Source: Bdellovibrio sp. (lineage in GTDB: Bacteria; Bdellovibrionota; Bdellovibrionia; Bdellovibrionales; Bdellovibrionaceae). From it: 51,999 nt of DNA. The position numbers and the translations under genes were made by a program. This document shows positions 1 through 51,999 of the stretch, in pieces. The stretch is from the NCBI GenBank assembly GCA_014376935.1, contig JACMQO010000164.1:1-51999 (forward strand), in the 5' to 3' direction. Below the pieces are notes generated by a model. The model searched no databases, was not told where the DNA came from, and was given only the letters and a program-made list of their open reading frames with translations. Within the stretch, counting starts at the first letter, position 1. Each line of letters starts with the position of its first letter.

Positions 1-550
<550 letters not shown>

Positions 551-607
551 CTATTAATCTATTAAATTTTTAAATAATACGTTGGGCTTTTCGCCCTTTT
601 ATATCAC

Positions 608-641
608 TTACTAATGTGGCGCCGATCTAGAATACGTCAAG
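608..641 (-). promoter_or_regulatory. Candidate heat-shock (sigma-32-like) promoter of dnaK
   Basis: On the minus strand CTTGACG (641-635) is followed after 13 nt by CGCCACATTAGTAA (621-608). This resembles the sigma-32 pattern CTTGAAA - CCCCATnTA and places transcription start about 60 nt before the dnaK ATG. No CIRCE inverted repeat was seen. This is a sequence match by eye only. Confidence 0.45.
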
Positions 642-682
642 GCGCTAGAACTATAAAAAGGAGATTTAAATGTTAATATTTC

Positions 683-1801
683 TTATTTTTTCTTGCCGAA
701 AAGGCCTTTTTTTTCAGCTAGAACCTTGGTGTTGTTCTTTTTTGCGATTTCTCGTAGCAAAGTCTCTTCCGACTCGTCTAATTTGTCGGGGAATTCAACA
801 TTAAGAGTGTAGTATAGATCGCCTCGTCTTGAGCCGCGCAACGACGGAACTCCGCGACCTGCGACTTTAATACGCTGTCCTTGCATCGAGCCCCGGGGGA
901 TTTCAACTTCGACGTCGCCGTCTAAGGCTTCGGTGGTTAGCTCTCCACCCAGAATGAACTGGGTGTATGGGATGTCTAATGTAGCAAATAAATGGTCTTG
1001 TTCGCGGGTAAAGACGTCGTCGTCTTTCACGCGGATTTCAACAAAAAGGTCGCCGTTCGGGCCGCCCTTATAGCCGCCTTCGCCGTCGCCTGAAACACGT
1101 AAACGGGTACCGTTATCGACGCCAGCTGGGATCGTGACTTTGATTTTACGGTGCGCTTTCACGCGGCCTTGGCCCTTACACGGTTTACAAGGATTATCGA
1201 TGATTTCCCCCGTACCTTGGCATTTCGGGCACGGTGACGCCATGGTGAAAAAGCCCTGCTGACGAACAACTTGGCCTTGGCCATTACATGTTGGGCACGT
1301 GTGGGGTTTAGAACCTTTTTCAGCGCCCGATCCGTTACAGACTTCGCAGTTATCTTGCGTATCGAATTCAATATTTTGATCTTTGCCTTTGATCACATCT
1401 AATAAATCAATTTCAGTTAGGTAGCGTAAATCAGATCCCTTGCGGGGAGCATTTCGGTTACGAGCCGACTGCTGACGCCCGCCGCCGCCTCCGAATAAAT
1501 CGCCGAACACATCACCAAATTGCGAGAAAATATCGCCCATATCGTGGAATCCGCCACCGCCGCCGCCTTGCGAGAACGCTTGGTGACCAAAACGATCGTA
1601 CTTCTGACGCTTTTCTTCATTACTTAAGACTTCGTAAGCTTCAGCGGCTTCTTTGAATTTATCTTCAGCCGATTTATCATCAGGATTTCTGTCAGGGTGA
1701 TACTGCATGGCCAGTTTACGGTACGATTTTTTGATCGTATCGCCGTCAGCTGTTTTTTCAACACTCAGAATTTCGTAATAATCGCGTTTGATGGAAGACA
1801 T
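683..1801 (-). CDS. dnaJ: Co-chaperone DnaJ (Hsp40)
   Basis: This 372-residue type I Hsp40 delivers substrates to DnaK and stimulates its ATPase. The J domain (about 1-72) contains the HPD motif in [12 protein letters not shown] Gly/Phe-rich linker (about 75-115) follows. The zinc-finger region has four CxxCxGxG repeats ([32 protein letters not shown]), and the C-terminal substrate-binding domain follows. Length is normal for the family. Residues 1-11 fit the family start well, although no Shine-Dalgarno sequence precedes the ATG. A TTGACC element and a CATAGT element instead place the start of transcription almost on the ATG. It lies upstream of dnaK rather than downstream. Confidence 0.97.
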
Positions 1802-1807
1802 GCCGTC

Positions 1808-1836
1808 AACTATGTTGGTTTTTTGGAAAAGGTCAA
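1808..1836 (-). promoter_or_regulatory. Promoter of dnaJ, possibly giving a leaderless mRNA
   Basis: TTGACC (1836-1831) and CATAGT (1814-1809) are separated by 16 bp on the minus strand. The predicted transcription start lies within about two bases of the dnaJ ATG at 1801. No ribosome binding site is visible between promoter and start codon. Confidence 0.4.
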
Positions 1837-1884
1837 GTGTGGGGTGCGGGGGTGGTTAAAGTTTTGGCTTAAAAATGCTTATTT

Positions 1885-2574
1885 TTACATTCCTGTGTTT
1901 TTGGTTTCTGCGAGTTTCCTCTTAAGGCGCTCAGTTACCTTTTCGTCTCGACTCAATTCAATCATTTCATTTAAAATTTTGATAGCTAAACTTACATCGC
2001 CACCTTCTATCGCTAATCCTCCTGCCGCGCCACCAACCCAAGGTGGTCCACCGTTAGCCGCAACGTTTTTATAAAGCACGGCAGCTTTTAATTTATTTTT
2101 TTCTTCAAACAACGCGTGATATCCGGCCGCGTAGCTCAACTCCCACCTATTAGGGAACTTCTTAACACCTTTATCAAAAATTTGCGAAGCACCTGCATAG
2201 TCAGAAATTATAACTGTTAAAGCTAGGCCACCAAAGTAGTAGGCTTCAAAAAAATTAGAATCTAGCTCAGTAACTAAATCAATGATTTCGTACAACCAGG
2301 ACTTCCCTTCACACTCTCTGCTATTAATAGGTTTGTCGCAATGATCGAAGTCTTGATTACTGCGCAACCAGAAGGAGTCAGATTGTTGAATCGAAAACCC
2401 CGCCGTTAAATTTTTAACAACTGAAGGCGGGCGTAAATATTCAGATCTTCTGACTGGTAATGGCCTTGAAAAAAAACATGAAAAATAAAAAAAAGAAAAT
2501 GGCGTAGCAACCACAACAATACTCTTAAGAAATTTTTTAAAATAATCCCGATGTAATTTAAAAGAATAGAGCAT
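1885..2574 (-). CDS. Membrane-anchored TPR-like protein next to the pilins
   Basis: This 229-residue protein has one hydrophobic segment near the N-terminus (about 17-34) and a soluble remainder. Residues about 105-215 look like degenerate tetratricopeptide helices, with patterns such as EAYYFGGLALT, ASQIFDKGVKKFPNRWEL and AIKILNEMIELSRDEKV. It starts 41 bp after the stop of the distal pilin on the same strand. It is therefore probably the last gene of the pilin unit and could help pilus assembly or placement. That role is inferred from position only. The function is unknown, and no strong ribosome binding site precedes the ATG. Confidence 0.7.
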   Translation of the reverse strand: MLYSFKLHRDYFKKFLKSIVVVATPFSFFYFSCFFSRPLPVRRSEYLRPPSVVKNLTAGFSIQQSDSFWLRSNQDFDHCDKPINSRECEGKSWLYEIIDLVTELDSNFFEAYYFGGLALTVIISDYAGASQIFDKGVKKFPNRWELSYAAGYHALFEEKNKLKAAVLYKNVAANGGPPWVGGAAGGLAIEGGDVSLAIKILNEMIELSRDEKVTERLKRKLAETKNTGM

Positions 2575-2615
2575 TGATTTTAGCGTAGCGTATTTTTCAA
2601 CTTTATCAATTGGAA

Positions 2616-3185
2616 TTAATAGCCAAGAATTAAATTATTAAGCACTTTGTTCTGATCAATTGACCAAGTGTCCGATGTTGCTGACAAGGGCAACGCCGGG
2701 CTAGAAGGATCTCCCAATGCCTTAGCTAAAAAAGTTGTGCTTGAACATGTAGTCCCAGCCAAAATGCTTGCACCAAGATCGGTTCCATAAACAGCACCTA
2801 TCCATATCGTGGACGGTGACGAAACTCCAACTGAAACACTTTGAACGCGAGCCGCCTCTATCGGTGCAAACGGCGCCGCAGCAAGATAAGCAGCTGCGGT
2901 GCCACAAGAAGATCCGGTCTGAAATCCAGTAACATATCTAAGCCCTCGCCCTTCCACCCCGAACCCCGCATTCTTTAAATCAACTGTATAACTACCAAAC
3001 TCCAGCTGAAAAGAACGTTCTGCAATGAAAAGCGCACCTAATGAAGACTTAGCCTCACTTGCGCGAGCCTTGGCTTGAAATTTCGAATACTGAGGAACGC
3101 CAACAGCTGCCAAGATCCCGATAATGGCGACGACTACCATTAGCTCGATTAAAGAAAAACCGCCATCGCTTTGCCTAACCCTCAC
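2616..3185 (-). CDS. Type IV pilin-like protein, distal of a tandem pair
   Basis: This is a type IV pilin precursor cleaved by prepilin peptidase between Gly and Phe in [16 protein letters not shown], with the conserved Glu at mature position 5. The hydrophobic assembly helix is followed by a globular domain containing a Cys pair. It is closely related to the neighbouring pilin along its whole length, so the two are a tandem duplication. The chosen start is GTG at 3185, because GGTGGA lies 7 nt upstream. A GTG at 3197 would add four residues but lacks a site. A strong terminator separates it from the upstream pilin, so it is probably expressed at a lower level by read-through. It could be a minor pilin or an alternative major subunit. 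Confidence 0.88.
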
Positions 3186-3210
3186 AAGTATTTCCACCAG
3201 TTAAGTTCTT

Positions 3211-3249
3211 AAAAAAAAAGGAACATCGGCTAAGCCAATGTTCCTTTTT
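3211..3249 (-). terminator. Intrinsic terminator between the two pilin genes
   Basis: AAAAAGGAACAT (3215-3226) pairs perfectly with ATGTTCCTTTTT (3238-3249). The loop has an inner GGC/GCC pair. On the minus strand it ends in nine U residues. It lies 26 bp after the stop of the proximal pilin and just before the distal pilin. Confidence 0.9.
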
Positions 3250-3274
3250 ATACTTAAGTAAATTTACGACTAAA

Positions 3275-3844
3275 TTAGTAACCGACTATCATGTTTTTAA
3301 GAGTTTTGCTCTCGTTAATTGACCATGTGTCTGATGTTGCTGTTAATGCAACAGGAGAGTTCGTTGGATCTCCTAATGACTTTGCAAGAAACGCAGTACT
3401 ACTGCAACTTGTACCAGTCAAAACCGCAGCCCCTAGATCAGTACCGTAAGTAGCCCCAATCCAAGTCGTAGCGGCTGGAGAAACACCTGTTGAATCTGAC
3501 TGCACTTTTGCGGTTTCTGTAGGTGCGTTTGGAGCAGCTGCAGCAAATACAGCAGCTGTACCGCACGTTGCACCTGTGGTATACCCAGTAACATATCTTA
3601 AGGTTTTACCCTCAACCCCAAAGCCAGCATTTTTTAAATCGACGGTGTAACTGCCAAACTCAAGTTGGAATGCACGCTCGGAAGTAAATAATGCACTTAA
3701 ATTCGATTTCGCTTCGCCTGTACGAGCTTTAGCTTGGAACTTAGCATACTGAGGAATACCTACAGCCGCTAGAATACCGATGATGGCTACGACCACCATT
3801 AATTCGATTAACGAGAAACCTTTATTGTTTAACTTACCTTGCAT
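3275..3844 (-). CDS. pilA: Type IV pilin (major pilin candidate)
   Basis: This 189-residue prepilin has the leader MQGKLNNKG and a cleavage site before [20 protein letters not shown]. Glu at mature position 5 and a 20-residue hydrophobic helix follow. The globular region contains two Cys residues that can form the D-loop disulfide (in SCSST and TCGTA). The ATG at 3844 follows AAAGGGGCATCGC, a good ribosome binding site. It is the first gene of the minus-strand pilin unit and has its own terminator. In predatory bdellovibrios a PilA of this kind is needed for entry into prey (family knowledge). The 165-bp upstream gap to clpS contains divergent promoters. The symbol follows the family name and does not prove orthology. 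Confidence 0.93.
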   Translation of the reverse strand: MQGKLNNKGFSLIELMVVVAIIGILAAVGIPQYAKFQAKARTGEAKSNLSALFTSERAFQLEFGSYTVDLKNAGFGVEGKTLRYVTGYTTGATCGTAAVFAAAAPNAPTETAKVQSDSTGVSPAATTWIGATYGTDLGAAVLTGTSCSSTAFLAKSLGDPTNSPVALTATSDTWSINESKTLKNMIVGY

Positions 3845-4018
3845 GCGATGCCCCTTTACGTGTGTTTACGTGAGTGTGTTGTTTGTTGCTGTTTTTTCTT
3901 TACCTGATAGATAAAACGATATCAGATTTAATCTTATCGGCGCAAAATATTTTTTCGCACAGTCCTGTTGTGAGAAAATGGTTATATCAGATTAAGAAAA
4001 GGTCTATGATTGAGACAT

Positions 4019-4330
4019 ATGAGCACACGACCTTTGAACAACCCAGACTTTGATCTAGACATCGATAACGAAACAGAAGAACCCAAGCAGTACAAAGTTC
4101 TTTTGATGAACGATGATTATACGCCTATGGATTTTGTTATTTTCGTTCTAAAGAAGTTTTTTAACAAAAACGAAACAGATGCTTACCAAATTATGTTAGA
4201 CGTTCATAATAAGGGTTCGGGTTTGTGCGGAATTTATACCTTCGAAGTGGCTGAAAGCAAAGTTTCTCAGGTAAATCAATTTTCTAAGGCGAACCAACAC
4301 CCCCTGACCGCCACGCTCGAAGAGATGTAG
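4019..4330 (+). CDS. clpS: ATP-dependent Clp protease adaptor ClpS
   Basis: This 103-residue adaptor binds N-degron substrates and passes them to the ClpA hexamer. The core pattern is clear: NDDYTPMDFV for the N-degron pocket, then VHNKGSGLCGIYTFEVAESKV with the conserved His and the ClpA contact surface. The N-terminal extension is short and acidic. ATG 4019 was chosen. A TTG at 4010 in the same frame has the better-spaced AAAAGG and would add MRH. clpA follows 41 bp downstream, so the two are very probably co-transcribed. Confidence 0.95.
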   Translation: MSTRPLNNPDFDLDIDNETEEPKQYKVLLMNDDYTPMDFVIFVLKKFFNKNETDAYQIMLDVHNKGSGLCGIYTFEVAESKVSQVNQFSKANQHPLTATLEEM

Positions 4331-4371
4331 GTCTAATTTAAATTACGCTTTTTATCATCAAGGAGAGTTCA

Positions 4372-6720
4372 ATGCTTTCAAAAGAATTAGATAAACGCTT
4401 AGGTAAAGCCATCGATCTGGCTTCGAAAAAAAATCATGAATTCGTCACGTTAGAGCATTTGGTTTACTGCCTGATCGAATCCCCGCTTGTGATTGAAATT
4501 TTAGAAAAATTAGATGTGACCGTTCCTGATTTAAAGGCCGAACTTTTAAAATACATCCAAAAAAATCCGGTCGTCACCGATGAACAAAAAACTTTGGCCA
4601 CCGACGGAGAAATTGAAAACTGGAAACCCGAATTAGCCATTTCAGTTCACCGCGCTTTCGAGCGCGCCGCTTTACAACTGCACGCGGCTGGTAAAAATCA
4701 AATTCATGAAGGTCACGTTTTAATTTCTATTTTTGAAGAGAAAAAATCGATGGCCGTCTACTGCTTAGAAAAGTTTGGCGTTAAACAATTCGATGTGATC
4801 TCGATCGTTAGTCATGATTTATCATCGGGCCCGACCGACACCGCTTCGAATGCAAATGGATCAAACGGCGATGAAGCCGGCACGCCCGACAAAGCTAGCA
4901 AATCAGCGTTAGAAAACTTTGCTTTAAATTTAAATGAATACGTTCAGTCCGGAAAAAAAGATCCTTTAGTGGGGCGCACTGATTTAATTGAAAAAATGAT
5001 TCAGACCTTGGGTCGTCGTACAAAAAATAATCCGCTATTAATCGGAGATTCGGGCGTCGGCAAAACGGCCATTGCCGAGGGCTTAGCCGAAAAAATCGTG
5101 GCCGGTGATGTTCCACCCTTTTTAAAAGACAAGCTGATTTACTCGGTCGACTTAGGTTCTATTTTAGCCGGCGCCAAATACCGCGGTGATTTCGAAAGCC
5201 GACTTAAAAATATTTTAAAAGAAGTGCTTGAGAGAAAAAATATTATTTTATTCATTGATGAAATCCACACGATCGTCGGCGCGGGCTCAACGTCTGGCGG
5301 ATCGATGGATGCATCAAACCTTTTAAAGCCCGCTTTAACCAAGGGCGAACTAACCGTTATTGGCGCGACCACATTTCAAGAGTACCGCCAGCACTTTGAA
5401 AAAGATAAAGCGCTTAATCGCAGGTTTCAGCGCTGCGATGTCAGTGAACCGACGGCCGCAGACACATTAGAAATTTTAAAAGGAATTAAATCTAAATACG
5501 AACAATATCATAACGTCAGCTATTCGGCCGAAACGATTCAAGCCTGCGTCGATTTGTCGATGAAATATTTAACTCAAAGTAAAATGCCAGATAAAGCTAT
5601 TGATCTATTAGACGAAGTTGGAAGTTACAAAAAATTGAAATTTCCAACGACAGATTTAACCCCCATTGCGATCGAACCCACTGATGTGATGGACGTGGTC
5701 AGCCGTCTTTCGGGTGTACCGATTAACGATATGAACCAAAACGATCTGAAAGATTTAAAAGACTTAGATAAAAAATTAAAATCAGTCGTCTTCGGTCAAG
5801 ATGAAGCCATTGACGTACTGGTGCGCTCGATCAAATTTGCGCGCAGTGGTTTAGAAAATAAAGAAAAGCCTTGGGGTTCTTATTTATTTGCGGGTCCTAC
5901 GGGCGTCGGTAAAACAGAAGTGTGTAAACAGCTGGCTCGGCTATTAGGAATTCAATTTCACCGCTTTGACATGAGCGAATACATGGAAAAACACGCGGTC
6001 TCTAGACTAGTCGGAGCGCCCCCGGGATACGTTGGCTACGAACAAGGTGGTCAGCTGACCGAAATGGTTAGTAAAAACCCTTACTCTTTAATTTTATTAG
6101 ATGAAATTGAAAAAGCCCATCCCGATATCTACAGCATTTTATTGCAAGTAATGGACGGCGGACGCTTAACTGACGGAAATGGTCGTACGGTTAATTTTAA
6201 AAATACGATCGTCATCATGACGTCAAACGCAGGCGCCCAAGATGTGGCCAAAGGCACAATTGGTTTAAGTCACGGTGACCGCACGGGCGTCAGCCAAGAG
6301 GCCATCAAAAAAACTTTTGCCCCTGAATTCATCAACCGCTTAGACCAAGTCGTCTATTTCAACTCATTAACAAAAGCGTTGATCGAAAATGTGGTTGAAA
6401 AATTCTTGGCTGATCTGCGGTTAAGCCTAGCCGAAAAGCATATTGAACTTGTCTACTCGCATGACGTAGTTAGTTATTTGGCAGATGTGGGTTTTGATCC
6501 TGTTTATGGAGCTAGACCGATATCTAGAAAAATCGATCAGTTGATTAAATCCCAACTAGTTGATGAGATACTATTCGGAAAGCTTAAAACCGGTGGCAAA
6601 GTCGAAGTTTCGTTATCTGAACAGAATAACAAAAAATCGTTAGCCTTTGGTTTTGTATCAAGCCCTGTTGTAAAAAAGGCCGCTCCGACGAAGGCGGCTA
6701 AAAAGGAACCTGCTCAATGA
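4372..6720 (+). CDS. clpA: ATP-dependent Clp protease ATPase subunit ClpA
   Basis: This 782-residue AAA+ unfoldase feeds substrates to ClpP. The N-terminal Clp domain (about 1-145) binds ClpS. NBD1 has Walker A GDSGVGKT at 225-232 and Walker [12 protein letters not shown]2 has GPTGVGKT at 508-515 and [13 protein letters not shown]. The tripeptide IGL at 630-632 is the ClpP-docking loop, which shows it is ClpA rather than ClpB. The coiled-coil M domain of ClpB is absent. The C-terminus ends in a Lys/Ala-rich tail. A good AAGGAGAG site precedes the ATG. The next gene overlaps its stop by 4 bp (ATGA), indicating translational coupling. Confidence 0.97.
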
Positions 6721-8699
6721 GAATTTCGCCCTCGATTTTATTTTGCTTATTTTTAATTTCTTGCTCTTCAAGTCAGAAGACACCGGCCGCCATTGAAAAT
6801 GCGCCGAACTTAGGAGCCATCGCTCCGACCGGAACTCAAACCCTGGAGGCGAGCGCTACGACTGCGACCTCAGCGACCGCAGGTACAAATGCTTCCACAA
6901 CTGCTACACTGCCTGCAGATCCTAAAGCCGCAAAGCCTGGCGATTTAACGGCCGTAACGACTAAAACTGGCGATCCGAAATTAGTAGATTTTACCTGCGA
7001 AACCTTGATCGAAAAATCAAAAGATGAAACTTTCGCCCTGAAAGGTTTGGCGGCCTTACGCGCCAAGAAAAACTGCAAAGACTTCACTTTTGAAGTTAAA
7101 AAATTATCTGATTTTGAAAAAAGAGTTTACGCCGAACAAATTCAAGAATTTGATATCACGACTCCACCGCCAACAAGCACGTTAAGCATCAATGATCTTA
7201 AAAAAAACGTAAAATTAGCTAAAACTGCGGCTGAAAAAGTCAAAGCCTTCAGACAATTACGCGCCAAAGAAAAAAGCGCGGGCCTTCGTAATGATTTCTT
7301 AAAAACGACGGCCGATCTTTACAACTACACCAAAGCCGAACTTAAAAAAAATAAAACCTTACCTGAAAATCGCACTAATTATTACGAAGCGGCCTTACTT
7401 TTTGCGCGCACTTTCTGGACTGAAAGTAAATTAAACCGCGCGGATGATGTCTTGATCGACGCCTTACGCTTACTTAAAGGCACAACGTCAGTCGCTGAAA
7501 TTTATTTCGTGACAGGCCGCATGGCCGAAGAGCGACAAGAGATCGAAAAAGCCGTGCAAATGTACGACTTAGCCTTAGAAGATGTGAAAACATACAAACC
7601 AAAAACGGTCTCTTTCACCCCTGACCGTCTTTTATGGATTAAATCTTGGATTTTATATAAAGAGAAAAAATGGTCTGAAGCCGAAAAGTCTTTCGCGACT
7701 TTAAGCGAAACGACGACTGATTTAAGCGAACGCTCACGTTCAAACTTTTTTAGATCACGGGCCTTAACTCAATTAGATCGTAAAGAAGACGCAAAAGCTT
7801 TACTTGAAAAAATCACGCAAGAAGATTTCTTCGGGTACTACGGCCTAATCGCTTATTACGAAATGGGTAAAAAATTACCGGCCTTATCTAAAATTAAATT
7901 CGAAAAAAAATTTCTTTTTGATTTAAATCTTAGTTTTTTAAAACCGATCGAACGCAATATCTTTATGGATTTAATTCGCTACGGTGAAATTGACATCGCC
8001 GAAAAAGCGGTTGGTATTTTAAGTCGTAACCCTGATAACCAATTAAACTTAGGCTTATACTTAGCTGAAAAAGGCGAGCGCTATTTACCACTTTTTGCCG
8101 CGTTCGGAAAACAAGATAATAATAATCGTATCGAAGTCATGGTGAACTACGGCCACTTATTATACCCACAACCGTACCCAGATCGCGTCAAAACCATGTC
8201 AGAAAAAACAGCGGTACCGGCCTCTTTGATTTACTCGATCATGAAACAAGAATCGGCGTTTAATGAAAAAACTAGAAGTCATGCCGATGCGATGGGCCTG
8301 ATGCAGATGATTCCGCGCTTAGCAAAACAGATTTCAAAAAAGTTTTCAGTTCCGTACAAAGCCCCTGAAGACCTTTATAAACCAGATATCAATATTCAGT
8401 TAGGCTCTTACGAACTGATGGAACAAGTACGTAAACAAGATGGCCAACTGACGTACGTCGCTGCGGCTTATAATGCTGGGGGCGGCGCTTTAAATGGCTG
8501 GTTAAAAAATCGCTACCGCGCCAACATCGTTGAATTCATCGAAGAGATTCCTTACGAAGAAACTCGCACTTACGTAAAATTAATTGCGCGTAATATGCTT
8601 TTCTACGACCGTGTCTCAAAAAGAGATGAAGAACACGCCTTTCCGGCTGATTTTTTAGCGTCTAATGAATCAAAAAAAGACGTTTCTTTAAAAAACTAG
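6717..8699 (+). CDS. Slt-family lytic transglycosylase lipoprotein
   Basis: This 660-residue peptidoglycan lytic transglycosylase cleaves the MurNAc-GlcNAc bond and leaves 1,6-anhydro ends. The N-terminus has a lipobox (LISC, Cys at 16), so it should be a lipoprotein. An Ala/Thr-rich low-complexity linker follows (about 25-85). Helical superhelix-like repeats (about 100-480) resemble the Slt70 U and L domains. The catalytic SLT domain is at about 485-640, with catalytic Glu512 in MKQESAFN, GLMQMIP and AAYNAGGGALNGW. It overlaps clpA by 4 bp. A cell-wall enzyme coupled to the ClpSA genes is unusual. It may serve wall turnover during growth or prey-wall processing (inference). Confidence 0.93.
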   Translation: MRISPSILFCLFLISCSSSQKTPAAIENAPNLGAIAPTGTQTLEASATTATSATAGTNASTTATLPADPKAAKPGDLTAVTTKTGDPKLVDFTCETLIEKSKDETFALKGLAALRAKKNCKDFTFEVKKLSDFEKRVYAEQIQEFDITTPPPTSTLSINDLKKNVKLAKTAAEKVKAFRQLRAKEKSAGLRNDFLKTTADLYNYTKAELKKNKTLPENRTNYYEAALLFARTFWTESKLNRADDVLIDALRLLKGTTSVAEIYFVTGRMAEERQEIEKAVQMYDLALEDVKTYKPKTVSFTPDRLLWIKSWILYKEKKWSEAEKSFATLSETTTDLSERSRSNFFRSRALTQLDRKEDAKALLEKITQEDFFGYYGLIAYYEMGKKLPALSKIKFEKKFLFDLNLSFLKPIERNIFMDLIRYGEIDIAEKAVGILSRNPDNQLNLGLYLAEKGERYLPLFAAFGKQDNNNRIEVMVNYGHLLYPQPYPDRVKTMSEKTAVPASLIYSIMKQESAFNEKTRSHADAMGLMQMIPRLAKQISKKFSVPYKAPEDLYKPDINIQLGSYELMEQVRKQDGQLTYVAAAYNAGGGALNGWLKNRYRANIVEFIEEIPYEETRTYVKLIARNMLFYDRVSKRDEEHAFPADFLASNESKKDVSLKN

Positions 8700-8751
8700 G
8701 TCGATTAAAAACACTTTATAGATCTGAACTTAAAGCACCGAAAAGTTGATT

Positions 8752-10110
8752 ATGAAAAAGATCAACAAGACTTTTGCAACTGTCGGTGCGTTTCTATTTT
8801 TTTGTGTAGCTGTTGCCGGCTACCAATTTTACGATAGCTCGCCAAACCGCGAAACCCAATCTTCTAAAAAAAGTAAAATTATCGAAGGACGCGACCTTGA
8901 ATTAGGTGCGGTCAAAGGTCAGACTGACAAAGTCGTCGACGAACCTTCTGCCTTATTCAATGACCCAGCCATCAAACAAGCTTGGGGATTAAAAAAATCA
9001 GATGCCGCACGCGCGTGGTCTGTTTCTAAAGGGAGTAAAGATGTCATCGTGGCCGTGATCGATACGGGCGTTGACGAAAATCACGAAGACTTAAAAACAA
9101 ATCTTTGGGTGAATCCGGGCGAATCGGGCAAAGACGAAAAAGGTCGCGATAAAGCTTCAAACGGCATCGATGACGATAAAAATGGTTTTGTCGACGATGT
9201 TCACGGTTGGAACTTTGTATCGAATAATAATCGATTAGAAGACAACCACGGTCACGGCACGCACATCGCGGGCATCATCGGCGCCGAAGCCGGAAACAAC
9301 AAAGGTATCAGCGGTATTGCGCCGAACGTAAGCCTTATGGTTTTAAAATACTTTGATCCCAAAGTTCCTAACACCGACAACTTAAAAAATACCGTTGCGG
9401 CCATTCAATACGCCGTCAAAATGGGAGCCCACGTGATCAACTATTCCGGTGGCGGTACGGACTATTCTCAGGATGAATATGACGCCGTCAAACTGGCCGA
9501 GAACAAAGGGATTCTATTTGTCGCGGCCGCCGGAAATGAAAGATCAAATTCAGATCAACATCACTACTACCCGGCCGATTATAAATTAAAAAACATTATT
9601 TCAGTAACGGCCATCGACCCCACGACCGAAGTTTTACCAAGTTCAAACTATGGAACCGAAACGGTCGACATTGCGGCCCCAGGGCAAAATATTTTATCCA
9701 GCCTACCGCACAACTCGTACGGATTAATGACAGGCACGTCCCAAGCCACAGCATTCGTAACGGGCGCAGCCGTTTTAGTCATCGCCCATAAGGGGCAATA
9801 CTTTCAGGCCGAAGAAGTTAAAAAATATATCCTAGCAACAGGTGACACGTCGTCTTCATTAACCGCAAAGACGAAAACCGCACGGCAACTGAATTTATTT
9901 AAATCATTAACAATTTTGAGTGGTGAAAATTCAACATCGGGCGCGATGTACGTGGATGTTAAAAAAGTTCCCTACACGACTGATCCGAACGAATCAACAG
10001 AGGCCAATAACGTTGTGCGATTTGGTAAAAATTTATTAGATGCGATGCAAACAAAAGGCGTAAAAAAACCAACCCGCCTAGGTCAAGAGCCCGACACGAA
10101 TCAGAATTAA
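8752..10110 (+). CDS. S8-family serine protease (subtilase), secreted
   Basis: This 452-residue subtilisin-type protease has an N-terminal signal or anchor segment (about 8-25), a short propeptide-like region and the catalytic domain. The catalytic triad is Asp104 (VIDTGVDENHEDL), His168 (HGHGTHIAG) and Ser330 (MTGTSQATAF). The oxyanion Asn lies in AAAGNE. A Ca-site-like Asp/Asn-rich insertion sits after the Asp motif. A C-terminal extension of about 60 residues follows the catalytic core. ATG 8752 is the first in-frame ATG; no strong ribosome binding site is visible. It is 52 bp from the transglycosylase. It is probably periplasmic or exported and suits prey-protein digestion (inference). 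Confidence 0.93.
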   Translation: MKKINKTFATVGAFLFFCVAVAGYQFYDSSPNRETQSSKKSKIIEGRDLELGAVKGQTDKVVDEPSALFNDPAIKQAWGLKKSDAARAWSVSKGSKDVIVAVIDTGVDENHEDLKTNLWVNPGESGKDEKGRDKASNGIDDDKNGFVDDVHGWNFVSNNNRLEDNHGHGTHIAGIIGAEAGNNKGISGIAPNVSLMVLKYFDPKVPNTDNLKNTVAAIQYAVKMGAHVINYSGGGTDYSQDEYDAVKLAENKGILFVAAAGNERSNSDQHHYYPADYKLKNIISVTAIDPTTEVLPSSNYGTETVDIAAPGQNILSSLPHNSYGLMTGTSQATAFVTGAAVLVIAHKGQYFQAEEVKKYILATGDTSSSLTAKTKTARQLNLFKSLTILSGENSTSGAMYVDVKKVPYTTDPNESTEANNVVRFGKNLLDAMQTKGVKKPTRLGQEPDTNQN

Positions 10111-10150
10111 AATCTGATTCGTTTTTCAGACAAGACCACATTATCTAATA

Positions 10151-10960
10151 CTATAATTTGATATTATTTTTATTCTGAGATGAAACAAGCCATAAGCTAA
10201 AAGCTAAAACCGTAATGGCTACGATCAATCCATTCACGTTCGGAAACGTGGGACGCACTTTATTAAAAATCAAAAGCGCAAAACCAAAAAGACTAACCCA
10301 AGCAAAAACTTTTTGTGTCATCTTTTTCTTCGGTTCTGCTTTTGCTTTTTGTTCGATCGCGCGTTGGTTAATAAATTGCTGTTCTAAGCGAGTTTCAATT
10401 TGATTTAAATACTTTTCGCAAGTCGCATCGTAATTCATCGTTTTACGAAGTTCGTCGTATTTTTGAAAGGCTAAGTTCAACGCCATTTTTCTTTGGCATA
10501 AATTTAAAAATTCTTGGTGTCTGGCATCTTGATTAAAATTCTCAAGAACATTTTTCCATAATTTATTCAATTCAAAAAGCATCGGATTTTCGGCTTGCGC
10601 CACTTGCTGGTATTTCTCGATAAAGACGCCACACGATGGACACTCTTCATGATTCAGCGGCATTAGTTTTGTACATTTTGGGCATTCCGAGAAAACGTGA
10701 TTATTGACCTGTGTTTCAAGAAGACCGAACTCGTTTGTTTTTTTAGTTAAAACAAAAGATTTAAAACAACTTTGGCAATCGAACTCGGGCAAAGAAAGAT
10801 CTGAATCACTGGCGTGAGCTTCTTCAAAAGCATCCGCGGTTGTACTATATAATTTTTGGCAGCATGGGCAGCGGAAACGAAGTTCTTGCTTGGCTGAATC
10901 AGCCAAAGTCGATGTCGAATGGTTTTTTTGTACTAAGTTTTCAGATATGTCCAACTGCAT
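10151..10960 (-). CDS. Zinc-ribbon protein with C-terminal membrane segments
   Basis: This 269-residue protein has no recognised specific function. Four CxxC-type pairs (CPCC, CQSC, CPKC, CPSC) in residues about 30-115 form two zinc-ribbon modules. A helical, charged middle region (about 120-215) follows. Two hydrophobic segments (about 218-235 and 243-262) would anchor it in the inner membrane. It is divergent from lnt with 37 bp between start codons, so the two share a promoter region. Its ATG has a GGGGGAAG site that is very close, so a TTG three codons later could be the true start. It converges on the subtilase gene. Confidence 0.75.
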   Translation of the reverse strand: MQLDISENLVQKNHSTSTLADSAKQELRFRCPCCQKLYSTTADAFEEAHASDSDLSLPEFDCQSCFKSFVLTKKTNEFGLLETQVNNHVFSECPKCTKLMPLNHEECPSCGVFIEKYQQVAQAENPMLFELNKLWKNVLENFNQDARHQEFLNLCQRKMALNLAFQKYDELRKTMNYDATCEKYLNQIETRLEQQFINQRAIEQKAKAEPKKKMTQKVFAWVSLFGFALLIFNKVRPTFPNVNGLIVAITVLAFSLWLVSSQNKNNIKL

Positions 10961-10997
10961 CTTCCCCCAGCTAATAGTCTATGATAACACTAATCAC

Positions 10998-12614
10998 ATG
11001 TCGATACTATTTCAATACTTAAACCGAATTCCCAGACCCTACCTTTTATCGATTTTATGCGGAGTTCTAGTCGGCACATCTTACATTCCATATCCTGGTT
11101 GGGCTTTATTATTCTGCTTCGTTCCTCTTTGGATCAACGTCCTAGAGCTCAGCTCCAGCGGGGCATCGTTTAAAAGAATATTTTTCTTCGGCTGGATCTC
11201 GCAATTTATTTTAACGATCATTGGCTTTAATTGGATTTTTTACGTTTCCAGCGAATTCGGACATTTACATTGGACGATCTCTTTAGCGGCGCTGATTGCT
11301 TTTGCAGCAGCCATGCACATTTATATTCCGTTAGCGACGTTAGCGGCCGTGTGGATTATTCGAAAAAATAAAATCGAATCCACGTTGATTCAATTTTTGT
11401 TATTAGCCCTATCACACGCTTTACTTGAAAGAATCTGGCCCAGCATCTTTGAATGGAACTTGGCGTATTCGCTGCTATGGATGCGCTTTCCCCTATTTCA
11501 ATGGGCCGACACCGTCGGGTTCTGGGGATTATCAACTTGGATTTTAATTGCGCAAGCCGTAGTTGGATACAGCTTCGTTATTCGTAAAGCCGATAAAAAA
11601 TTAGCAATCCAACTTTTCGCTTCGGTTGTTGGCGTAATTTTAATATTTACGGGATTAGGCGCTTTAAAAGAAAAACGTTGGTCTAAAACAGACAGTCAAA
11701 TTCAATTCGCCGTCGTTCAAGGTAACATTGGAAACGCCGAAAAAATTCAATCCGAAAAACAAGATCAGTTTCAATCCTATATTTTAGGAGTTTACAGCCA
11801 ACTGACCGATGACTATTTGAAATCAAACCCAGCGCCTGATTTGATGTTGTGGCCAGAAACGGCAATGCCATTTGCTCTTGATATAGAATACCACAATCGT
11901 TTTTTACAAAAAGGACTGCTGCAAAAAATTCAGCAATGGAATACGACCTTGATGACCGGCGGCTATTCGCAAAGCCGTGATCGACGGGACCATCTGGGTT
12001 ACCCGCTGACCCGCAACTCGGTCTTTTTTTTAAACCCCAATTTATCCATTGCGGCCGAACCTTATCATAAAACCCAGTTATTAGTTTTCGGAGAATACCT
12101 TCCTTTCGGAGAAAGCTTTCCATCCCTTTATAAATTATTTCCGTTTGTGGGAGTTTATGAGCGTGGCCCCGGACCTTCGCCAAAAAACATTCCTCTAAAA
12201 GATGGTCAGCATGTTATCGTGGGTCCGCAAATTTGCTACGAATCTTTAGATCCCGCTTTTTCACGAGGCCTTGCTTTAAAAGGCGCGCAAATCTTATTTA
12301 ACGTGACGAACGATTCTTGGTTTGGTGATTGGGCCGAACCCTTTCAGCACAACATCATGACACTGGCTCGTGGTGTTGAAAACCGTCGCCCCTTGGTTCG
12401 ATCAACGAATACGGGCGTAACGTCTGCCATTCTTGCAAACGGGCAAATACTAGAGCAGTCCACAAACGATAAACCGTGGGCTCACACCTACGGTATTTCT
12501 TATTTGAAAAATGCACCGATTACTTTCTATACTCATTACGGCCACTGGGACTGGATTCTATGGTTAGCCTTATTGATCGTGATCTCGCGAAAAGGAAAAC
12601 ATGTTCGTCATTAA
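10998..12614 (+). CDS. lnt: Apolipoprotein N-acyltransferase
   Basis: Lnt adds the third acyl chain to the N-terminal Cys of lipoproteins in the inner membrane. It is essential to lipoprotein maturation in Gram-negatives. The 538-residue product has six or more N-terminal membrane helices, a carbon-nitrogen hydrolase domain (about 235-500) and a final membrane helix. The catalytic triad is Glu287 (LWPETAM), Lys358 (KTQLLVFGEYLPFGE) and Cys413 (QICYES). Their spacing is close to that of the E. coli enzyme. ATG 10998 starts at MSILFQYL. Earlier in-frame starts would overlap the divergent gene. A TATGAT box lies only 12 nt upstream, so the leader is very short. It overlaps mutS2 by 14 bp. Confidence 0.95.
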   Translation: MSILFQYLNRIPRPYLLSILCGVLVGTSYIPYPGWALLFCFVPLWINVLELSSSGASFKRIFFFGWISQFILTIIGFNWIFYVSSEFGHLHWTISLAALIAFAAAMHIYIPLATLAAVWIIRKNKIESTLIQFLLLALSHALLERIWPSIFEWNLAYSLLWMRFPLFQWADTVGFWGLSTWILIAQAVVGYSFVIRKADKKLAIQLFASVVGVILIFTGLGALKEKRWSKTDSQIQFAVVQGNIGNAEKIQSEKQDQFQSYILGVYSQLTDDYLKSNPAPDLMLWPETAMPFALDIEYHNRFLQKGLLQKIQQWNTTLMTGGYSQSRDRRDHLGYPLTRNSVFFLNPNLSIAAEPYHKTQLLVFGEYLPFGESFPSLYKLFPFVGVYERGPGPSPKNIPLKDGQHVIVGPQICYESLDPAFSRGLALKGAQILFNVTNDSWFGDWAEPFQHNIMTLARGVENRRPLVRSTNTGVTSAILANGQILEQSTNDKPWAHTYGISYLKNAPITFYTHYGHWDWILWLALLIVISRKGKHVRH

Positions 12615-14937
12615 AAATTTAGATTGGTTTGATGTCTTAGAGAAAATAAAATCTTTCGCAACCAGCGAAAATGGCCGTATGATCGTGGGTCAGCTCAAAC
12701 CTTTATCAAAACCAGAGCAAGCCGAAAAAAGCTTTTACGAAATTGAAAGCGCTTCGTCGATCATCCTTAGCGGAATTCGTCCGCACATGGAAAGTTTAGA
12801 TCTGTATGACGTTTGGATTTCACGTTTAAAGAAAAAAGCCGTTTTAAAAACTTTAGAATTAAAAGATATCCGTCACTTCTGTTTAGAAACGATTGCGCTG
12901 AAAGAAGTCCTGAAAGATCACACGACCGAATGGGCCGCAAGCCTTTCTGATCTTTTAATGAATGCGGATGAACCGCTTTCAGCCATCGACCATTTGATGA
13001 CCCCGACAGGTGAAATTCGAATGGATGCATCTGAAAAGCTTTATAGTTTATTTAAAGAAAAAGAATCTCTGTCACGTCAAATTCATAACTACATGGATAA
13101 GATGGTTCGTGAACATAAAATCGAGCACATGCTTCAAGAAAAATATGTGACCACGCGCGAAGGCCGTTGGGTGATTCCCGTTAAGGGCGGCATGCAGCAC
13201 CATATTCCGGGTATCATTCATGGCAGTTCGCAAACGAAACAAACGGTTTTTATTGAACCTGAAACCGTGATTCCACTGAATAATCGCATGCGCCAAATTG
13301 AAGTTGAAATCGATGACGAAATCGAAAGACTTTTGGCTGAAATATCTGAATACCTTTCGTACCAAGCGGCTAATTTTGAACGATCACAAACTGTTCTTTT
13401 AGATTGCGACGTTTTATTTTCAAAAGCGCAACTGGCATGCTTACTAGAAGCCCAACCTTGCCGCTTTGATGAAACGCAAATTCACTTAAAAGATTTAGCC
13501 CATCCGATTCTAAAATTATTAGGTAAAAAAGTTGTCACCAATACCGTTCAACTGAATAGCAAAAAAAGTATTCTTATTTTATCCGGCCCCAATGCGGGTG
13601 GTAAAACGATTCTACTAAAATCAATCGGGCTTGCGGCACAAATGGCCCGTTGTGGATTATTGATCTGTTGCGCTCAAGGATCAACGATGCCGTTCTTCAC
13701 AAATATCGTTACCGGTATTGGAGACGCGCAAAGTGTCGATGAAGATTTAAGTACGTTTGCAGCCCATTTAAAAATTTTAGAACAAGCTTCGCACTTGAAA
13801 GGTTTGCAGAACTTGATTTTAGTCGATGAAATTTGTGGATCAACCGACCCCGAAGAAGGAAGTGCCCTTGCGCGCGCCTTTATCGAACGCTACGCGAACA
13901 ATGAAGTTTTCGCGGTCATTACATCCCACTTAAGTCCATTAAAATTAGGTTGGACTGATGAAGATGCCGTCTTGAACGGAAGTTTAGAATACGATTCAAA
14001 AACCGGACGACCAACGTACCAATTTTTATCCGGCGTTGCTGGCGATTCGATGGCCATACAAACGGCCCGCCGCGTAGGTGTGGCGAGCGATATTATTTCG
14101 GCCGCGATTGAAAACCTAAGCCCTGCCGCAAAAGCCAGACAAAATCAACAAAGTGAATTTGAAAATTTAAAACGCGACATTCATTTACTTCAAGATAATT
14201 TAAAAAAGCAAATTCGCACGGCTCAAGAAGTACAAAATGAATACGAATCAAAATTAGTTGAGTTTGAAAATGAAAAACAGAAAAAATTAGCGGCCGCTTT
14301 AAAAAAGGCCAGCGAAAAAGTAGACGATGCGATCGCCACGGCGAAAGCGTCAGATTCGTTAACGAAGCACCGACAGCTGCAAGAAATTAAATTTAATTTA
14401 CCAGAAATTGTAAAGGCAAAGCCAATTACCAGCACGTCGGCTCCGCGAATAACCACGTCTGAAGAATTCGCGGCAGCGTTTCCACCAGGAACAAAAGTTT
14501 TTGCGCCTTCATTAAATCAAGATGGAATTATTCAATCAAAGCCCAACGCTAAGGGTGAAGTTTTAGTTTTATCGCAATCTATCCGTTTACAGATTCATTG
14601 GTCTGAATTAAAACCACCGCTTAAGGCCGAAAACCCAACGCAATCATTGGCGCGTAAAAGCGGATCTTCACGCGTGACCTTCTTAGATGAAGATCGCACT
14701 TTAGATCTGCGTGGAAAAACGGTCGCCGAAGCCGTATCGCAACTTGAAACAGCGTTAGATTTAGCAACTTCCCAGAATGAAGATCGTTTAAAAATAATTC
14801 ACGGTCACGGCACTGAGGTCTTAAAAAAATCAATACGCACATATCTTTCACGTTCGGTTTATGTCAAAAAATGGAAAGCCGGAACGGCCGATACAGGCGG
14901 CGATGGCATTACGTGGGTCGAATTAGGGCAGCTTTAA
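12601..14937 (+). CDS. mutS2: Endonuclease MutS2 (DNA / ribosome rescue ATPase with Smr domain)
   Basis: This 778-residue MutS2 has the MutS core (lever and clamp helices, about 1-310) and an ABC-type ATPase with GPNAGGKT at 329-336, STFAAHLK and LVDEICGSTDPEEG. A long coiled coil (about 510-590) follows, then a KOW-like segment (about 620-670). The C-terminal Smr domain (about 695-778) contains LDLRGKT and HGHGTE. MutS2 proteins suppress recombination and, in some bacteria, split collided ribosomes. Which applies here cannot be seen. The start lies inside the lnt 3' end, so the two genes are translationally coupled. Confidence 0.95.
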   Translation: MFVIKNLDWFDVLEKIKSFATSENGRMIVGQLKPLSKPEQAEKSFYEIESASSIILSGIRPHMESLDLYDVWISRLKKKAVLKTLELKDIRHFCLETIALKEVLKDHTTEWAASLSDLLMNADEPLSAIDHLMTPTGEIRMDASEKLYSLFKEKESLSRQIHNYMDKMVREHKIEHMLQEKYVTTREGRWVIPVKGGMQHHIPGIIHGSSQTKQTVFIEPETVIPLNNRMRQIEVEIDDEIERLLAEISEYLSYQAANFERSQTVLLDCDVLFSKAQLACLLEAQPCRFDETQIHLKDLAHPILKLLGKKVVTNTVQLNSKKSILILSGPNAGGKTILLKSIGLAAQMARCGLLICCAQGSTMPFFTNIVTGIGDAQSVDEDLSTFAAHLKILEQASHLKGLQNLILVDEICGSTDPEEGSALARAFIERYANNEVFAVITSHLSPLKLGWTDEDAVLNGSLEYDSKTGRPTYQFLSGVAGDSMAIQTARRVGVASDIISAAIENLSPAAKARQNQQSEFENLKRDIHLLQDNLKKQIRTAQEVQNEYESKLVEFENEKQKKLAAALKKASEKVDDAIATAKASDSLTKHRQLQEIKFNLPEIVKAKPITSTSAPRITTSEEFAAAFPPGTKVFAPSLNQDGIIQSKPNAKGEVLVLSQSIRLQIHWSELKPPLKAENPTQSLARKSGSSRVTFLDEDRTLDLRGKTVAEAVSQLETALDLATSQNEDRLKIIHGHGTEVLKKSIRTYLSRSVYVKKWKAGTADTGGDGITWVELGQL

Positions 14938-15016
14938 AAAGCTGTCTCAGACATGAACGTCAATTTTAACAACACCTGCCTAGCTTTACCCAGCACCCGT
15001 CTCAAAATCATATTTT

Positions 15017-15046
15017 GCGCTTCACCTCATTCTTAAAGTGAAGCGC
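15017..15046. other. Stem-loop in the mutS2 to lipoprotein gap
   Basis: GCGCTTCAC (15017-15025) pairs perfectly with GTGAAGCGC (15038-15046) around a 12-nt loop. There is no U-run on either side, so it is not a typical intrinsic terminator. It may mark the end of mutS2 transcripts or a leader structure of the next gene. The rest of the 220-bp gap shows nothing clear. Confidence 0.4.
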
Positions 15047-15158
15047 TCATTACCCTTAATTTCGACCTTACCTATTACCATCCCATTTTGAAATATGGCC
15101 CCACGTATGCAATAGCTTCATGTATACAAGACTTAATAAAATCACTTACGGGGGATTT

Positions 15159-15833
15159 ATGACAGCATTCTCAACAACAAGATTAGTTATCACTTTAGGT
15201 TTATTAGCTTTATTAACCGCTTGTGGTAACACGAAATCTCAATCATCAAATGCCGTCACATCTTCAACGTCTTTAGCAACGACATCGACACTAGCTTATT
15301 GCAACAAATCAGCAGACTCAAATTTTAGCTTTAATACATCTGTAGTGACAGACGCCAACGGCAACGTCAGCACAGATTATATCAAAATGAAATTTAATTT
15401 CTTAAATGCGAACATTACAAAATCGGGTAACGTTCTTAAGTTCTACAAATGGAGAGTCAGCGGATCTCAAAGCGTCTTAGATTCAACACCTTTAAACGTA
15501 GCGACTTATACTTTTGGCTCGGGTCAAACGAACTCTTCATTAGCAAGCAGCATCGACGCTAGCCAGTTTAACGGAACTTCTGGATTATATATTCAACTGA
15601 ACGACCCGTCAGCCGTTTACCAAGTGGTCAAAGTCGTGGCCTATGATTCTTCAGGAACCGCGATTGCGAACTTAAATAGTTTAATCCCGACTTTCGCCGC
15701 AAACCCGGCTACTTACTCTTACAATTCGGACGGATCGGCCCGCGCGACAATCTTACAACAAATGCACGCCTTATACGGTCAAACCACAACAGATGCTGCC
15801 GCGAAAGCCTCGTTTGATGCGTATTGCTTCTAA
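15159..15833 (+). CDS. Secreted lipoprotein of unknown function
   Basis: This 224-residue protein has a signal peptide and lipobox LLTAC|G, so it should be lipid-anchored. ATG 15159 follows GGGGGATTT, an ideal ribosome binding site. An upstream in-frame ATG at 15120 has none. After a Ser/Thr-rich linker, the mature domain is predicted to be beta-rich (FKYWRVSGSQ, GLYIQLNDPS, YQVVKVVAYDSSG). It ends in a helix with a Cys that may pair with the Cys in LAYCNKS. No family was recognised. It follows mutS2 after a 220-bp gap and converges on the next gene with 3 bp between stops. Confidence 0.82.
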   Translation: MTAFSTTRLVITLGLLALLTACGNTKSQSSNAVTSSTSLATTSTLAYCNKSADSNFSFNTSVVTDANGNVSTDYIKMKFNFLNANITKSGNVLKFYKWRVSGSQSVLDSTPLNVATYTFGSGQTNSSLASSIDASQFNGTSGLYIQLNDPSAVYQVVKVVAYDSSGTAIANLNSLIPTFAANPATYSYNSDGSARATILQQMHALYGQTTTDAAAKASFDAYCF

Positions 15834-15836
15834 ATT

Positions 15837-16805
15837 TTAGTGGCTGGATTCAGTTAGAACTTCTTCGGCCTCTAAATTTTCACCCTGACGGTAACGATCG
15901 ACTAACGAAATATCGTTTGTCGGAAAAGAAAATAAAAGCGAATTAATCTGAGTCTCTGGATCTTCTTCGGTGATCACCAAATAATGAAGATCCTCAACCC
16001 CTTGATCTGGAAATTCTTTAATAAAAGTCACTAATGTATGCCCTGCGGATTCAACTTTACTCCAGATCTCGTCCGGAGAATCAATGGTCGATTCACGAAG
16101 TTCGGCATAATCGCGAAATTTTTCAGGAACGATATCTTTTTCAGAACGAATCACCAGCATCGCCTCTAAAAGGCCAATCGCTAAATAATCCCCCTCTAAC
16201 AATGAATCACCGTCAATCGCCGCAAATTGAATCGCTTCTAATTTACGGTGAAAAACAATTTCATCTTCGCGGAACGCTTCAACTAAATCCAAATCTTTCG
16301 TCGGAAAATGGATAAATACAAATGAAGGGTAATTTTCTTCGGTGTTAATGTAAACAACCGCCACATAATGAAAATTTTCTTTTTCAGTTTCGATGGCTTT
16401 CACAAGAACATGAACTTTTAAATCTTCAAAAGAGCCTTCATCCAACCAAATTTCATCTGGATCGTCTAAAGTATCTTCTAAAAGATATTCAAGATCAGCT
16501 TGTTCGGCATAACTAAAATCATTTTTCTCGTTATAAAAATTCTCATATTTTTTCTCGAGCTCTTTGATTGCGCTCGAGAAATAGCCAAACATCGTTTTTT
16601 CATTTTCAAAAATAAGGCCCTGTTTTTCATCGATGATGATCAACTCTTTTTCTTGAACTTTTTTAGTGGCCTTATGAGCACTGGCTTTACTTTTTACCGG
16701 AGCCGGCTTCACGCGTTTAATTTTAATCTGCTTTGATTTCTTCGGCTTTATTTTTTTGTTTAATTTGCTAGCAACTTTATTCACAGATTTTTCTCCAATG
16801 CTCAA
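15837..16805 (-). CDS. Basic-tailed protein with two tandem BECR-like (PBECR2-type) domains
   Basis: This 322-residue protein starts with a very Lys-rich tail (residues 10-50), suggesting nucleic-acid contact. It then carries two related domains (about 95-195 and 210-310). Each has a (D/S)PDEIW motif, then a strand ending in HY(V/L), then FPTxDxxLVxxxRxxE. That order resembles the phage-associated Barnase-EndoU-ColicinE5/D-RelE (PBECR2-type) nuclease fold. Residues needed for RNA cleavage are not obvious, so it may be a binding rather than a cutting form. The family call rests on the motif pattern alone. It stands alone on the minus strand and has no partner immunity gene beside it. Confidence 0.6.
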   Translation of the reverse strand: MSIGEKSVNKVASKLNKKIKPKKSKQIKIKRVKPAPVKSKASAHKATKKVQEKELIIIDEKQGLIFENEKTMFGYFSSAIKELEKKYENFYNEKNDFSYAEQADLEYLLEDTLDDPDEIWLDEGSFEDLKVHVLVKAIETEKENFHYVAVVYINTEENYPSFVFIHFPTKDLDLVEAFREDEIVFHRKLEAIQFAAIDGDSLLEGDYLAIGLLEAMLVIRSEKDIVPEKFRDYAELRESTIDSPDEIWSKVESAGHTLVTFIKEFPDQGVEDLHYLVITEEDPETQINSLLFSFPTNDISLVDRYRQGENLEAEEVLTESSH

Positions 16806-16845
16806 GAACTATCCTAAATGTTTACGAGCCGTAGGCAAGACGATT

Positions 16846-16862
16846 TTGACTGAAATAGTCAA
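16846..16862. promoter_or_regulatory. Short palindrome between divergent genes
   Basis: TTGACT (16846-16851) and AGTCAA (16857-16862) form a perfect 6-bp inverted repeat with a GAAAT centre. It lies in the 115-bp gap between the divergent genes starting at 16805 and 16921. It could be an operator or simply overlapping -35 boxes. Confidence 0.25.
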
Positions 16863-16920
16863 TTCCTTAACTTCATTGCCAAAGCACTAAAGTCAGCTAA
16901 CGCTACAAAAAGAGGTAACT

Positions 16921-17250
16921 TTGTCAAAAGTGGAAGTCTATTTAGAGCCATCGCAGTTAAACAATCTGCAAAACATCTTGAATCAATCCGAATTGGGAAT
17001 TCACGTGTTATTTGATAACGAGTTGATTCATAACGTTTTCAAGAAGCCTTATGACGAAGATGAATTCTTTAATCCAGAAAATTTAAAGAAAGTGCAAGAC
17101 GAACTGATCCATTTGATTCAGTTAAAAACGCTAACGCAAAAGCAAGATTACATTCAGACGCTCGATGAAGATTCAAAACACCGCATCGTTCGAGCTTACT
17201 TCTACATCATCGAAAACAATATCCGCGCGCAGAAAAAACAATCCCACTAA
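16921..17250 (+). CDS. Small conserved-looking cytoplasmic protein, function unknown
   Basis: This 109-residue acidic protein begins at a TTG codon placed 6 nt after AGAGG, a convincing ribosome binding site. The sequence is predicted mostly helical, with no signal peptide, membrane segment or Cys residues. The first half resembles a dimerisation strand-helix (SKVEVYLEPSQLNNLQNIL). The C-terminal half is a helical bundle (ENLKKVQDELIHLIQL, HRIVRAYFYIIENNIRA). No family was recognised. It is divergent from the BECR-like gene. The 200-bp gap that follows shows no clear feature apart from AT-rich sequence. Confidence 0.72.
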   Translation: MSKVEVYLEPSQLNNLQNILNQSELGIHVLFDNELIHNVFKKPYDEDEFFNPENLKKVQDELIHLIQLKTLTQKQDYIQTLDEDSKHRIVRAYFYIIENNIRAQKKQSH

Positions 17251-17457
17251 ACGCGCTATTCATTAAGCTATTAGAAACCGCACCAAAAGCGTCAAACTTT
17301 TATTCATAATCCAAAGCATTCATCCAAATCAAAAAAAAGTGTTCAACTTCTAGAATACTATTTTGAAATTAGTCACAAAAATTCTGAAAGTTTTTTGAAA
17401 CTGGCGCAAGATTAAATCAAGAGATCAAGTTCGGTAACTAAACAAGGTGGTTAAGTC

Positions 17458-18645
17458 ATGATGACAGGACAAGTAAAAAACACGGTGAAAGTAAACTTAC
17501 TGACCTCAATGGCATTAGCGACTCTATTGACGGCTTGCGGAGTCAAAGTCAGCAGCCCCAACGAAAATTTAACTCAAATAAATTCAGGCGCTGGACTAAG
17601 CTCTTTAAAAGTAAACGTCAATCAGTACAGCTCTAATAAAATAGTTTGTAATCCACTTGATCCAAACCCGACTCCGCAAACGAATTACGAAAAAGGGATC
17701 ATGGCCGAACTTTTTTATAAAACGGCCGCGATGCCGATTATGCACAAATCAACGGACTACGTGCAGTTTGCGCAAAAATCAGATCAAAAAATATTTTTAT
17801 CCGACATGAATGTACCAACACGGTTATTTACCGAAGGATTTTCGAACTCAAGCGGCGGCACTTTAAATGACGACTTAGGTGCAAAACTAATCGAGTACTT
17901 TGGATTAAAAATGAAGACAAACTTAATCTTAAACGACCTAGATGTGGCCGGTGACTATGAACTGGCGTTATTGTCAGATGACGGAGCCACGCTGATTTTG
18001 AAATCAGGCGATGGCACAAGTGCCGATGACCTTATCATTAATAACGACGGCGATCATGAAACACGTATGGGCTGCTCAACTCACACAGTCAGCATGCGCC
18101 AAAAAGTAATGGTCCCTATCGAAGTCACTTATTATCAAGGGCCCCGTTACCACATCGCAAACGTTTTGATGTGGAGAAAAGTCGACAAGGCCGGAACAGA
18201 GCCGCTTTGTGGTCGCGCTGGAAATGGTTTCTTTTATAACCCGGATCAAAACTCGGCTAAGCAACAATCTGTTAAAGATTTAGAATCACGAGGATGGTCT
18301 GTTGTAAAACCCGATAACTTTATGGTCAGCTCAACAAAAACTGATTACAACCCGTGCGTCAGCGGAACAAACCCGGTGATTTCGAACTTTAAAGTGGGAG
18401 AAGTTATTTTAACTCAAGTGAACTTCACTTGGTCGACAGATATCGCTTCCACGTCACAAGTTCAGTTAACAAACACAAAAACCGGAGAAGTCACAACGAC
18501 AACTTCAGATAACGTGTTAAGAACTGATAACAATGTATCGATCTCAAACTTACAGTCGGCAACGACATACAAAGCGCAAGCGATCAGCGTATCCGCAGAT
18601 TTAGGCCGAACGATCAGTAGCGAAGTGTCATTTACGACTCAATAA
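17458..18645 (+). CDS. Lipoprotein with PA14-like and fibronectin type III domains
   Basis: This 395-residue exported lipoprotein has lipobox LLTAC|G (Cys 27). Residues about 80-240 look like a PA14 domain, a beta-barrel fold often used for carbohydrate or protein contact. The typical pattern includes GDYELALLSDDGATLIL followed by a ligand-type Asn-Asp-Gly-Asp segment and VPIEVTYYQGPRYHIANVLMW. The C-terminal 90 residues form a fibronectin type III module (NFTWSTDIASTSQVQL, ISNLQSATTYKAQ). It may act as an adhesin or surface recognition protein (inference). A good AAGGTGG site precedes tandem ATG codons at 17458 and 17461. A strong terminator follows it and merges with the next gene. Confidence 0.85.
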   Translation: MMTGQVKNTVKVNLLTSMALATLLTACGVKVSSPNENLTQINSGAGLSSLKVNVNQYSSNKIVCNPLDPNPTPQTNYEKGIMAELFYKTAAMPIMHKSTDYVQFAQKSDQKIFLSDMNVPTRLFTEGFSNSSGGTLNDDLGAKLIEYFGLKMKTNLILNDLDVAGDYELALLSDDGATLILKSGDGTSADDLIINNDGDHETRMGCSTHTVSMRQKVMVPIEVTYYQGPRYHIANVLMWRKVDKAGTEPLCGRAGNGFFYNPDQNSAKQQSVKDLESRGWSVVKPDNFMVSSTKTDYNPCVSGTNPVISNFKVGEVILTQVNFTWSTDIASTSQVQLTNTKTGEVTTTTSDNVLRTDNNVSISNLQSATTYKAQAISVSADLGRTISSEVSFTTQ

Positions 18646-18677
18646 TTTAAGTCTCAATAATCTTCAAAGAAAGTCCG

Positions 18678-18712
18678 AAAAGAAGCCATCATGAAACGAT
18701 GGCTTCTTTTTT
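18678..18712 (+). terminator. Intrinsic terminator whose loop is the next gene's start codon
   Basis: AAAAGAAGCCATC (18678-18690) pairs over 13 bp with GATGGCTTCTTTT (18698-18710), and the U-run continues to 18712. The 7-nt loop ATGAAAC (18691-18697) begins with the start codon of the following ORF. It fits as the terminator of the PA14 lipoprotein gene 33 bp upstream. Confidence 0.88.
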
Positions 18713-18972
18713 ATTTAGCAATAGCGACAGCCCTTTCGGCCCAAGCCGATTACCGTATTTTTAAATTGCAGTTCACCAATAAAAAAACCAAGGCCATTCG
18801 AACGATGGAATCAACGTTAGATCCGGAACAATACAAATCAATCTACGGAAGTAACCCAGATGAAACTTTGACTTACGTCCAGACGTGGCGTTGTTGGGGA
18901 CGTACGGATTGGTTCAAGCCGCATTGCCAAAGCCCAGAAGTGAAGCCTGTTGTCATGGAAAATCCCAAATAG
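18691..18972 (+). CDS. Small secreted protein, function unknown
   Basis: This 93-residue product has a typical signal peptide (MKRWLLFYLAIATALSAQA). A mature part of about 73 residues follows and includes two Cys residues around the motif WRCWGRTDWFKPHC. No family was recognised, but the pattern resembles small bdellovibrio secreted proteins containing a STLDP...C(W/Y)GRT signature (recalled, not checked). Its start codon is the loop of an intrinsic terminator. The U-run of that terminator encodes the Leu/Phe part of the signal peptide. No strong ribosome binding site is seen. Translation may therefore depend on read-through of the upstream transcript. Confidence 0.65.
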   Translation: MKRWLLFYLAIATALSAQADYRIFKLQFTNKKTKAIRTMESTLDPEQYKSIYGSNPDETLTYVQTWRCWGRTDWFKPHCQSPEVKPVVMENPK

Positions 18973-18999
18973 CTTTCTCAATTTGATACACTTTGAATC

Positions 19000-19677
19000 A
19001 TGGCAGACACGATTCAAACAAAAAACACAGTTCCACAACAAGCCCTTCAGTCAAATCAACAGGCAAAAGCAGAACGCAAAGCCCAGTTGATGGCGAAGCA
19101 AAAAGAAGATCTTAAGGCGATGAAAGAATTCTACGCCGAAAAAAATAAAGAAATCGACAATGAGTCGGCCGCAGCCGTGAATCACATTTCTGGAAAGCAA
19201 GAGCGAAGCCCCGAAGACATTCAAAGATCACAACAAGCCCTTTCACAAGTCTACACCCGCGCCGCCCGCACACCGGCTAGCGCCAACAACCAACCCAAAA
19301 CAGTTTCTGAAGACCAAATCAAAAAGACGTCAAAAGAAACTGACGACTTTTACAAAGTTCAAGACCGCGGCAGCAAATTAACAAACGACGGCGACAAATA
19401 CGTCATCGAAGCCTACGCCCCACAAGGCGAACAAAATAATTTAAGAATGTCCGTTCAAGCCAACAAGGCCGTCATCTCAGGACAAAGAAAAAACAATGCC
19501 GAAATCGAACAAGGTTCAAAAAAACTAGTGACTAATAATTTTCAAACATTTCGAGAAGAATTTAAATTCGACAAACCCGTCAGCCATGAAGGCATGACCC
19601 GCGAACGCGTCGGCGACTTTGTAAAGTTCACGATCCCCAAGCAAGAGTCAATCAAATCAGAAAAAGAAGAATCATAA
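19000..19677 (+). CDS. Hsp20/alpha-crystallin-like protein with long charged N-terminus
   Basis: This is a 225-residue cytoplasmic protein. Residues 1-125 are Gln/Lys/Glu-rich and probably coiled coil (KAERKAQLMAKQKEDLKAM). Residues about 130-218 have the strand pattern of an alpha-crystallin domain: KYVIEAYAPQGE, NLRMSVQANKAVISGQRK, FQTFREEFKFDKPV and VGDFVKFTIPK. Small heat-shock proteins hold unfolded proteins for DnaK/ClpB. The very long N-terminal arm and lack of the C-terminal IxI motif are atypical. It lies 27 bp after the small secreted protein. Confidence 0.7.
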   Translation: MADTIQTKNTVPQQALQSNQQAKAERKAQLMAKQKEDLKAMKEFYAEKNKEIDNESAAAVNHISGKQERSPEDIQRSQQALSQVYTRAARTPASANNQPKTVSEDQIKKTSKETDDFYKVQDRGSKLTNDGDKYVIEAYAPQGEQNNLRMSVQANKAVISGQRKNNAEIEQGSKKLVTNNFQTFREEFKFDKPVSHEGMTRERVGDFVKFTIPKQESIKSEKEES

Positions 19678-19763
19678 TCCGTAAAATAAACGTGATATCA
19701 CAACACTCATCTGTAAGTTGAGTGAAAGCTAAGAAACAAACCCGAAAAAATGAGCCTCAAAAA

Positions 19764-19988
19764 CTACTTAGAAAAATAAGTCATCAATTCGCGAGTCACA
19801 AATTCACGGCGCGCCGACATCTCTTCAAGTTGATTCATCTGCCCACGGATTTGCTCTAATAAATTCATACGCACCGATGTCTGATCAGCCATCTCGTTAT
19901 AGACGACGACATCTTCAAAACCCAAAGAGTTTGTTTCACCAGAATTATTTTCAACTACCGAAGTATTTGATAAGTTTATCGTTTTCAT
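19764..19988 (-). CDS. Small hypothetical protein (74 residues)
   Basis: The ATG at 19988 follows AAGGGTAGACG, a well-placed ribosome binding site, which supports this as a real gene. The product has a Ser/Asn-rich N-terminus. An amphipathic helix (residues about 40-70, LLEQIRGQMNQLEEMSARREFV) of coiled-coil character follows. There is no signal peptide and no Cys. No family was recognised. It is placed downstream of the matrixin gene on the same strand with about 100 bp between them. Confidence 0.62.
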   Translation of the reverse strand: MKTINLSNTSVVENNSGETNSLGFEDVVVYNEMADQTSVRMNLLEQIRGQMNQLEEMSARREFVTRELMTYFSK

Positions 19989-20034
19989 CGTCTACCCTTT
20001 TCTTTCATCTTCTCAAATCAGAAGATTATTTTCT

Positions 20035-20107
20035 AATTACTTTTTATATTCGCAACGCGAATTACTTTTTATATTCGCAACGCGAATTACTTCTTATATT
20101 CGCAAGA
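20035..20107. repeat. 25-bp tandem repeat at the 3' end of the matrixin gene
   Basis: The unit AATTACTTTTTATATTCGCAACGCG begins at 20035 and again at 20060. A third, partial copy begins at 20085 with one change, TTCTT for TTTTT. The third copy contains the last codons and stop of the matrixin gene, so the gene's tail has been duplicated into the downstream spacer. Each copy recreates the frame end CEYKK-stop on the minus strand. Confidence 0.85.
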
Positions 20108-20749
20108 AATATCTTTTTCGTCCGTAGCGGCTAACTGAATTCGATTCGTGTAAGCGGCTAAGTGCGTGGCCATAACGGTTCCTTGATCTTCACGGTGTTT
20201 CAATCCTAAGAAATGACCCATTTCGTGAAGAACTAAAGCTTCAAAACTATAACCGTCTGCTGTGGTTCGTTGCGCGGTCACTAATCCGTAAGAGCCAGTA
20301 AGGACTTTTGGATTTTGATCGTAGTAACTGAAGTTAGCGGCATTGATTCGAATATCTGCTTCTTGAATCTCGTCCCCCGCCCATAAGACGTTGGTGCGAC
20401 CCTGCTCTGACTTTCTATCTGACTCCCAATCAGACAAAAAGTAAATACCGTTTTTTTTGTCGCGACCCGGAGAAGCGCTCAGGGCTGAAGAATCGTCAGA
20501 GATCTCGAAAACTTTTGTTCCTGCATTTGTTTCCCACGTTTTCGCAGCACGATATATTGCGGGTCGAAGTTCAGCGGGAACCGAACTGTGAATTATTAGC
20601 GATAGTGGTAATTTTGTTTTCCAAGAGATCCGCTGGCCGTAAATATTCTGCACGAAACCGCAGTCATCCTGAGATTTGGGTTTACACGATGACATGATCA
20701 TCACGAAAAGCAGTAAGCCTAAAATAGATAAGAATCTTTTTAATTGCAT
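20087..20749 (-). CDS. Matrixin-type zinc metalloprotease, lipoprotein
   Basis: This 220-residue metzincin is predicted to cleave proteins in the periplasm or outside the cell. The signal peptide ends in lipobox MSSC (Cys 22). The zinc site is HEMGHFLGLKH at 175-185, and the Met-turn is Met193 in TVMATH. The strand pattern before the zinc helix (EADIRINAANF) is normal for matrixins. The catalytic domain stands nearly alone, with no propeptide cysteine switch. TTG-like or ATG alternatives are not needed: the ATG at 20749 directly begins the signal peptide. Its 3' end is tandemly repeated. Its upstream region faces the 580-bp RNA-bearing gap. Confidence 0.92.
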   Translation of the reverse strand: MQLKRFLSILGLLLFVMIMSSCKPKSQDDCGFVQNIYGQRISWKTKLPLSLIIHSSVPAELRPAIYRAAKTWETNAGTKVFEISDDSSALSASPGRDKKNGIYFLSDWESDRKSEQGRTNVLWAGDEIQEADIRINAANFSYYDQNPKVLTGSYGLVTAQRTTADGYSFEALVLHEMGHFLGLKHREDQGTVMATHLAAYTNRIQLAATDEKDISCEYKK

Positions 20750-20846
20750 CTGCTTAAGTTCTTTTCAATTTCTTGACCAAGGAGAATGCGCTATTTTCGT
20801 TTTAAGCGTGCCATATTAAGACAGTTTTTTAAGCAAAGACAGTTTT

Positions 20847-20930
20847 CGCGAACAGGCTGGCGCAGAAGGTAAAAAAACGCCTAATGGGAGGTATTAGCCA
20901 CACTCCCGTGCTGTTTCGCCCCGTTTTTTT
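20847..20930 (+). ncRNA. Candidate structured RNA element with H-type pseudoknot
   Basis: An outer stem pairs GCGAACAG (20848-20855) with CTGTTTCGC (20911-20919), with one bulged U. Inside, GGCG/CGCC (20859-20862 / 20878-20881) closes an A-rich loop. CTAAT/ATTAG (20881-20885 / 20893-20897) forms a hairpin whose loop GGGAG (20886-20890) can pair with CTCCC (20903-20907), giving an H-type pseudoknot. Seven U residues follow at 20924-20930. I could not match it to a named riboswitch. The minus strand also folds, so the strand is uncertain. Confidence 0.4.
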
Positions 20931-21004
20931 CGTTTAAAATGAATTAAAGAGTTCCAACCTGGCACCATTTGCTTTAAGTCATTGAAATCACTAATCAAAC
21001 AAGT

Positions 21005-21021
21005 TTGGCAAGGCCCTTGCT
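21005..21021 (+). promoter_or_regulatory. Sigma-54 (RpoN) promoter
   Basis: TTGGCAAG-N4-TTGCT matches the sigma-54 consensus YTGGCACG-N4-TTGCW. The invariant GG (21007-21008) and GC (21019-21020) have exactly 10 bases between them. Transcription would start near 21032, directly before a GC-rich structured RNA. Confidence 0.7.
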
Positions 21022-21031
21022 ATAGTATCAA

Positions 21032-21223
21032 AGTAAGACAAACCTTCGCTTCGCTACAATCGTAGCAGCCTATAAGCGAAACCCATCCCACCAACAAACT
21101 TTCTTCGCTGGAAGGGGCTAACCACCCCGGCCTCCAGCTGCGCGCGCGGCTAACCTGAATGCAACTGGTAAGCTAGGCCGGCCCCTCACGGGGTCGGTTA
21201 AGCGCATGTGAAAGTGCTTTTTT
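21032..21223 (+). ncRNA. Candidate sigma-54-dependent structured small RNA (~190 nt)
   Basis: No protein is encoded here. The predicted transcript folds into successive hairpins. The first pairs TTCGCTT/AAGCGAA with an inner GCTAC/GTAGC (21045-21080). The second pairs GCTGGA/TCCAGC with an inner GGGG/CCCC (21107-21138). The third pairs GGCT-A-ACC with GGT-A-AGCT (21148-21174). The fourth pairs CCGGCCCC/GGGGTCGG (21178-21197). It ends in AAGCGC/GTGCTT plus six U residues (21200-21223). The motif GGCTAACC occurs twice, at 21116 and 21148. It lacks tmRNA, RNase P, SRP and c-di-GMP riboswitch signatures. It could be a trans-acting RNA or the leader of the lipoprotein gene at 21334. Confidence 0.55.
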
Positions 21224-21333
21224 AGACTCATCGTGGTGCCGGGCCCCTTTCTTATGAAAATGGGAACAGGTAATATTTGGTCCGAAAGTTCATTCAGCGC
21301 ACGGCTTAATCAACTTTTATAACCGGAGGAATC

Positions 21334-21906
21334 ATGAAAATGAATTTTAGTTTTTTACCATTCGCATCTTTACTTGTTGTTGCAGGGTTGATGTCAGCGT
21401 GTGCCAGTAAACACAAAGCCGAAAATATCGATACCAAAGTAAACAACGAAGCAGCGATCACCGGCGACACATCTGTTGGAGTCAAAGACGGCAACATGGT
21501 CGTACAAAAAAAAGTAATGATGAACGAAGAATTAAGAACTCTACAATATGACGTTTACGAATTAGAAGATCGCGTTTACGGAAACAGAAAATACGGATCA
21601 CTAGGCCTGTACGGCTCTCTAAGAGAATGCAAAATGCAATTATCTGATCCACGTAACGGCGGCGACGGAAAATTAATTTGGACAGAGCCCATCGACCGCG
21701 TCACTGAAAAAGAAGACGATTTCAAAATCGGCCTAGATGAAGAAAAAAAATTGGTCGGAATCAAAGAAGAATTCTTAAGTGACCGCATCCAAAGATTCAA
21801 AGGCTACAGAACTTTGTTAAACAAACGCCAAGACGAATACGAAGAAAAATTAGCCATCTGCAAAACAGATTTAAACAGCAAAAAATTAGCTAACCAGCAA
21901 AAGTAA
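21334..21906 (+). CDS. Lipoprotein of unknown function
   Basis: This 190-residue lipoprotein has lipobox LMSAC|A (Cys 23). The ATG at 21334 follows GGAGGAATC, an ideal ribosome binding site. The mature part is highly charged and mostly helical. It includes a conserved-looking Tyr-rich block (ELEDRVYGNRKYGSLGLYGS), one Cys in ECKMQ and one near the C-terminus (AICKTD), and a long C-terminal helix. No family was recognised. It is the first CDS after the sigma-54 promoter and structured RNA, 110 bp beyond the RNA's terminator, so it may be under the same control by read-through. A strong terminator follows it. Confidence 0.82.
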   Translation: MKMNFSFLPFASLLVVAGLMSACASKHKAENIDTKVNNEAAITGDTSVGVKDGNMVVQKKVMMNEELRTLQYDVYELEDRVYGNRKYGSLGLYGSLRECKMQLSDPRNGGDGKLIWTEPIDRVTEKEDDFKIGLDEEKKLVGIKEEFLSDRIQRFKGYRTLLNKRQDEYEEKLAICKTDLNSKKLANQQK

Positions 21907-21945
21907 TTGAAATTCGAGTTCATATTTAAAATTCAATGAATACCA

Positions 21946-21980
21946 AGAAAAGGAGCCTAAAAGGCTCCTTTTCTAATTTA
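21946..21980 (+). terminator. Intrinsic terminator after the lipoprotein gene
   Basis: AGAAAAGGAGCC (21946-21957) pairs perfectly with GGCTCCTTTTCT (21963-21974) around the loop TAAAA. An AT-rich tail TTTTCTAATTT follows. Confidence 0.85.
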
Positions 21981-22006
21981 AACCCTTTTGCTGCCTGACT
22001 CAAACA

Positions 22007-22035
22007 TTGACATACTTTATAAAGTATAGTACATA
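22007..22035 (+). promoter_or_regulatory. Promoter and palindromic operator of the toxin-antitoxin pair
   Basis: TTGACA (22007-22012) is 17 bp from TACATA (22030-22035). The perfect 16-bp palindrome ATACTTTATAAAGTAT (22012-22027) fills the spacer, the expected place for autorepression by an Xre-type antitoxin. Transcription would start at the toxin ATG. Confidence 0.6.
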
Positions 22036-22041
22036 TATGAT

Positions 22042-22323
22042 ATGTGGGATGTTTTCGAGAAAAAGTCAGCTGTTAAGAACATAGATAAACTACCCCCTAG
22101 TATTCTAGAAAAGTACGAATTCTGGAAAAGCGTCGTTCAAGTGTCAGGAACTGAAGGGTTAAAAGCCTTTTCAGGATTCAAAGACCATGCGTTAAAAGGC
22201 GAATGGAAAGGGTTTCGATCATCGTATTTAAATGATGCCTTCCGCGTTATTTACCAAATAGAAAGAAACGAAGTTCGCATTTTTGTTATTGACGTTAATC
22301 ATCACGACTACAGGAGAAAATAA
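22042..22323 (+). CDS. RelE/HigB-family toxin
   Basis: This 93-residue product fits the RelE/ParE-superfamily host-inhibition toxins, probably a ribosome-dependent mRNA endonuclease. The typical fold signs are an N-terminal helix pair (EKKSAVKNIDKLPPSILEKYEFWK) and a core GLKAFSGFKDHALKGEWKGFRSSYLNDAFRVIYQI. The C-terminal strand EVRIFVIDVNHHDYRR follows, with basic and aromatic residues at positions used for catalysis. The final HHDY is typical of this group. The ATG has no ribosome binding site and lies at the predicted transcription start, so the mRNA may be leaderless. The stop overlaps the antitoxin ATG by 1 bp. Toxin-first order matches higBA. Confidence 0.85.
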   Translation: MWDVFEKKSAVKNIDKLPPSILEKYEFWKSVVQVSGTEGLKAFSGFKDHALKGEWKGFRSSYLNDAFRVIYQIERNEVRIFVIDVNHHDYRRK

Positions 22324-22583
22324 TGAGCGATTTTACCAAATCTAAAGTCAGAGTTGAGTTAACTCCAGGAATGAGTCTACGCATAGCCAGAGAAATGTTG
22401 GGCTGGTCACAAAATAAATTTGCCGAGAAAACAAAGATTCCCCAATCAACAATTTCAGGCCTGGAGTCCGGCAGAATTTCTTTAGGCGTTGAGCGTGCTA
22501 AAAAGCTAGCCGCAGCCCTAAATATTCACCCGTCGGTATTGCTTTTTCCACAATGGGAATTTCAAAAGAAAAAAGCCAGCTAA
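22323..22583 (+). CDS. Xre-family antitoxin / repressor
   Basis: This 86-residue protein has an HTH_3 (Xre/Cro) domain at about 15-72: SLRIAREMLGWSQNKFAEKT, then the recognition helix IPQSTISGLESGRISLG, then ERAKKLAAALNIHPSVLLFP. It should neutralise the upstream RelE-like toxin and repress the shared promoter by binding the palindrome at 22012-22027. The ATG overlaps the toxin stop (TAATG), so translation is coupled. It converges on hslO. Confidence 0.88.
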   Translation: MSDFTKSKVRVELTPGMSLRIAREMLGWSQNKFAEKTKIPQSTISGLESGRISLGVERAKKLAAALNIHPSVLLFPQWEFQKKKAS

Positions 22584-22617
22584 GACTGGCCTTGAAATTA
22601 TTTTTTAAATTTCGTAA

Positions 22618-23511
22618 CTAATTCATCGAATTGCGTCTTAGCTCATCGCGAATATCCACGATCTCTTCGGTGGTAAAATGATACGGCTTACCGCACATCT
22701 GACATGTGATGTCGGGACGCTCTTTCTTTTCGATCATATCCTGTAAATCGGCTTCGCCTAAAACTTCAAGCGCCTGAATCACACGTTCTTTCGAACACGG
22801 ACAGTGATAAACTGCTTCGTGCGGATGATCCAGCTCAACGAACTCCATACCTTCAAGGTAAGGCTTCACTAAATCAATAGCCTGACCACCATCACGTAAA
22901 ATTTGTGAAATATTCGGTTTGTTCGTTAAGGCATTTTTCTCTAGTAAATCAACGATCGATTCTTCAACGCCCGGCATGACTTCAACGATCACTCCGCCCG
23001 CTTTAACCACTTTTCCGAATTGGTCTAAGTAAATTCCAAGACCCACCACCGAACGAATTTGGTGCGATTGTAAAAGGTAATGCGCAATATCGTCGCCGAT
23101 TTCAGATGAAACTAATTCAACCATGCCGTGAAACGGTTGTTTCTGAAAGGGCTGATGGCGTGAAACCGATAAAGTTCCATGACCCAAAGCTTGCGACAAA
23201 GTTAAACCTGATTCGTAGCTAGGTGGTTGATAATCGGGATTCGGCGTGTAGGCGCGCACGTGACCTTCGAAGTCGGCTTCGGCGTAAATACTTTTTAAAG
23301 CGCCGTTACCACGAAATAACAAACCGATTTTTTGTTTGTCTTTCAACTGACTGGCTAATAATAAAGCGGCAACCATGGCTTTACCAACACCCACGGTGGC
23401 TAACGGGAACGAGTTATGAAGCTTTTGCATCTCTGCAACAACTTCAGTGGCATCCACGCTAGACACGCGAATAGTATAATCTTTTGTAGCGAAACGATGA
23501 ATTTTTGACAT
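22618..23511 (-). CDS. hslO: Hsp33 redox-regulated chaperone
   Basis: Hsp33 is a cytoplasmic holdase activated by oxidation and unfolding. The 297-residue product has the N-terminal substrate-binding domain (about 1-175), a linker region (about 180-230) and the C-terminal redox switch. The zinc-binding cysteines are Cys237 and Cys239 (CPC), Cys270 and Cys273 (CQMC), the normal CxC...CxxC arrangement. ATG 23511 (MSKIHRF) was chosen. A TTG 36 bp upstream in frame would add residues not typical of the family. It is divergent from the histidine-phosphatase gene, with 59 bp between starts. Confidence 0.95.
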   Translation of the reverse strand: MSKIHRFATKDYTIRVSSVDATEVVAEMQKLHNSFPLATVGVGKAMVAALLLASQLKDKQKIGLLFRGNGALKSIYAEADFEGHVRAYTPNPDYQPPSYESGLTLSQALGHGTLSVSRHQPFQKQPFHGMVELVSSEIGDDIAHYLLQSHQIRSVVGLGIYLDQFGKVVKAGGVIVEVMPGVEESIVDLLEKNALTNKPNISQILRDGGQAIDLVKPYLEGMEFVELDHPHEAVYHCPCSKERVIQALEVLGEADLQDMIEKKERPDITCQMCGKPYHFTTEEIVDIRDELRRNSMN

Positions 23512-23570
23512 AATGGACAAACTAACAAATCCCTTACCGACACTCAACTTTTTAGGTACGCTTTTGTGAA

Positions 23571-24071
23571 ATGAATGTTCTTTTATTCAGACACGGCCAA
23601 AAAGGCCTAACTCCTTTCGATAATCCACACTTAACGGCCGACGGTTTCGTTCAGGCCGAAGCCATTTTAAAATCGGTCAATAATAAGGCCCTACCTGACC
23701 CCACTGAACTTTGGGTTTCTGAAAAAATCAGAACCACCCAAACTTTGCAATTTGTCGGCAGAAATTTTAAGTTAGCGCCCAGAATCAGAAAAGAATTAGA
23801 TCTGCGCCAAGATTTTGAAACTCAGAAAACGTTTAAAGACCGGGTTCAAAGTCTAGTTCACGAAATCACCACAAGTAGCCAAAATAATTCAGAATTAAAT
23901 ACAATTTATTTGTGTACGCATTACGACTGGATCGAAGAGGCGATGAGCCTTATCCCCTGCGATACCGATTTAAAAACGTATCAGTTTGCCCACTGGGGGC
24001 CGGCGCAATTTGCGTCGTTTGAAATTGAAAATGGTCTATGGAAATTCATCAAAAAAGGAACCTGCGTATGA
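23571..24071 (+). CDS. Histidine phosphatase superfamily protein (phosphoglycerate-mutase-like)
   Basis: This 166-residue member of the histidine phosphatase clan is predicted to be a small phosphohydrolase. The catalytic motif LFRHGQKG gives the phospho-accepting His8, and Arg7 is conserved. The second catalytic His lies in YLCTHYDWIEEA, and a Glu/Arg-type pocket is formed by WVSEKIRTTQT. It resembles SixA-like short members more than full phosphoglycerate mutase. The substrate is unknown. It overlaps the FAH gene by 4 bp, so both are co-translated. No ribosome binding site is visible at the ATG, but the start fits the family exactly. Confidence 0.82.
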   Translation: MNVLLFRHGQKGLTPFDNPHLTADGFVQAEAILKSVNNKALPDPTELWVSEKIRTTQTLQFVGRNFKLAPRIRKELDLRQDFETQKTFKDRVQSLVHEITTSSQNNSELNTIYLCTHYDWIEEAMSLIPCDTDLKTYQFAHWGPAQFASFEIENGLWKFIKKGTCV

Positions 24072-24676
24072 CAAAACAACGAACTCAAAATATCTGGGCC
24101 GTTGGCCGAAATTACGCAGCCCACGCAAAAGAAATGCATGCGCCCGTTCCAAAAACCCCGCTGTTCTTTTTAAAATCAGGTGGCTGCTTAAATTCAGGCA
24201 GCAGTATTGAACTTCCGAAATGGTCGCAAGATGTTCATCATGAACTTGAAATTGCGTTTCTTGTTGATGAAAATTTAAACTTTTCACATCTGACATTAGC
24301 GATTGATTTGACCGCGCGCGATCATCAAGAGGCTGCCAAAAAAGCAGGCCAACCGTGGACTTTAGCAAAATCATTTGCCGGAGCCTGCCCGATCGGCAGC
24401 TGGATTTCAATTTTAGATGCGGGCGATCTGACATTGCTTAACTTTAAACTGACTAAAAACAAGATCACCGTTCAAGAAGGTGTCGCCACCGATATGATTT
24501 TTAATCCCAGCCAACTGCTAGAATTTGTGAAAAATCATTTTCCATTAAGCCCAAACGATATCATTTTAACAGGCACCCCCGAAGGCGTCGGAAAAGTAGT
24601 TTCCGGAGATATGCTACAGGCCGAGCTGTACTCTGAAAAGCAGTCTCTTTTGGCTTGCCATTGGGATGTTATCTAA
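24068..24676 (+). CDS. Fumarylacetoacetate hydrolase (FAH) family protein
   Basis: This 202-residue enzyme of the FAH fold covers hydrolases and decarboxylases of beta-keto acids, including oxaloacetate decarboxylase-like FAHD1 proteins. Signature parts are AVGRNYAAHAKE at the start and HHELEIAFLV with the metal-binding acidic residues. They continue with DLTARDHQ, TLAKSFAGACPIGSW and the closing IILTGTPEGVGKV. The substrate loop KSGGCL replaces the common KPSSA-type loop, so substrate preference may differ. ATG 24068 follows AAAAAAGGAACCTGCGT. It is coupled to the upstream phosphatase gene. Confidence 0.88.
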   Translation: MTKQRTQNIWAVGRNYAAHAKEMHAPVPKTPLFFLKSGGCLNSGSSIELPKWSQDVHHELEIAFLVDENLNFSHLTLAIDLTARDHQEAAKKAGQPWTLAKSFAGACPIGSWISILDAGDLTLLNFKLTKNKITVQEGVATDMIFNPSQLLEFVKNHFPLSPNDIILTGTPEGVGKVVSGDMLQAELYSEKQSLLACHWDVI

Positions 24677-24745
24677 GCGAGACTTCACTCCAAATTAAGA
24701 CCTGAAATTTTCACTGATTTTTACAAATCTTGAAGGGGTAAACCT

Positions 24746-27715
24746 ATGTCTGAAAACATGACTGAAACTCAAACTAAAATTATCAACAAAGGCGAAGAGA
24801 TTCTAAGAAAAATGGAATCACAATCAAAAGCCTCGTTATTTTCAAAAGACTTCTGGTACGGCTCGGTCATGGACTGGAGCATGAAGAACGATAAATTCAA
24901 AACCAACATGTTTCGCTTCGTTGACGTACTGCCGTCATTAACAACGGGCGATGAAGTCGCGACACACCTTAAAGAATATTTCAGCGAAGGTGGCAAATCA
25001 GAACTACCCAGCGTATTTAACGTAGGCCTTGGTTTAGGATCATTAGCTCCGGGCTTAATGGCTGGTGCCATCAAGAAAAACGTGATGGGCATGGCGAAAA
25101 TGTTCATCACCGGCGAAAACGCAGAAGAAGCCATCACCGTTTTAAAGAAAGCACGCAAGAACAATTTAACGTTCACAGTTGATATTCTAGGTGAAGCCAC
25201 ACTTTCAGAAAAAGAAGCCGCTGATTACCAACGTCGTTATTTAGAATTAATCGAATGGTTAGCCAATGATTCAAAAAAATGGGATGCAAATCCACTTCTT
25301 GATTCAGACGCTGAAGGCGCTATTCCAAAAGTAAACGTGTCAGTTAAAATGACGGCTCTTTATTCACAAGTCAGTGACAAAGCCTGGGATGAATCAAAAA
25401 GAATCGTCAAAGACCGTTTGCGCCCTATTTTCAAAAAAGGAATGGAACTTGGAGTCTTTATCAATTTAGATATGGAGCACTACGCGGTTAAACACATGAC
25501 CCTAGAAGTGTTCCAAGAGCTGATCAACGAACCCGAATTCAGATCTTACAAATTCTTTGGTTGCGTGATTCAAGCTTACTTACGTGATTCTTACCAAGAT
25601 ATCAAAGCGATGATCGACTTTGCAAAAAAACGTGAAACGCCATTCACGATTCGTTTAGTGAAAGGCGCTTACTGGGATTCGGAAACGATCGATGCCAACC
25701 AACGTGGTTGGTCGACACCCGTTTATTCAGTCAAAGCTGAAAGCGATGCGAACTACGAACGCTGCGCGGGTCTATTATTAGAAAGCTACCGCTACATTCG
25801 CGTGGCTTTAGCGTCGCATAACGTGCGCACGATAGCGGCCGCTTTAGTGAAGGCTGATCAATTAGGTTTAGCTAAAAACGCTTATGAAATTCAAATGCTT
25901 TACGGAATGGCTGAGCCGATTAAAAAAACATTATCAGACATGGGCTACCGCGTGCGCGAATACGCTCCGGTCGGAGAATTAATTCCGGGCATGGCTTACC
26001 TAGTTCGTCGTTTATTAGAAAATACGTCAAATGAATCTTGGCTTCGCGGAAAATTCGCGGAATCAAAAACAACAGCCGAACTTTTAAAAGATCCATCGAT
26101 TGGTTTAACTCCGACGCCGTCTGAATACGTGAAGAAACAAAATTTATTTCACAATGAACCGGCTTTAGATTTCGCCGTGAAAGACGTTCGCGATAAAACG
26201 ATGGCGGCCTTGACGAAATTGAAATCACAATTACCAAGAAATGTTCAGCCGATCATCGGCTCTGACAAACAGACCTCAACAAATGTGTTTACGCGATATA
26301 ACCCCTCAAACACATCTGAAGTTGTCGCCAAAGTGCAAATGGCCAATAACGACATGGCTGAAAAAGCGATTCAGGCCGCACACGCAGCTTTTGCGACTTG
26401 GAAAAAAGTTCCGGCACTTGAACGTTCAAAAATCATCGACCGTGTCGCTGATTTAATGAATCAGAAAAAATTTGATTTAATGGCCGCGCAAATTCTAGAG
26501 GTCGGAAAACCTTGGGCTGAAGCCGATGGTGATATCGGTGAAGCGATCGATTTCTGCCGCTACTACGCAAATCATATGCGTGATATCGCTAATCCCCTTC
26601 GCGTTGGACATGCTCCGGGTGAAGTCAGTCAATACATCTATAAACCGCGCGGAGTCGTCACCGTGATTGCGCCGTGGAACTTCCCGTTAGCCATTTTAGC
26701 TGGTCAGGTTGTAGCTGCTTTAGTGACTGGTAATACGGTCGTGATGAAACCTGCAGAACAAAGTTCATTTATTGCTGAAGGCTTAATGAATATTCTAACT
26801 GAAGCGGGCGTTCCGAAAAACGTGGTTCAGTTCTTACCTGGTTACGGGGAAGAGATCGGCGACTACTTAGTGAAACATCCATTAACAACAACGATTGCGT
26901 TCACGGGTTCAAAAGCCGTTGGCTTATTGATCGCGAAAAATGCAGCCGTCGTTCAACCCGGCCAACAGCACGTCAAACGTTGCATTATCGAAATGGGCGG
27001 TAAAAATGCCGTGATCATCGATAACGACGCAGATCTGGATGAAGCCGTTGACGGAGTTCTTTATTCGGCCTTTGGTTTTTCAGGACAAAAATGTTCAGCC
27101 GCTTCACGCGTGATCGTATTGGCTGATGTTTATGATAAATTTGTTGATCGCTTAAAAGAAGCGGCCGCTTCGATTGAAGTCTTATCTGCTGAAAATCCAA
27201 AAGCTTACTTTGGACCCGTCGTTGACGAAGAATCACAGCAGCGCCTTTTGAAAGTGATTGAAGAGTATTCTGGCAAACACACGGTCGTCTTTAAAGGACA
27301 AGCACCAACGAATGGCTACTTTGTACCGGCTACCATTTTAGGTGATGTGAAATCAAATGACTTTATCGCGCAGAATGAGTTCTTTGGTCCATTGATCGCG
27401 GTGATCAAAGCCAAGAACTTAGATGAAGCCATCGCATTTGCCAATTCAACAGAGTACGCTTTAACGGGCGGAGTTTTCTCTAGATCACCAGCTAATATTC
27501 AAAAAATTAAAAATGAATTAGAAGTCGGTAACATGTACATCAACCGCGGTATCACGGGTGCGATGGTCGACCGTCATCCATTTGGTGGTTACAAGATGTC
27601 AGGCATCGGTTCTAAAACCGGAGGCCCTGATTATTTAAAACAATTCGTTGAACCGATCGTGATCACCGAGAACACGATGCGCCGCGGATTTGCTCCTGAA
27701 GAAAACGTGAACTAA
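24746..27715 (+). CDS. putA: Bifunctional proline dehydrogenase / delta-1-pyrroline-5-carboxylate dehydrogenase
   Basis: PutA oxidises proline to glutamate in two steps, using FAD and then NAD. The 989-residue protein has the proline dehydrogenase barrel at about 100-430. Visible parts are INLDMEHYAVKHMTLEVF, FTIRLVKGAYWDSE and the closing EIQMLYGM...YAPVGELIPGMAYLVRRLLEN. The aldehyde dehydrogenase domain at about 520-975 has IAPWNFPLAI, ELGG-like IIEMGGKNAV and catalytic Cys783 in FSGQKCSAASR. There is no N-terminal ribbon-helix-helix, so it is not a transcriptional regulator. AAGGGGTAAACCT precedes the ATG. It supports amino-acid-based growth. The rhomboid gene overlaps its last 81 bp on the opposite strand. 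Confidence 0.96.
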   Translation: MSENMTETQTKIINKGEEILRKMESQSKASLFSKDFWYGSVMDWSMKNDKFKTNMFRFVDVLPSLTTGDEVATHLKEYFSEGGKSELPSVFNVGLGLGSLAPGLMAGAIKKNVMGMAKMFITGENAEEAITVLKKARKNNLTFTVDILGEATLSEKEAADYQRRYLELIEWLANDSKKWDANPLLDSDAEGAIPKVNVSVKMTALYSQVSDKAWDESKRIVKDRLRPIFKKGMELGVFINLDMEHYAVKHMTLEVFQELINEPEFRSYKFFGCVIQAYLRDSYQDIKAMIDFAKKRETPFTIRLVKGAYWDSETIDANQRGWSTPVYSVKAESDANYERCAGLLLESYRYIRVALASHNVRTIAAALVKADQLGLAKNAYEIQMLYGMAEPIKKTLSDMGYRVREYAPVGELIPGMAYLVRRLLENTSNESWLRGKFAESKTTAELLKDPSIGLTPTPSEYVKKQNLFHNEPALDFAVKDVRDKTMAALTKLKSQLPRNVQPIIGSDKQTSTNVFTRYNPSNTSEVVAKVQMANNDMAEKAIQAAHAAFATWKKVPALERSKIIDRVADLMNQKKFDLMAAQILEVGKPWAEADGDIGEAIDFCRYYANHMRDIANPLRVGHAPGEVSQYIYKPRGVVTVIAPWNFPLAILAGQVVAALVTGNTVVMKPAEQSSFIAEGLMNILTEAGVPKNVVQFLPGYGEEIGDYLVKHPLTTTIAFTGSKAVGLLIAKNAAVVQPGQQHVKRCIIEMGGKNAVIIDNDADLDEAVDGVLYSAFGFSGQKCSAASRVIVLADVYDKFVDRLKEAAASIEVLSAENPKAYFGPVVDEESQQRLLKVIEEYSGKHTVVFKGQAPTNGYFVPATILGDVKSNDFIAQNEFFGPLIAVIKAKNLDEAIAFANSTEYALTGGVFSRSPANIQKIKNELEVGNMYINRGITGAMVDRHPFGGYKMSGIGSKTGGPDYLKQFVEPIVITENTMRRGFAPEENVN

Positions 27716-28591
27716 ATAGCCGACTCCAAGTACAAGGCCCGTTATCGTTCCACCGATATGGGCCGAATGTGCGATAGAAGACGTTACGCCCCCCGGCGTG
27801 TACAACACAGCCGTAAAATCAGCGATTAAGAAAATCGGGAATATTAAAAAGGCTGGTAAATAAATTTCGCCAAAACCCCTTGGTACGGGCGCAAAGAAAT
27901 AAGTCCACGGCATGGTTTCATTCTTCTTAACGACCATCAAAAACGCCATCAGCGCGCACAGCGACCCGCTAGCTCCGATGACCGAAAGATTCCCATCTAA
28001 GTTTAGAAGCAAAAAGGCGATTCCACCGCCGATACCACCCAGTACATAAACTGAAATGATCGTTAACGTATCAATTGTTTTTTCTAAGTATGTGATCACC
28101 AAAAAAATGAAAACTAAATTTCCTAGCAAATGAAAAAATGAATAATGAGTAAATTGATACGTCACCCACGCCCACGGGGACGTTTGCGTTGATCCTAAAC
28201 CAAACTGGTATTGTACCGAGCTTAAGTACTCTTTTCGAACATCTGTAATCAGCGCACGCATTTTAGCAATTTGAACTTGGTCTCCTGAAAAAGGAAACGT
28301 TTCGATGCGGCCCCAGAACCGATGATCTTTCAACGCTTGGGTTGCGATTTGTTCTAACGAAAGATCGGCGACATCTTTTTCTTCGATCGGATCTAACGTC
28401 TGAATATACATTTGGGCCACGGCCATATCGAAGTTTTTATTTTGCAATTGATCTGTACTTTTAGTTGATGGCCAGACCGGAAAAATAAGATTTGCCATAA
28501 TGTAGATCAAAATATTTAACGCCACGACAACGTAAGCCAAGTTAAACTGGGGTTTAATTTCTGATCTTTTAATCGAGCCCGGAAATAACAT
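27635..28591 (-). CDS. Rhomboid-family intramembrane serine protease
   Basis: This 318-residue membrane protease has catalytic Ser208 in VIGASGSLCALMAF and His278 in SAHIGG. The helix-2 pattern THYSFFHLLGNLVFIF is also typical. The first membrane helix (about 17-38) is followed by an unusually long extra-membrane region (about 39-140), rich in charged residues, before the core helices. This L1-type insertion is larger than in E. coli GlpG and may bind a partner. The gene's 3' end overlaps the putA 3' end by 81 bp in convergent orientation. It follows the RDD gene by 29 bp and is probably in one unit with it. Confidence 0.92.
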   Translation of the reverse strand: MLFPGSIKRSEIKPQFNLAYVVVALNILIYIMANLIFPVWPSTKSTDQLQNKNFDMAVAQMYIQTLDPIEEKDVADLSLEQIATQALKDHRFWGRIETFPFSGDQVQIAKMRALITDVRKEYLSSVQYQFGLGSTQTSPWAWVTYQFTHYSFFHLLGNLVFIFLVITYLEKTIDTLTIISVYVLGGIGGGIAFLLLNLDGNLSVIGASGSLCALMAFLMVVKKNETMPWTYFFAPVPRGFGEIYLPAFLIFPIFLIADFTAVLYTPGGVTSSIAHSAHIGGTITGLVLGVGYLVHVFFRSKSAAHRVLGDHDRFNELF

Positions 28592-28620
28592 ATTATCCTT
28601 ACTGCTAACTAAAGCAGTCT

Positions 28621-29904
28621 TTACATCTGTTCAATCAGCTTTTGTGCGTAATTAAAATCAGCTGGGTTAGAAACTGTCGACTTTATACTTTGACTGGCCG
28701 GCATTCGTCCTTTGTTTTTAATAGGACGGTTTGCAGCCAAACGCCGCTCTAAAAGTTCGCTTAGTAAATATTTTTTTACGATTCTTTGCTTATCAAATTT
28801 TCTCAAAGCCTTAAAGTTTTCGTCTTCTTCAGATCCTTTTTTTAAAACCATTCCTAATTCGTACTGAAGCACCACTTCAAGCAAATCTTTTTGCGACTTA
28901 TCCGTTTTCAAATCAGCGTAAAGTGATGTTAGACCTTTATTTAAAAAGGCACTAGCGACTCGGCATCCAAAGTAGTCTTTATTTTTAAACTGACAGGCCT
29001 GATTCAGGTAGCGCTTTTCATCGGCGCTATCAGATTCAGTTAAAGATTTCGCGTAGTAAGCTAAACTTTGCATTTCATCGTCATGCACGGTCCACAAGAC
29101 GTATTCGGCCTCTTTATCAACGCAGTCATCCGACAATTGACCCACTAGGTTTAAGGCCACCGCCGTCTGCAAGCGATCTTTGATTTCGACGGGCTTTAAC
29201 TGAGCGCACAGTAAATCTTTTTTATTTAAGCTATTAAACGTATAGGCACCCAGTTTAATTTGGTTGTGCTGCTGCCATCCGTAGCCAGCACAAATGATGA
29301 ACAGAAAAATAACTAACGTCGCAAACAAAGAGCGCCAGTATTTTGTTTCAACCTCGAACGAGAAAAATTTTTGATTTTGCTTTAGTGAATAAACCGAAGT
29401 TTCACTGATGCGGTCATAAAAAGTTTTTTGTTTCGGATGTGACAAAACAGCCAACCAAGGTAAACCTAAAAATAAGGCCGAAAACCAAAATCCCACTTGC
29501 CGAACCAAGATGCGAATAAAAATCAAACCCGGCTGACGATCTACGTGAACACGTAATTTTAAAAAATACTGTCCGGGTGAGCCACCCCAAAAATAAATAA
29601 AAAAACTTTGCAAAAAACTAAAAGTAAAAATATAGGTTGCTGATAACAAAAATAAAATAGGTAGATTTTCGGCGCGCGTCTGCCCGCTTTTCCAAATTGC
29701 GACTTCATCCTGAAAACAAGTGATCAGAAAAAAACTAACAACCGGAGCAAAGATTAAATAATCTAAAAGAAATGAAAAAAATCTGTCGACGATCGATGCT
29801 TTGTACATCGCCCCACCGTCAGTTGGTTTTTGACCGCCCGAATTTTGATTGGACTGACCCATGGTAGAAAAGGATTGAACGTCTGAAATATCGCTATAAA
29901 CCAT
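28621..29904 (-). CDS. RDD-domain membrane protein
   Basis: This 427-residue protein has an RDD domain at about 32-170. It carries YKASIVDRFFSFLLDYLIF with the Arg and Asp residues, GGSPGQYFLKLRV, and three membrane helices. A fourth membrane helix follows at about 195-215. The remaining 210 residues are soluble and helical, resembling TPR-like packing with paired Cys (LCAQL, DDCVD, ACQFK, FGCRV). RDD proteins are thought to be transporters or Na/H antiporters, but the function here is unproven. ATG 29904 follows AAAGAG. The extension before residue 30 is Ser/Gln/Gly-rich. It is upstream of the rhomboid gene on the same strand. Confidence 0.85.
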   Translation of the reverse strand: MVYSDISDVQSFSTMGQSNQNSGGQKPTDGGAMYKASIVDRFFSFLLDYLIFAPVVSFFLITCFQDEVAIWKSGQTRAENLPILFLLSATYIFTFSFLQSFFIYFWGGSPGQYFLKLRVHVDRQPGLIFIRILVRQVGFWFSALFLGLPWLAVLSHPKQKTFYDRISETSVYSLKQNQKFFSFEVETKYWRSLFATLVIFLFIICAGYGWQQHNQIKLGAYTFNSLNKKDLLCAQLKPVEIKDRLQTAVALNLVGQLSDDCVDKEAEYVLWTVHDDEMQSLAYYAKSLTESDSADEKRYLNQACQFKNKDYFGCRVASAFLNKGLTSLYADLKTDKSQKDLLEVVLQYELGMVLKKGSEEDENFKALRKFDKQRIVKKYLLSELLERRLAANRPIKNKGRMPASQSIKSTVSNPADFNYAQKLIEQM

Positions 29905-30001
29905 GACTCTTTATCGGTTTTTTTACGAATAGACTTTGATGGAAATTAACTTTTATTTTGATTTCGTATAATTTGTAATTGATGCTGGAAGTTATTTAAA
30001 T

Positions 30002-30517
30002 TTACTGCACTTCGATAGCGATAACGCGACCTTTGTCGTCACGATTGATCACTAAGTTTCCAACGACTTCGCCTGATTTCTTTTTTAGTTTGACTGAATC
30101 TGTTGATGCGTTCGTCGCCTCAACGTCGTAGATATCGAAATCTTTTGAAACGGCCGAATACTCTTTCATAAAGTCAGTGGTGTTAATTTCTAACGGAGAC
30201 TGGTTGGGTAATAACGAAAATTTATGAATTTTACCATTCAAAGCTTGCGCTTCGTAACGACCTTCTAAAATTTGAAATAATAAACGATCTTGAAGATTAG
30301 GCTTCGTGGCTAAAACAGTTTTAGCTTTATCATCTTTTGAAATACTAGATGCTAACTCTTGTTCCCATTTAATTTGACTGGGTTCAAAACGTTCTCCGAA
30401 ACTGGCGACGTCACGGTCTTTATCTGAAGAGGTTGCCTTAAGAACAAGTTCGTTCACAAGCACCGAAGCTACAATAACAAAGGCCATGGCTAATACTGTC
30501 GTTGTTTTCTGAGTCAT
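30002..30517 (-). CDS. Single-pass membrane-anchored protein, unknown function
   Basis: This 171-residue protein has an N-terminal membrane anchor or signal (about 7-27, VLAMAFVIVASVLVNELVL). A periplasmic domain follows. Its beta-rich C-terminal half (GRYEAQALNGKIHKFSLL, SVKLKKKSGEVVGNLVIN) resembles a small stator- or assembly-type domain, but no family was recognised. AAAGCAGG precedes the ATG. It is preceded on the same strand by the Fis-type gene and its terminator, so it has its own promoter (CATAAT box near the ATG). Confidence 0.75.
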   Translation of the reverse strand: MTQKTTTVLAMAFVIVASVLVNELVLKATSSDKDRDVASFGERFEPSQIKWEQELASSISKDDKAKTVLATKPNLQDRLLFQILEGRYEAQALNGKIHKFSLLPNQSPLEINTTDFMKEYSAVSKDFDIYDVEATNASTDSVKLKKKSGEVVGNLVINRDDKGRVIAIEVQ

Positions 30518-30544
30518 AGGTTTATTATGCCTGCTTTTTTAATG

Positions 30545-30581
30545 AAAAACGAGGTGTCTAGATTTTTGTCTAGCTACCTCG
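30545..30581 (-). terminator. Intrinsic terminator of the Fis-type regulator gene
   Basis: CGAGGT (30550-30555) with CTAGA pairs with TCTAG and ACCTCG (30576-30581) around TTTTTG, with a 2-nt internal loop. On the minus strand the stem is followed by UUUUUC. It lies 83 bp beyond the stop of the gene at 30664. Confidence 0.75.
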
Positions 30582-30663
30582 ATGTCATTTAAACTTAATG
30601 TTGATTCTTTTAGAACAGTTTCATCAAAACGGTTAAAAAATTAAGCCTGTCGTTAAGAGCAAA

Positions 30664-31101
30664 TTAAGCTGCAACTTTACGACGACGAGCTTGCGATGGA
30701 TCGATTTGGTATTGCTTCACTTTACGGTAAAGTGTTGCACGGCCAATTCCTAAAGCTTTAGCGGCTTCAGTTAAATTGCCTTTGTACTGAATGATAGCAG
30801 ACTCGATCGCTTTCGCTTCAAGGTCTTCCATCTTTTGAACTTTGTTTTCAGTTTGGCCTGGAAACGAAACAACGTTATTCGGAGTTGTTGTATCATGGTT
30901 ACCAGTTAGTGGGCTTGTACCCATAGATAATGCCGGAACACCATTCACTAATTGCGAACGGAAAAATGGGTTATCTAAACCTTCACGCCATTGATGACCT
31001 GAATACGTATAAAAAGCAACGTCTTCACCTTCATTGGATTTTTTGATTTTTTCGACAACTTCCGGATTTTCACTAACGATATACACAAATGAACGAGCCA
31101 C
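30664..31101 (-). CDS. Fis-type helix-turn-helix regulator with short N-terminal domain
   Basis: This 145-residue protein ends in a Fis/NtrC-type DNA-binding helix-turn-helix (about 95-135: ESAIIQYKGNLTEAAKALGIGRATLYRKVKQY). The N-terminal 50 residues (SFVYIVSENPEVVEKIKKS) look like the start of a receiver-type strand-helix but are too short for a full domain. The middle is low complexity. It has the output module of a sigma-54 activator but lacks the AAA+ domain, so it cannot itself open a sigma-54 promoter. It probably bends or represses DNA, or modulates an activator. The C-terminus is basic (RRRK). It has a strong terminator. Confidence 0.85.
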   Translation of the reverse strand: MARSFVYIVSENPEVVEKIKKSNEGEDVAFYTYSGHQWREGLDNPFFRSQLVNGVPALSMGTSPLTGNHDTTTPNNVVSFPGQTENKVQKMEDLEAKAIESAIIQYKGNLTEAAKALGIGRATLYRKVKQYQIDPSQARRRKVAA

Positions 31102-31261
31102 ATGGCCTCCCTTTAACTAGTTTTGATGAATCAACGACTCACAATGAATGTATCGGAATGAAATTGAAAAAATTTAGGGGTGGGCTGAAAAATAATTATT
31201 TTTTTTCACAAAAGTGTAAAAATTTAGATGAGCGTCTCAAAAAAGCACGCTTAAAACGAAT

Positions 31262-31969
31262 TTAATACAGGTAAGAAATTTTTAACGACAAATCACCATG
31301 ACCTATGACTGGGTAAATTTCTAACTTCGAAAGCTCATGTAAACGATTTTCTGAGTAATCATATGAACTAGCCCTTGCTAATAAGAACCCAACAAAGGCC
31401 CCTCCGACTAAATCACTTGTCCAATGAGCATCATCCGCTAACCGTGACAAAGCTACAAAGCTTGCGACCGGATACGCGATGACGGCCGCCTTCCATCCAT
31501 AAGCGTACGTTAAACTTGTGGCCGTCGCGAAAGAGATCGAAGTATGCCCCGACGGAAACGACTGATGACTATCACTATTTCCGGGACGTGACCGACCGAA
31601 TCCATATTTCATGGATGAGGTAACCATGGTCGTGTAAACAAGCGCACGAAAATGCGACTGGTAATGGCTTTCGTTATCATCCCAAAGCGCCTGCCCGCCT
31701 AACAGTAAAACACCGGCGGCACCTGATCCAATAAGATCCCCTACACCAGAGGTTTCTTTCGACATCTGCTGATGCCCCACCCACTGATTACGAATTTGAT
31801 CATCTTCTGGTTTTGCCAAAAAAACTGAAATAGTTCCGGCTAAGGCTAATTTGACTGAAGTCGTATCGGTCGCACGCTCTAAAAAAGGATCGACGTGTTT
31901 TTCGGTGAAAGAGTTGGCTGACGCTGCAACGTATGAAAAAAATAGAAGCTGAAAAATAAAAAAGCGCAT
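31262..31969 (-). CDS. PAP2-family phosphatase, exported
   Basis: This 235-residue type 2 phosphatidic-acid phosphatase has the three family motifs: KYGFGRSRP (Lys121-Pro129), PSGH (139-142), and SRLADDAHWTSD with Arg176, His182 and Asp186. A signal peptide (1-19) is followed by hydrophobic segments. Members act on lipid phosphates, such as undecaprenyl pyrophosphate or lipid A; the substrate here is unknown. The C-terminus ends in an aromatic residue after a short strand. The start codon sits in the right arm of a terminator hairpin. The U-rich tail of that hairpin encodes the Phe residues of the signal peptide. No normal ribosome binding site is seen. Confidence 0.9.
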   Translation of the reverse strand: MRFFIFQLLFFSYVAASANSFTEKHVDPFLERATDTTSVKLALAGTISVFLAKPEDDQIRNQWVGHQQMSKETSGVGDLIGSGAAGVLLLGGQALWDDNESHYQSHFRALVYTTMVTSSMKYGFGRSRPGNSDSHQSFPSGHTSISFATATSLTYAYGWKAAVIAYPVASFVALSRLADDAHWTSDLVGGAFVGFLLARASSYDYSENRLHELSKLEIYPVIGHGDLSLKISYLY

Positions 31970-31990
31970 ATTTTATTATGCGCTTTTTTT
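31958..31990 (-). terminator. Bidirectional terminator hairpin containing the PAP2 start codon
   Basis: AAAAAAGCGCATA (31958-31970) pairs perfectly over 13 bp with TATGCGCTTTTTT (31977-31989), with a 6-nt loop. U-runs occur on both strands. It lies 42 bp after the stop of the frameshifted lipase gene. The PAP2 ATG (31969-31967) is within the downstream arm. Confidence 0.85.
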
Positions 31991-32031
31991 CTGATTGAAT
32001 GCAATCGATCGAATCCGATCAAGGGGCTAAT

Positions 32032-32885
32032 CTACATCGTCTTAATCACTAAATCCGCAAGGCCCGAATAGAAACGAATTTGTTCACGGCGAATATAATC
32101 TGGATTACGAATTCCCATTAAGATTAAGGATTCAGCCGGTAAAACTTGTTCCATATGATCTAAGTTTGCTCTGAAATTGCGATCTATGTACTGCATCGCC
32201 ATCTTACCCTCAGTTGTCTGAATCGTGCCCAGGCCCATGGCCGATCGAAAGGCCACGATTCCATCTGACGTGTTGGTAATATAGTGACTAGTCACTAATA
32301 ACCCCGCCGGAAGATTTCTAGCATCTGTGATATCAATGGATTCATCTTGGGTTCCACCAAAAGCAAAGATTCTTGTCTTCGGATTGATTCGAATGCTTTG
32401 CAAAAATTTTTGCGCACCCGACGGAGTTAACTGACGTAAGCTTTCAAGTTTCGCTAGCGAAGTTAAAGCTGAAAAAAGCATGCAGTTATCAATCCACGTC
32501 TGAATAAATTCAACTCCTAAATAAGGAGTGCTGATCGTGTAGATATTTTTAATTGAAAAATTATGACGGTTCGCGACCCACAAAGAATAAAATCCGCCCG
32601 CACTGTGCGCAACGATATTAAATTCGACATGCCCACCTTCTAATTGTTCGATCGACTTTAATAATGTTTCAACGCGTGAACCATTGTCTTCAATCGTGCC
32701 AATTCCATTTAATTTATTGGCGACGTAAACTTTAATGCCTTTGTTTGTAAACGTGTTGACGATATCTTTTGAGAAATACTCGGGTGTAAAAGAGTTAAAA
32801 AACCCGGAATCAACACCACGACCTCATGAGCCTTTACTGAAAGACTCATGAACATTAAACTTGTTAGTACTAAAAATAATTTCAT
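32032..32885 (-). pseudogene. Secreted alpha/beta hydrolase (lipase-like) with a -1 frame change at UUUUUUA
   Basis: The ATG at 32885 has an ideal AGGAG site and begins a signal peptide (MKLFLVLTSLMFMSLSVKA). The lipase start EVVVLIPGF follows. At codon 29-30 the frame reads GG-T-TTT-TTA and would stop 30 codons later. The remaining lipase lies in the -1 frame from TTT-AAC (NSFTPEYFSK) to 32032. It contains the nucleophile elbow VAHSAGGFYSL. A single -1 shift at 32796-32802 restores a normal protein of about 284 residues. The heptamer T TTT TTA is in the correct phase for programmed -1 frameshifting. A one-base loss from a seven-T run, or a sequencing error, explains it equally well. The downstream frame is well conserved in composition, so any damage is recent. 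Confidence 0.7.
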
Positions 32886-32925
32886 ACGAAATCTCCTCTT
32901 GAGATCTTATTCTTATTTTTTCTTC

Positions 32926-34719
32926 TTACTTCGCCATCATCAAGTCTGCGTACGTTGTGTAATACGGGCGAACCACGGCCTGGACCTTACGCGCTTTTAA
33001 GCCCGGAAGGTTTACGGTGAATTCTAGCGGAACACCTTTCTCTAATTCTGTAGCGCTAAATGGTTTACCCGCTTCAGGGACGATAAGACCCATCATCGCG
33101 ACGCGTAATTGATCTTGGTTTGAATAACGAGTCATCTTTTTAATGATAAGACTTCCAAGCTCGCTTGGACGCGCTAAAATCACATCGTAATTCGAATTTT
33201 CAATCTTTACTAAATGGGCGGCGCGATCGGCAAACTTCACCTGAACGGTATTAAAAATATTTTGGTGATTGATCGCATTCATGTTGTAACCCTTCGGAAG
33301 ACGCAAATTCATCTCGATGACAAAACCATGAAGTTCTGATTTTAACGTCGCTTGTGATGTCGCATCTGAAGCTACGAATAAAGGCTTAATGATTTTATCA
33401 ACCTGAACTTGATCGCAGGCGATATTTTCGCAATCTGCAAACTCTTGAACGATAAATTTGTAAGCTGGGTGCTTACATTTATTTTCTTCAGGCTTTTCGC
33501 AATCTGCTTTATAAATTAAGGCCACGTCGTCGGCTAAGTTTTTCCAAGCTTCACCGCCTTTTGACAATGCCTTTTCAGTTTTAGCGTAATATTCAGCAGG
33601 TACAACCGTTGCGTGAAGTCCTTCGGCTAAAATAAAGCGTTGTTGCTGTTCAGGGATCGAGTACCGGAAGTTAGCCGCCGGAGTCAGCTGACCCGCTTGG
33701 TAATCAGACGTTGTTTCAACCGCGTAGATAAAATTCGCATTCGCAGAAGGAGTAATCACCGAGTTATCTGTTTCGCGACGTGAATACCCAAACGTGTATT
33801 TACCGAAAACGTTTAACTGTAATTCTTTAAAGTAGTCATTTTGAAAGCTTTGGCAGCCCGGCTCGTCTGAAGTTAAGTCTGTTTCCATACACTTTACTAA
33901 AGACGATAAGCTGATCCAGCGCGTGTTATTTTTATTATTGATATTCGCTAAACGGTTCTCGGTGCTTTCATCACTAGCGACCGCTAAGTTAACTAATTCA
34001 GCGTAACTGATTTTAGATAAGTTTAAAAATTTTTGATTATAGAAATCGCCGAAGTTCGCAAATTGGCTGCGAATCATATTACGAAATTTTTCAACGTTTG
34101 GTTTTTGCGCTTGAATCATTTGCGCCAGTTTTTCTTTCGAAAGAACCGCCGTCACGTAACCCGGTAATGGATTCGCTTCAAGCCAGTTTGAAGCCATTTG
34201 AACGGCGTCGGCTTGCCCGATGATATTATCAACGTTTACGCCTAATGCGGCTTCTTTAGATCCCCAGTAAGCAGCGCCTAAGCTAAAGAACTTTTTTGTT
34301 TGTAGCGGGTACTTTTTATGAGCTTCGTCTTTTAAAGAATCGTAGTACCAAGTCATTCCGACCTGGCCACCCATAGAATAAGCTAGAACTGAAATTTTAT
34401 CGGCTGGGTTTAAAACTGGAATCGCCGCATCTAACTTTTGGTTAATGGCGATCGCCGCCGAGTGAGCGTTAAATTCAGGGATTCCTTTCGGATAGACTAT
34501 ATTAATAGGTACAACTTCGTAAGATGGATCAATTTTCTCTAAATGCTGTTTAATTAACCCATGGAAATCGCCGAACGCTGTTTCAGTTCCACGAACACCG
34601 TGCAACGTCATAATATAATGTTTTGGCTTCTGTCCGTTGGCAGAAGATGGTCCACGCTTAAAGAAGCTAGAGCACCCGGTGGCCAAAACTAAACCTAAAA
34701 TGACTGTTAAAATTCTCAT
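32926..34719 (-). CDS. Large alpha/beta hydrolase lipoprotein
   Basis: This 597-residue outer-envelope serine hydrolase has lipobox LATGC (Cys 16). The catalytic part (about 34-290) has the oxyanion region YIMTLHGVRGT, nucleophile Ser115 in VLAYSMGGQVG and a later His in LAEGLHATVVP. A C-terminal beta-rich domain of about 200 residues follows, with four Cys residues in DCEKPEENKC and DCENIACD. ATG 34719 was chosen because GGAGGGG lies 9 nt upstream. An ATG at 34737 would begin inside that site. The substrate may be lipid ester or polyester. The frameshifted lipase follows 40 bp downstream on the same strand. Confidence 0.85.
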   Translation of the reverse strand: MRILTVILGLVLATGCSSFFKRGPSSANGQKPKHYIMTLHGVRGTETAFGDFHGLIKQHLEKIDPSYEVVPINIVYPKGIPEFNAHSAAIAINQKLDAAIPVLNPADKISVLAYSMGGQVGMTWYYDSLKDEAHKKYPLQTKKFFSLGAAYWGSKEAALGVNVDNIIGQADAVQMASNWLEANPLPGYVTAVLSKEKLAQMIQAQKPNVEKFRNMIRSQFANFGDFYNQKFLNLSKISYAELVNLAVASDESTENRLANINNKNNTRWISLSSLVKCMETDLTSDEPGCQSFQNDYFKELQLNVFGKYTFGYSRRETDNSVITPSANANFIYAVETTSDYQAGQLTPAANFRYSIPEQQQRFILAEGLHATVVPAEYYAKTEKALSKGGEAWKNLADDVALIYKADCEKPEENKCKHPAYKFIVQEFADCENIACDQVQVDKIIKPLFVASDATSQATLKSELHGFVIEMNLRLPKGYNMNAINHQNIFNTVQVKFADRAAHLVKIENSNYDVILARPSELGSLIIKKMTRYSNQDQLRVAMMGLIVPEAGKPFSATELEKGVPLEFTVNLPGLKARKVQAVVRPYYTTYADLMMAK

Positions 34720-34900
34720 AAAAATGGACCCCTCCATAGGATTCTTTGAGATTTATTCAAGCATTTGCATCTGTTGTTGGCGAGTAAGAAAACACACACT
34801 GGAACAAAAACTCTATATTTAGACGCTTCAGGTTGAAAGTCCGGTGCATGCTTAAAGTTTACCTTTTTTCATCATAATCAATTAAAACGTGTTTGACATG

Positions 34901-34929
34901 TTGCGACATGGCTTGAAGTGGGGTATAAG
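34901..34929 (+). promoter_or_regulatory. Sigma-70-type promoter of the acidic protein gene
   Basis: TTGCGA (34901-34906) and TATAAG (34924-34929) are separated by 17 bp. Transcription would start about 40 bp before the ATG at 34975, which has a GGGGGAATTTA ribosome binding site. Confidence 0.6.
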
Positions 34930-34974
34930 ATCTGAGTTTCGAGTTTAGTGGGTATTTAACACCGGGGGAATTTA

Positions 34975-35580
34975 ATGTCTGACATCCAGTCTACGGCTGA
35001 AGCCGATCGCATTTTAAATCAAGACAAAGTAGAACAAAAGGGCTTAGATATCAGCCCAGTAGAAAAAAAGAAAATGGACCGTACTTCACGTGATGAAGAC
35101 GATGATTCTGATGATGATGATTTGAACGAGTCAGGCCTAAGCAAAGAAGAAATCGAAGCACGCGAAATTCAAGAAGCAATGCAATTAAATCCAAGCGCGT
35201 TTAACGAAGAAGAAGAAGAGTTTAACTTCGACGCTGTTGAAAACATCTTAGATTTACCAGATACAGAGTTTCCACGTTTCACTTTAGCTAAAAATAAAGC
35301 CCGCTTTTTACGTATGGTCAGCTGGTACCGTCAAAAAGAAGAGTGGATTGAAGTCGCTCCTGTTTCTGGAGTTACAAAATTATTCAAACAACAATCTAAA
35401 GAGTTAGAAGGCATCCGTTCTTCTAAATTAGATTACGAAATGGAATTAGAAACAGGAACTTTAACTCCGTCACAACGTTCATACCGTCGTGACGAATTAA
35501 AAATGTGCCGCGTCCAAGAGAAAATGGCCGTTCACTTAATTTCTAAATTACAAATCAAGATTAAATCAGGCCGTAGATAG
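34975..35580 (+). CDS. Acidic cytoplasmic protein, function unknown
   Basis: This 201-residue protein has a well-placed ribosome binding site. The first half is very acidic and probably disordered, with an Asp run at about 42-50 and a Glu run near 79-83. The second half is basic and helical (TLAKNKARFLRMVSWYRQKEEWIEV, SYRRDELKMCRVQEKMAVHLISKLQIKIKSGRR). The split charge suggests a nucleic-acid or protein-binding tail with an acidic shield. It has a clear promoter and a strong terminator of its own, so it is a single-gene unit and likely well expressed. No family was recognised. Confidence 0.78.
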   Translation: MSDIQSTAEADRILNQDKVEQKGLDISPVEKKKMDRTSRDEDDDSDDDDLNESGLSKEEIEAREIQEAMQLNPSAFNEEEEEFNFDAVENILDLPDTEFPRFTLAKNKARFLRMVSWYRQKEEWIEVAPVSGVTKLFKQQSKELEGIRSSKLDYEMELETGTLTPSQRSYRRDELKMCRVQEKMAVHLISKLQIKIKSGRR

Positions 35581-35622
35581 TTAGCTACCGCAGGTTTTGT
35601 TCTAAAATAGAATTCTTATTTT

Positions 35623-35653
35623 AAAAGCCGCATTGAAGAATGCGGCTTTTTTT
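35623..35653 (+). terminator. Strong intrinsic terminator
   Basis: AAAAGCCGCATT (35623-35634) pairs perfectly with AATGCGGCTTTT (35639-35650) around GAAG. The U-run continues as TTTATTT. It ends the acidic protein gene and also faces the convergent gene at 35666. Confidence 0.93.
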
Positions 35654-35665
35654 ATTTCAACCCGA

Positions 35666-36211
35666 TTACCGAAGTCCATCCCAGAACTGGCGCAGCTTTT
35701 CTTTGTTGGCTGCCATTAAAGGTTCGCGCAGCTGCCACGCCAGCACCGTTAAACGTGCATTTAAAAATCCAGCAATCACGTAACGAAAAGGAACTAAAGA
35801 GTGCGACTGCGGATCGGCCAAGATAAATTCGCAGGTCGGCCCCGTGTGGGATTTATAAATTTGCAGTGTCTTTTCAACTTTCAAAATACGCTCTTGGGCT
35901 GCGCCAAACAATTTACTTAAATACTGCTGGCACAGATCAGATGACATGGCTATTTTCGGTTCATTCGGAAAAAGATAAAGATCTAAATTCGCGTAGCTGG
36001 TATTCGGCTCGTCTAAGCGAACCAACACGCCTTGATATTCATTTATCTTTCCCGTATCTGAAAAAGCGATTTCACCTTTATCATAAAATTTGACGGCTTC
36101 TTTGGATTTAATTCCGACCGATGCTAAGTCGCGTTTCACGTTGCCGGCCGAACTAACGACCGTGAAACATAGTAGCGTCCAAAATGCGATTTGATGGATG
36201 TTATTTTTCAT
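35666..36211 (-). CDS. Exported protein of unknown function
   Basis: This 181-residue protein has a signal peptide (about 1-23, IHQIAFWTLLCFTVVSSAG). The mature domain is alpha/beta with two Cys residues (DLCQQ, TCEFIL) that may pair. Its C-terminal helix is Trp/Arg-rich (FWDGLR). No family was recognised. It overlaps the upstream gene by 4 bp (ATGA), so the two exported proteins are made together and may act together. Confidence 0.75.
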   Translation of the reverse strand: MKNNIHQIAFWTLLCFTVVSSAGNVKRDLASVGIKSKEAVKFYDKGEIAFSDTGKINEYQGVLVRLDEPNTSYANLDLYLFPNEPKIAMSSDLCQQYLSKLFGAAQERILKVEKTLQIYKSHTGPTCEFILADPQSHSLVPFRYVIAGFLNARLTVLAWQLREPLMAANKEKLRQFWDGLR

Positions 36212-36684
36212 TGCTCGCTCCTGACAGATGCGGGGGTCGAATGCGTTTTATCTAATGAAGGGTCGCGATTAAAAACACTTTTCTGTGATTCGATATAGGC
36301 TGCCTGATTCGCTAATTTCGCTAACGTAACCCCCTTCACTTCGACCCCTTTCGAAGTCAATTGAACTTTCTCTGACTTTCCATTCTTATAGTTTAAAGTC
36401 ACCGTTCTATCATCAACACATAAGTTCACGTATTCAGAGACGGTCGTAGCCCCAATGATTGTCGCCGCTTGCAGATCAAACTTCAATTCGCCATCCGCGA
36501 AATTTAAGCGACTAGCCACCGTCGCTTTAAAACCGCCATATCCTAAATAGATGGGAATACCTTGCAAAAGCGCAGGTAGTTTTTCTTTCGCGGCCTGATA
36601 TTCAGCTTCATTTTTAAAACAAACTTCGGCAAGACACTGATTAGATATTAAGCCTAGAAAAATAAAACAAATTATTTTTTGCAT
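36208..36684 (-). CDS. Exported protein of unknown function, coupled to the next gene
   Basis: This 158-residue protein has a signal peptide (MQKIICFIFLGLISNQCLA) and a beta-rich mature domain (FKATVASRLNFADGELKFDL, VNLCVDDRTVTLNYKNG, VQLTSKGVEVKGVTL). Two Cys residues (VCFKN, NLCVDD) could pair. The fold hints at a small OM-associated beta barrel or DUF-type carrier; no family was recognised. ATG 36684 is chosen because the signal peptide begins there. Longer in-frame starts would add a non-signal sequence. No good ribosome binding site is visible. Its stop overlaps the start of the next gene. Confidence 0.72.
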   Translation of the reverse strand: MQKIICFIFLGLISNQCLAEVCFKNEAEYQAAKEKLPALLQGIPIYLGYGGFKATVASRLNFADGELKFDLQAATIIGATTVSEYVNLCVDDRTVTLNYKNGKSEKVQLTSKGVEVKGVTLAKLANQAAYIESQKSVFNRDPSLDKTHSTPASVRSEQ

Positions 36685-36898
36685 CTCTTTAGCATAATAC
36701 GAATCAAGATCGTAAAAAGGCCAGTTTTTCAAAAACGAAAGATTTAATATAAAAAATTGTTCTAGGAAGACCCTATTGCACCAGAGAACAGGCCCAAAAA
36801 TCATCCTTAACAATTTAGCAACAAGTACACCAATAAATTGAAAGCATTTTTAAAGTGGGATTTTATTTTTGGATATTTACGGCAAACGACGACACAAA

Positions 36899-36928
36899 TA
36901 AAAAAAGCGGATTATGAATCCACTTTTT
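36899..36928 (-). terminator. Intrinsic terminator of the endonuclease I gene
   Basis: AAAAAG-c-GGATT (36902-36913) pairs with AATCC-a-CTTTTT (36917-36928), with one mismatch and loop ATG. On the minus strand a U-rich tail follows. It lies 30 bp after the endonuclease stop. Confidence 0.75.
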
Positions 36929-36957
36929 AACTAAATATTTTTAAAAACTATTTAAAA

Positions 36958-37818
36958 CTAGAAATCAGAGATCTGTTTTGATAACTCAGGAAAATCGATG
37001 AATGGATTGCGGTTACCTTGAATTTTGTAAATACCGTCGTTACGCTCCATCTCTTCGGCGTCAACTGGGTGTTCAACATCCCACTTTCTTAACATTTCTT
37101 CTTCTTGCGGACTGATTGCAATTTCGTATCTTGTCGAGAAGTAGAACAACGCGCGAGCGACGTGACCTTTGTGTTCAGTTGGCGGTTCGAACACTTTTTG
37201 GTGGCTGTTTGCAGAATCACCGAAACGTGATGGCGCGCAGTTTGTTTTAATAGAACCAACAACTTCACCAAATTGGTAATTTCCACGAAGTGAATTTTGC
37301 TTATTATCTGTTGGAAATAAATGATGGATATCTGATTTTTGCATCTCAGTTGGGTATTTACCTGTGAACTTTGATTGCGGCCATGTGTGTTCTGTGTTGA
37401 TGACGTTACCATCTGGAATCACGCCCGGAGCCGGACCACCGTTACCACCGAAATCTTTACTTGTGTAAACGCGTTCACAGTATTTGTCTAAAATGCTGTA
37501 ACCACCGTTAGCTGTTGTTTTAAGATAGTAAGTACCGAACATCCATTTACGGGCGCCGTTGTAACCTAGTACGGTTTGCTTGTAGCAATTGCTTTTGCCT
37601 TCGCACGTGGGAACAACTTCGTCAGGACTATTCGCCGAAGCCGCGTGACCTGATTTTAAAATTGTATTTAATGCGGATTTTAATTCTTTGTCTTTTAGAT
37701 GGCTGACTGTTTGTTGAAAATCTTTGCCGTAATAATTTAGGGCTTGTGTCGATGGTTGTAACGCAAATGAAAGCGAGTAAACCAGCGAAAGAACTAAAAA
37801 CGTAAACGTGCTCTTCAT
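36958..37818 (-). CDS. Endonuclease I family secreted nuclease
   Basis: This 286-residue exported nuclease of the Endonuclease I / EndA (beta-beta-alpha metal) family has a signal peptide (about 1-19). The active-site segment is VINTEHTWPQSKF with catalytic His144. HHLFPTDNKQNSLRGNYQFG follows, with the metal-binding Asn. Several Cys residues (TCEGKSNC, KYC, NC) probably form disulfides. These enzymes cut DNA and RNA without strict sequence preference in the periplasm or outside. In a predator the natural substrate would be prey nucleic acid (inference). The gene stands alone with its own terminator. Confidence 0.92.
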   Translation of the reverse strand: MKSTFTFLVLSLVYSLSFALQPSTQALNYYGKDFQQTVSHLKDKELKSALNTILKSGHAASANSPDEVVPTCEGKSNCYKQTVLGYNGARKWMFGTYYLKTTANGGYSILDKYCERVYTSKDFGGNGGPAPGVIPDGNVINTEHTWPQSKFTGKYPTEMQKSDIHHLFPTDNKQNSLRGNYQFGEVVGSIKTNCAPSRFGDSANSHQKVFEPPTEHKGHVARALFYFSTRYEIAISPQEEEMLRKWDVEHPVDAEEMERNDGIYKIQGNRNPFIDFPELSKQISDF

Positions 37819-38033
37819 AAAAATCCCCTCTGTAGTCAGACCTGTTAAGGTGTCTGGTAGAAAACGCTGAACCGTATTATCAGCTTATACTTTGGTATCC
37901 GAATCTGTTGTTGAAAAAGCTACAAGGGCCAAAACACAGTTGCAATAAAATAATCTTGAGCATAGCGCACATAGACGACAGCCAATGTAGGCACCCCTTT
38001 TAGTGCCAAATCTTGTTTAAAAAACATTTCGAT

Positions 38034-38062
38034 TTGCTAATCAAATCTTCAACTCATAGACT
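38034..38062 (+). promoter_or_regulatory. Promoter of the BenE-type gene, possibly leaderless
   Basis: TTGCTA (38034-38039) is 17 bp from TAGACT (38057-38062). The predicted transcription start is at the ATG (38069), and no ribosome binding site is present. Upstream, the 250-bp gap otherwise shows only a short GGCAC/GTGCC inverted repeat (37990-38007). Confidence 0.4.
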
Positions 38063-38068
38063 ATTAAA

Positions 38069-39256
38069 ATGCTTTCGAAACTAAAAAGTACCGCTCATGA
38101 TTTTTCAATTTCAACGATCACCGCAGGCCTTGTTACGAACTTAGTCGGGTTCGCAAGTTCGGCGATTTTAGTTTATCAAGCGGCCATCACTGCGGGCGCA
38201 ACGCCAACTCAAGCCAGCAGTTGGCTCGGTGTGATTTGCATCTCTATTGGTCTACTAACCGCGATTACGTCTTATTATTATAAAATGCCGACCCTGTTTT
38301 CATGGTCTACAGCGGGGGCAGCTTTACTGATCACAAGCCTTCAAGGTGTTAGTTTAGCTGAAGCCACCGGAGCTTTTATATTTTCAGCTTTTCTTATTTT
38401 TCTGTGCGGAGCTTCGGGCTATTTTGAAAAATTAATTAAGCATGTTCCGGTCTCGATCGCGTCCGGAATGTTGGCCGGAGTTTTATTAAGATTTAGTTTG
38501 GATGTTTTTATTTCGATGAAAACGCAACTAATTTTAGCAACCGCGATGTTTATTATTTACATTTTGTTTCGCCGTATTTCTCCACGGTACTCAGTTTTGA
38601 TGGCTTTAATTACAGGATTTGCGGTCGCGTGGTTTCAAAATCTGATGCATTTTGAAAACTTAACCTTAAATCTTTCGTATCCACAATTCACCATTCCACA
38701 ATTTACTTTTTCAACCTTACTCAGTGTAGGGCTTCCGTTATTCATCGTCACGATGACCTCGCAAAATTTAACGGGCATGACCATTTTACGCGCTTTCGGC
38801 TACACGCGTGCGCCGATTTCACGCTTGATCACGCTGTCAGGTCTAGTCAATCTGATCGCCGCTCCTTTCGGTGGGTTCGCGATTAACCTATCCGCCGTCA
38901 CCGCCGCCATTTGCATGGGGCCCGAGGCTCATCCAGATCCTGAGCGCCGTTACACGGGCGGCATCACTTCAGGAATTTTCTACGTGATCATTGGTTTATT
39001 CGCAGGATTTGTTTCAAGCCTTTTCGCCGCCTTTCCGAAAGAGCTTGTCGCAACGCTCGCGGGTTTAGCTTTAATCGGAACGATCGGACAAAGTTTAGCC
39101 AGTGCTATAGAGAAAGACTCAGAACGTGAGGCCGCGTTTATTACTTTTATCACGACGGCTTCAGGGGTCACTTTGTTTGGTATCGGCGCCGCGTTTTGGG
39201 GACTCATCAGCGGCGCCTTGGTGACAGTGATTTTAAAATATAAAAAATTAAACTAA
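38069..39256 (+). CDS. BenE/YdcO-family membrane transporter
   Basis: This 395-residue inner-membrane protein has about 12 helices and belongs to the benzoate:H+ symporter (BenE/YdcO) family. Typical parts are the first half AGLVTNLVGFASSAILVYQAA, LFSWSTAGAALLITS and HVPVSIASGMLAGVLLRF. The second half has GLPLFIVTMTSQNLTGMTILRAFGY and PFGGFAINLSAVTAAICMG. Family members resemble purine and sulfate carriers in fold, and the true substrate here is unknown. No benzoate-degradation genes are nearby. The stop overlaps the thiolase 3' end by 9 bp (convergent). Confidence 0.9.
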   Translation: MLSKLKSTAHDFSISTITAGLVTNLVGFASSAILVYQAAITAGATPTQASSWLGVICISIGLLTAITSYYYKMPTLFSWSTAGAALLITSLQGVSLAEATGAFIFSAFLIFLCGASGYFEKLIKHVPVSIASGMLAGVLLRFSLDVFISMKTQLILATAMFIIYILFRRISPRYSVLMALITGFAVAWFQNLMHFENLTLNLSYPQFTIPQFTFSTLLSVGLPLFIVTMTSQNLTGMTILRAFGYTRAPISRLITLSGLVNLIAAPFGGFAINLSAVTAAICMGPEAHPDPERRYTGGITSGIFYVIIGLFAGFVSSLFAAFPKELVATLAGLALIGTIGQSLASAIEKDSEREAAFITFITTASGVTLFGIGAAFWGLISGALVTVILKYKKLN

Positions 39257-40537
39257 ATCAGACGATTCCATTAAAGCGACAACGCCCATGCCGCCCGCCG
39301 TACAAATTGAAATAATACCGCGTTTGTTTTTTCTCTGACTTAATAACTTAGCTAGCGTTCCAACAATGCGCGCGCCCGTCGCCGCAAACGGATGTCCGAT
39401 CGCGACGCTTGATCCGACCACATTTAATTTTTCAACCGGAATCGGCCCTAGCGGAGTCGTTCGATTTAAAACCTCGCGGCAGTATTTTTCAGACTCCCAC
39501 GCTTTTAATGTGCAAAGAACTTGTCCGGCGAACGCCTCGTGGATTTCAAAAAAGTCGATATCTTTAAAAGATAAATTATTTCTTTTGAGCATATTTGATA
39601 CGGCCATCGTCGGCGCCATTAATAATCCAGCGCCGTTGACGAAATCGACCGCCGCCACTTCGAAATCAACAACTTTCGCTAAAGCTTGCCAGCCGTTTTT
39701 CTTAATGCCTTCGGCGTTTGTTAATAAAACTGCGGCCGAACCATCGGTTAACGGAGAACTATTTCCGGCCGTCAGTGTACCCGTTCCTGATCTTCGATCG
39801 AAGGCTGGTTTTAGTTTTCCTAATTTTTCTAATGTCGTATCGGCGCGCACAATTTGATCTTTATCAATTCCTGCGTACGGCGTAATAAGATCGTCGAAGA
39901 ATCCATTTTTATCAGCGGCCGCTGCGTTTTGGTGACTGCGTAATGTTAATTGATCTTGGCTTAAACGATCAATGCCCCATTCTTTGACCATCAATTCACA
40001 GTGATCGCCCATCGATAAACCTGTGCGCGGTTCAACCACGGCGGCAGGTTTTGGTTTTAAATCACTTGGTCGTAAGTTTAAAAAAGTCTTAATCATCGCG
40101 GCCGTTGTTTTGGCTTGATTGGCTTCTAATAATATTTTTTGAAACCGCGTTGAAACCTCGATCGGAAGATCACTATTGGTATCAACACCACCCGCGATTC
40201 CCGTTTCGATTTGGCCCGCTCCGATTTTTAAAGCGATCTGCCAAGTTGCATCTAAGCTTGTTCCGCACGCACGTTGTAAATTGTAGGCCGGAGTTTCTGG
40301 ATGTAACGCCGTTTCTAAAACTGTTTCGCGCGCTAAATTCCAGTCGGCCGCGCCGTTCATTAAACAACCTAACGAAACGTCACCTAATTTTTGTCCGTTT
40401 AAATTGTATTTAAAAACTAAATTTTTCATCGTCGCGGCCAACAATGCTTTACGCGTTTCATTTTTATAAGACGTCATGCTTTTCGCAAATGGAATTCGCA
40501 ATGATCCAGCAACGTATACGGGTTGAAACGATTTCAT
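39248..40537 (-). CDS. Acetyl-CoA C-acyltransferase (thiolase)
   Basis: This 429-residue thiolase closes the beta-oxidation cycle or condenses acyl-CoAs. The nucleophile Cys91 lies in LQRACGTSLDATWQ. Catalytic His is in SVAIGHPFAATGARI. The proton-shuttling Cys is in SICTAGGMGVVA. The family start (VYVAGSLRIPFAKS) fits, and AAAGGTAGG precedes the ATG. The length and the Cys region are close to the FadI subgroup. No matching FadB or FadJ is in the window. Lipid catabolism of prey is plausible but inferred. Confidence 0.94.
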   Translation of the reverse strand: MKSFQPVYVAGSLRIPFAKSMTSYKNETRKALLAATMKNLVFKYNLNGQKLGDVSLGCLMNGAADWNLARETVLETALHPETPAYNLQRACGTSLDATWQIALKIGAGQIETGIAGGVDTNSDLPIEVSTRFQKILLEANQAKTTAAMIKTFLNLRPSDLKPKPAAVVEPRTGLSMGDHCELMVKEWGIDRLSQDQLTLRSHQNAAAADKNGFFDDLITPYAGIDKDQIVRADTTLEKLGKLKPAFDRRSGTGTLTAGNSSPLTDGSAAVLLTNAEGIKKNGWQALAKVVDFEVAAVDFVNGAGLLMAPTMAVSNMLKRNNLSFKDIDFFEIHEAFAGQVLCTLKAWESEKYCREVLNRTTPLGPIPVEKLNVVGSSVAIGHPFAATGARIVGTLAKLLSQRKNKRGIISICTAGGMGVVALMESSDLV

Positions 40538-40797
40538 TTAGAACCTACCTTTTCTTTCAAATTAAAAGTTGAGACTTTTTTTTATTTGTTCACCCAATAG
40601 TGTACGCGACTCAAAACCCGAGTCATCAACAGCCAGCGCCAATTGGATTTTTGCCCCTTGGTCTAGTCATTATTCCCGCCAACTTCGAGTCAAAAGCCCG
40701 CATTACGAACTGACTGCCATCTGAGACCGTCCAGCTTCTTGCAGTGACAAATATCATACAGCTTTCCCACAGCAAGAAATGAACAGGAGAACCCACT

Positions 40798-41916
40798 ATG
40801 AATAAAAGTGCCAAAAATGAATTGATGTTTTTAACGGCGGCCGGAACTTTACTGGCCTTAGCTTTTAAACATAAAAAAACCGCTTTCGCTTTAGCGGCTG
40901 GAACAGCGGCCTTAGCTTTATCAAAATCAAAAAGAAAAAATTCGTTCACCGGAAAAACGATTATCATCACCGGCGGATCGCGCGGACTTGGCTTAGCCTT
41001 GGCTAAAAAATTAGTCGCCGAAGATGCAAACGTTTGCTTACTGGCTCGCACCGAAAAAGATTTAACCGCGGCCGTGCAAATTTTAGAAAATGAATTTTCA
41101 AACGCCTCTGTTTTAACCTGCGTTTGCGATGTTACGGATCCTCATCAATTTAGACAGGCCGTCAATCGCACCATCGAACGTTGGGGCACGATCGACGTGT
41201 TAATCAATAATGCCGGCGCCATCTTAGTCGGACCTTTTGATTCGATGACTCAAGACGATTTTGAAGCGCAGTTAAAAATTCATCTTTACGCCAACATGAA
41301 CGCAACAAAAGAAGTTTTAAAACATTTTCGCCGCACGGGCGAAGGCCAAATCATTAATATCTGTTCAATGGGCGGAAAGATCGCCGTACCCCATATGTTA
41401 CCTTACGATACTTCAAAATTTGCACTGGCTGGATTTTCTCAGGGCCTAACAGCCGAACTTGCGGCGGAAAATATTTCGGTATTAACAGTTTACCCGGCCT
41501 TAATGAGAACCGGTTCTCCCATTCAAGCCGTTTTTAAAGGTGATTCTGAAAAAGAGTTTTCTTGGTTTGCTTCCGCCGACGTTTTACCGGGATTATCCGC
41601 TGCTGCCAGCGATGTCGCGGGGCAAATCGTAGCCGCCGCCTGCGAGCGCCGAACCGAATTGATACCTTCATTTATCGGCAAAGCCCGCATGGCCGCAGGA
41701 ATTATATTTCCAGAATTGATGTTATGGGTGATGAGTGGCTTAAATAAATTAATGCCAAAAGATCGAACGAACCATTACCAAACCGGCGCCGAAAGCAGAA
41801 CTGAAAACTCATACTTGATTCCTGGATTAAGAGGACGATCAGAAAAAGCCGAACTTGAATTAAACCAAGTCGAAAAAAACGACGCCGAATTCAATATCGG
41901 TTTAACAATCCATTAG
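40798..41916 (+). CDS. Short-chain dehydrogenase/reductase with hydrophobic N-terminal extension
   Basis: This 372-residue SDR has a first hydrophobic segment (about 10-42, LTAAGTLLALAF and FALAAGTAALALS). It probably anchors the enzyme to the inner membrane. The Rossmann domain starts near residue 50: IITGGSRGLGLALAKK (cofactor loop), CDVTD, INNAG and the catalytic pair in YDTSKFAL. A Ser is in ICSMGG. The C-terminal 80 residues hold a further hydrophobic stretch (FPELMLWVMSGLNKLM) and a charged tail. The substrate is unknown. CAGGAGAACCCACT gives a good ribosome binding site. Confidence 0.9.
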   Translation: MNKSAKNELMFLTAAGTLLALAFKHKKTAFALAAGTAALALSKSKRKNSFTGKTIIITGGSRGLGLALAKKLVAEDANVCLLARTEKDLTAAVQILENEFSNASVLTCVCDVTDPHQFRQAVNRTIERWGTIDVLINNAGAILVGPFDSMTQDDFEAQLKIHLYANMNATKEVLKHFRRTGEGQIINICSMGGKIAVPHMLPYDTSKFALAGFSQGLTAELAAENISVLTVYPALMRTGSPIQAVFKGDSEKEFSWFASADVLPGLSAAASDVAGQIVAAACERRTELIPSFIGKARMAAGIIFPELMLWVMSGLNKLMPKDRTNHYQTGAESRTENSYLIPGLRGRSEKAELELNQVEKNDAEFNIGLTIH

Positions 41917-42017
41917 GGCTTCAAAAGCTTCATTGGTCCTATAAAAGGTTCATTAGGCCGCTTGAAACTGAATCGGCACGATTAGTTTTCCACAGCAAGT
42001 CAGTCGCGGCGTTTGTT

Positions 42018-42068
42018 AACCACGATGTTGACCGTTGGTACAGCGTGCCAACGGTCAACATCGTGGTT
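42018..42068. repeat. Perfect 21-bp palindromic hairpin, member of a dispersed repeat
   Basis: The left arm AACCACGATGTTGACCGTTGG (42018-42038) is the exact reverse complement of the right arm at 42048-42068, around loop TACAGCGTG. The same arm occurs at 51457 and, inverted, at 51819. No U-run follows, so it is not a simple terminator. It is in the 274-bp gap between the SDR gene and dinB. Confidence 0.93.
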
Positions 42069-42190
42069 GAGCGGTTACGGAAACTCATTTCATTTAGGAA
42101 TTTAAATTACGCGCCAATTGACAATATCTATTTCCCGCAAACCTCGCATTAAAACTGGCAGCTCGACTAACAGAAGGCGTTTCAACTTAT

Positions 42191-43261
42191 CTACATGGCG
42201 AATTTTAATTGTGAGCGTGTTGTTCTGGGGCGTGATTGTGAACGATCGCCCATGTGGACGCCAAGACCGATCAGTCGCACAGGGCTTGAGCGGCGGTCCC
42301 ACGCTGTTTCTAACAATCGGTAAAAATCTTCTTCTTTTGGAAAAGTTTGAATCGCTGCTTCGTGCGTCGTTCCTTTGAAATCGAAGAACTTTAATTTCAC
42401 GACGATACTTTTTATTTTTTCTTTATGGTCACCGTTCTCTATGCGTCCTAACCACTCTTGATAAAGCGCTGGAATGTAAGCCGCACAGTCATCCCAGGTT
42501 TGTAGATCCTTATCGAACGTCGTTTCAACAGTTAAAGATTTTCTTTCCAAATGCGTTTGCACGGGGCGTGTGTCGATACCGCGCGAGAAATCATAAAGCT
42601 CGTCCGCGCGTGATCCAAACCAGTGGGTTAACTGATCGATGGATTGTTTTTGAATATCGGCGCAGGTTCTTAAACCCAGATCGTGCATTTTTTGAGCGGG
42701 GACTTTACCGACGCCGAAAATTTTTTCGACCGGTAATTTTTCAACGAAGGCTGGGATCTCTTCCGGGCGAACGACAAATTGACCGTTTGGTTTTTTCCAG
42801 TCGCTGGCAATTTTGGCGATAAATTTATTCGAGGCGATTCCAGCCGAAGCCGTTAAATTTAATTCGGTGTAAATGAGCCGTCTGATTTCGTGCGCGATCA
42901 AGGTGGCGCTACCGCCAAATTGATTGCAGTCAGTCACATCTAAGTAAGCTTCATCCAAAGACAACGGCTCAATTTTATCGGTGAAGCGTTCAAAAATTTC
43001 GCGCACTTTACGACTTTCTTCGCGGTACGAATCAAAATCTGGCGGAATTAAAATAATCTGGGGGCATAGCCGAACCGCGTGCGATGACGGCATGGCGGAC
43101 TTGACTCCAAACTTTCTGGCTTCGTAGCTTGCGGTACAAAGAACGCTGCGCGTGTCTGGCGGCCCACCGATTCCCAGTGGTTTACCTTTTAATGCTGGAT
43201 TTTTTTTAACTTCGACGGCCGCGTAGAAGCAGTCCATATCGACATGGATGATTTTCTGCAT
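42191..43261 (-). CDS. dinB: DNA polymerase IV (Y-family translesion polymerase)
   Basis: This 356-residue translesion polymerase has IIHVDMDCFYAAVE with catalytic Asp8, then LSLDEAYLDVT with the second catalytic acidic pair. HhH motifs are in FGVGKVPAQKMHDLG, and a little-finger domain follows (about 240-345). The C-terminus ends in QLKF (351-354), a beta-clamp binding motif, so the protein is complete. The ATG has no ribosome binding site. A promoter placed 9-37 bp upstream puts transcription start at or just before it. It lies 70 bp downstream of the methyltransferase gene on the same strand. Confidence 0.96.
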   Translation of the reverse strand: MQKIIHVDMDCFYAAVEVKKNPALKGKPLGIGGPPDTRSVLCTASYEARKFGVKSAMPSSHAVRLCPQIILIPPDFDSYREESRKVREIFERFTDKIEPLSLDEAYLDVTDCNQFGGSATLIAHEIRRLIYTELNLTASAGIASNKFIAKIASDWKKPNGQFVVRPEEIPAFVEKLPVEKIFGVGKVPAQKMHDLGLRTCADIQKQSIDQLTHWFGSRADELYDFSRGIDTRPVQTHLERKSLTVETTFDKDLQTWDDCAAYIPALYQEWLGRIENGDHKEKIKSIVVKLKFFDFKGTTHEAAIQTFPKEEDFYRLLETAWDRRSSPVRLIGLGVHMGDRSQSRPRTTRSQLKFAM

Positions 43262-43269
43262 TTACACAT

Positions 43270-43297
43270 ATTTTACATATATTTTATGCTGTGGCAA
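43270..43297 (-). promoter_or_regulatory. Promoter of dinB
   Basis: TTGCCA (43297-43292) and TAAAAT (43275-43270) are separated by 16 bp on the minus strand. The start of transcription is predicted within about two bases of the dinB ATG. A repeated ACATATTTTA-like sequence overlaps the -10 region; no clear LexA box was seen. Confidence 0.5.
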
Positions 43298-43331
43298 GTT
43301 CTTCTTTTATGACTTGGCCTTGGACTCAGAC

Positions 43332-44171
43332 CTAAGAATTTAAATTCGTACTAAACCTATTTTCTAGTTCGCTCAGGCCGACTTCATCTAAGATCATTTT
43401 CAAGCGATCGGCGGCGCGTTTTCGCGGGCCTTCTTTTTTGGTGGCGACGATCAATTCATTTTTCATCGAGTGTTCTAAACCGACAAGTTCGGTCACCGTC
43501 ACTTGATAACCATACGACTCTAATTGAAGGCATCGTAAGACATTCGTCAGATGGCTGCCGAATTCACGCGTGTGAATGGGATGGCGCCAGATTTCGGTGA
43601 TGGGATTTGCTAGTTGTTGCGCTTTGTTTTTTCTTAAAACGGTAGCGATTTCGGCTTGGCAGCACGGCACTAAAACAATGTGTTTGGCTTTTTTCGTGAT
43701 GGCAAAATGAATCGCGTCATCCGTTGCGGTATCGCACGCATGAAGAGCCGTAACGATATCAATTTTTTCAGGAACTTGTTTTGAAAATGTCGAGTCCGCC
43801 ACTGAAATATTTAAAAAAGACATGTTCTTAAAATCTAATTTTTTTTGAAGATCAATTGATTTTTGAATCAAAGCTTCGCGGGTTTCAATCCCGTAGACGT
43901 GACCCTTCACCTTCAAACTTTTATAGAATAAATCATAAATAATAAAACCTAAATAAGACTTACCGGCACCGTGGTCGACTAAGTTCATGTCCGCACCCGA
44001 CTCTTGAAGTTCTTTTAACAAGGGCTCGATGAAGTTATATAAATGATAGACTTGTTTTAACTTACGACGGCTGTCTTGATTGATCTTTCCATCGCGGGTT
44101 AAGATGTGAAGCTCTTTTAAAAGCTCGATCGATTGACCGTCGCGGATTTCTTCTAAAGGTTTGTTATTCAT
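43332..44171 (-). CDS. Class I SAM-dependent methyltransferase (METTL25-like)
   Basis: This 279-residue methyltransferase has a SAM-binding motif LVDHGAGKSYLGFIIYD, then VYGIETREALIQKS (ribose-binding acidic residue). The motifs ALHACDTATDDAIHFAI and IVLVPCCQAEIA match the Methyltransf_32 / METTL25 group. The conserved His-Ala-Cys-Asp and Pro-Cys-Cys-Gln motifs set this group apart from ordinary small-molecule methyltransferases. The substrate is unknown, probably RNA or protein. The N-terminal 60 residues are helical. It is upstream of dinB on the same strand. The ATG lacks a clear ribosome binding site. Confidence 0.85.
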   Translation of the reverse strand: MNNKPLEEIRDGQSIELLKELHILTRDGKINQDSRRKLKQVYHLYNFIEPLLKELQESGADMNLVDHGAGKSYLGFIIYDLFYKSLKVKGHVYGIETREALIQKSIDLQKKLDFKNMSFLNISVADSTFSKQVPEKIDIVTALHACDTATDDAIHFAITKKAKHIVLVPCCQAEIATVLRKNKAQQLANPITEIWRHPIHTREFGSHLTNVLRCLQLESYGYQVTVTELVGLEHSMKNELIVATKKEGPRKRAADRLKMILDEVGLSELENRFSTNLNS

Positions 44172-44254
44172 GGGCCGGAGTCTAAGCTATTCTTACGATG
44201 AAAGGCAATGTCTTAGCCATGCTTACCGTTTCAATATAAAGCAAATACAGGGCA

Positions 44255-44279
44255 CTAAAAGCGAACGTATCGCTTTTAG
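44255..44279. other. Perfect 10-bp stem-loop in a 280-bp gap
   Basis: CTAAAAGCGA (44255-44264) pairs with TCGCTTTTAG (44270-44279) around ACGTA. A second, bulged hairpin (TTAAG-a-CAC / GTG-CTTAA) follows near 44343-44363. Neither has a proper U-run. The gap (44172-44452) is otherwise empty and may be the leader of the transglycosylase gene. Confidence 0.45.
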
Positions 44280-44452
44280 CTGTTATTCGTTTATTGGCAC
44301 CTGTCGAAACTTTGTCGAATCAAATCGCGACCAAAAATCTTAGATTAAGACACTTTTGTGCTTAAAGGCACTGGGTAAGGGATGGCCGCTTCACTACCAA
44401 ACACCACCATTTCGGAATGCTTCTTGTAATAGATACCAGTACGAGGTGTTCA

Positions 44453-45184
44453 ATGGGAAAACTAGGCTTTGTTGTTTTATCAGTTCTGACAATCACGTTA
44501 TTTCAGAATTTTAAATTCACAACCGTGAACCTTGAAAAATACCAAGTGAACGAAGAGACGCGTATTCAACACGCGAAAGAACTTTTAGGCAAAAAATATA
44601 AAAAAAGTAGCGCCGCTAAATTTGAAAAAGAAAACTTATTAAATACCGAACTTTTAAACATTGTTGAAACAAGTTTACCTAAAAAATATTTACCTAAATC
44701 AGAAAAGATCACGAAAGCTATTTTAACGGAAGCTAATAAATACAATATCGATCCGGTTTTTTTAATATCTGTTATAAAAACTGAAAGTGCCTTTAATCCG
44801 GTCGCGGTTGGAACATCTGGTGAAATTGGTCTTATGCAATTAATGCCTAAGACCGGTGAATACATCGCTAAAAAAGTTGGAATGAAAAACTATAAAGGCG
44901 CAAAAACTTTGCGTGACCCTGTTAAAAATATTAAATTAGGCGCGGCTTATTTTAACTACTTACGTGAAAAATTCGCGAACGCCGCCTACAAATATGTTCC
45001 GGCATACAACGTCGGGCCCGGCAAAGTGGCTAAAACTGAAAATCGCAAAGATATTCCAAAAATTTACTCTGAACGCGTGCTAAAACATTACGAAATGTTA
45101 TATAAACGCATCTATGCAACTCAGACTCAAAAAGCCCCTGTGTTTGCTTTAAATTACAAAACTCACTCGGCGTCAGCTAACTGA
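44453..45184 (+). CDS. Lytic transglycosylase (SLT domain), membrane-anchored
   Basis: This 243-residue SLT-domain enzyme cleaves peptidoglycan strands. An N-terminal signal/anchor (about 4-20) is followed by a Lys-rich linker. The SLT domain at about 95-225 has catalytic Glu in VIKTESAFNP, GEIGLMQLMP and VPAYNVGPGKV. ATG 44453 follows CGAGGTGTTCA; an upstream in-frame ATG at 44417 has no such site. It is the shorter, MltE/Slt-like type, unlike the 660-residue enzyme at 6.7 kb. The 3' end overlaps the convergent AI-2E gene by 22 bp. Confidence 0.92.
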   Translation: MGKLGFVVLSVLTITLFQNFKFTTVNLEKYQVNEETRIQHAKELLGKKYKKSSAAKFEKENLLNTELLNIVETSLPKKYLPKSEKITKAILTEANKYNIDPVFLISVIKTESAFNPVAVGTSGEIGLMQLMPKTGEYIAKKVGMKNYKGAKTLRDPVKNIKLGAAYFNYLREKFANAAYKYVPAYNVGPGKVAKTENRKDIPKIYSERVLKHYEMLYKRIYATQTQKAPVFALNYKTHSASAN

Positions 45185-46242
45185 TGCTGAGCCACAGTTT
45201 TTTGTCCGACAAAACGTCTTAACCAAATTCTTTCAATAATCGGATACGAGGCGACGATCGGCAAAGCCGCAATCGCGCCTTCAACCCCCGCTAACAATCC
45301 CGCCGCAATCAAGGTCACTAGAACCACAAAACTAGAAACGCGCAAACGCTTTCCGTAAACAGCAGGAACTATGAAGTAGTTTTCGATACCGTGATATACG
45401 ATATATAGTGCTAAAACGATCAAAGCCGTTGAACCCGAAACCGATAACGCAAAAAGCATCGCAGGAATCACCGCAAAGAAAAACCCCAGAACCGGAAGCA
45501 CATCAAAAATTCCGGCCAACGTCGCTAGTAATAAGGCGCTAGGAACTTGTAGATAAGATAATGCCGCCCACACATAAACAAAAGACGCTATCGATGTGAT
45601 CGCTTGCCCGGCCACGTAAGAATAAATAATCAAAGAAACCTCGTCAGCCGTTTGATTTATTTTTTGCTGATTCGTTTCGTCAAAAAAAGAAGAAAACCAT
45701 TTTATGACCCGCGATCCGTCGATCATCAGATAAACTGTAAATACAAAAATTAAAACTAACTCGGTCAAGCCACTTAAAGCCATATTGCCGAAACTAAATA
45801 GCGGCGCAAAGTCCATCGTCTTTGGGACCAAATTTTGATGATTCAAGAAGTTTTTAATGAATGGCCTTAACGGATTTGAATCGGATAGCTCGTTCAAAAG
45901 ATCCGTCTTAAATTTCGGCAAGTTCGCAATAAAGTTCGTACATTCTTGAACCAACTGCGGAATGAGCAATGCCGCAACCGTAACAATAACGGCTATTAAA
46001 AATGCGGATAAGAACGCGATCGAAATTCCACGCGGAATACCTTTTCGGTTCAGCCACCCAACGACGGGGCACAAAGAAACCGCCAGCAACGTCGCCAAAA
46101 ATAACGTCATCATCAACGGTGCCAAAACTTTTAAGCACGCTAAAAATAATAAGACGAGTAAAACTTTAACGATGGTTGCAAACGGCAGATGAAAATAAAA
46201 ATGAGTTTTCTGTGGCTTTAAAACTTCGGTTGATTCACTCAT
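45163..46242 (-). CDS. AI-2E family (PerM/YdiK-type) membrane transporter
   Basis: This 359-residue protein has about eight membrane helices in the AI-2E/PerM layout. Two N-terminal helices are followed by a soluble segment with the family's NLPKFKTDLLNEL and a helix pair. The conserved core then reads YVAGQAITSIASFVYVWAAL, GIFDVLPVLGFFFAVIPA and NYFIVPAVYGKRLRVSSFVVL. Members export small molecules or Na+, and the name from autoinducer-2 does not show the substrate. AAAGGGG precedes the ATG. It is 22 bp downstream of the DMT gene, so the two form one unit. Confidence 0.92.
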   Translation of the reverse strand: MSESTEVLKPQKTHFYFHLPFATIVKVLLVLLFLACLKVLAPLMMTLFLATLLAVSLCPVVGWLNRKGIPRGISIAFLSAFLIAVIVTVAALLIPQLVQECTNFIANLPKFKTDLLNELSDSNPLRPFIKNFLNHQNLVPKTMDFAPLFSFGNMALSGLTELVLIFVFTVYLMIDGSRVIKWFSSFFDETNQQKINQTADEVSLIIYSYVAGQAITSIASFVYVWAALSYLQVPSALLLATLAGIFDVLPVLGFFFAVIPAMLFALSVSGSTALIVLALYIVYHGIENYFIVPAVYGKRLRVSSFVVLVTLIAAGLLAGVEGAIAALPIVASYPIIERIWLRRFVGQKTVAQHQLADAE

Positions 46243-46264
46243 TTTTTCCCCTTTATGGTTTTGG

Positions 46265-46723
46265 CTAGGTCAACATCAACACTGAACCAATAAACAACAG
46301 CACTAATCCAAAAACTTTTTGCATCGTCGGCCAAACGCCTAGAGTAAAATAGTCCCAAATAACGGCCATTAAAAGCTGGGTTGCAATCGAAATACCAAAC
46401 GCGACAGAGGCTGGCATATTCTGCAAAGCAAAGGGCATACACAAAACAATTAAAAAACCAAGCACACCCGGAATTAAAAACCAAGGCTCTATCTGCGTGA
46501 TATCTTTGATTTGAAAGGCCGGCGGAACCGTCATCCAGCCTTTACGCACAATCACCCAAACACAAAGTGAAACCATAAAAAAGATAAATGAATTTAAAAG
46601 CACTGCGGTTAAAAGCCCCACCTGCATTGAAGATTGGCGATTTAATCCTGCCTGCATGATGATCGAAATTCCGGTGATCAGGGGTAAAAATAAATACAAA
46701 GTCACGAACGCCTCCAAACTCAT
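46265..46723 (-). CDS. DMT-superfamily YdcZ-type (DUF606) membrane protein
   Basis: This 152-residue inner-membrane protein has five hydrophobic helices. The family pattern is visible: FLPLITGISIIMQAGLNRQSS with the Asn-Arg, PWFLIPGVLGFLIVLC, and AFGISIATQLLMAVIWDYFTLG. The next segments are VWPTMQKVFGLVLLFIGSVLML. DUF606 members are half-size drug/metabolite transporters that dimerise. The substrate is unknown. It precedes the AI-2E gene by 22 bp on the same strand and is divergent from xdhA with 39 bp between start codons. Confidence 0.9.
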   Translation of the reverse strand: MSLEAFVTLYLFLPLITGISIIMQAGLNRQSSMQVGLLTAVLLNSFIFFMVSLCVWVIVRKGWMTVPPAFQIKDITQIEPWFLIPGVLGFLIVLCMPFALQNMPASVAFGISIATQLLMAVIWDYFTLGVWPTMQKVFGLVLLFIGSVLMLT

Positions 46724-46762
46724 AAACCTACCCTAAATAATCCTTGTCCGTGAAGCCCTTTT

Positions 46763-48223
46763 ATGAGCAAATTTGGGATGGAAAACTTAAAAATTAGAAA
46801 CACGATCGTTTTCTACTTAAATGGCCAACGCATCGAGGTGACCGGTGCCGATACATTAAAACCTTTCGCTCATTATTTAAGATATTTTTTAGATAAACCA
46901 GGAACTAAAATCGTTTGTTCTGAAGGTGACTGCGGCGCCTGCACGATCATGGTCGCAAATTTTCGGTCGGGATCACTTCAAAAGTTTCAAGCCATCAATT
47001 CATGTATCGCGCCCGTTTTTTCGTTGGATTTAAGTCACGTCGTTACGGTTGAAGGCCTGGCCGACGAGCAAGGACTATCAGTCGTGCAAAAAGCGTTCGT
47101 TGCAAATAACGGAGCCCAGTGCGGTTACTGCACACCGGGATTCGTTTGCGCCATGACGGCCTTAGCAGAAGACTGCGTCATTGAAAACAAGCCCATCACG
47201 GCAAAAAAAGCGCGCAATTACCTGACCGGAAATCTTTGCCGCTGCACGGGCTACGAACCGATTTTGAAAGCCGCCACTTCAATCGATTTAAAAGAAGTCA
47301 AAAGTTTAACTCGCTACGTTTCGAAAGAATCTTTGGCCGATTTCGTATCGCTTTCAAACTCTGTTGAAATCAGCGGTTCTAATTTTAAAATCAACATGCC
47401 GACAACATTAGCCGAAGCCGCTGAAATCAAATCAGCCGACACGCGGATCATTGCCGGCGCTACTGATCTTGGTGTACTGATCAACAAAGATAAATTCAGT
47501 TTGGTAAAAGTATTGAACTTAGTTCATATCAGTGAGTTACAAAAAGTTCAATTTGTAGATGGCAAATGTAAAGTTGGTGCGCGTGTGACTTTGACTCAAC
47601 TTGAAGAGTCATTGAAAATGCATAGCCCTGAATTTGCAGAAATACTTAAAATATTTGCTTCGCCGCAAATTAAAAATAATGCGACCCTTGTCGGAAACGT
47701 GGTGAACGCATCACCGATCGCAGATACGATTCCGGCGTTGATGATCTTAAATACGGTGATTGTCACTTTATCAAAAATGGGTTCCCGCCGCATAGCGATC
47801 ACCGATTTCTATAAAGGTTACAAACAGCTTGATTTGCTTCCCGAAGAAATCGTCACGCACGTCGAATTTCAAATTCCACGCGCCGATCAAATTTTTAAAT
47901 TATTTAAAGCTTCGCCCAGAAAAGATTTAGATATATCAGTTGTAACTTTTGCGGGACTATTTTCACTAGACCAAAAAATGATAACAGACACCCGTATTGC
48001 ATTTGGCGGGGTGGGGCCCGTGGTGATTCGCATGCATGAACTTGAAAAGAAATTCATAGGCCGACAGTTTACCCAAGAGCTATTCACAACGCTCAGTCAT
48101 TTCGTTGAAAAAGAAATTTCACCGCTATCTGATTTACGTGGTAGTCGTGAATACCGTTTAAAGCTTGGCGAAAACTTAGTGAAGAAATGCTACACCGAAA
48201 TTTCTACGGAATACGGTCTATGA
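46763..48223 (+). CDS. xdhA: Xanthine dehydrogenase small subunit (2Fe-2S and FAD domains)
   Basis: This 486-residue subunit carries electrons from the molybdenum site to NAD. The N-terminal plant-type ferredoxin has CSEGDCGAC (Cys52, 57, 60) and Cys81. The second 2Fe-2S domain has CGYCTPGF and LCRCTGYEPI. The FAD-binding domain (about 205-380) has RIIAGATDLGVLIN, and the CO-dehydrogenase-flavoprotein-type C-terminal domain follows. The iron-sulfur and FAD parts are fused, as in the XdhA/XdhB type with two subunits. It begins the xdhABC operon; the stop overlaps xdhB by 4 bp. Purine catabolism fits a nucleic-acid-rich diet (inference). Confidence 0.95.
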   Translation: MSKFGMENLKIRNTIVFYLNGQRIEVTGADTLKPFAHYLRYFLDKPGTKIVCSEGDCGACTIMVANFRSGSLQKFQAINSCIAPVFSLDLSHVVTVEGLADEQGLSVVQKAFVANNGAQCGYCTPGFVCAMTALAEDCVIENKPITAKKARNYLTGNLCRCTGYEPILKAATSIDLKEVKSLTRYVSKESLADFVSLSNSVEISGSNFKINMPTTLAEAAEIKSADTRIIAGATDLGVLINKDKFSLVKVLNLVHISELQKVQFVDGKCKVGARVTLTQLEESLKMHSPEFAEILKIFASPQIKNNATLVGNVVNASPIADTIPALMILNTVIVTLSKMGSRRIAITDFYKGYKQLDLLPEEIVTHVEFQIPRADQIFKLFKASPRKDLDISVVTFAGLFSLDQKMITDTRIAFGGVGPVVIRMHELEKKFIGRQFTQELFTTLSHFVEKEISPLSDLRGSREYRLKLGENLVKKCYTEISTEYGL

Positions 48224-50550
48224 GTATCGGACAAAATCAAAAACATGATTCAAGCGTTGGTCACGTCACCGGGCAAAGTATTTTTATTGATGATCGAGGT
48301 TTTTTAAAAAATGAAATCCACGCTTATCCCGTCGGAGTTCCGGCGGCCGCGGGACTTCTAAAAAAGATTGATTATGCCGAAGCCTTAAAAATTCCGGGCA
48401 TCCTTGCGATCTACACCGCCAAAGATTTTTCGCACAACCAATGGGGAACAATCGTTTCAGAACAACCCGTCTTAGTCGCAGACAAAATTGGTTACTACAG
48501 TGAACCCGCTTGCATTATCGTTGGCGAAAATCACGATTGTATTCGAAAAGCTAAATCGCTGATCCGGTTTGATATCGAAGCCGCCCAACCCATTTTCACC
48601 GTTGATGAAGCCATCAAGGCGGATTCATATATTTACAAAGCGACGCCATTTATTCGTGGCGACATCGATGATGTCTTTAAAAAAGCGGCGCACACGATCA
48701 ATCATGTCTTTGAATGCGGTGGTCAAGAGCATTTCTACATGGAATCGCAAGCCAGCATCGCCTACCCCATGGAAAATGGACAAATCGAAATTCATTCTAG
48801 CTCGCAGCACCCGACCGAAACGCAGCACGTGGTCGCCGAAGCCTTAGGTCTTTCGCAGCACCAAGTGGTTTGCGTCGTCAAACGAATGGGTGGAGGCTTT
48901 GGCGGTAAAGAAAGCCAAGCAGCACCGTTTGCCGCGATGGCCGCTTTAGCTGCACAAAAATTAAATCGCGCATGCCGTATCGCTTTAACTAAAGATGACG
49001 ACATGATGATGACCGGTAAACGCCATCCATTTAAAAACTGGATCGACATTGCGTTTGATCACGACGGAAAAATCTTAGGACTAAAAGCAACACTTTACGC
49101 CAATGGCGGCGCGTACGCCGATCTTTCTTCTTCTATTTTAGAACGGGCCATGTTTCACGTGGATAGCGCGTACTACATTCCGTCCTGTCACATTGAAGGC
49201 TTTGTTGTGCGTACGAACATGCATTCGAACACCGCCTTTCGCGGTTTCGGCGGGCCCCAAGGGGCTATGGCTATGGAATCAATCATCGAAGAAATGGCGC
49301 GCCTTTTAAAAAAGGATGCTTATGACATTCGTCGTATGAATTGCTATGGAAAACAGGATCGAAATGTCACACCGTACGGACAAAAACTTGAAAACAATCT
49401 GCTACCTGAAATATTTGACCAGTTAGTGCAAGATTCTGATTACAAAAAACGACTGCATGAAATTGAAATTTTTAACGCCAAGAAAAATGGAAAAGTAAAA
49501 GGGATTTCATTTACGCCGACCAAATTTGGTATTTCATTTACGGCTCGGTTTTTAAATCAAGCCAATGCCCAAGTGAATATTCATAAAGACGGAACAATTC
49601 AGGTTTCAACGGGCGCCACCGAAATGGGTCAAGGGGTGAACACCAAGATTCAACAGATCGTGGCGCATACATTTTCAATCCCTGCCGACATGGTGCAAGT
49701 GATGACGACCTCGACCGAAAAAAATCACAACACGTCGCCCACGGCGGCATCGGCCGGAGCCGATCTGAACGGCGCTGCGGCGTTTAAGGCTTGCGAAAAT
49801 TTAAAGAAAAGAATCTTGTGGTTATTTCAAAATATCATCGACCAAACGACCATGAACGATGTCGATGAATGCCCACCATTAATTTTGGACCAATTACGCG
49901 AAAATGAATTTTCGTGGTCAAATCAAATGATCACACACACGCCGTCTAAGACACAGTTGTCGTGGTCAGATTTAGTGATCAAATGTTACTTCAACCGAAT
50001 CTCGTTAGGAGAATACGCTCATTTTAAAACCGAAGGCTTAGGCTTTGATAAAAAAACGGGCCAAGGAACGCCGTTTAAATATTTCACAAATGGTGTCGCC
50101 GTCAGTGAAGTGTGCATCGATGAATTCACCGGAGAATGCAAAGTTGAACGCGTCGATATCTTGATGGAGCTAGGTCGTCTGATCAATCCCGGCATTGACT
50201 ACGGTCAAGTGACGGGCGCTTTTGTTCAAGGCATGGGTTGGGTCACGACAGAAAATTTATTTTACAGCGACAAAGGACAACTACTGAGTCATTCGCCGAC
50301 GACTTATAAAATTCCTAACATTCAAGATACGCCGCGAATTTTTAACGTTCAATTTAATGAAAATGATTTAAATATTGAAAACGTCAAAAGATCAAAAGCC
50401 GTGGGTGAACCGCCTTTTCTACTAGGCATTAGCGTTTGGACGGCGATCAAACACGCGATCGGACACCGCGCCAAAGAAGGACGATCGATTGAATTAACAT
50501 CACCCGCAACGGCCGAGCGCATTTTGATGGAGCTATCACGCCATGACTGA
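48220..50550 (+). CDS. xdhB: Xanthine dehydrogenase large subunit (molybdopterin-binding)
   Basis: This 776-residue subunit holds the Moco site that oxidises hypoxanthine and xanthine. Visible parts are VGHVTGQSIFIDD at the start, RMGGGFGGKE and AFRGFGGPQGAMAMES for cofactor binding. Further parts are GATEMGQGVNTKIQQI and catalytic Glu730 in KAVGEPPFLLG near the C-terminus. The length is normal for bacterial XdhB. ATG 48220 overlaps the xdhA stop (ATGA). It overlaps xdhC by 8 bp. Residues that fix purine rather than aldehyde substrates were not checked, so a related hydroxylase is possible. Confidence 0.95.
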   Translation: MSIGQNQKHDSSVGHVTGQSIFIDDRGFLKNEIHAYPVGVPAAAGLLKKIDYAEALKIPGILAIYTAKDFSHNQWGTIVSEQPVLVADKIGYYSEPACIIVGENHDCIRKAKSLIRFDIEAAQPIFTVDEAIKADSYIYKATPFIRGDIDDVFKKAAHTINHVFECGGQEHFYMESQASIAYPMENGQIEIHSSSQHPTETQHVVAEALGLSQHQVVCVVKRMGGGFGGKESQAAPFAAMAALAAQKLNRACRIALTKDDDMMMTGKRHPFKNWIDIAFDHDGKILGLKATLYANGGAYADLSSSILERAMFHVDSAYYIPSCHIEGFVVRTNMHSNTAFRGFGGPQGAMAMESIIEEMARLLKKDAYDIRRMNCYGKQDRNVTPYGQKLENNLLPEIFDQLVQDSDYKKRLHEIEIFNAKKNGKVKGISFTPTKFGISFTARFLNQANAQVNIHKDGTIQVSTGATEMGQGVNTKIQQIVAHTFSIPADMVQVMTTSTEKNHNTSPTAASAGADLNGAAAFKACENLKKRILWLFQNIIDQTTMNDVDECPPLILDQLRENEFSWSNQMITHTPSKTQLSWSDLVIKCYFNRISLGEYAHFKTEGLGFDKKTGQGTPFKYFTNGVAVSEVCIDEFTGECKVERVDILMELGRLINPGIDYGQVTGAFVQGMGWVTTENLFYSDKGQLLSHSPTTYKIPNIQDTPRIFNVQFNENDLNIENVKRSKAVGEPPFLLGISVWTAIKHAIGHRAKEGRSIELTSPATAERILMELSRHD

Positions 50551-51346
50551 AAAAAATTTCGAATCTTTCTTACAGGCCTTTGAAGAACTTAAAGCTGAAG
50601 GGCAAGAATTTGTCGTCGTGACCCTTGTGAACATTATCGGCGGCGCGCCCCAAGAAATGGGAGCCCGCATGATCGTGTCGGCAAAAGGACTTCAGTTCGG
50701 CACAGTGGGTGGCGGTAAAATTGAAAAGCGCTCGATCGAAGAAGCCCAAAATTTATTAATCTCTGGGCAATCAGAACCCCATTTCACAAACTGGAATTTA
50801 CAAAAAGATATCGGCATGACCTGCGGTGGGGCCGTCAATTTCTTCTTTGAAATATTTCGCGAAAAAAACCAATGGACTGTGGCTGTATTCGGAGCGGGGC
50901 ACATTTGCCAAGAACTAGTTCCGTTACTGACGAAACTTTCTTGCCGCGTGATTTGCATAGACCCGCGCCAAGAGTGGCTTGATAAATTTTCTGCGGCCGC
51001 TAATTTAAAGCTTATAAAAACAGACAATATGCAAGCCATCGTCGACACACTACCCGATAAAACATTTATCGCCATCAGCACGATGGGGCACGGAACCGAT
51101 CTTCCGATCTTAACGAAAGCCATGAAACAACGCGCGCGCTTTAGCTACGTCGGAAACGTTGGCAGCGACCAAAAAGCGTTACGCTTAAAAAATGATTTAA
51201 AACTGGCCGGCATCGCCGAAGATCAGCTGAACCAATTTTTCTGCCCCATTGGCGAAAGTATCGGAAAAAACGTTCCCATCGAAATCGCCCTCAGCATTAC
51301 GTCACAAATTTTAAAAGTTCGAGACAGTCTAGAAAAACATTTATAA
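50543..51346 (+). CDS. xdhC: Xanthine dehydrogenase accessory protein XdhC
   Basis: XdhC binds molybdenum cofactor, supports its sulfuration and inserts it into XDH. The 267-residue product has the family N-terminus (VVVTLVNIIGGAPQEMGARMIV) and TVGGGKIEKRSIEEA. The Cys-containing segment is DIGMTCGGAVNFFFE. A Rossmann-type C-terminal domain follows (WTVAVFGAGHICQELV, ICIDPRQEWLDKF). It also has IGNVGSDQKA-like SYVGNVGSDQKALRL and FFCPIGESIGKNVPIEIALSI. It is the last gene of the operon and overlaps xdhB by 8 bp. No cofactor-biosynthesis gene follows. Confidence 0.94.
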   Translation: MTEKNFESFLQAFEELKAEGQEFVVVTLVNIIGGAPQEMGARMIVSAKGLQFGTVGGGKIEKRSIEEAQNLLISGQSEPHFTNWNLQKDIGMTCGGAVNFFFEIFREKNQWTVAVFGAGHICQELVPLLTKLSCRVICIDPRQEWLDKFSAAANLKLIKTDNMQAIVDTLPDKTFIAISTMGHGTDLPILTKAMKQRARFSYVGNVGSDQKALRLKNDLKLAGIAEDQLNQFFCPIGESIGKNVPIEIALSITSQILKVRDSLEKHL

Positions 51347-51456
51347 ATTTTAAAAATCTGAAGACTTAAAAACCGACAAACGTTAAAATTGGTAAACAAG
51401 GATTTTCTTAATCCGTGAAAGCCGGAAAAAATCTTTTAAGTTCTTCGCAGCCCCTC

Positions 51457-51478
51457 AACCACGATGTTGACCGTTGGT
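51457..51478 (+). repeat. Dispersed repeat, left copy of an inverted pair
   Basis: AACCACGATGTTGACCGTTGG plus T is identical to the arm of the 42.0-kb hairpin. The match continues through the loop (TAtAGCGTG versus TAcAGCGTG), so 29 of 30 bases from 51457 to 51486 agree. It lies in the gap after xdhC. Confidence 0.9.
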
Positions 51479-51572
51479 ATAGCGTGTCGAATCCGAATTT
51501 CGAAATTAGAAAGACATGAGCGCAATGCTCATGACTTATAAAGAAAGCTTACGTTTTGCTTAAGAAACTTAG

Positions 51573-51884
51573 ATGGGACATCACAAACTATTTTACAAAA
51601 ATCCAAAAGTAGTCCGAGACAGTTTGAATGAGGCGACAGAGCTGGCCGATAAAATGCTGGCGCAAGAATCCATTCTTATTAAAAAATTAGTTCTTATTGA
51701 TCAGCAAAAATATTTTGTTCGGTACGGATACCGCTCGCTAAGCGGATTTTGCAAAGACGGACTTAAACTATCCAGAACACAAACGCAAAGGATCGTAACG
51801 CACGTTCGACGCTACGAACCAACGGTCAACATCGTGGTTGAAGGTGAATCGACCTTAGCCGGCACGCATGAAATAGCCGATTAA
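51573..51884 (+). CDS. Truncated member of a probable HNH/DUF222-like repeat-associated family
   Basis: This 103-residue ORF has no signal peptide. It is helical and basic, with the segment FVRYGYRSLSGFCKDGLKLSRTQTQRIVTHVRRYEPTV typical of a helix-turn-helix N-terminal domain. I associate it with the N-terminal domain of bdellovibrio HNH-endonuclease-like proteins (recalled, not checked). Such proteins continue for about 150 more residues to the HNH motif. Here the sequence stops soon after the 21-bp repeat (51819-51840). The last 15 residues are antisense to a GDT1 gene, so the ORF is probably a remnant. No ribosome binding site of note precedes the ATG. Confidence 0.5.
   Translation: MGHHKLFYKNPKVVRDSLNEATELADKMLAQESILIKKLVLIDQQKYFVRYGYRSLSGFCKDGLKLSRTQTQRIVTHVRRYEPTVNIVVEGESTLAGTHEIAD
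51819..51840 (-). repeat. Dispersed repeat, inverted right copy inside the truncated ORF
   Basis: CCAACGGTCAACATCGTGGTTG is the exact inverse of the 51457 copy. In the ORF it encodes PTVNIVVE. The two copies are 362 bp apart (start to start) and flank the start region of the ORF. Confidence 0.9.
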
Positions 51885-51999
51885 AATCAAAATTCCGAAA
51901 ATCATAAACATCGCGCACGCGATTCGTCGCACCCACTGCATTGGAATGCGGCTTAAGAATTTTTCTCCGAAGAAAATAGCGATGGCATTTGAAGCCATC
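51855..51999 (-). CDS. GDT1/UPF0016 family cation (Mn/Ca) transporter, C-terminal end
   Basis: Only the last 47 residues lie in the window. The sequence ASNAIAIFFGEKFLSRIPMQ is followed by VRRIACAMFMIFGILILIGYFM and stop. It matches the C-terminal helix layout of UPF0016/TMEM165/GDT1 transporters, whose final membrane helix follows a Glu-Lys and Arg-Arg pattern (family knowledge). These proteins export Mn2+ or exchange Ca2+/H+. The stop codon at 51857-51855 overlaps the 3' end of the truncated ORF on the other strand by 30 bp, supporting the view that the truncated ORF end is not genuine coding sequence. Confidence 0.75.
   Translation of the reverse strand, partial: MASNAIAIFFGEKFLSRIPMQWVRRIACAMFMIFGILILIGYFMRAG

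Follow-up and report, generated by a model that had tools for sequence, protein, structure and literature searches.

A probable sigma-54-dependent structured small RNA gene of the order Bdellovibrionales

The window considered here is the whole stretch of 51,999 nucleotides analysed from a Bdellovibrio sp. genome (assembly GCA_014376935.1, contig JACMQO010000164.1). The intergenic region between a matrixin-like lipoprotein gene and a further lipoprotein gene at 21334 contains a sigma-54-type promoter followed by a stretch of non-coding DNA (Table 1). A sequence-only reading had proposed that a GC-rich, structured RNA begins about 11 bases past the promoter box, and both points are borne out, with a GC content of 0.55 against 0.34-0.46 in the surroundings and a conserved RNA predicted from about 21032. 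A coding role for this stretch is not supported, as many copies carry stops in all frames and the match lengths fall in every frame class. Elsewhere in the window, a toxin-antitoxin-like pair, composed of a YafQ/ParE-like protein of 93 aa and an HTH protein of 86 aa (22042-22583, plus strand), lies between the downstream lipoprotein gene and hsp33, without a counterpart there in the relatives compared, and a purine riboswitch aptamer scoring above the Rfam gathering score is found at 37813-37912 on the minus strand.

Table 1. Features of the RNA locus and its divergent neighbour, in window coordinates
Feature	Position	Strand	Basis
Matrixin-like (Peptidase_M10) lipoprotein gene	20087..20749	-	PF00413, E 6e-10; kept beside the RNA in relatives
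Sigma-54-like promoter TTGGTCAAGAAATTGAAAAG of the divergent matrixin-like gene	20761..20780	-	TGGYN7TTG enrichment
Enhancer-like element AGTTCCAACCTGGCACC, degenerate form of the GGTGTCRNNNYGACACC dyad	20950..20966	+	Dyad enrichment upstream
Sigma-54 -24/-12 promoter TGGCAAGGCCCTTGCT	21006..21021	+	Sole exact match in the window; spacing conserved in homologues
Conserved small RNA	21032..21149	+	Start predicted about 12 nt past the promoter GC; 3' end predicted
P1 stem (21045-51/21074-80) enclosing hairpin P1a (21053-57/21062-66, loop AAUC)	21045..21080	+	Compensatory changes
Linker ACCCAUCCCACCAACAAACUUUCUUC, unpaired, C-rich, G-poor, with CCYAYC motifs	21081..21106	+	Composition, motif counts
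P2 hairpin, GCUGGA 21107-12/UCCAGC 21133-38 and GGGG 21114-17/CCCC 21125-28	21107..21138	+	Compensatory changes
GC-alternating tail CUGCGCGCGCGG	21138..21149	+	Present in most Bdellovibrionaceae members
3' part: second GGCTAACC (from 21147), hairpin GGCCGGCCCC/GGGGUCGGUU, weak stem and U6	21150..21222	+	Species-specific

The promoter reads TGGCAC-N5-TTGC, with GG at 21007-8 and GC at 21019-20 separated by 10 bases, which is the exact -24/-12 spacing, and it is the only zero-mismatch occurrence of TGGCAN6TTGCW in the 52-kb window. The RpoN site called from the letters alone is therefore exact and its spacing is kept in relatives: TGGY/TTGC at GG-N10-GC lies upstream of 72 of 91 homologues, whilst none of the 91 carries these elements at N8, N9, N11 or N12. 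Similarly, a sigma-54 box with a score of 13 or more out of 15 is located just upstream in 77 of the 91 loci, compared with 1.5% of random 60-nt stretches. As the covariance models used to find these homologues begin 3' of the -12 element and leave the promoter out, the box constitutes independent evidence, and it is also present at three weak-scoring covariance matches (L111, L112 and L115). The rpoN gene (PF04552) was detected in 17 of 20 genomes tested, G000 among them. The box is decayed beside a well conserved RNA in P. exovorus (L010, L023 and L105) and at L048 (G077), and RpoN is intact in P. exovorus despite this decay. In B. bacteriovorus HD100, RpoN is encoded by bd0843 (PMC11209729).

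Conservation in relatives is confined to about 20990-21149, nucleotide similarity stopping at query positions 163-170 (window positions of about 21142-21149), and the R3 covariance match on the window spans 21022-21147 (E 2.3e-27). Because similarity ends there, the 3' hairpin, the second GGCTAACC and the U tract are limited to the source species, and the part from 21150 to 21222 was found in none of the relatives aligned. Of two features that had been read into this region, the repeated GGCTAACC does occur twice in the window, but the doubling is not conserved; likewise, the proposed terminator does have six T (21217-21222) after a weak hairpin, but this is species-specific and the U6 stem was not scored in a terminator scan. 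In most Bdellovibrionaceae the tail 3' of P2 is CCGCGCGCG, and in several other families a terminator-like U tract directly follows P2.

In place of the four separate hairpins originally described, the conserved fold comprises two hairpin units, P1/P1a and P2, joined by a linker. Across 91 distinct sequences, every modelled pair of P1/P1a shows compensatory changes, with 85-99% of cells paired, and these changes are also present in an unfitted MAFFT alignment; all modelled pairs of P2 vary in the same compensatory manner. The stems are thus conserved as stems, with compensatory changes at 21 of 21 model pairs and 93.1% of cells paired, against 67.5% in shuffled alignments and 41-54% with slid partners, in covariance alignments that are fitted to the model and so biased in its favour. 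Compensatory changes in the helices are also seen in a 43-sequence alignment, and an unfitted 11-sequence alignment has double changes at 8 of the 21 pairs. Folding of the single sequence is not significant against shuffles (z of -1.28 for 216 nt and -0.44 for the conserved core), and the structure therefore rests on the comparison with relatives.

The linker between the two units is distinctive in composition, with a mean length of 27 nt, a G content of 5.8% compared with 20.7% in the whole RNA and 78% of its positions unpaired. The CCYAYC motif occurs in 68 of 88 distinct linkers, against 17±3.7 in shuffles, and occupies two fixed or preferred positions. That the motif stays the same throughout the order as the stems vary points to a single, unchanging partner. 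The principal competing account is that of a usual trans-acting base-pairing sRNA, whose C-rich linker would base-pair to G-rich segments (GRURGG) in several mRNAs. An unpaired, G-poor linker does resemble the seeds of known C-rich sRNAs, and sigma-54 control is familiar from Qrr and GlmY/GlmZ. However, Hfq (PF17209) was absent from 10 of 10 genomes searched, control genomes being positive, and complementarity of the linker to 460 nearby translation starts did not exceed that of shuffled linkers, findings that together leave a generic anti-Shine-Dalgarno role unsupported. In addition, mRNA seeds usually drift, whereas this motif is constant across the order. Pairing with several mRNAs is accordingly a real but lesser possibility, and the binding of a conserved partner, either a protein or an RNA, is ranked above it.

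The matrixin-like gene is a conserved neighbour, occurring in 76 of the 91 loci and directly adjoining the RNA in most. In these 76 loci, it is divergent from the RNA in 63, co-directional in 12 and otherwise arranged in one. A sigma-54-like signature, TGGYN7TTG, lies upstream of 41 of the 76 matrixin homologues but of only 11 of 352 other nearby genes; in the window copy the -12 element reads GA instead of GC, making it weaker. This arrangement hints, short of proof, that the RNA and the matrixin gene are controlled together from the intergenic region they share. In 12 of 75 loci, the promoter and RNA together are turned the other way with respect to the matrixin gene, and both orientations occur within single genera (L043/L057, L073/L111 and L074/L078) in which the other genes keep the same order, so that only the promoter-RNA cassette seems to have flipped in place. 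A phase-variable invertible element was considered for the flipping cassette and set aside, as a comparison of its flanks showed no inverted repeats in common. One genome (G054) carries two copies of the RNA, each beside its own copy of the matrixin gene (L072 and L108).

Downstream of the RNA, gene content varies, and in L005, L007 and L008 the following gene is convergent. Since the downstream genes differ or converge, and the cassette is inverted in those 12 loci, the RNA is its own gene, with the neighbour arrangement of a standalone transcription unit such as would be expected of a trans-acting sRNA. The same evidence leaves the earlier suggestion that the transcript may extend into the lipoprotein gene at 21334 unsupported, and it largely refutes the related view that the RNA is a cis-acting 5' leader, either a riboswitch or an attenuator, of the gene that follows. 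Such a leader would fit the frequent presence of a same-strand downstream gene, a lipoprotein gene in 19 loci (as in the source genome) or a dehydrogenase-like gene in 17 (of the isocitrate/isopropylmalate dehydrogenase family in Bdellovibrio), but convergent genes in several genera and the U tract directly after P2 in several families also stand against it. A leader of either gene was rejected on gene context, and this account is considered very unlikely.

The regions 5' of the RNA are rich in TGACACC/GGTGTCA, and GACACCA occurs in 29 of 84 upstream regions where 0.2 would be expected. The GGTGTCRNNNYGACACC dyad scores at least 10/14 in 51% of loci compared with 6.6% of background, and at least 11/14 in 24% compared with 0.7%, although this enrichment is somewhat inflated as the dyad was derived from the same sequences that were scored. 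The copy in the source genome is weak, with a dyad score of 10/14. These elements look like candidate activator sites. Genome G000 has 15 PF00158 matches, about 11 of which are strong AAA+ domains of enhancer-binding proteins (EBPs), and, taken with rpoN and the TGACACC/GGTGTCA sites, this makes control of the RNA by an EBP plausible. That the block serves chiefly as a DNA control region, holding promoters and enhancers of the matrixin gene with only incidental folding, would account for the sigma-54-like sites on both flanks and the TGACACC dyads between them, but is highly improbable given compensatory changes in every helix and a conserved unpaired linker 3' of the promoter, since DNA sites would need no pairing.

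Successive covariance models, built from 11, 43 and 92 sequences, matched 44 of 66 genomes of the family, 97 of 144 of the class and 108 of 369 of the phylum, respectively. The phylum-wide search places the RNA in 107 of 144 genomes of the class Bdellovibrionia, about three quarters; outside the class, the only match among the 108 was a weak one in G216, which was dropped as it is without a sigma-54 box. Nucleotide searching recovered the stretch from most genomes of the source genus, in which we count P. exovorus JSS, and the copy in B. bacteriovorus HD100 lies at 1,199,750-1,199,881 on the minus strand. The RNA has been lost in a Bdellovibrio subclade, where the matrixin gene is nevertheless retained together with its promoter. 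At L129 and L130 (G052 and G047), the sigma-54 box is present and the RNA region contains a longer insertion. Neither the window copy nor six relatives matched any of 4227 Rfam families, low thresholds included, and nothing above the gathering threshold assigns the RNA to a known family; a phage collection also contained no match to it. The covariance search, the stems and the absence of an Rfam match thus strongly support the original claim that an undescribed structured RNA is under the control of a sigma-54 promoter. No earlier description was found in a literature search covering few subscription journals, so one could exist. On this comparative evidence, the small RNA gene is real and previously uncatalogued. 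Attack-phase sRNAs and merRNA of B. bacteriovorus are small RNAs of the same lineage, but none of the eight sRNAs listed from HD100 attack-phase RNA-seq overlaps the position of the HD100 copy, and merRNA holds a c-di-GMP riboswitch (PMC3627812).

Among better known systems, the Qrr sRNAs of Vibrio, controlled by LuxO and sigma-54, offer a likeness in being short standalone RNAs with several hairpins, a sigma-54 promoter and, presumably in the present case, an EBP. However, no relation in sequence or structure was found between them (no Rfam match), the Bdellovibrionales hosts are without detectable Hfq, and the CCYAYC linker replaces the Qrr pairing region. GlmY/GlmZ, CrcZ and other sigma-54-dependent RNAs also place sigma-54 promoters upstream of trans-acting RNAs, and two of them, CrcZ and GlmY, act through protein titration. 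RNAs of the GlmY/GlmZ and CrcZ type are known from gamma-proteobacteria, and their folds and motifs are unlike those of the Bdellovibrionales RNA. The CcsR/cuckoo RNAs and RepG of Helicobacter similarly expose C/U-rich motifs, RepG doing so in a host without Hfq. In these, the motif is CCUCCUCCC or is located in a loop, whereas the Bdellovibrionales RNA has CCYAYC motifs in an unpaired linker, and its promoter is of the sigma-54 type.

Sequence comparison establishes the promoter, the conserved fold, the linker motifs and the independence of the gene, and the locus is best read, with a probability of about 0.8, as a standalone sigma-54-dependent structured RNA gene of the order Bdellovibrionales with a conserved core of about 115-120 nt. 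For this RNA gene we infer transcription, an activator, an enhancer shared with the matrixin gene, action in trans and a partner, which may be arranged as follows. An activated EBP, probably bound at TGACACC-type sites in the interval that separates the RNA from the divergent matrixin lipoprotein gene, would allow sigma-54 polymerase to start transcription at about 21032. The transcript would fold into P1/P1a and P2 and present the unpaired, G-poor linker with its CCYAYC motifs, through which it may act in trans, most likely by engaging a single conserved partner, either an RNA-binding protein or an RNA that is itself conserved. This partner-binding mechanism is given about even odds. A more specific and rather doubtful version is a Csr-like sponge of Hfq-less predators, in which an order-wide RNA would titrate an RNA-binding protein through paired CCYAYC motifs under a sigma-54 switch held in common with the matrixin-like protease.

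Regulation after transcription has hardly been explored in Bdellovibrio and its relatives. An RNA that occurs across the order and in the model strain HD100, and that combines a clear promoter with a defined unpaired motif, provides a direct way in for these bacteria, in which Hfq was not detected, through its sigma-54 activator and the partner of its CCYAYC linker.
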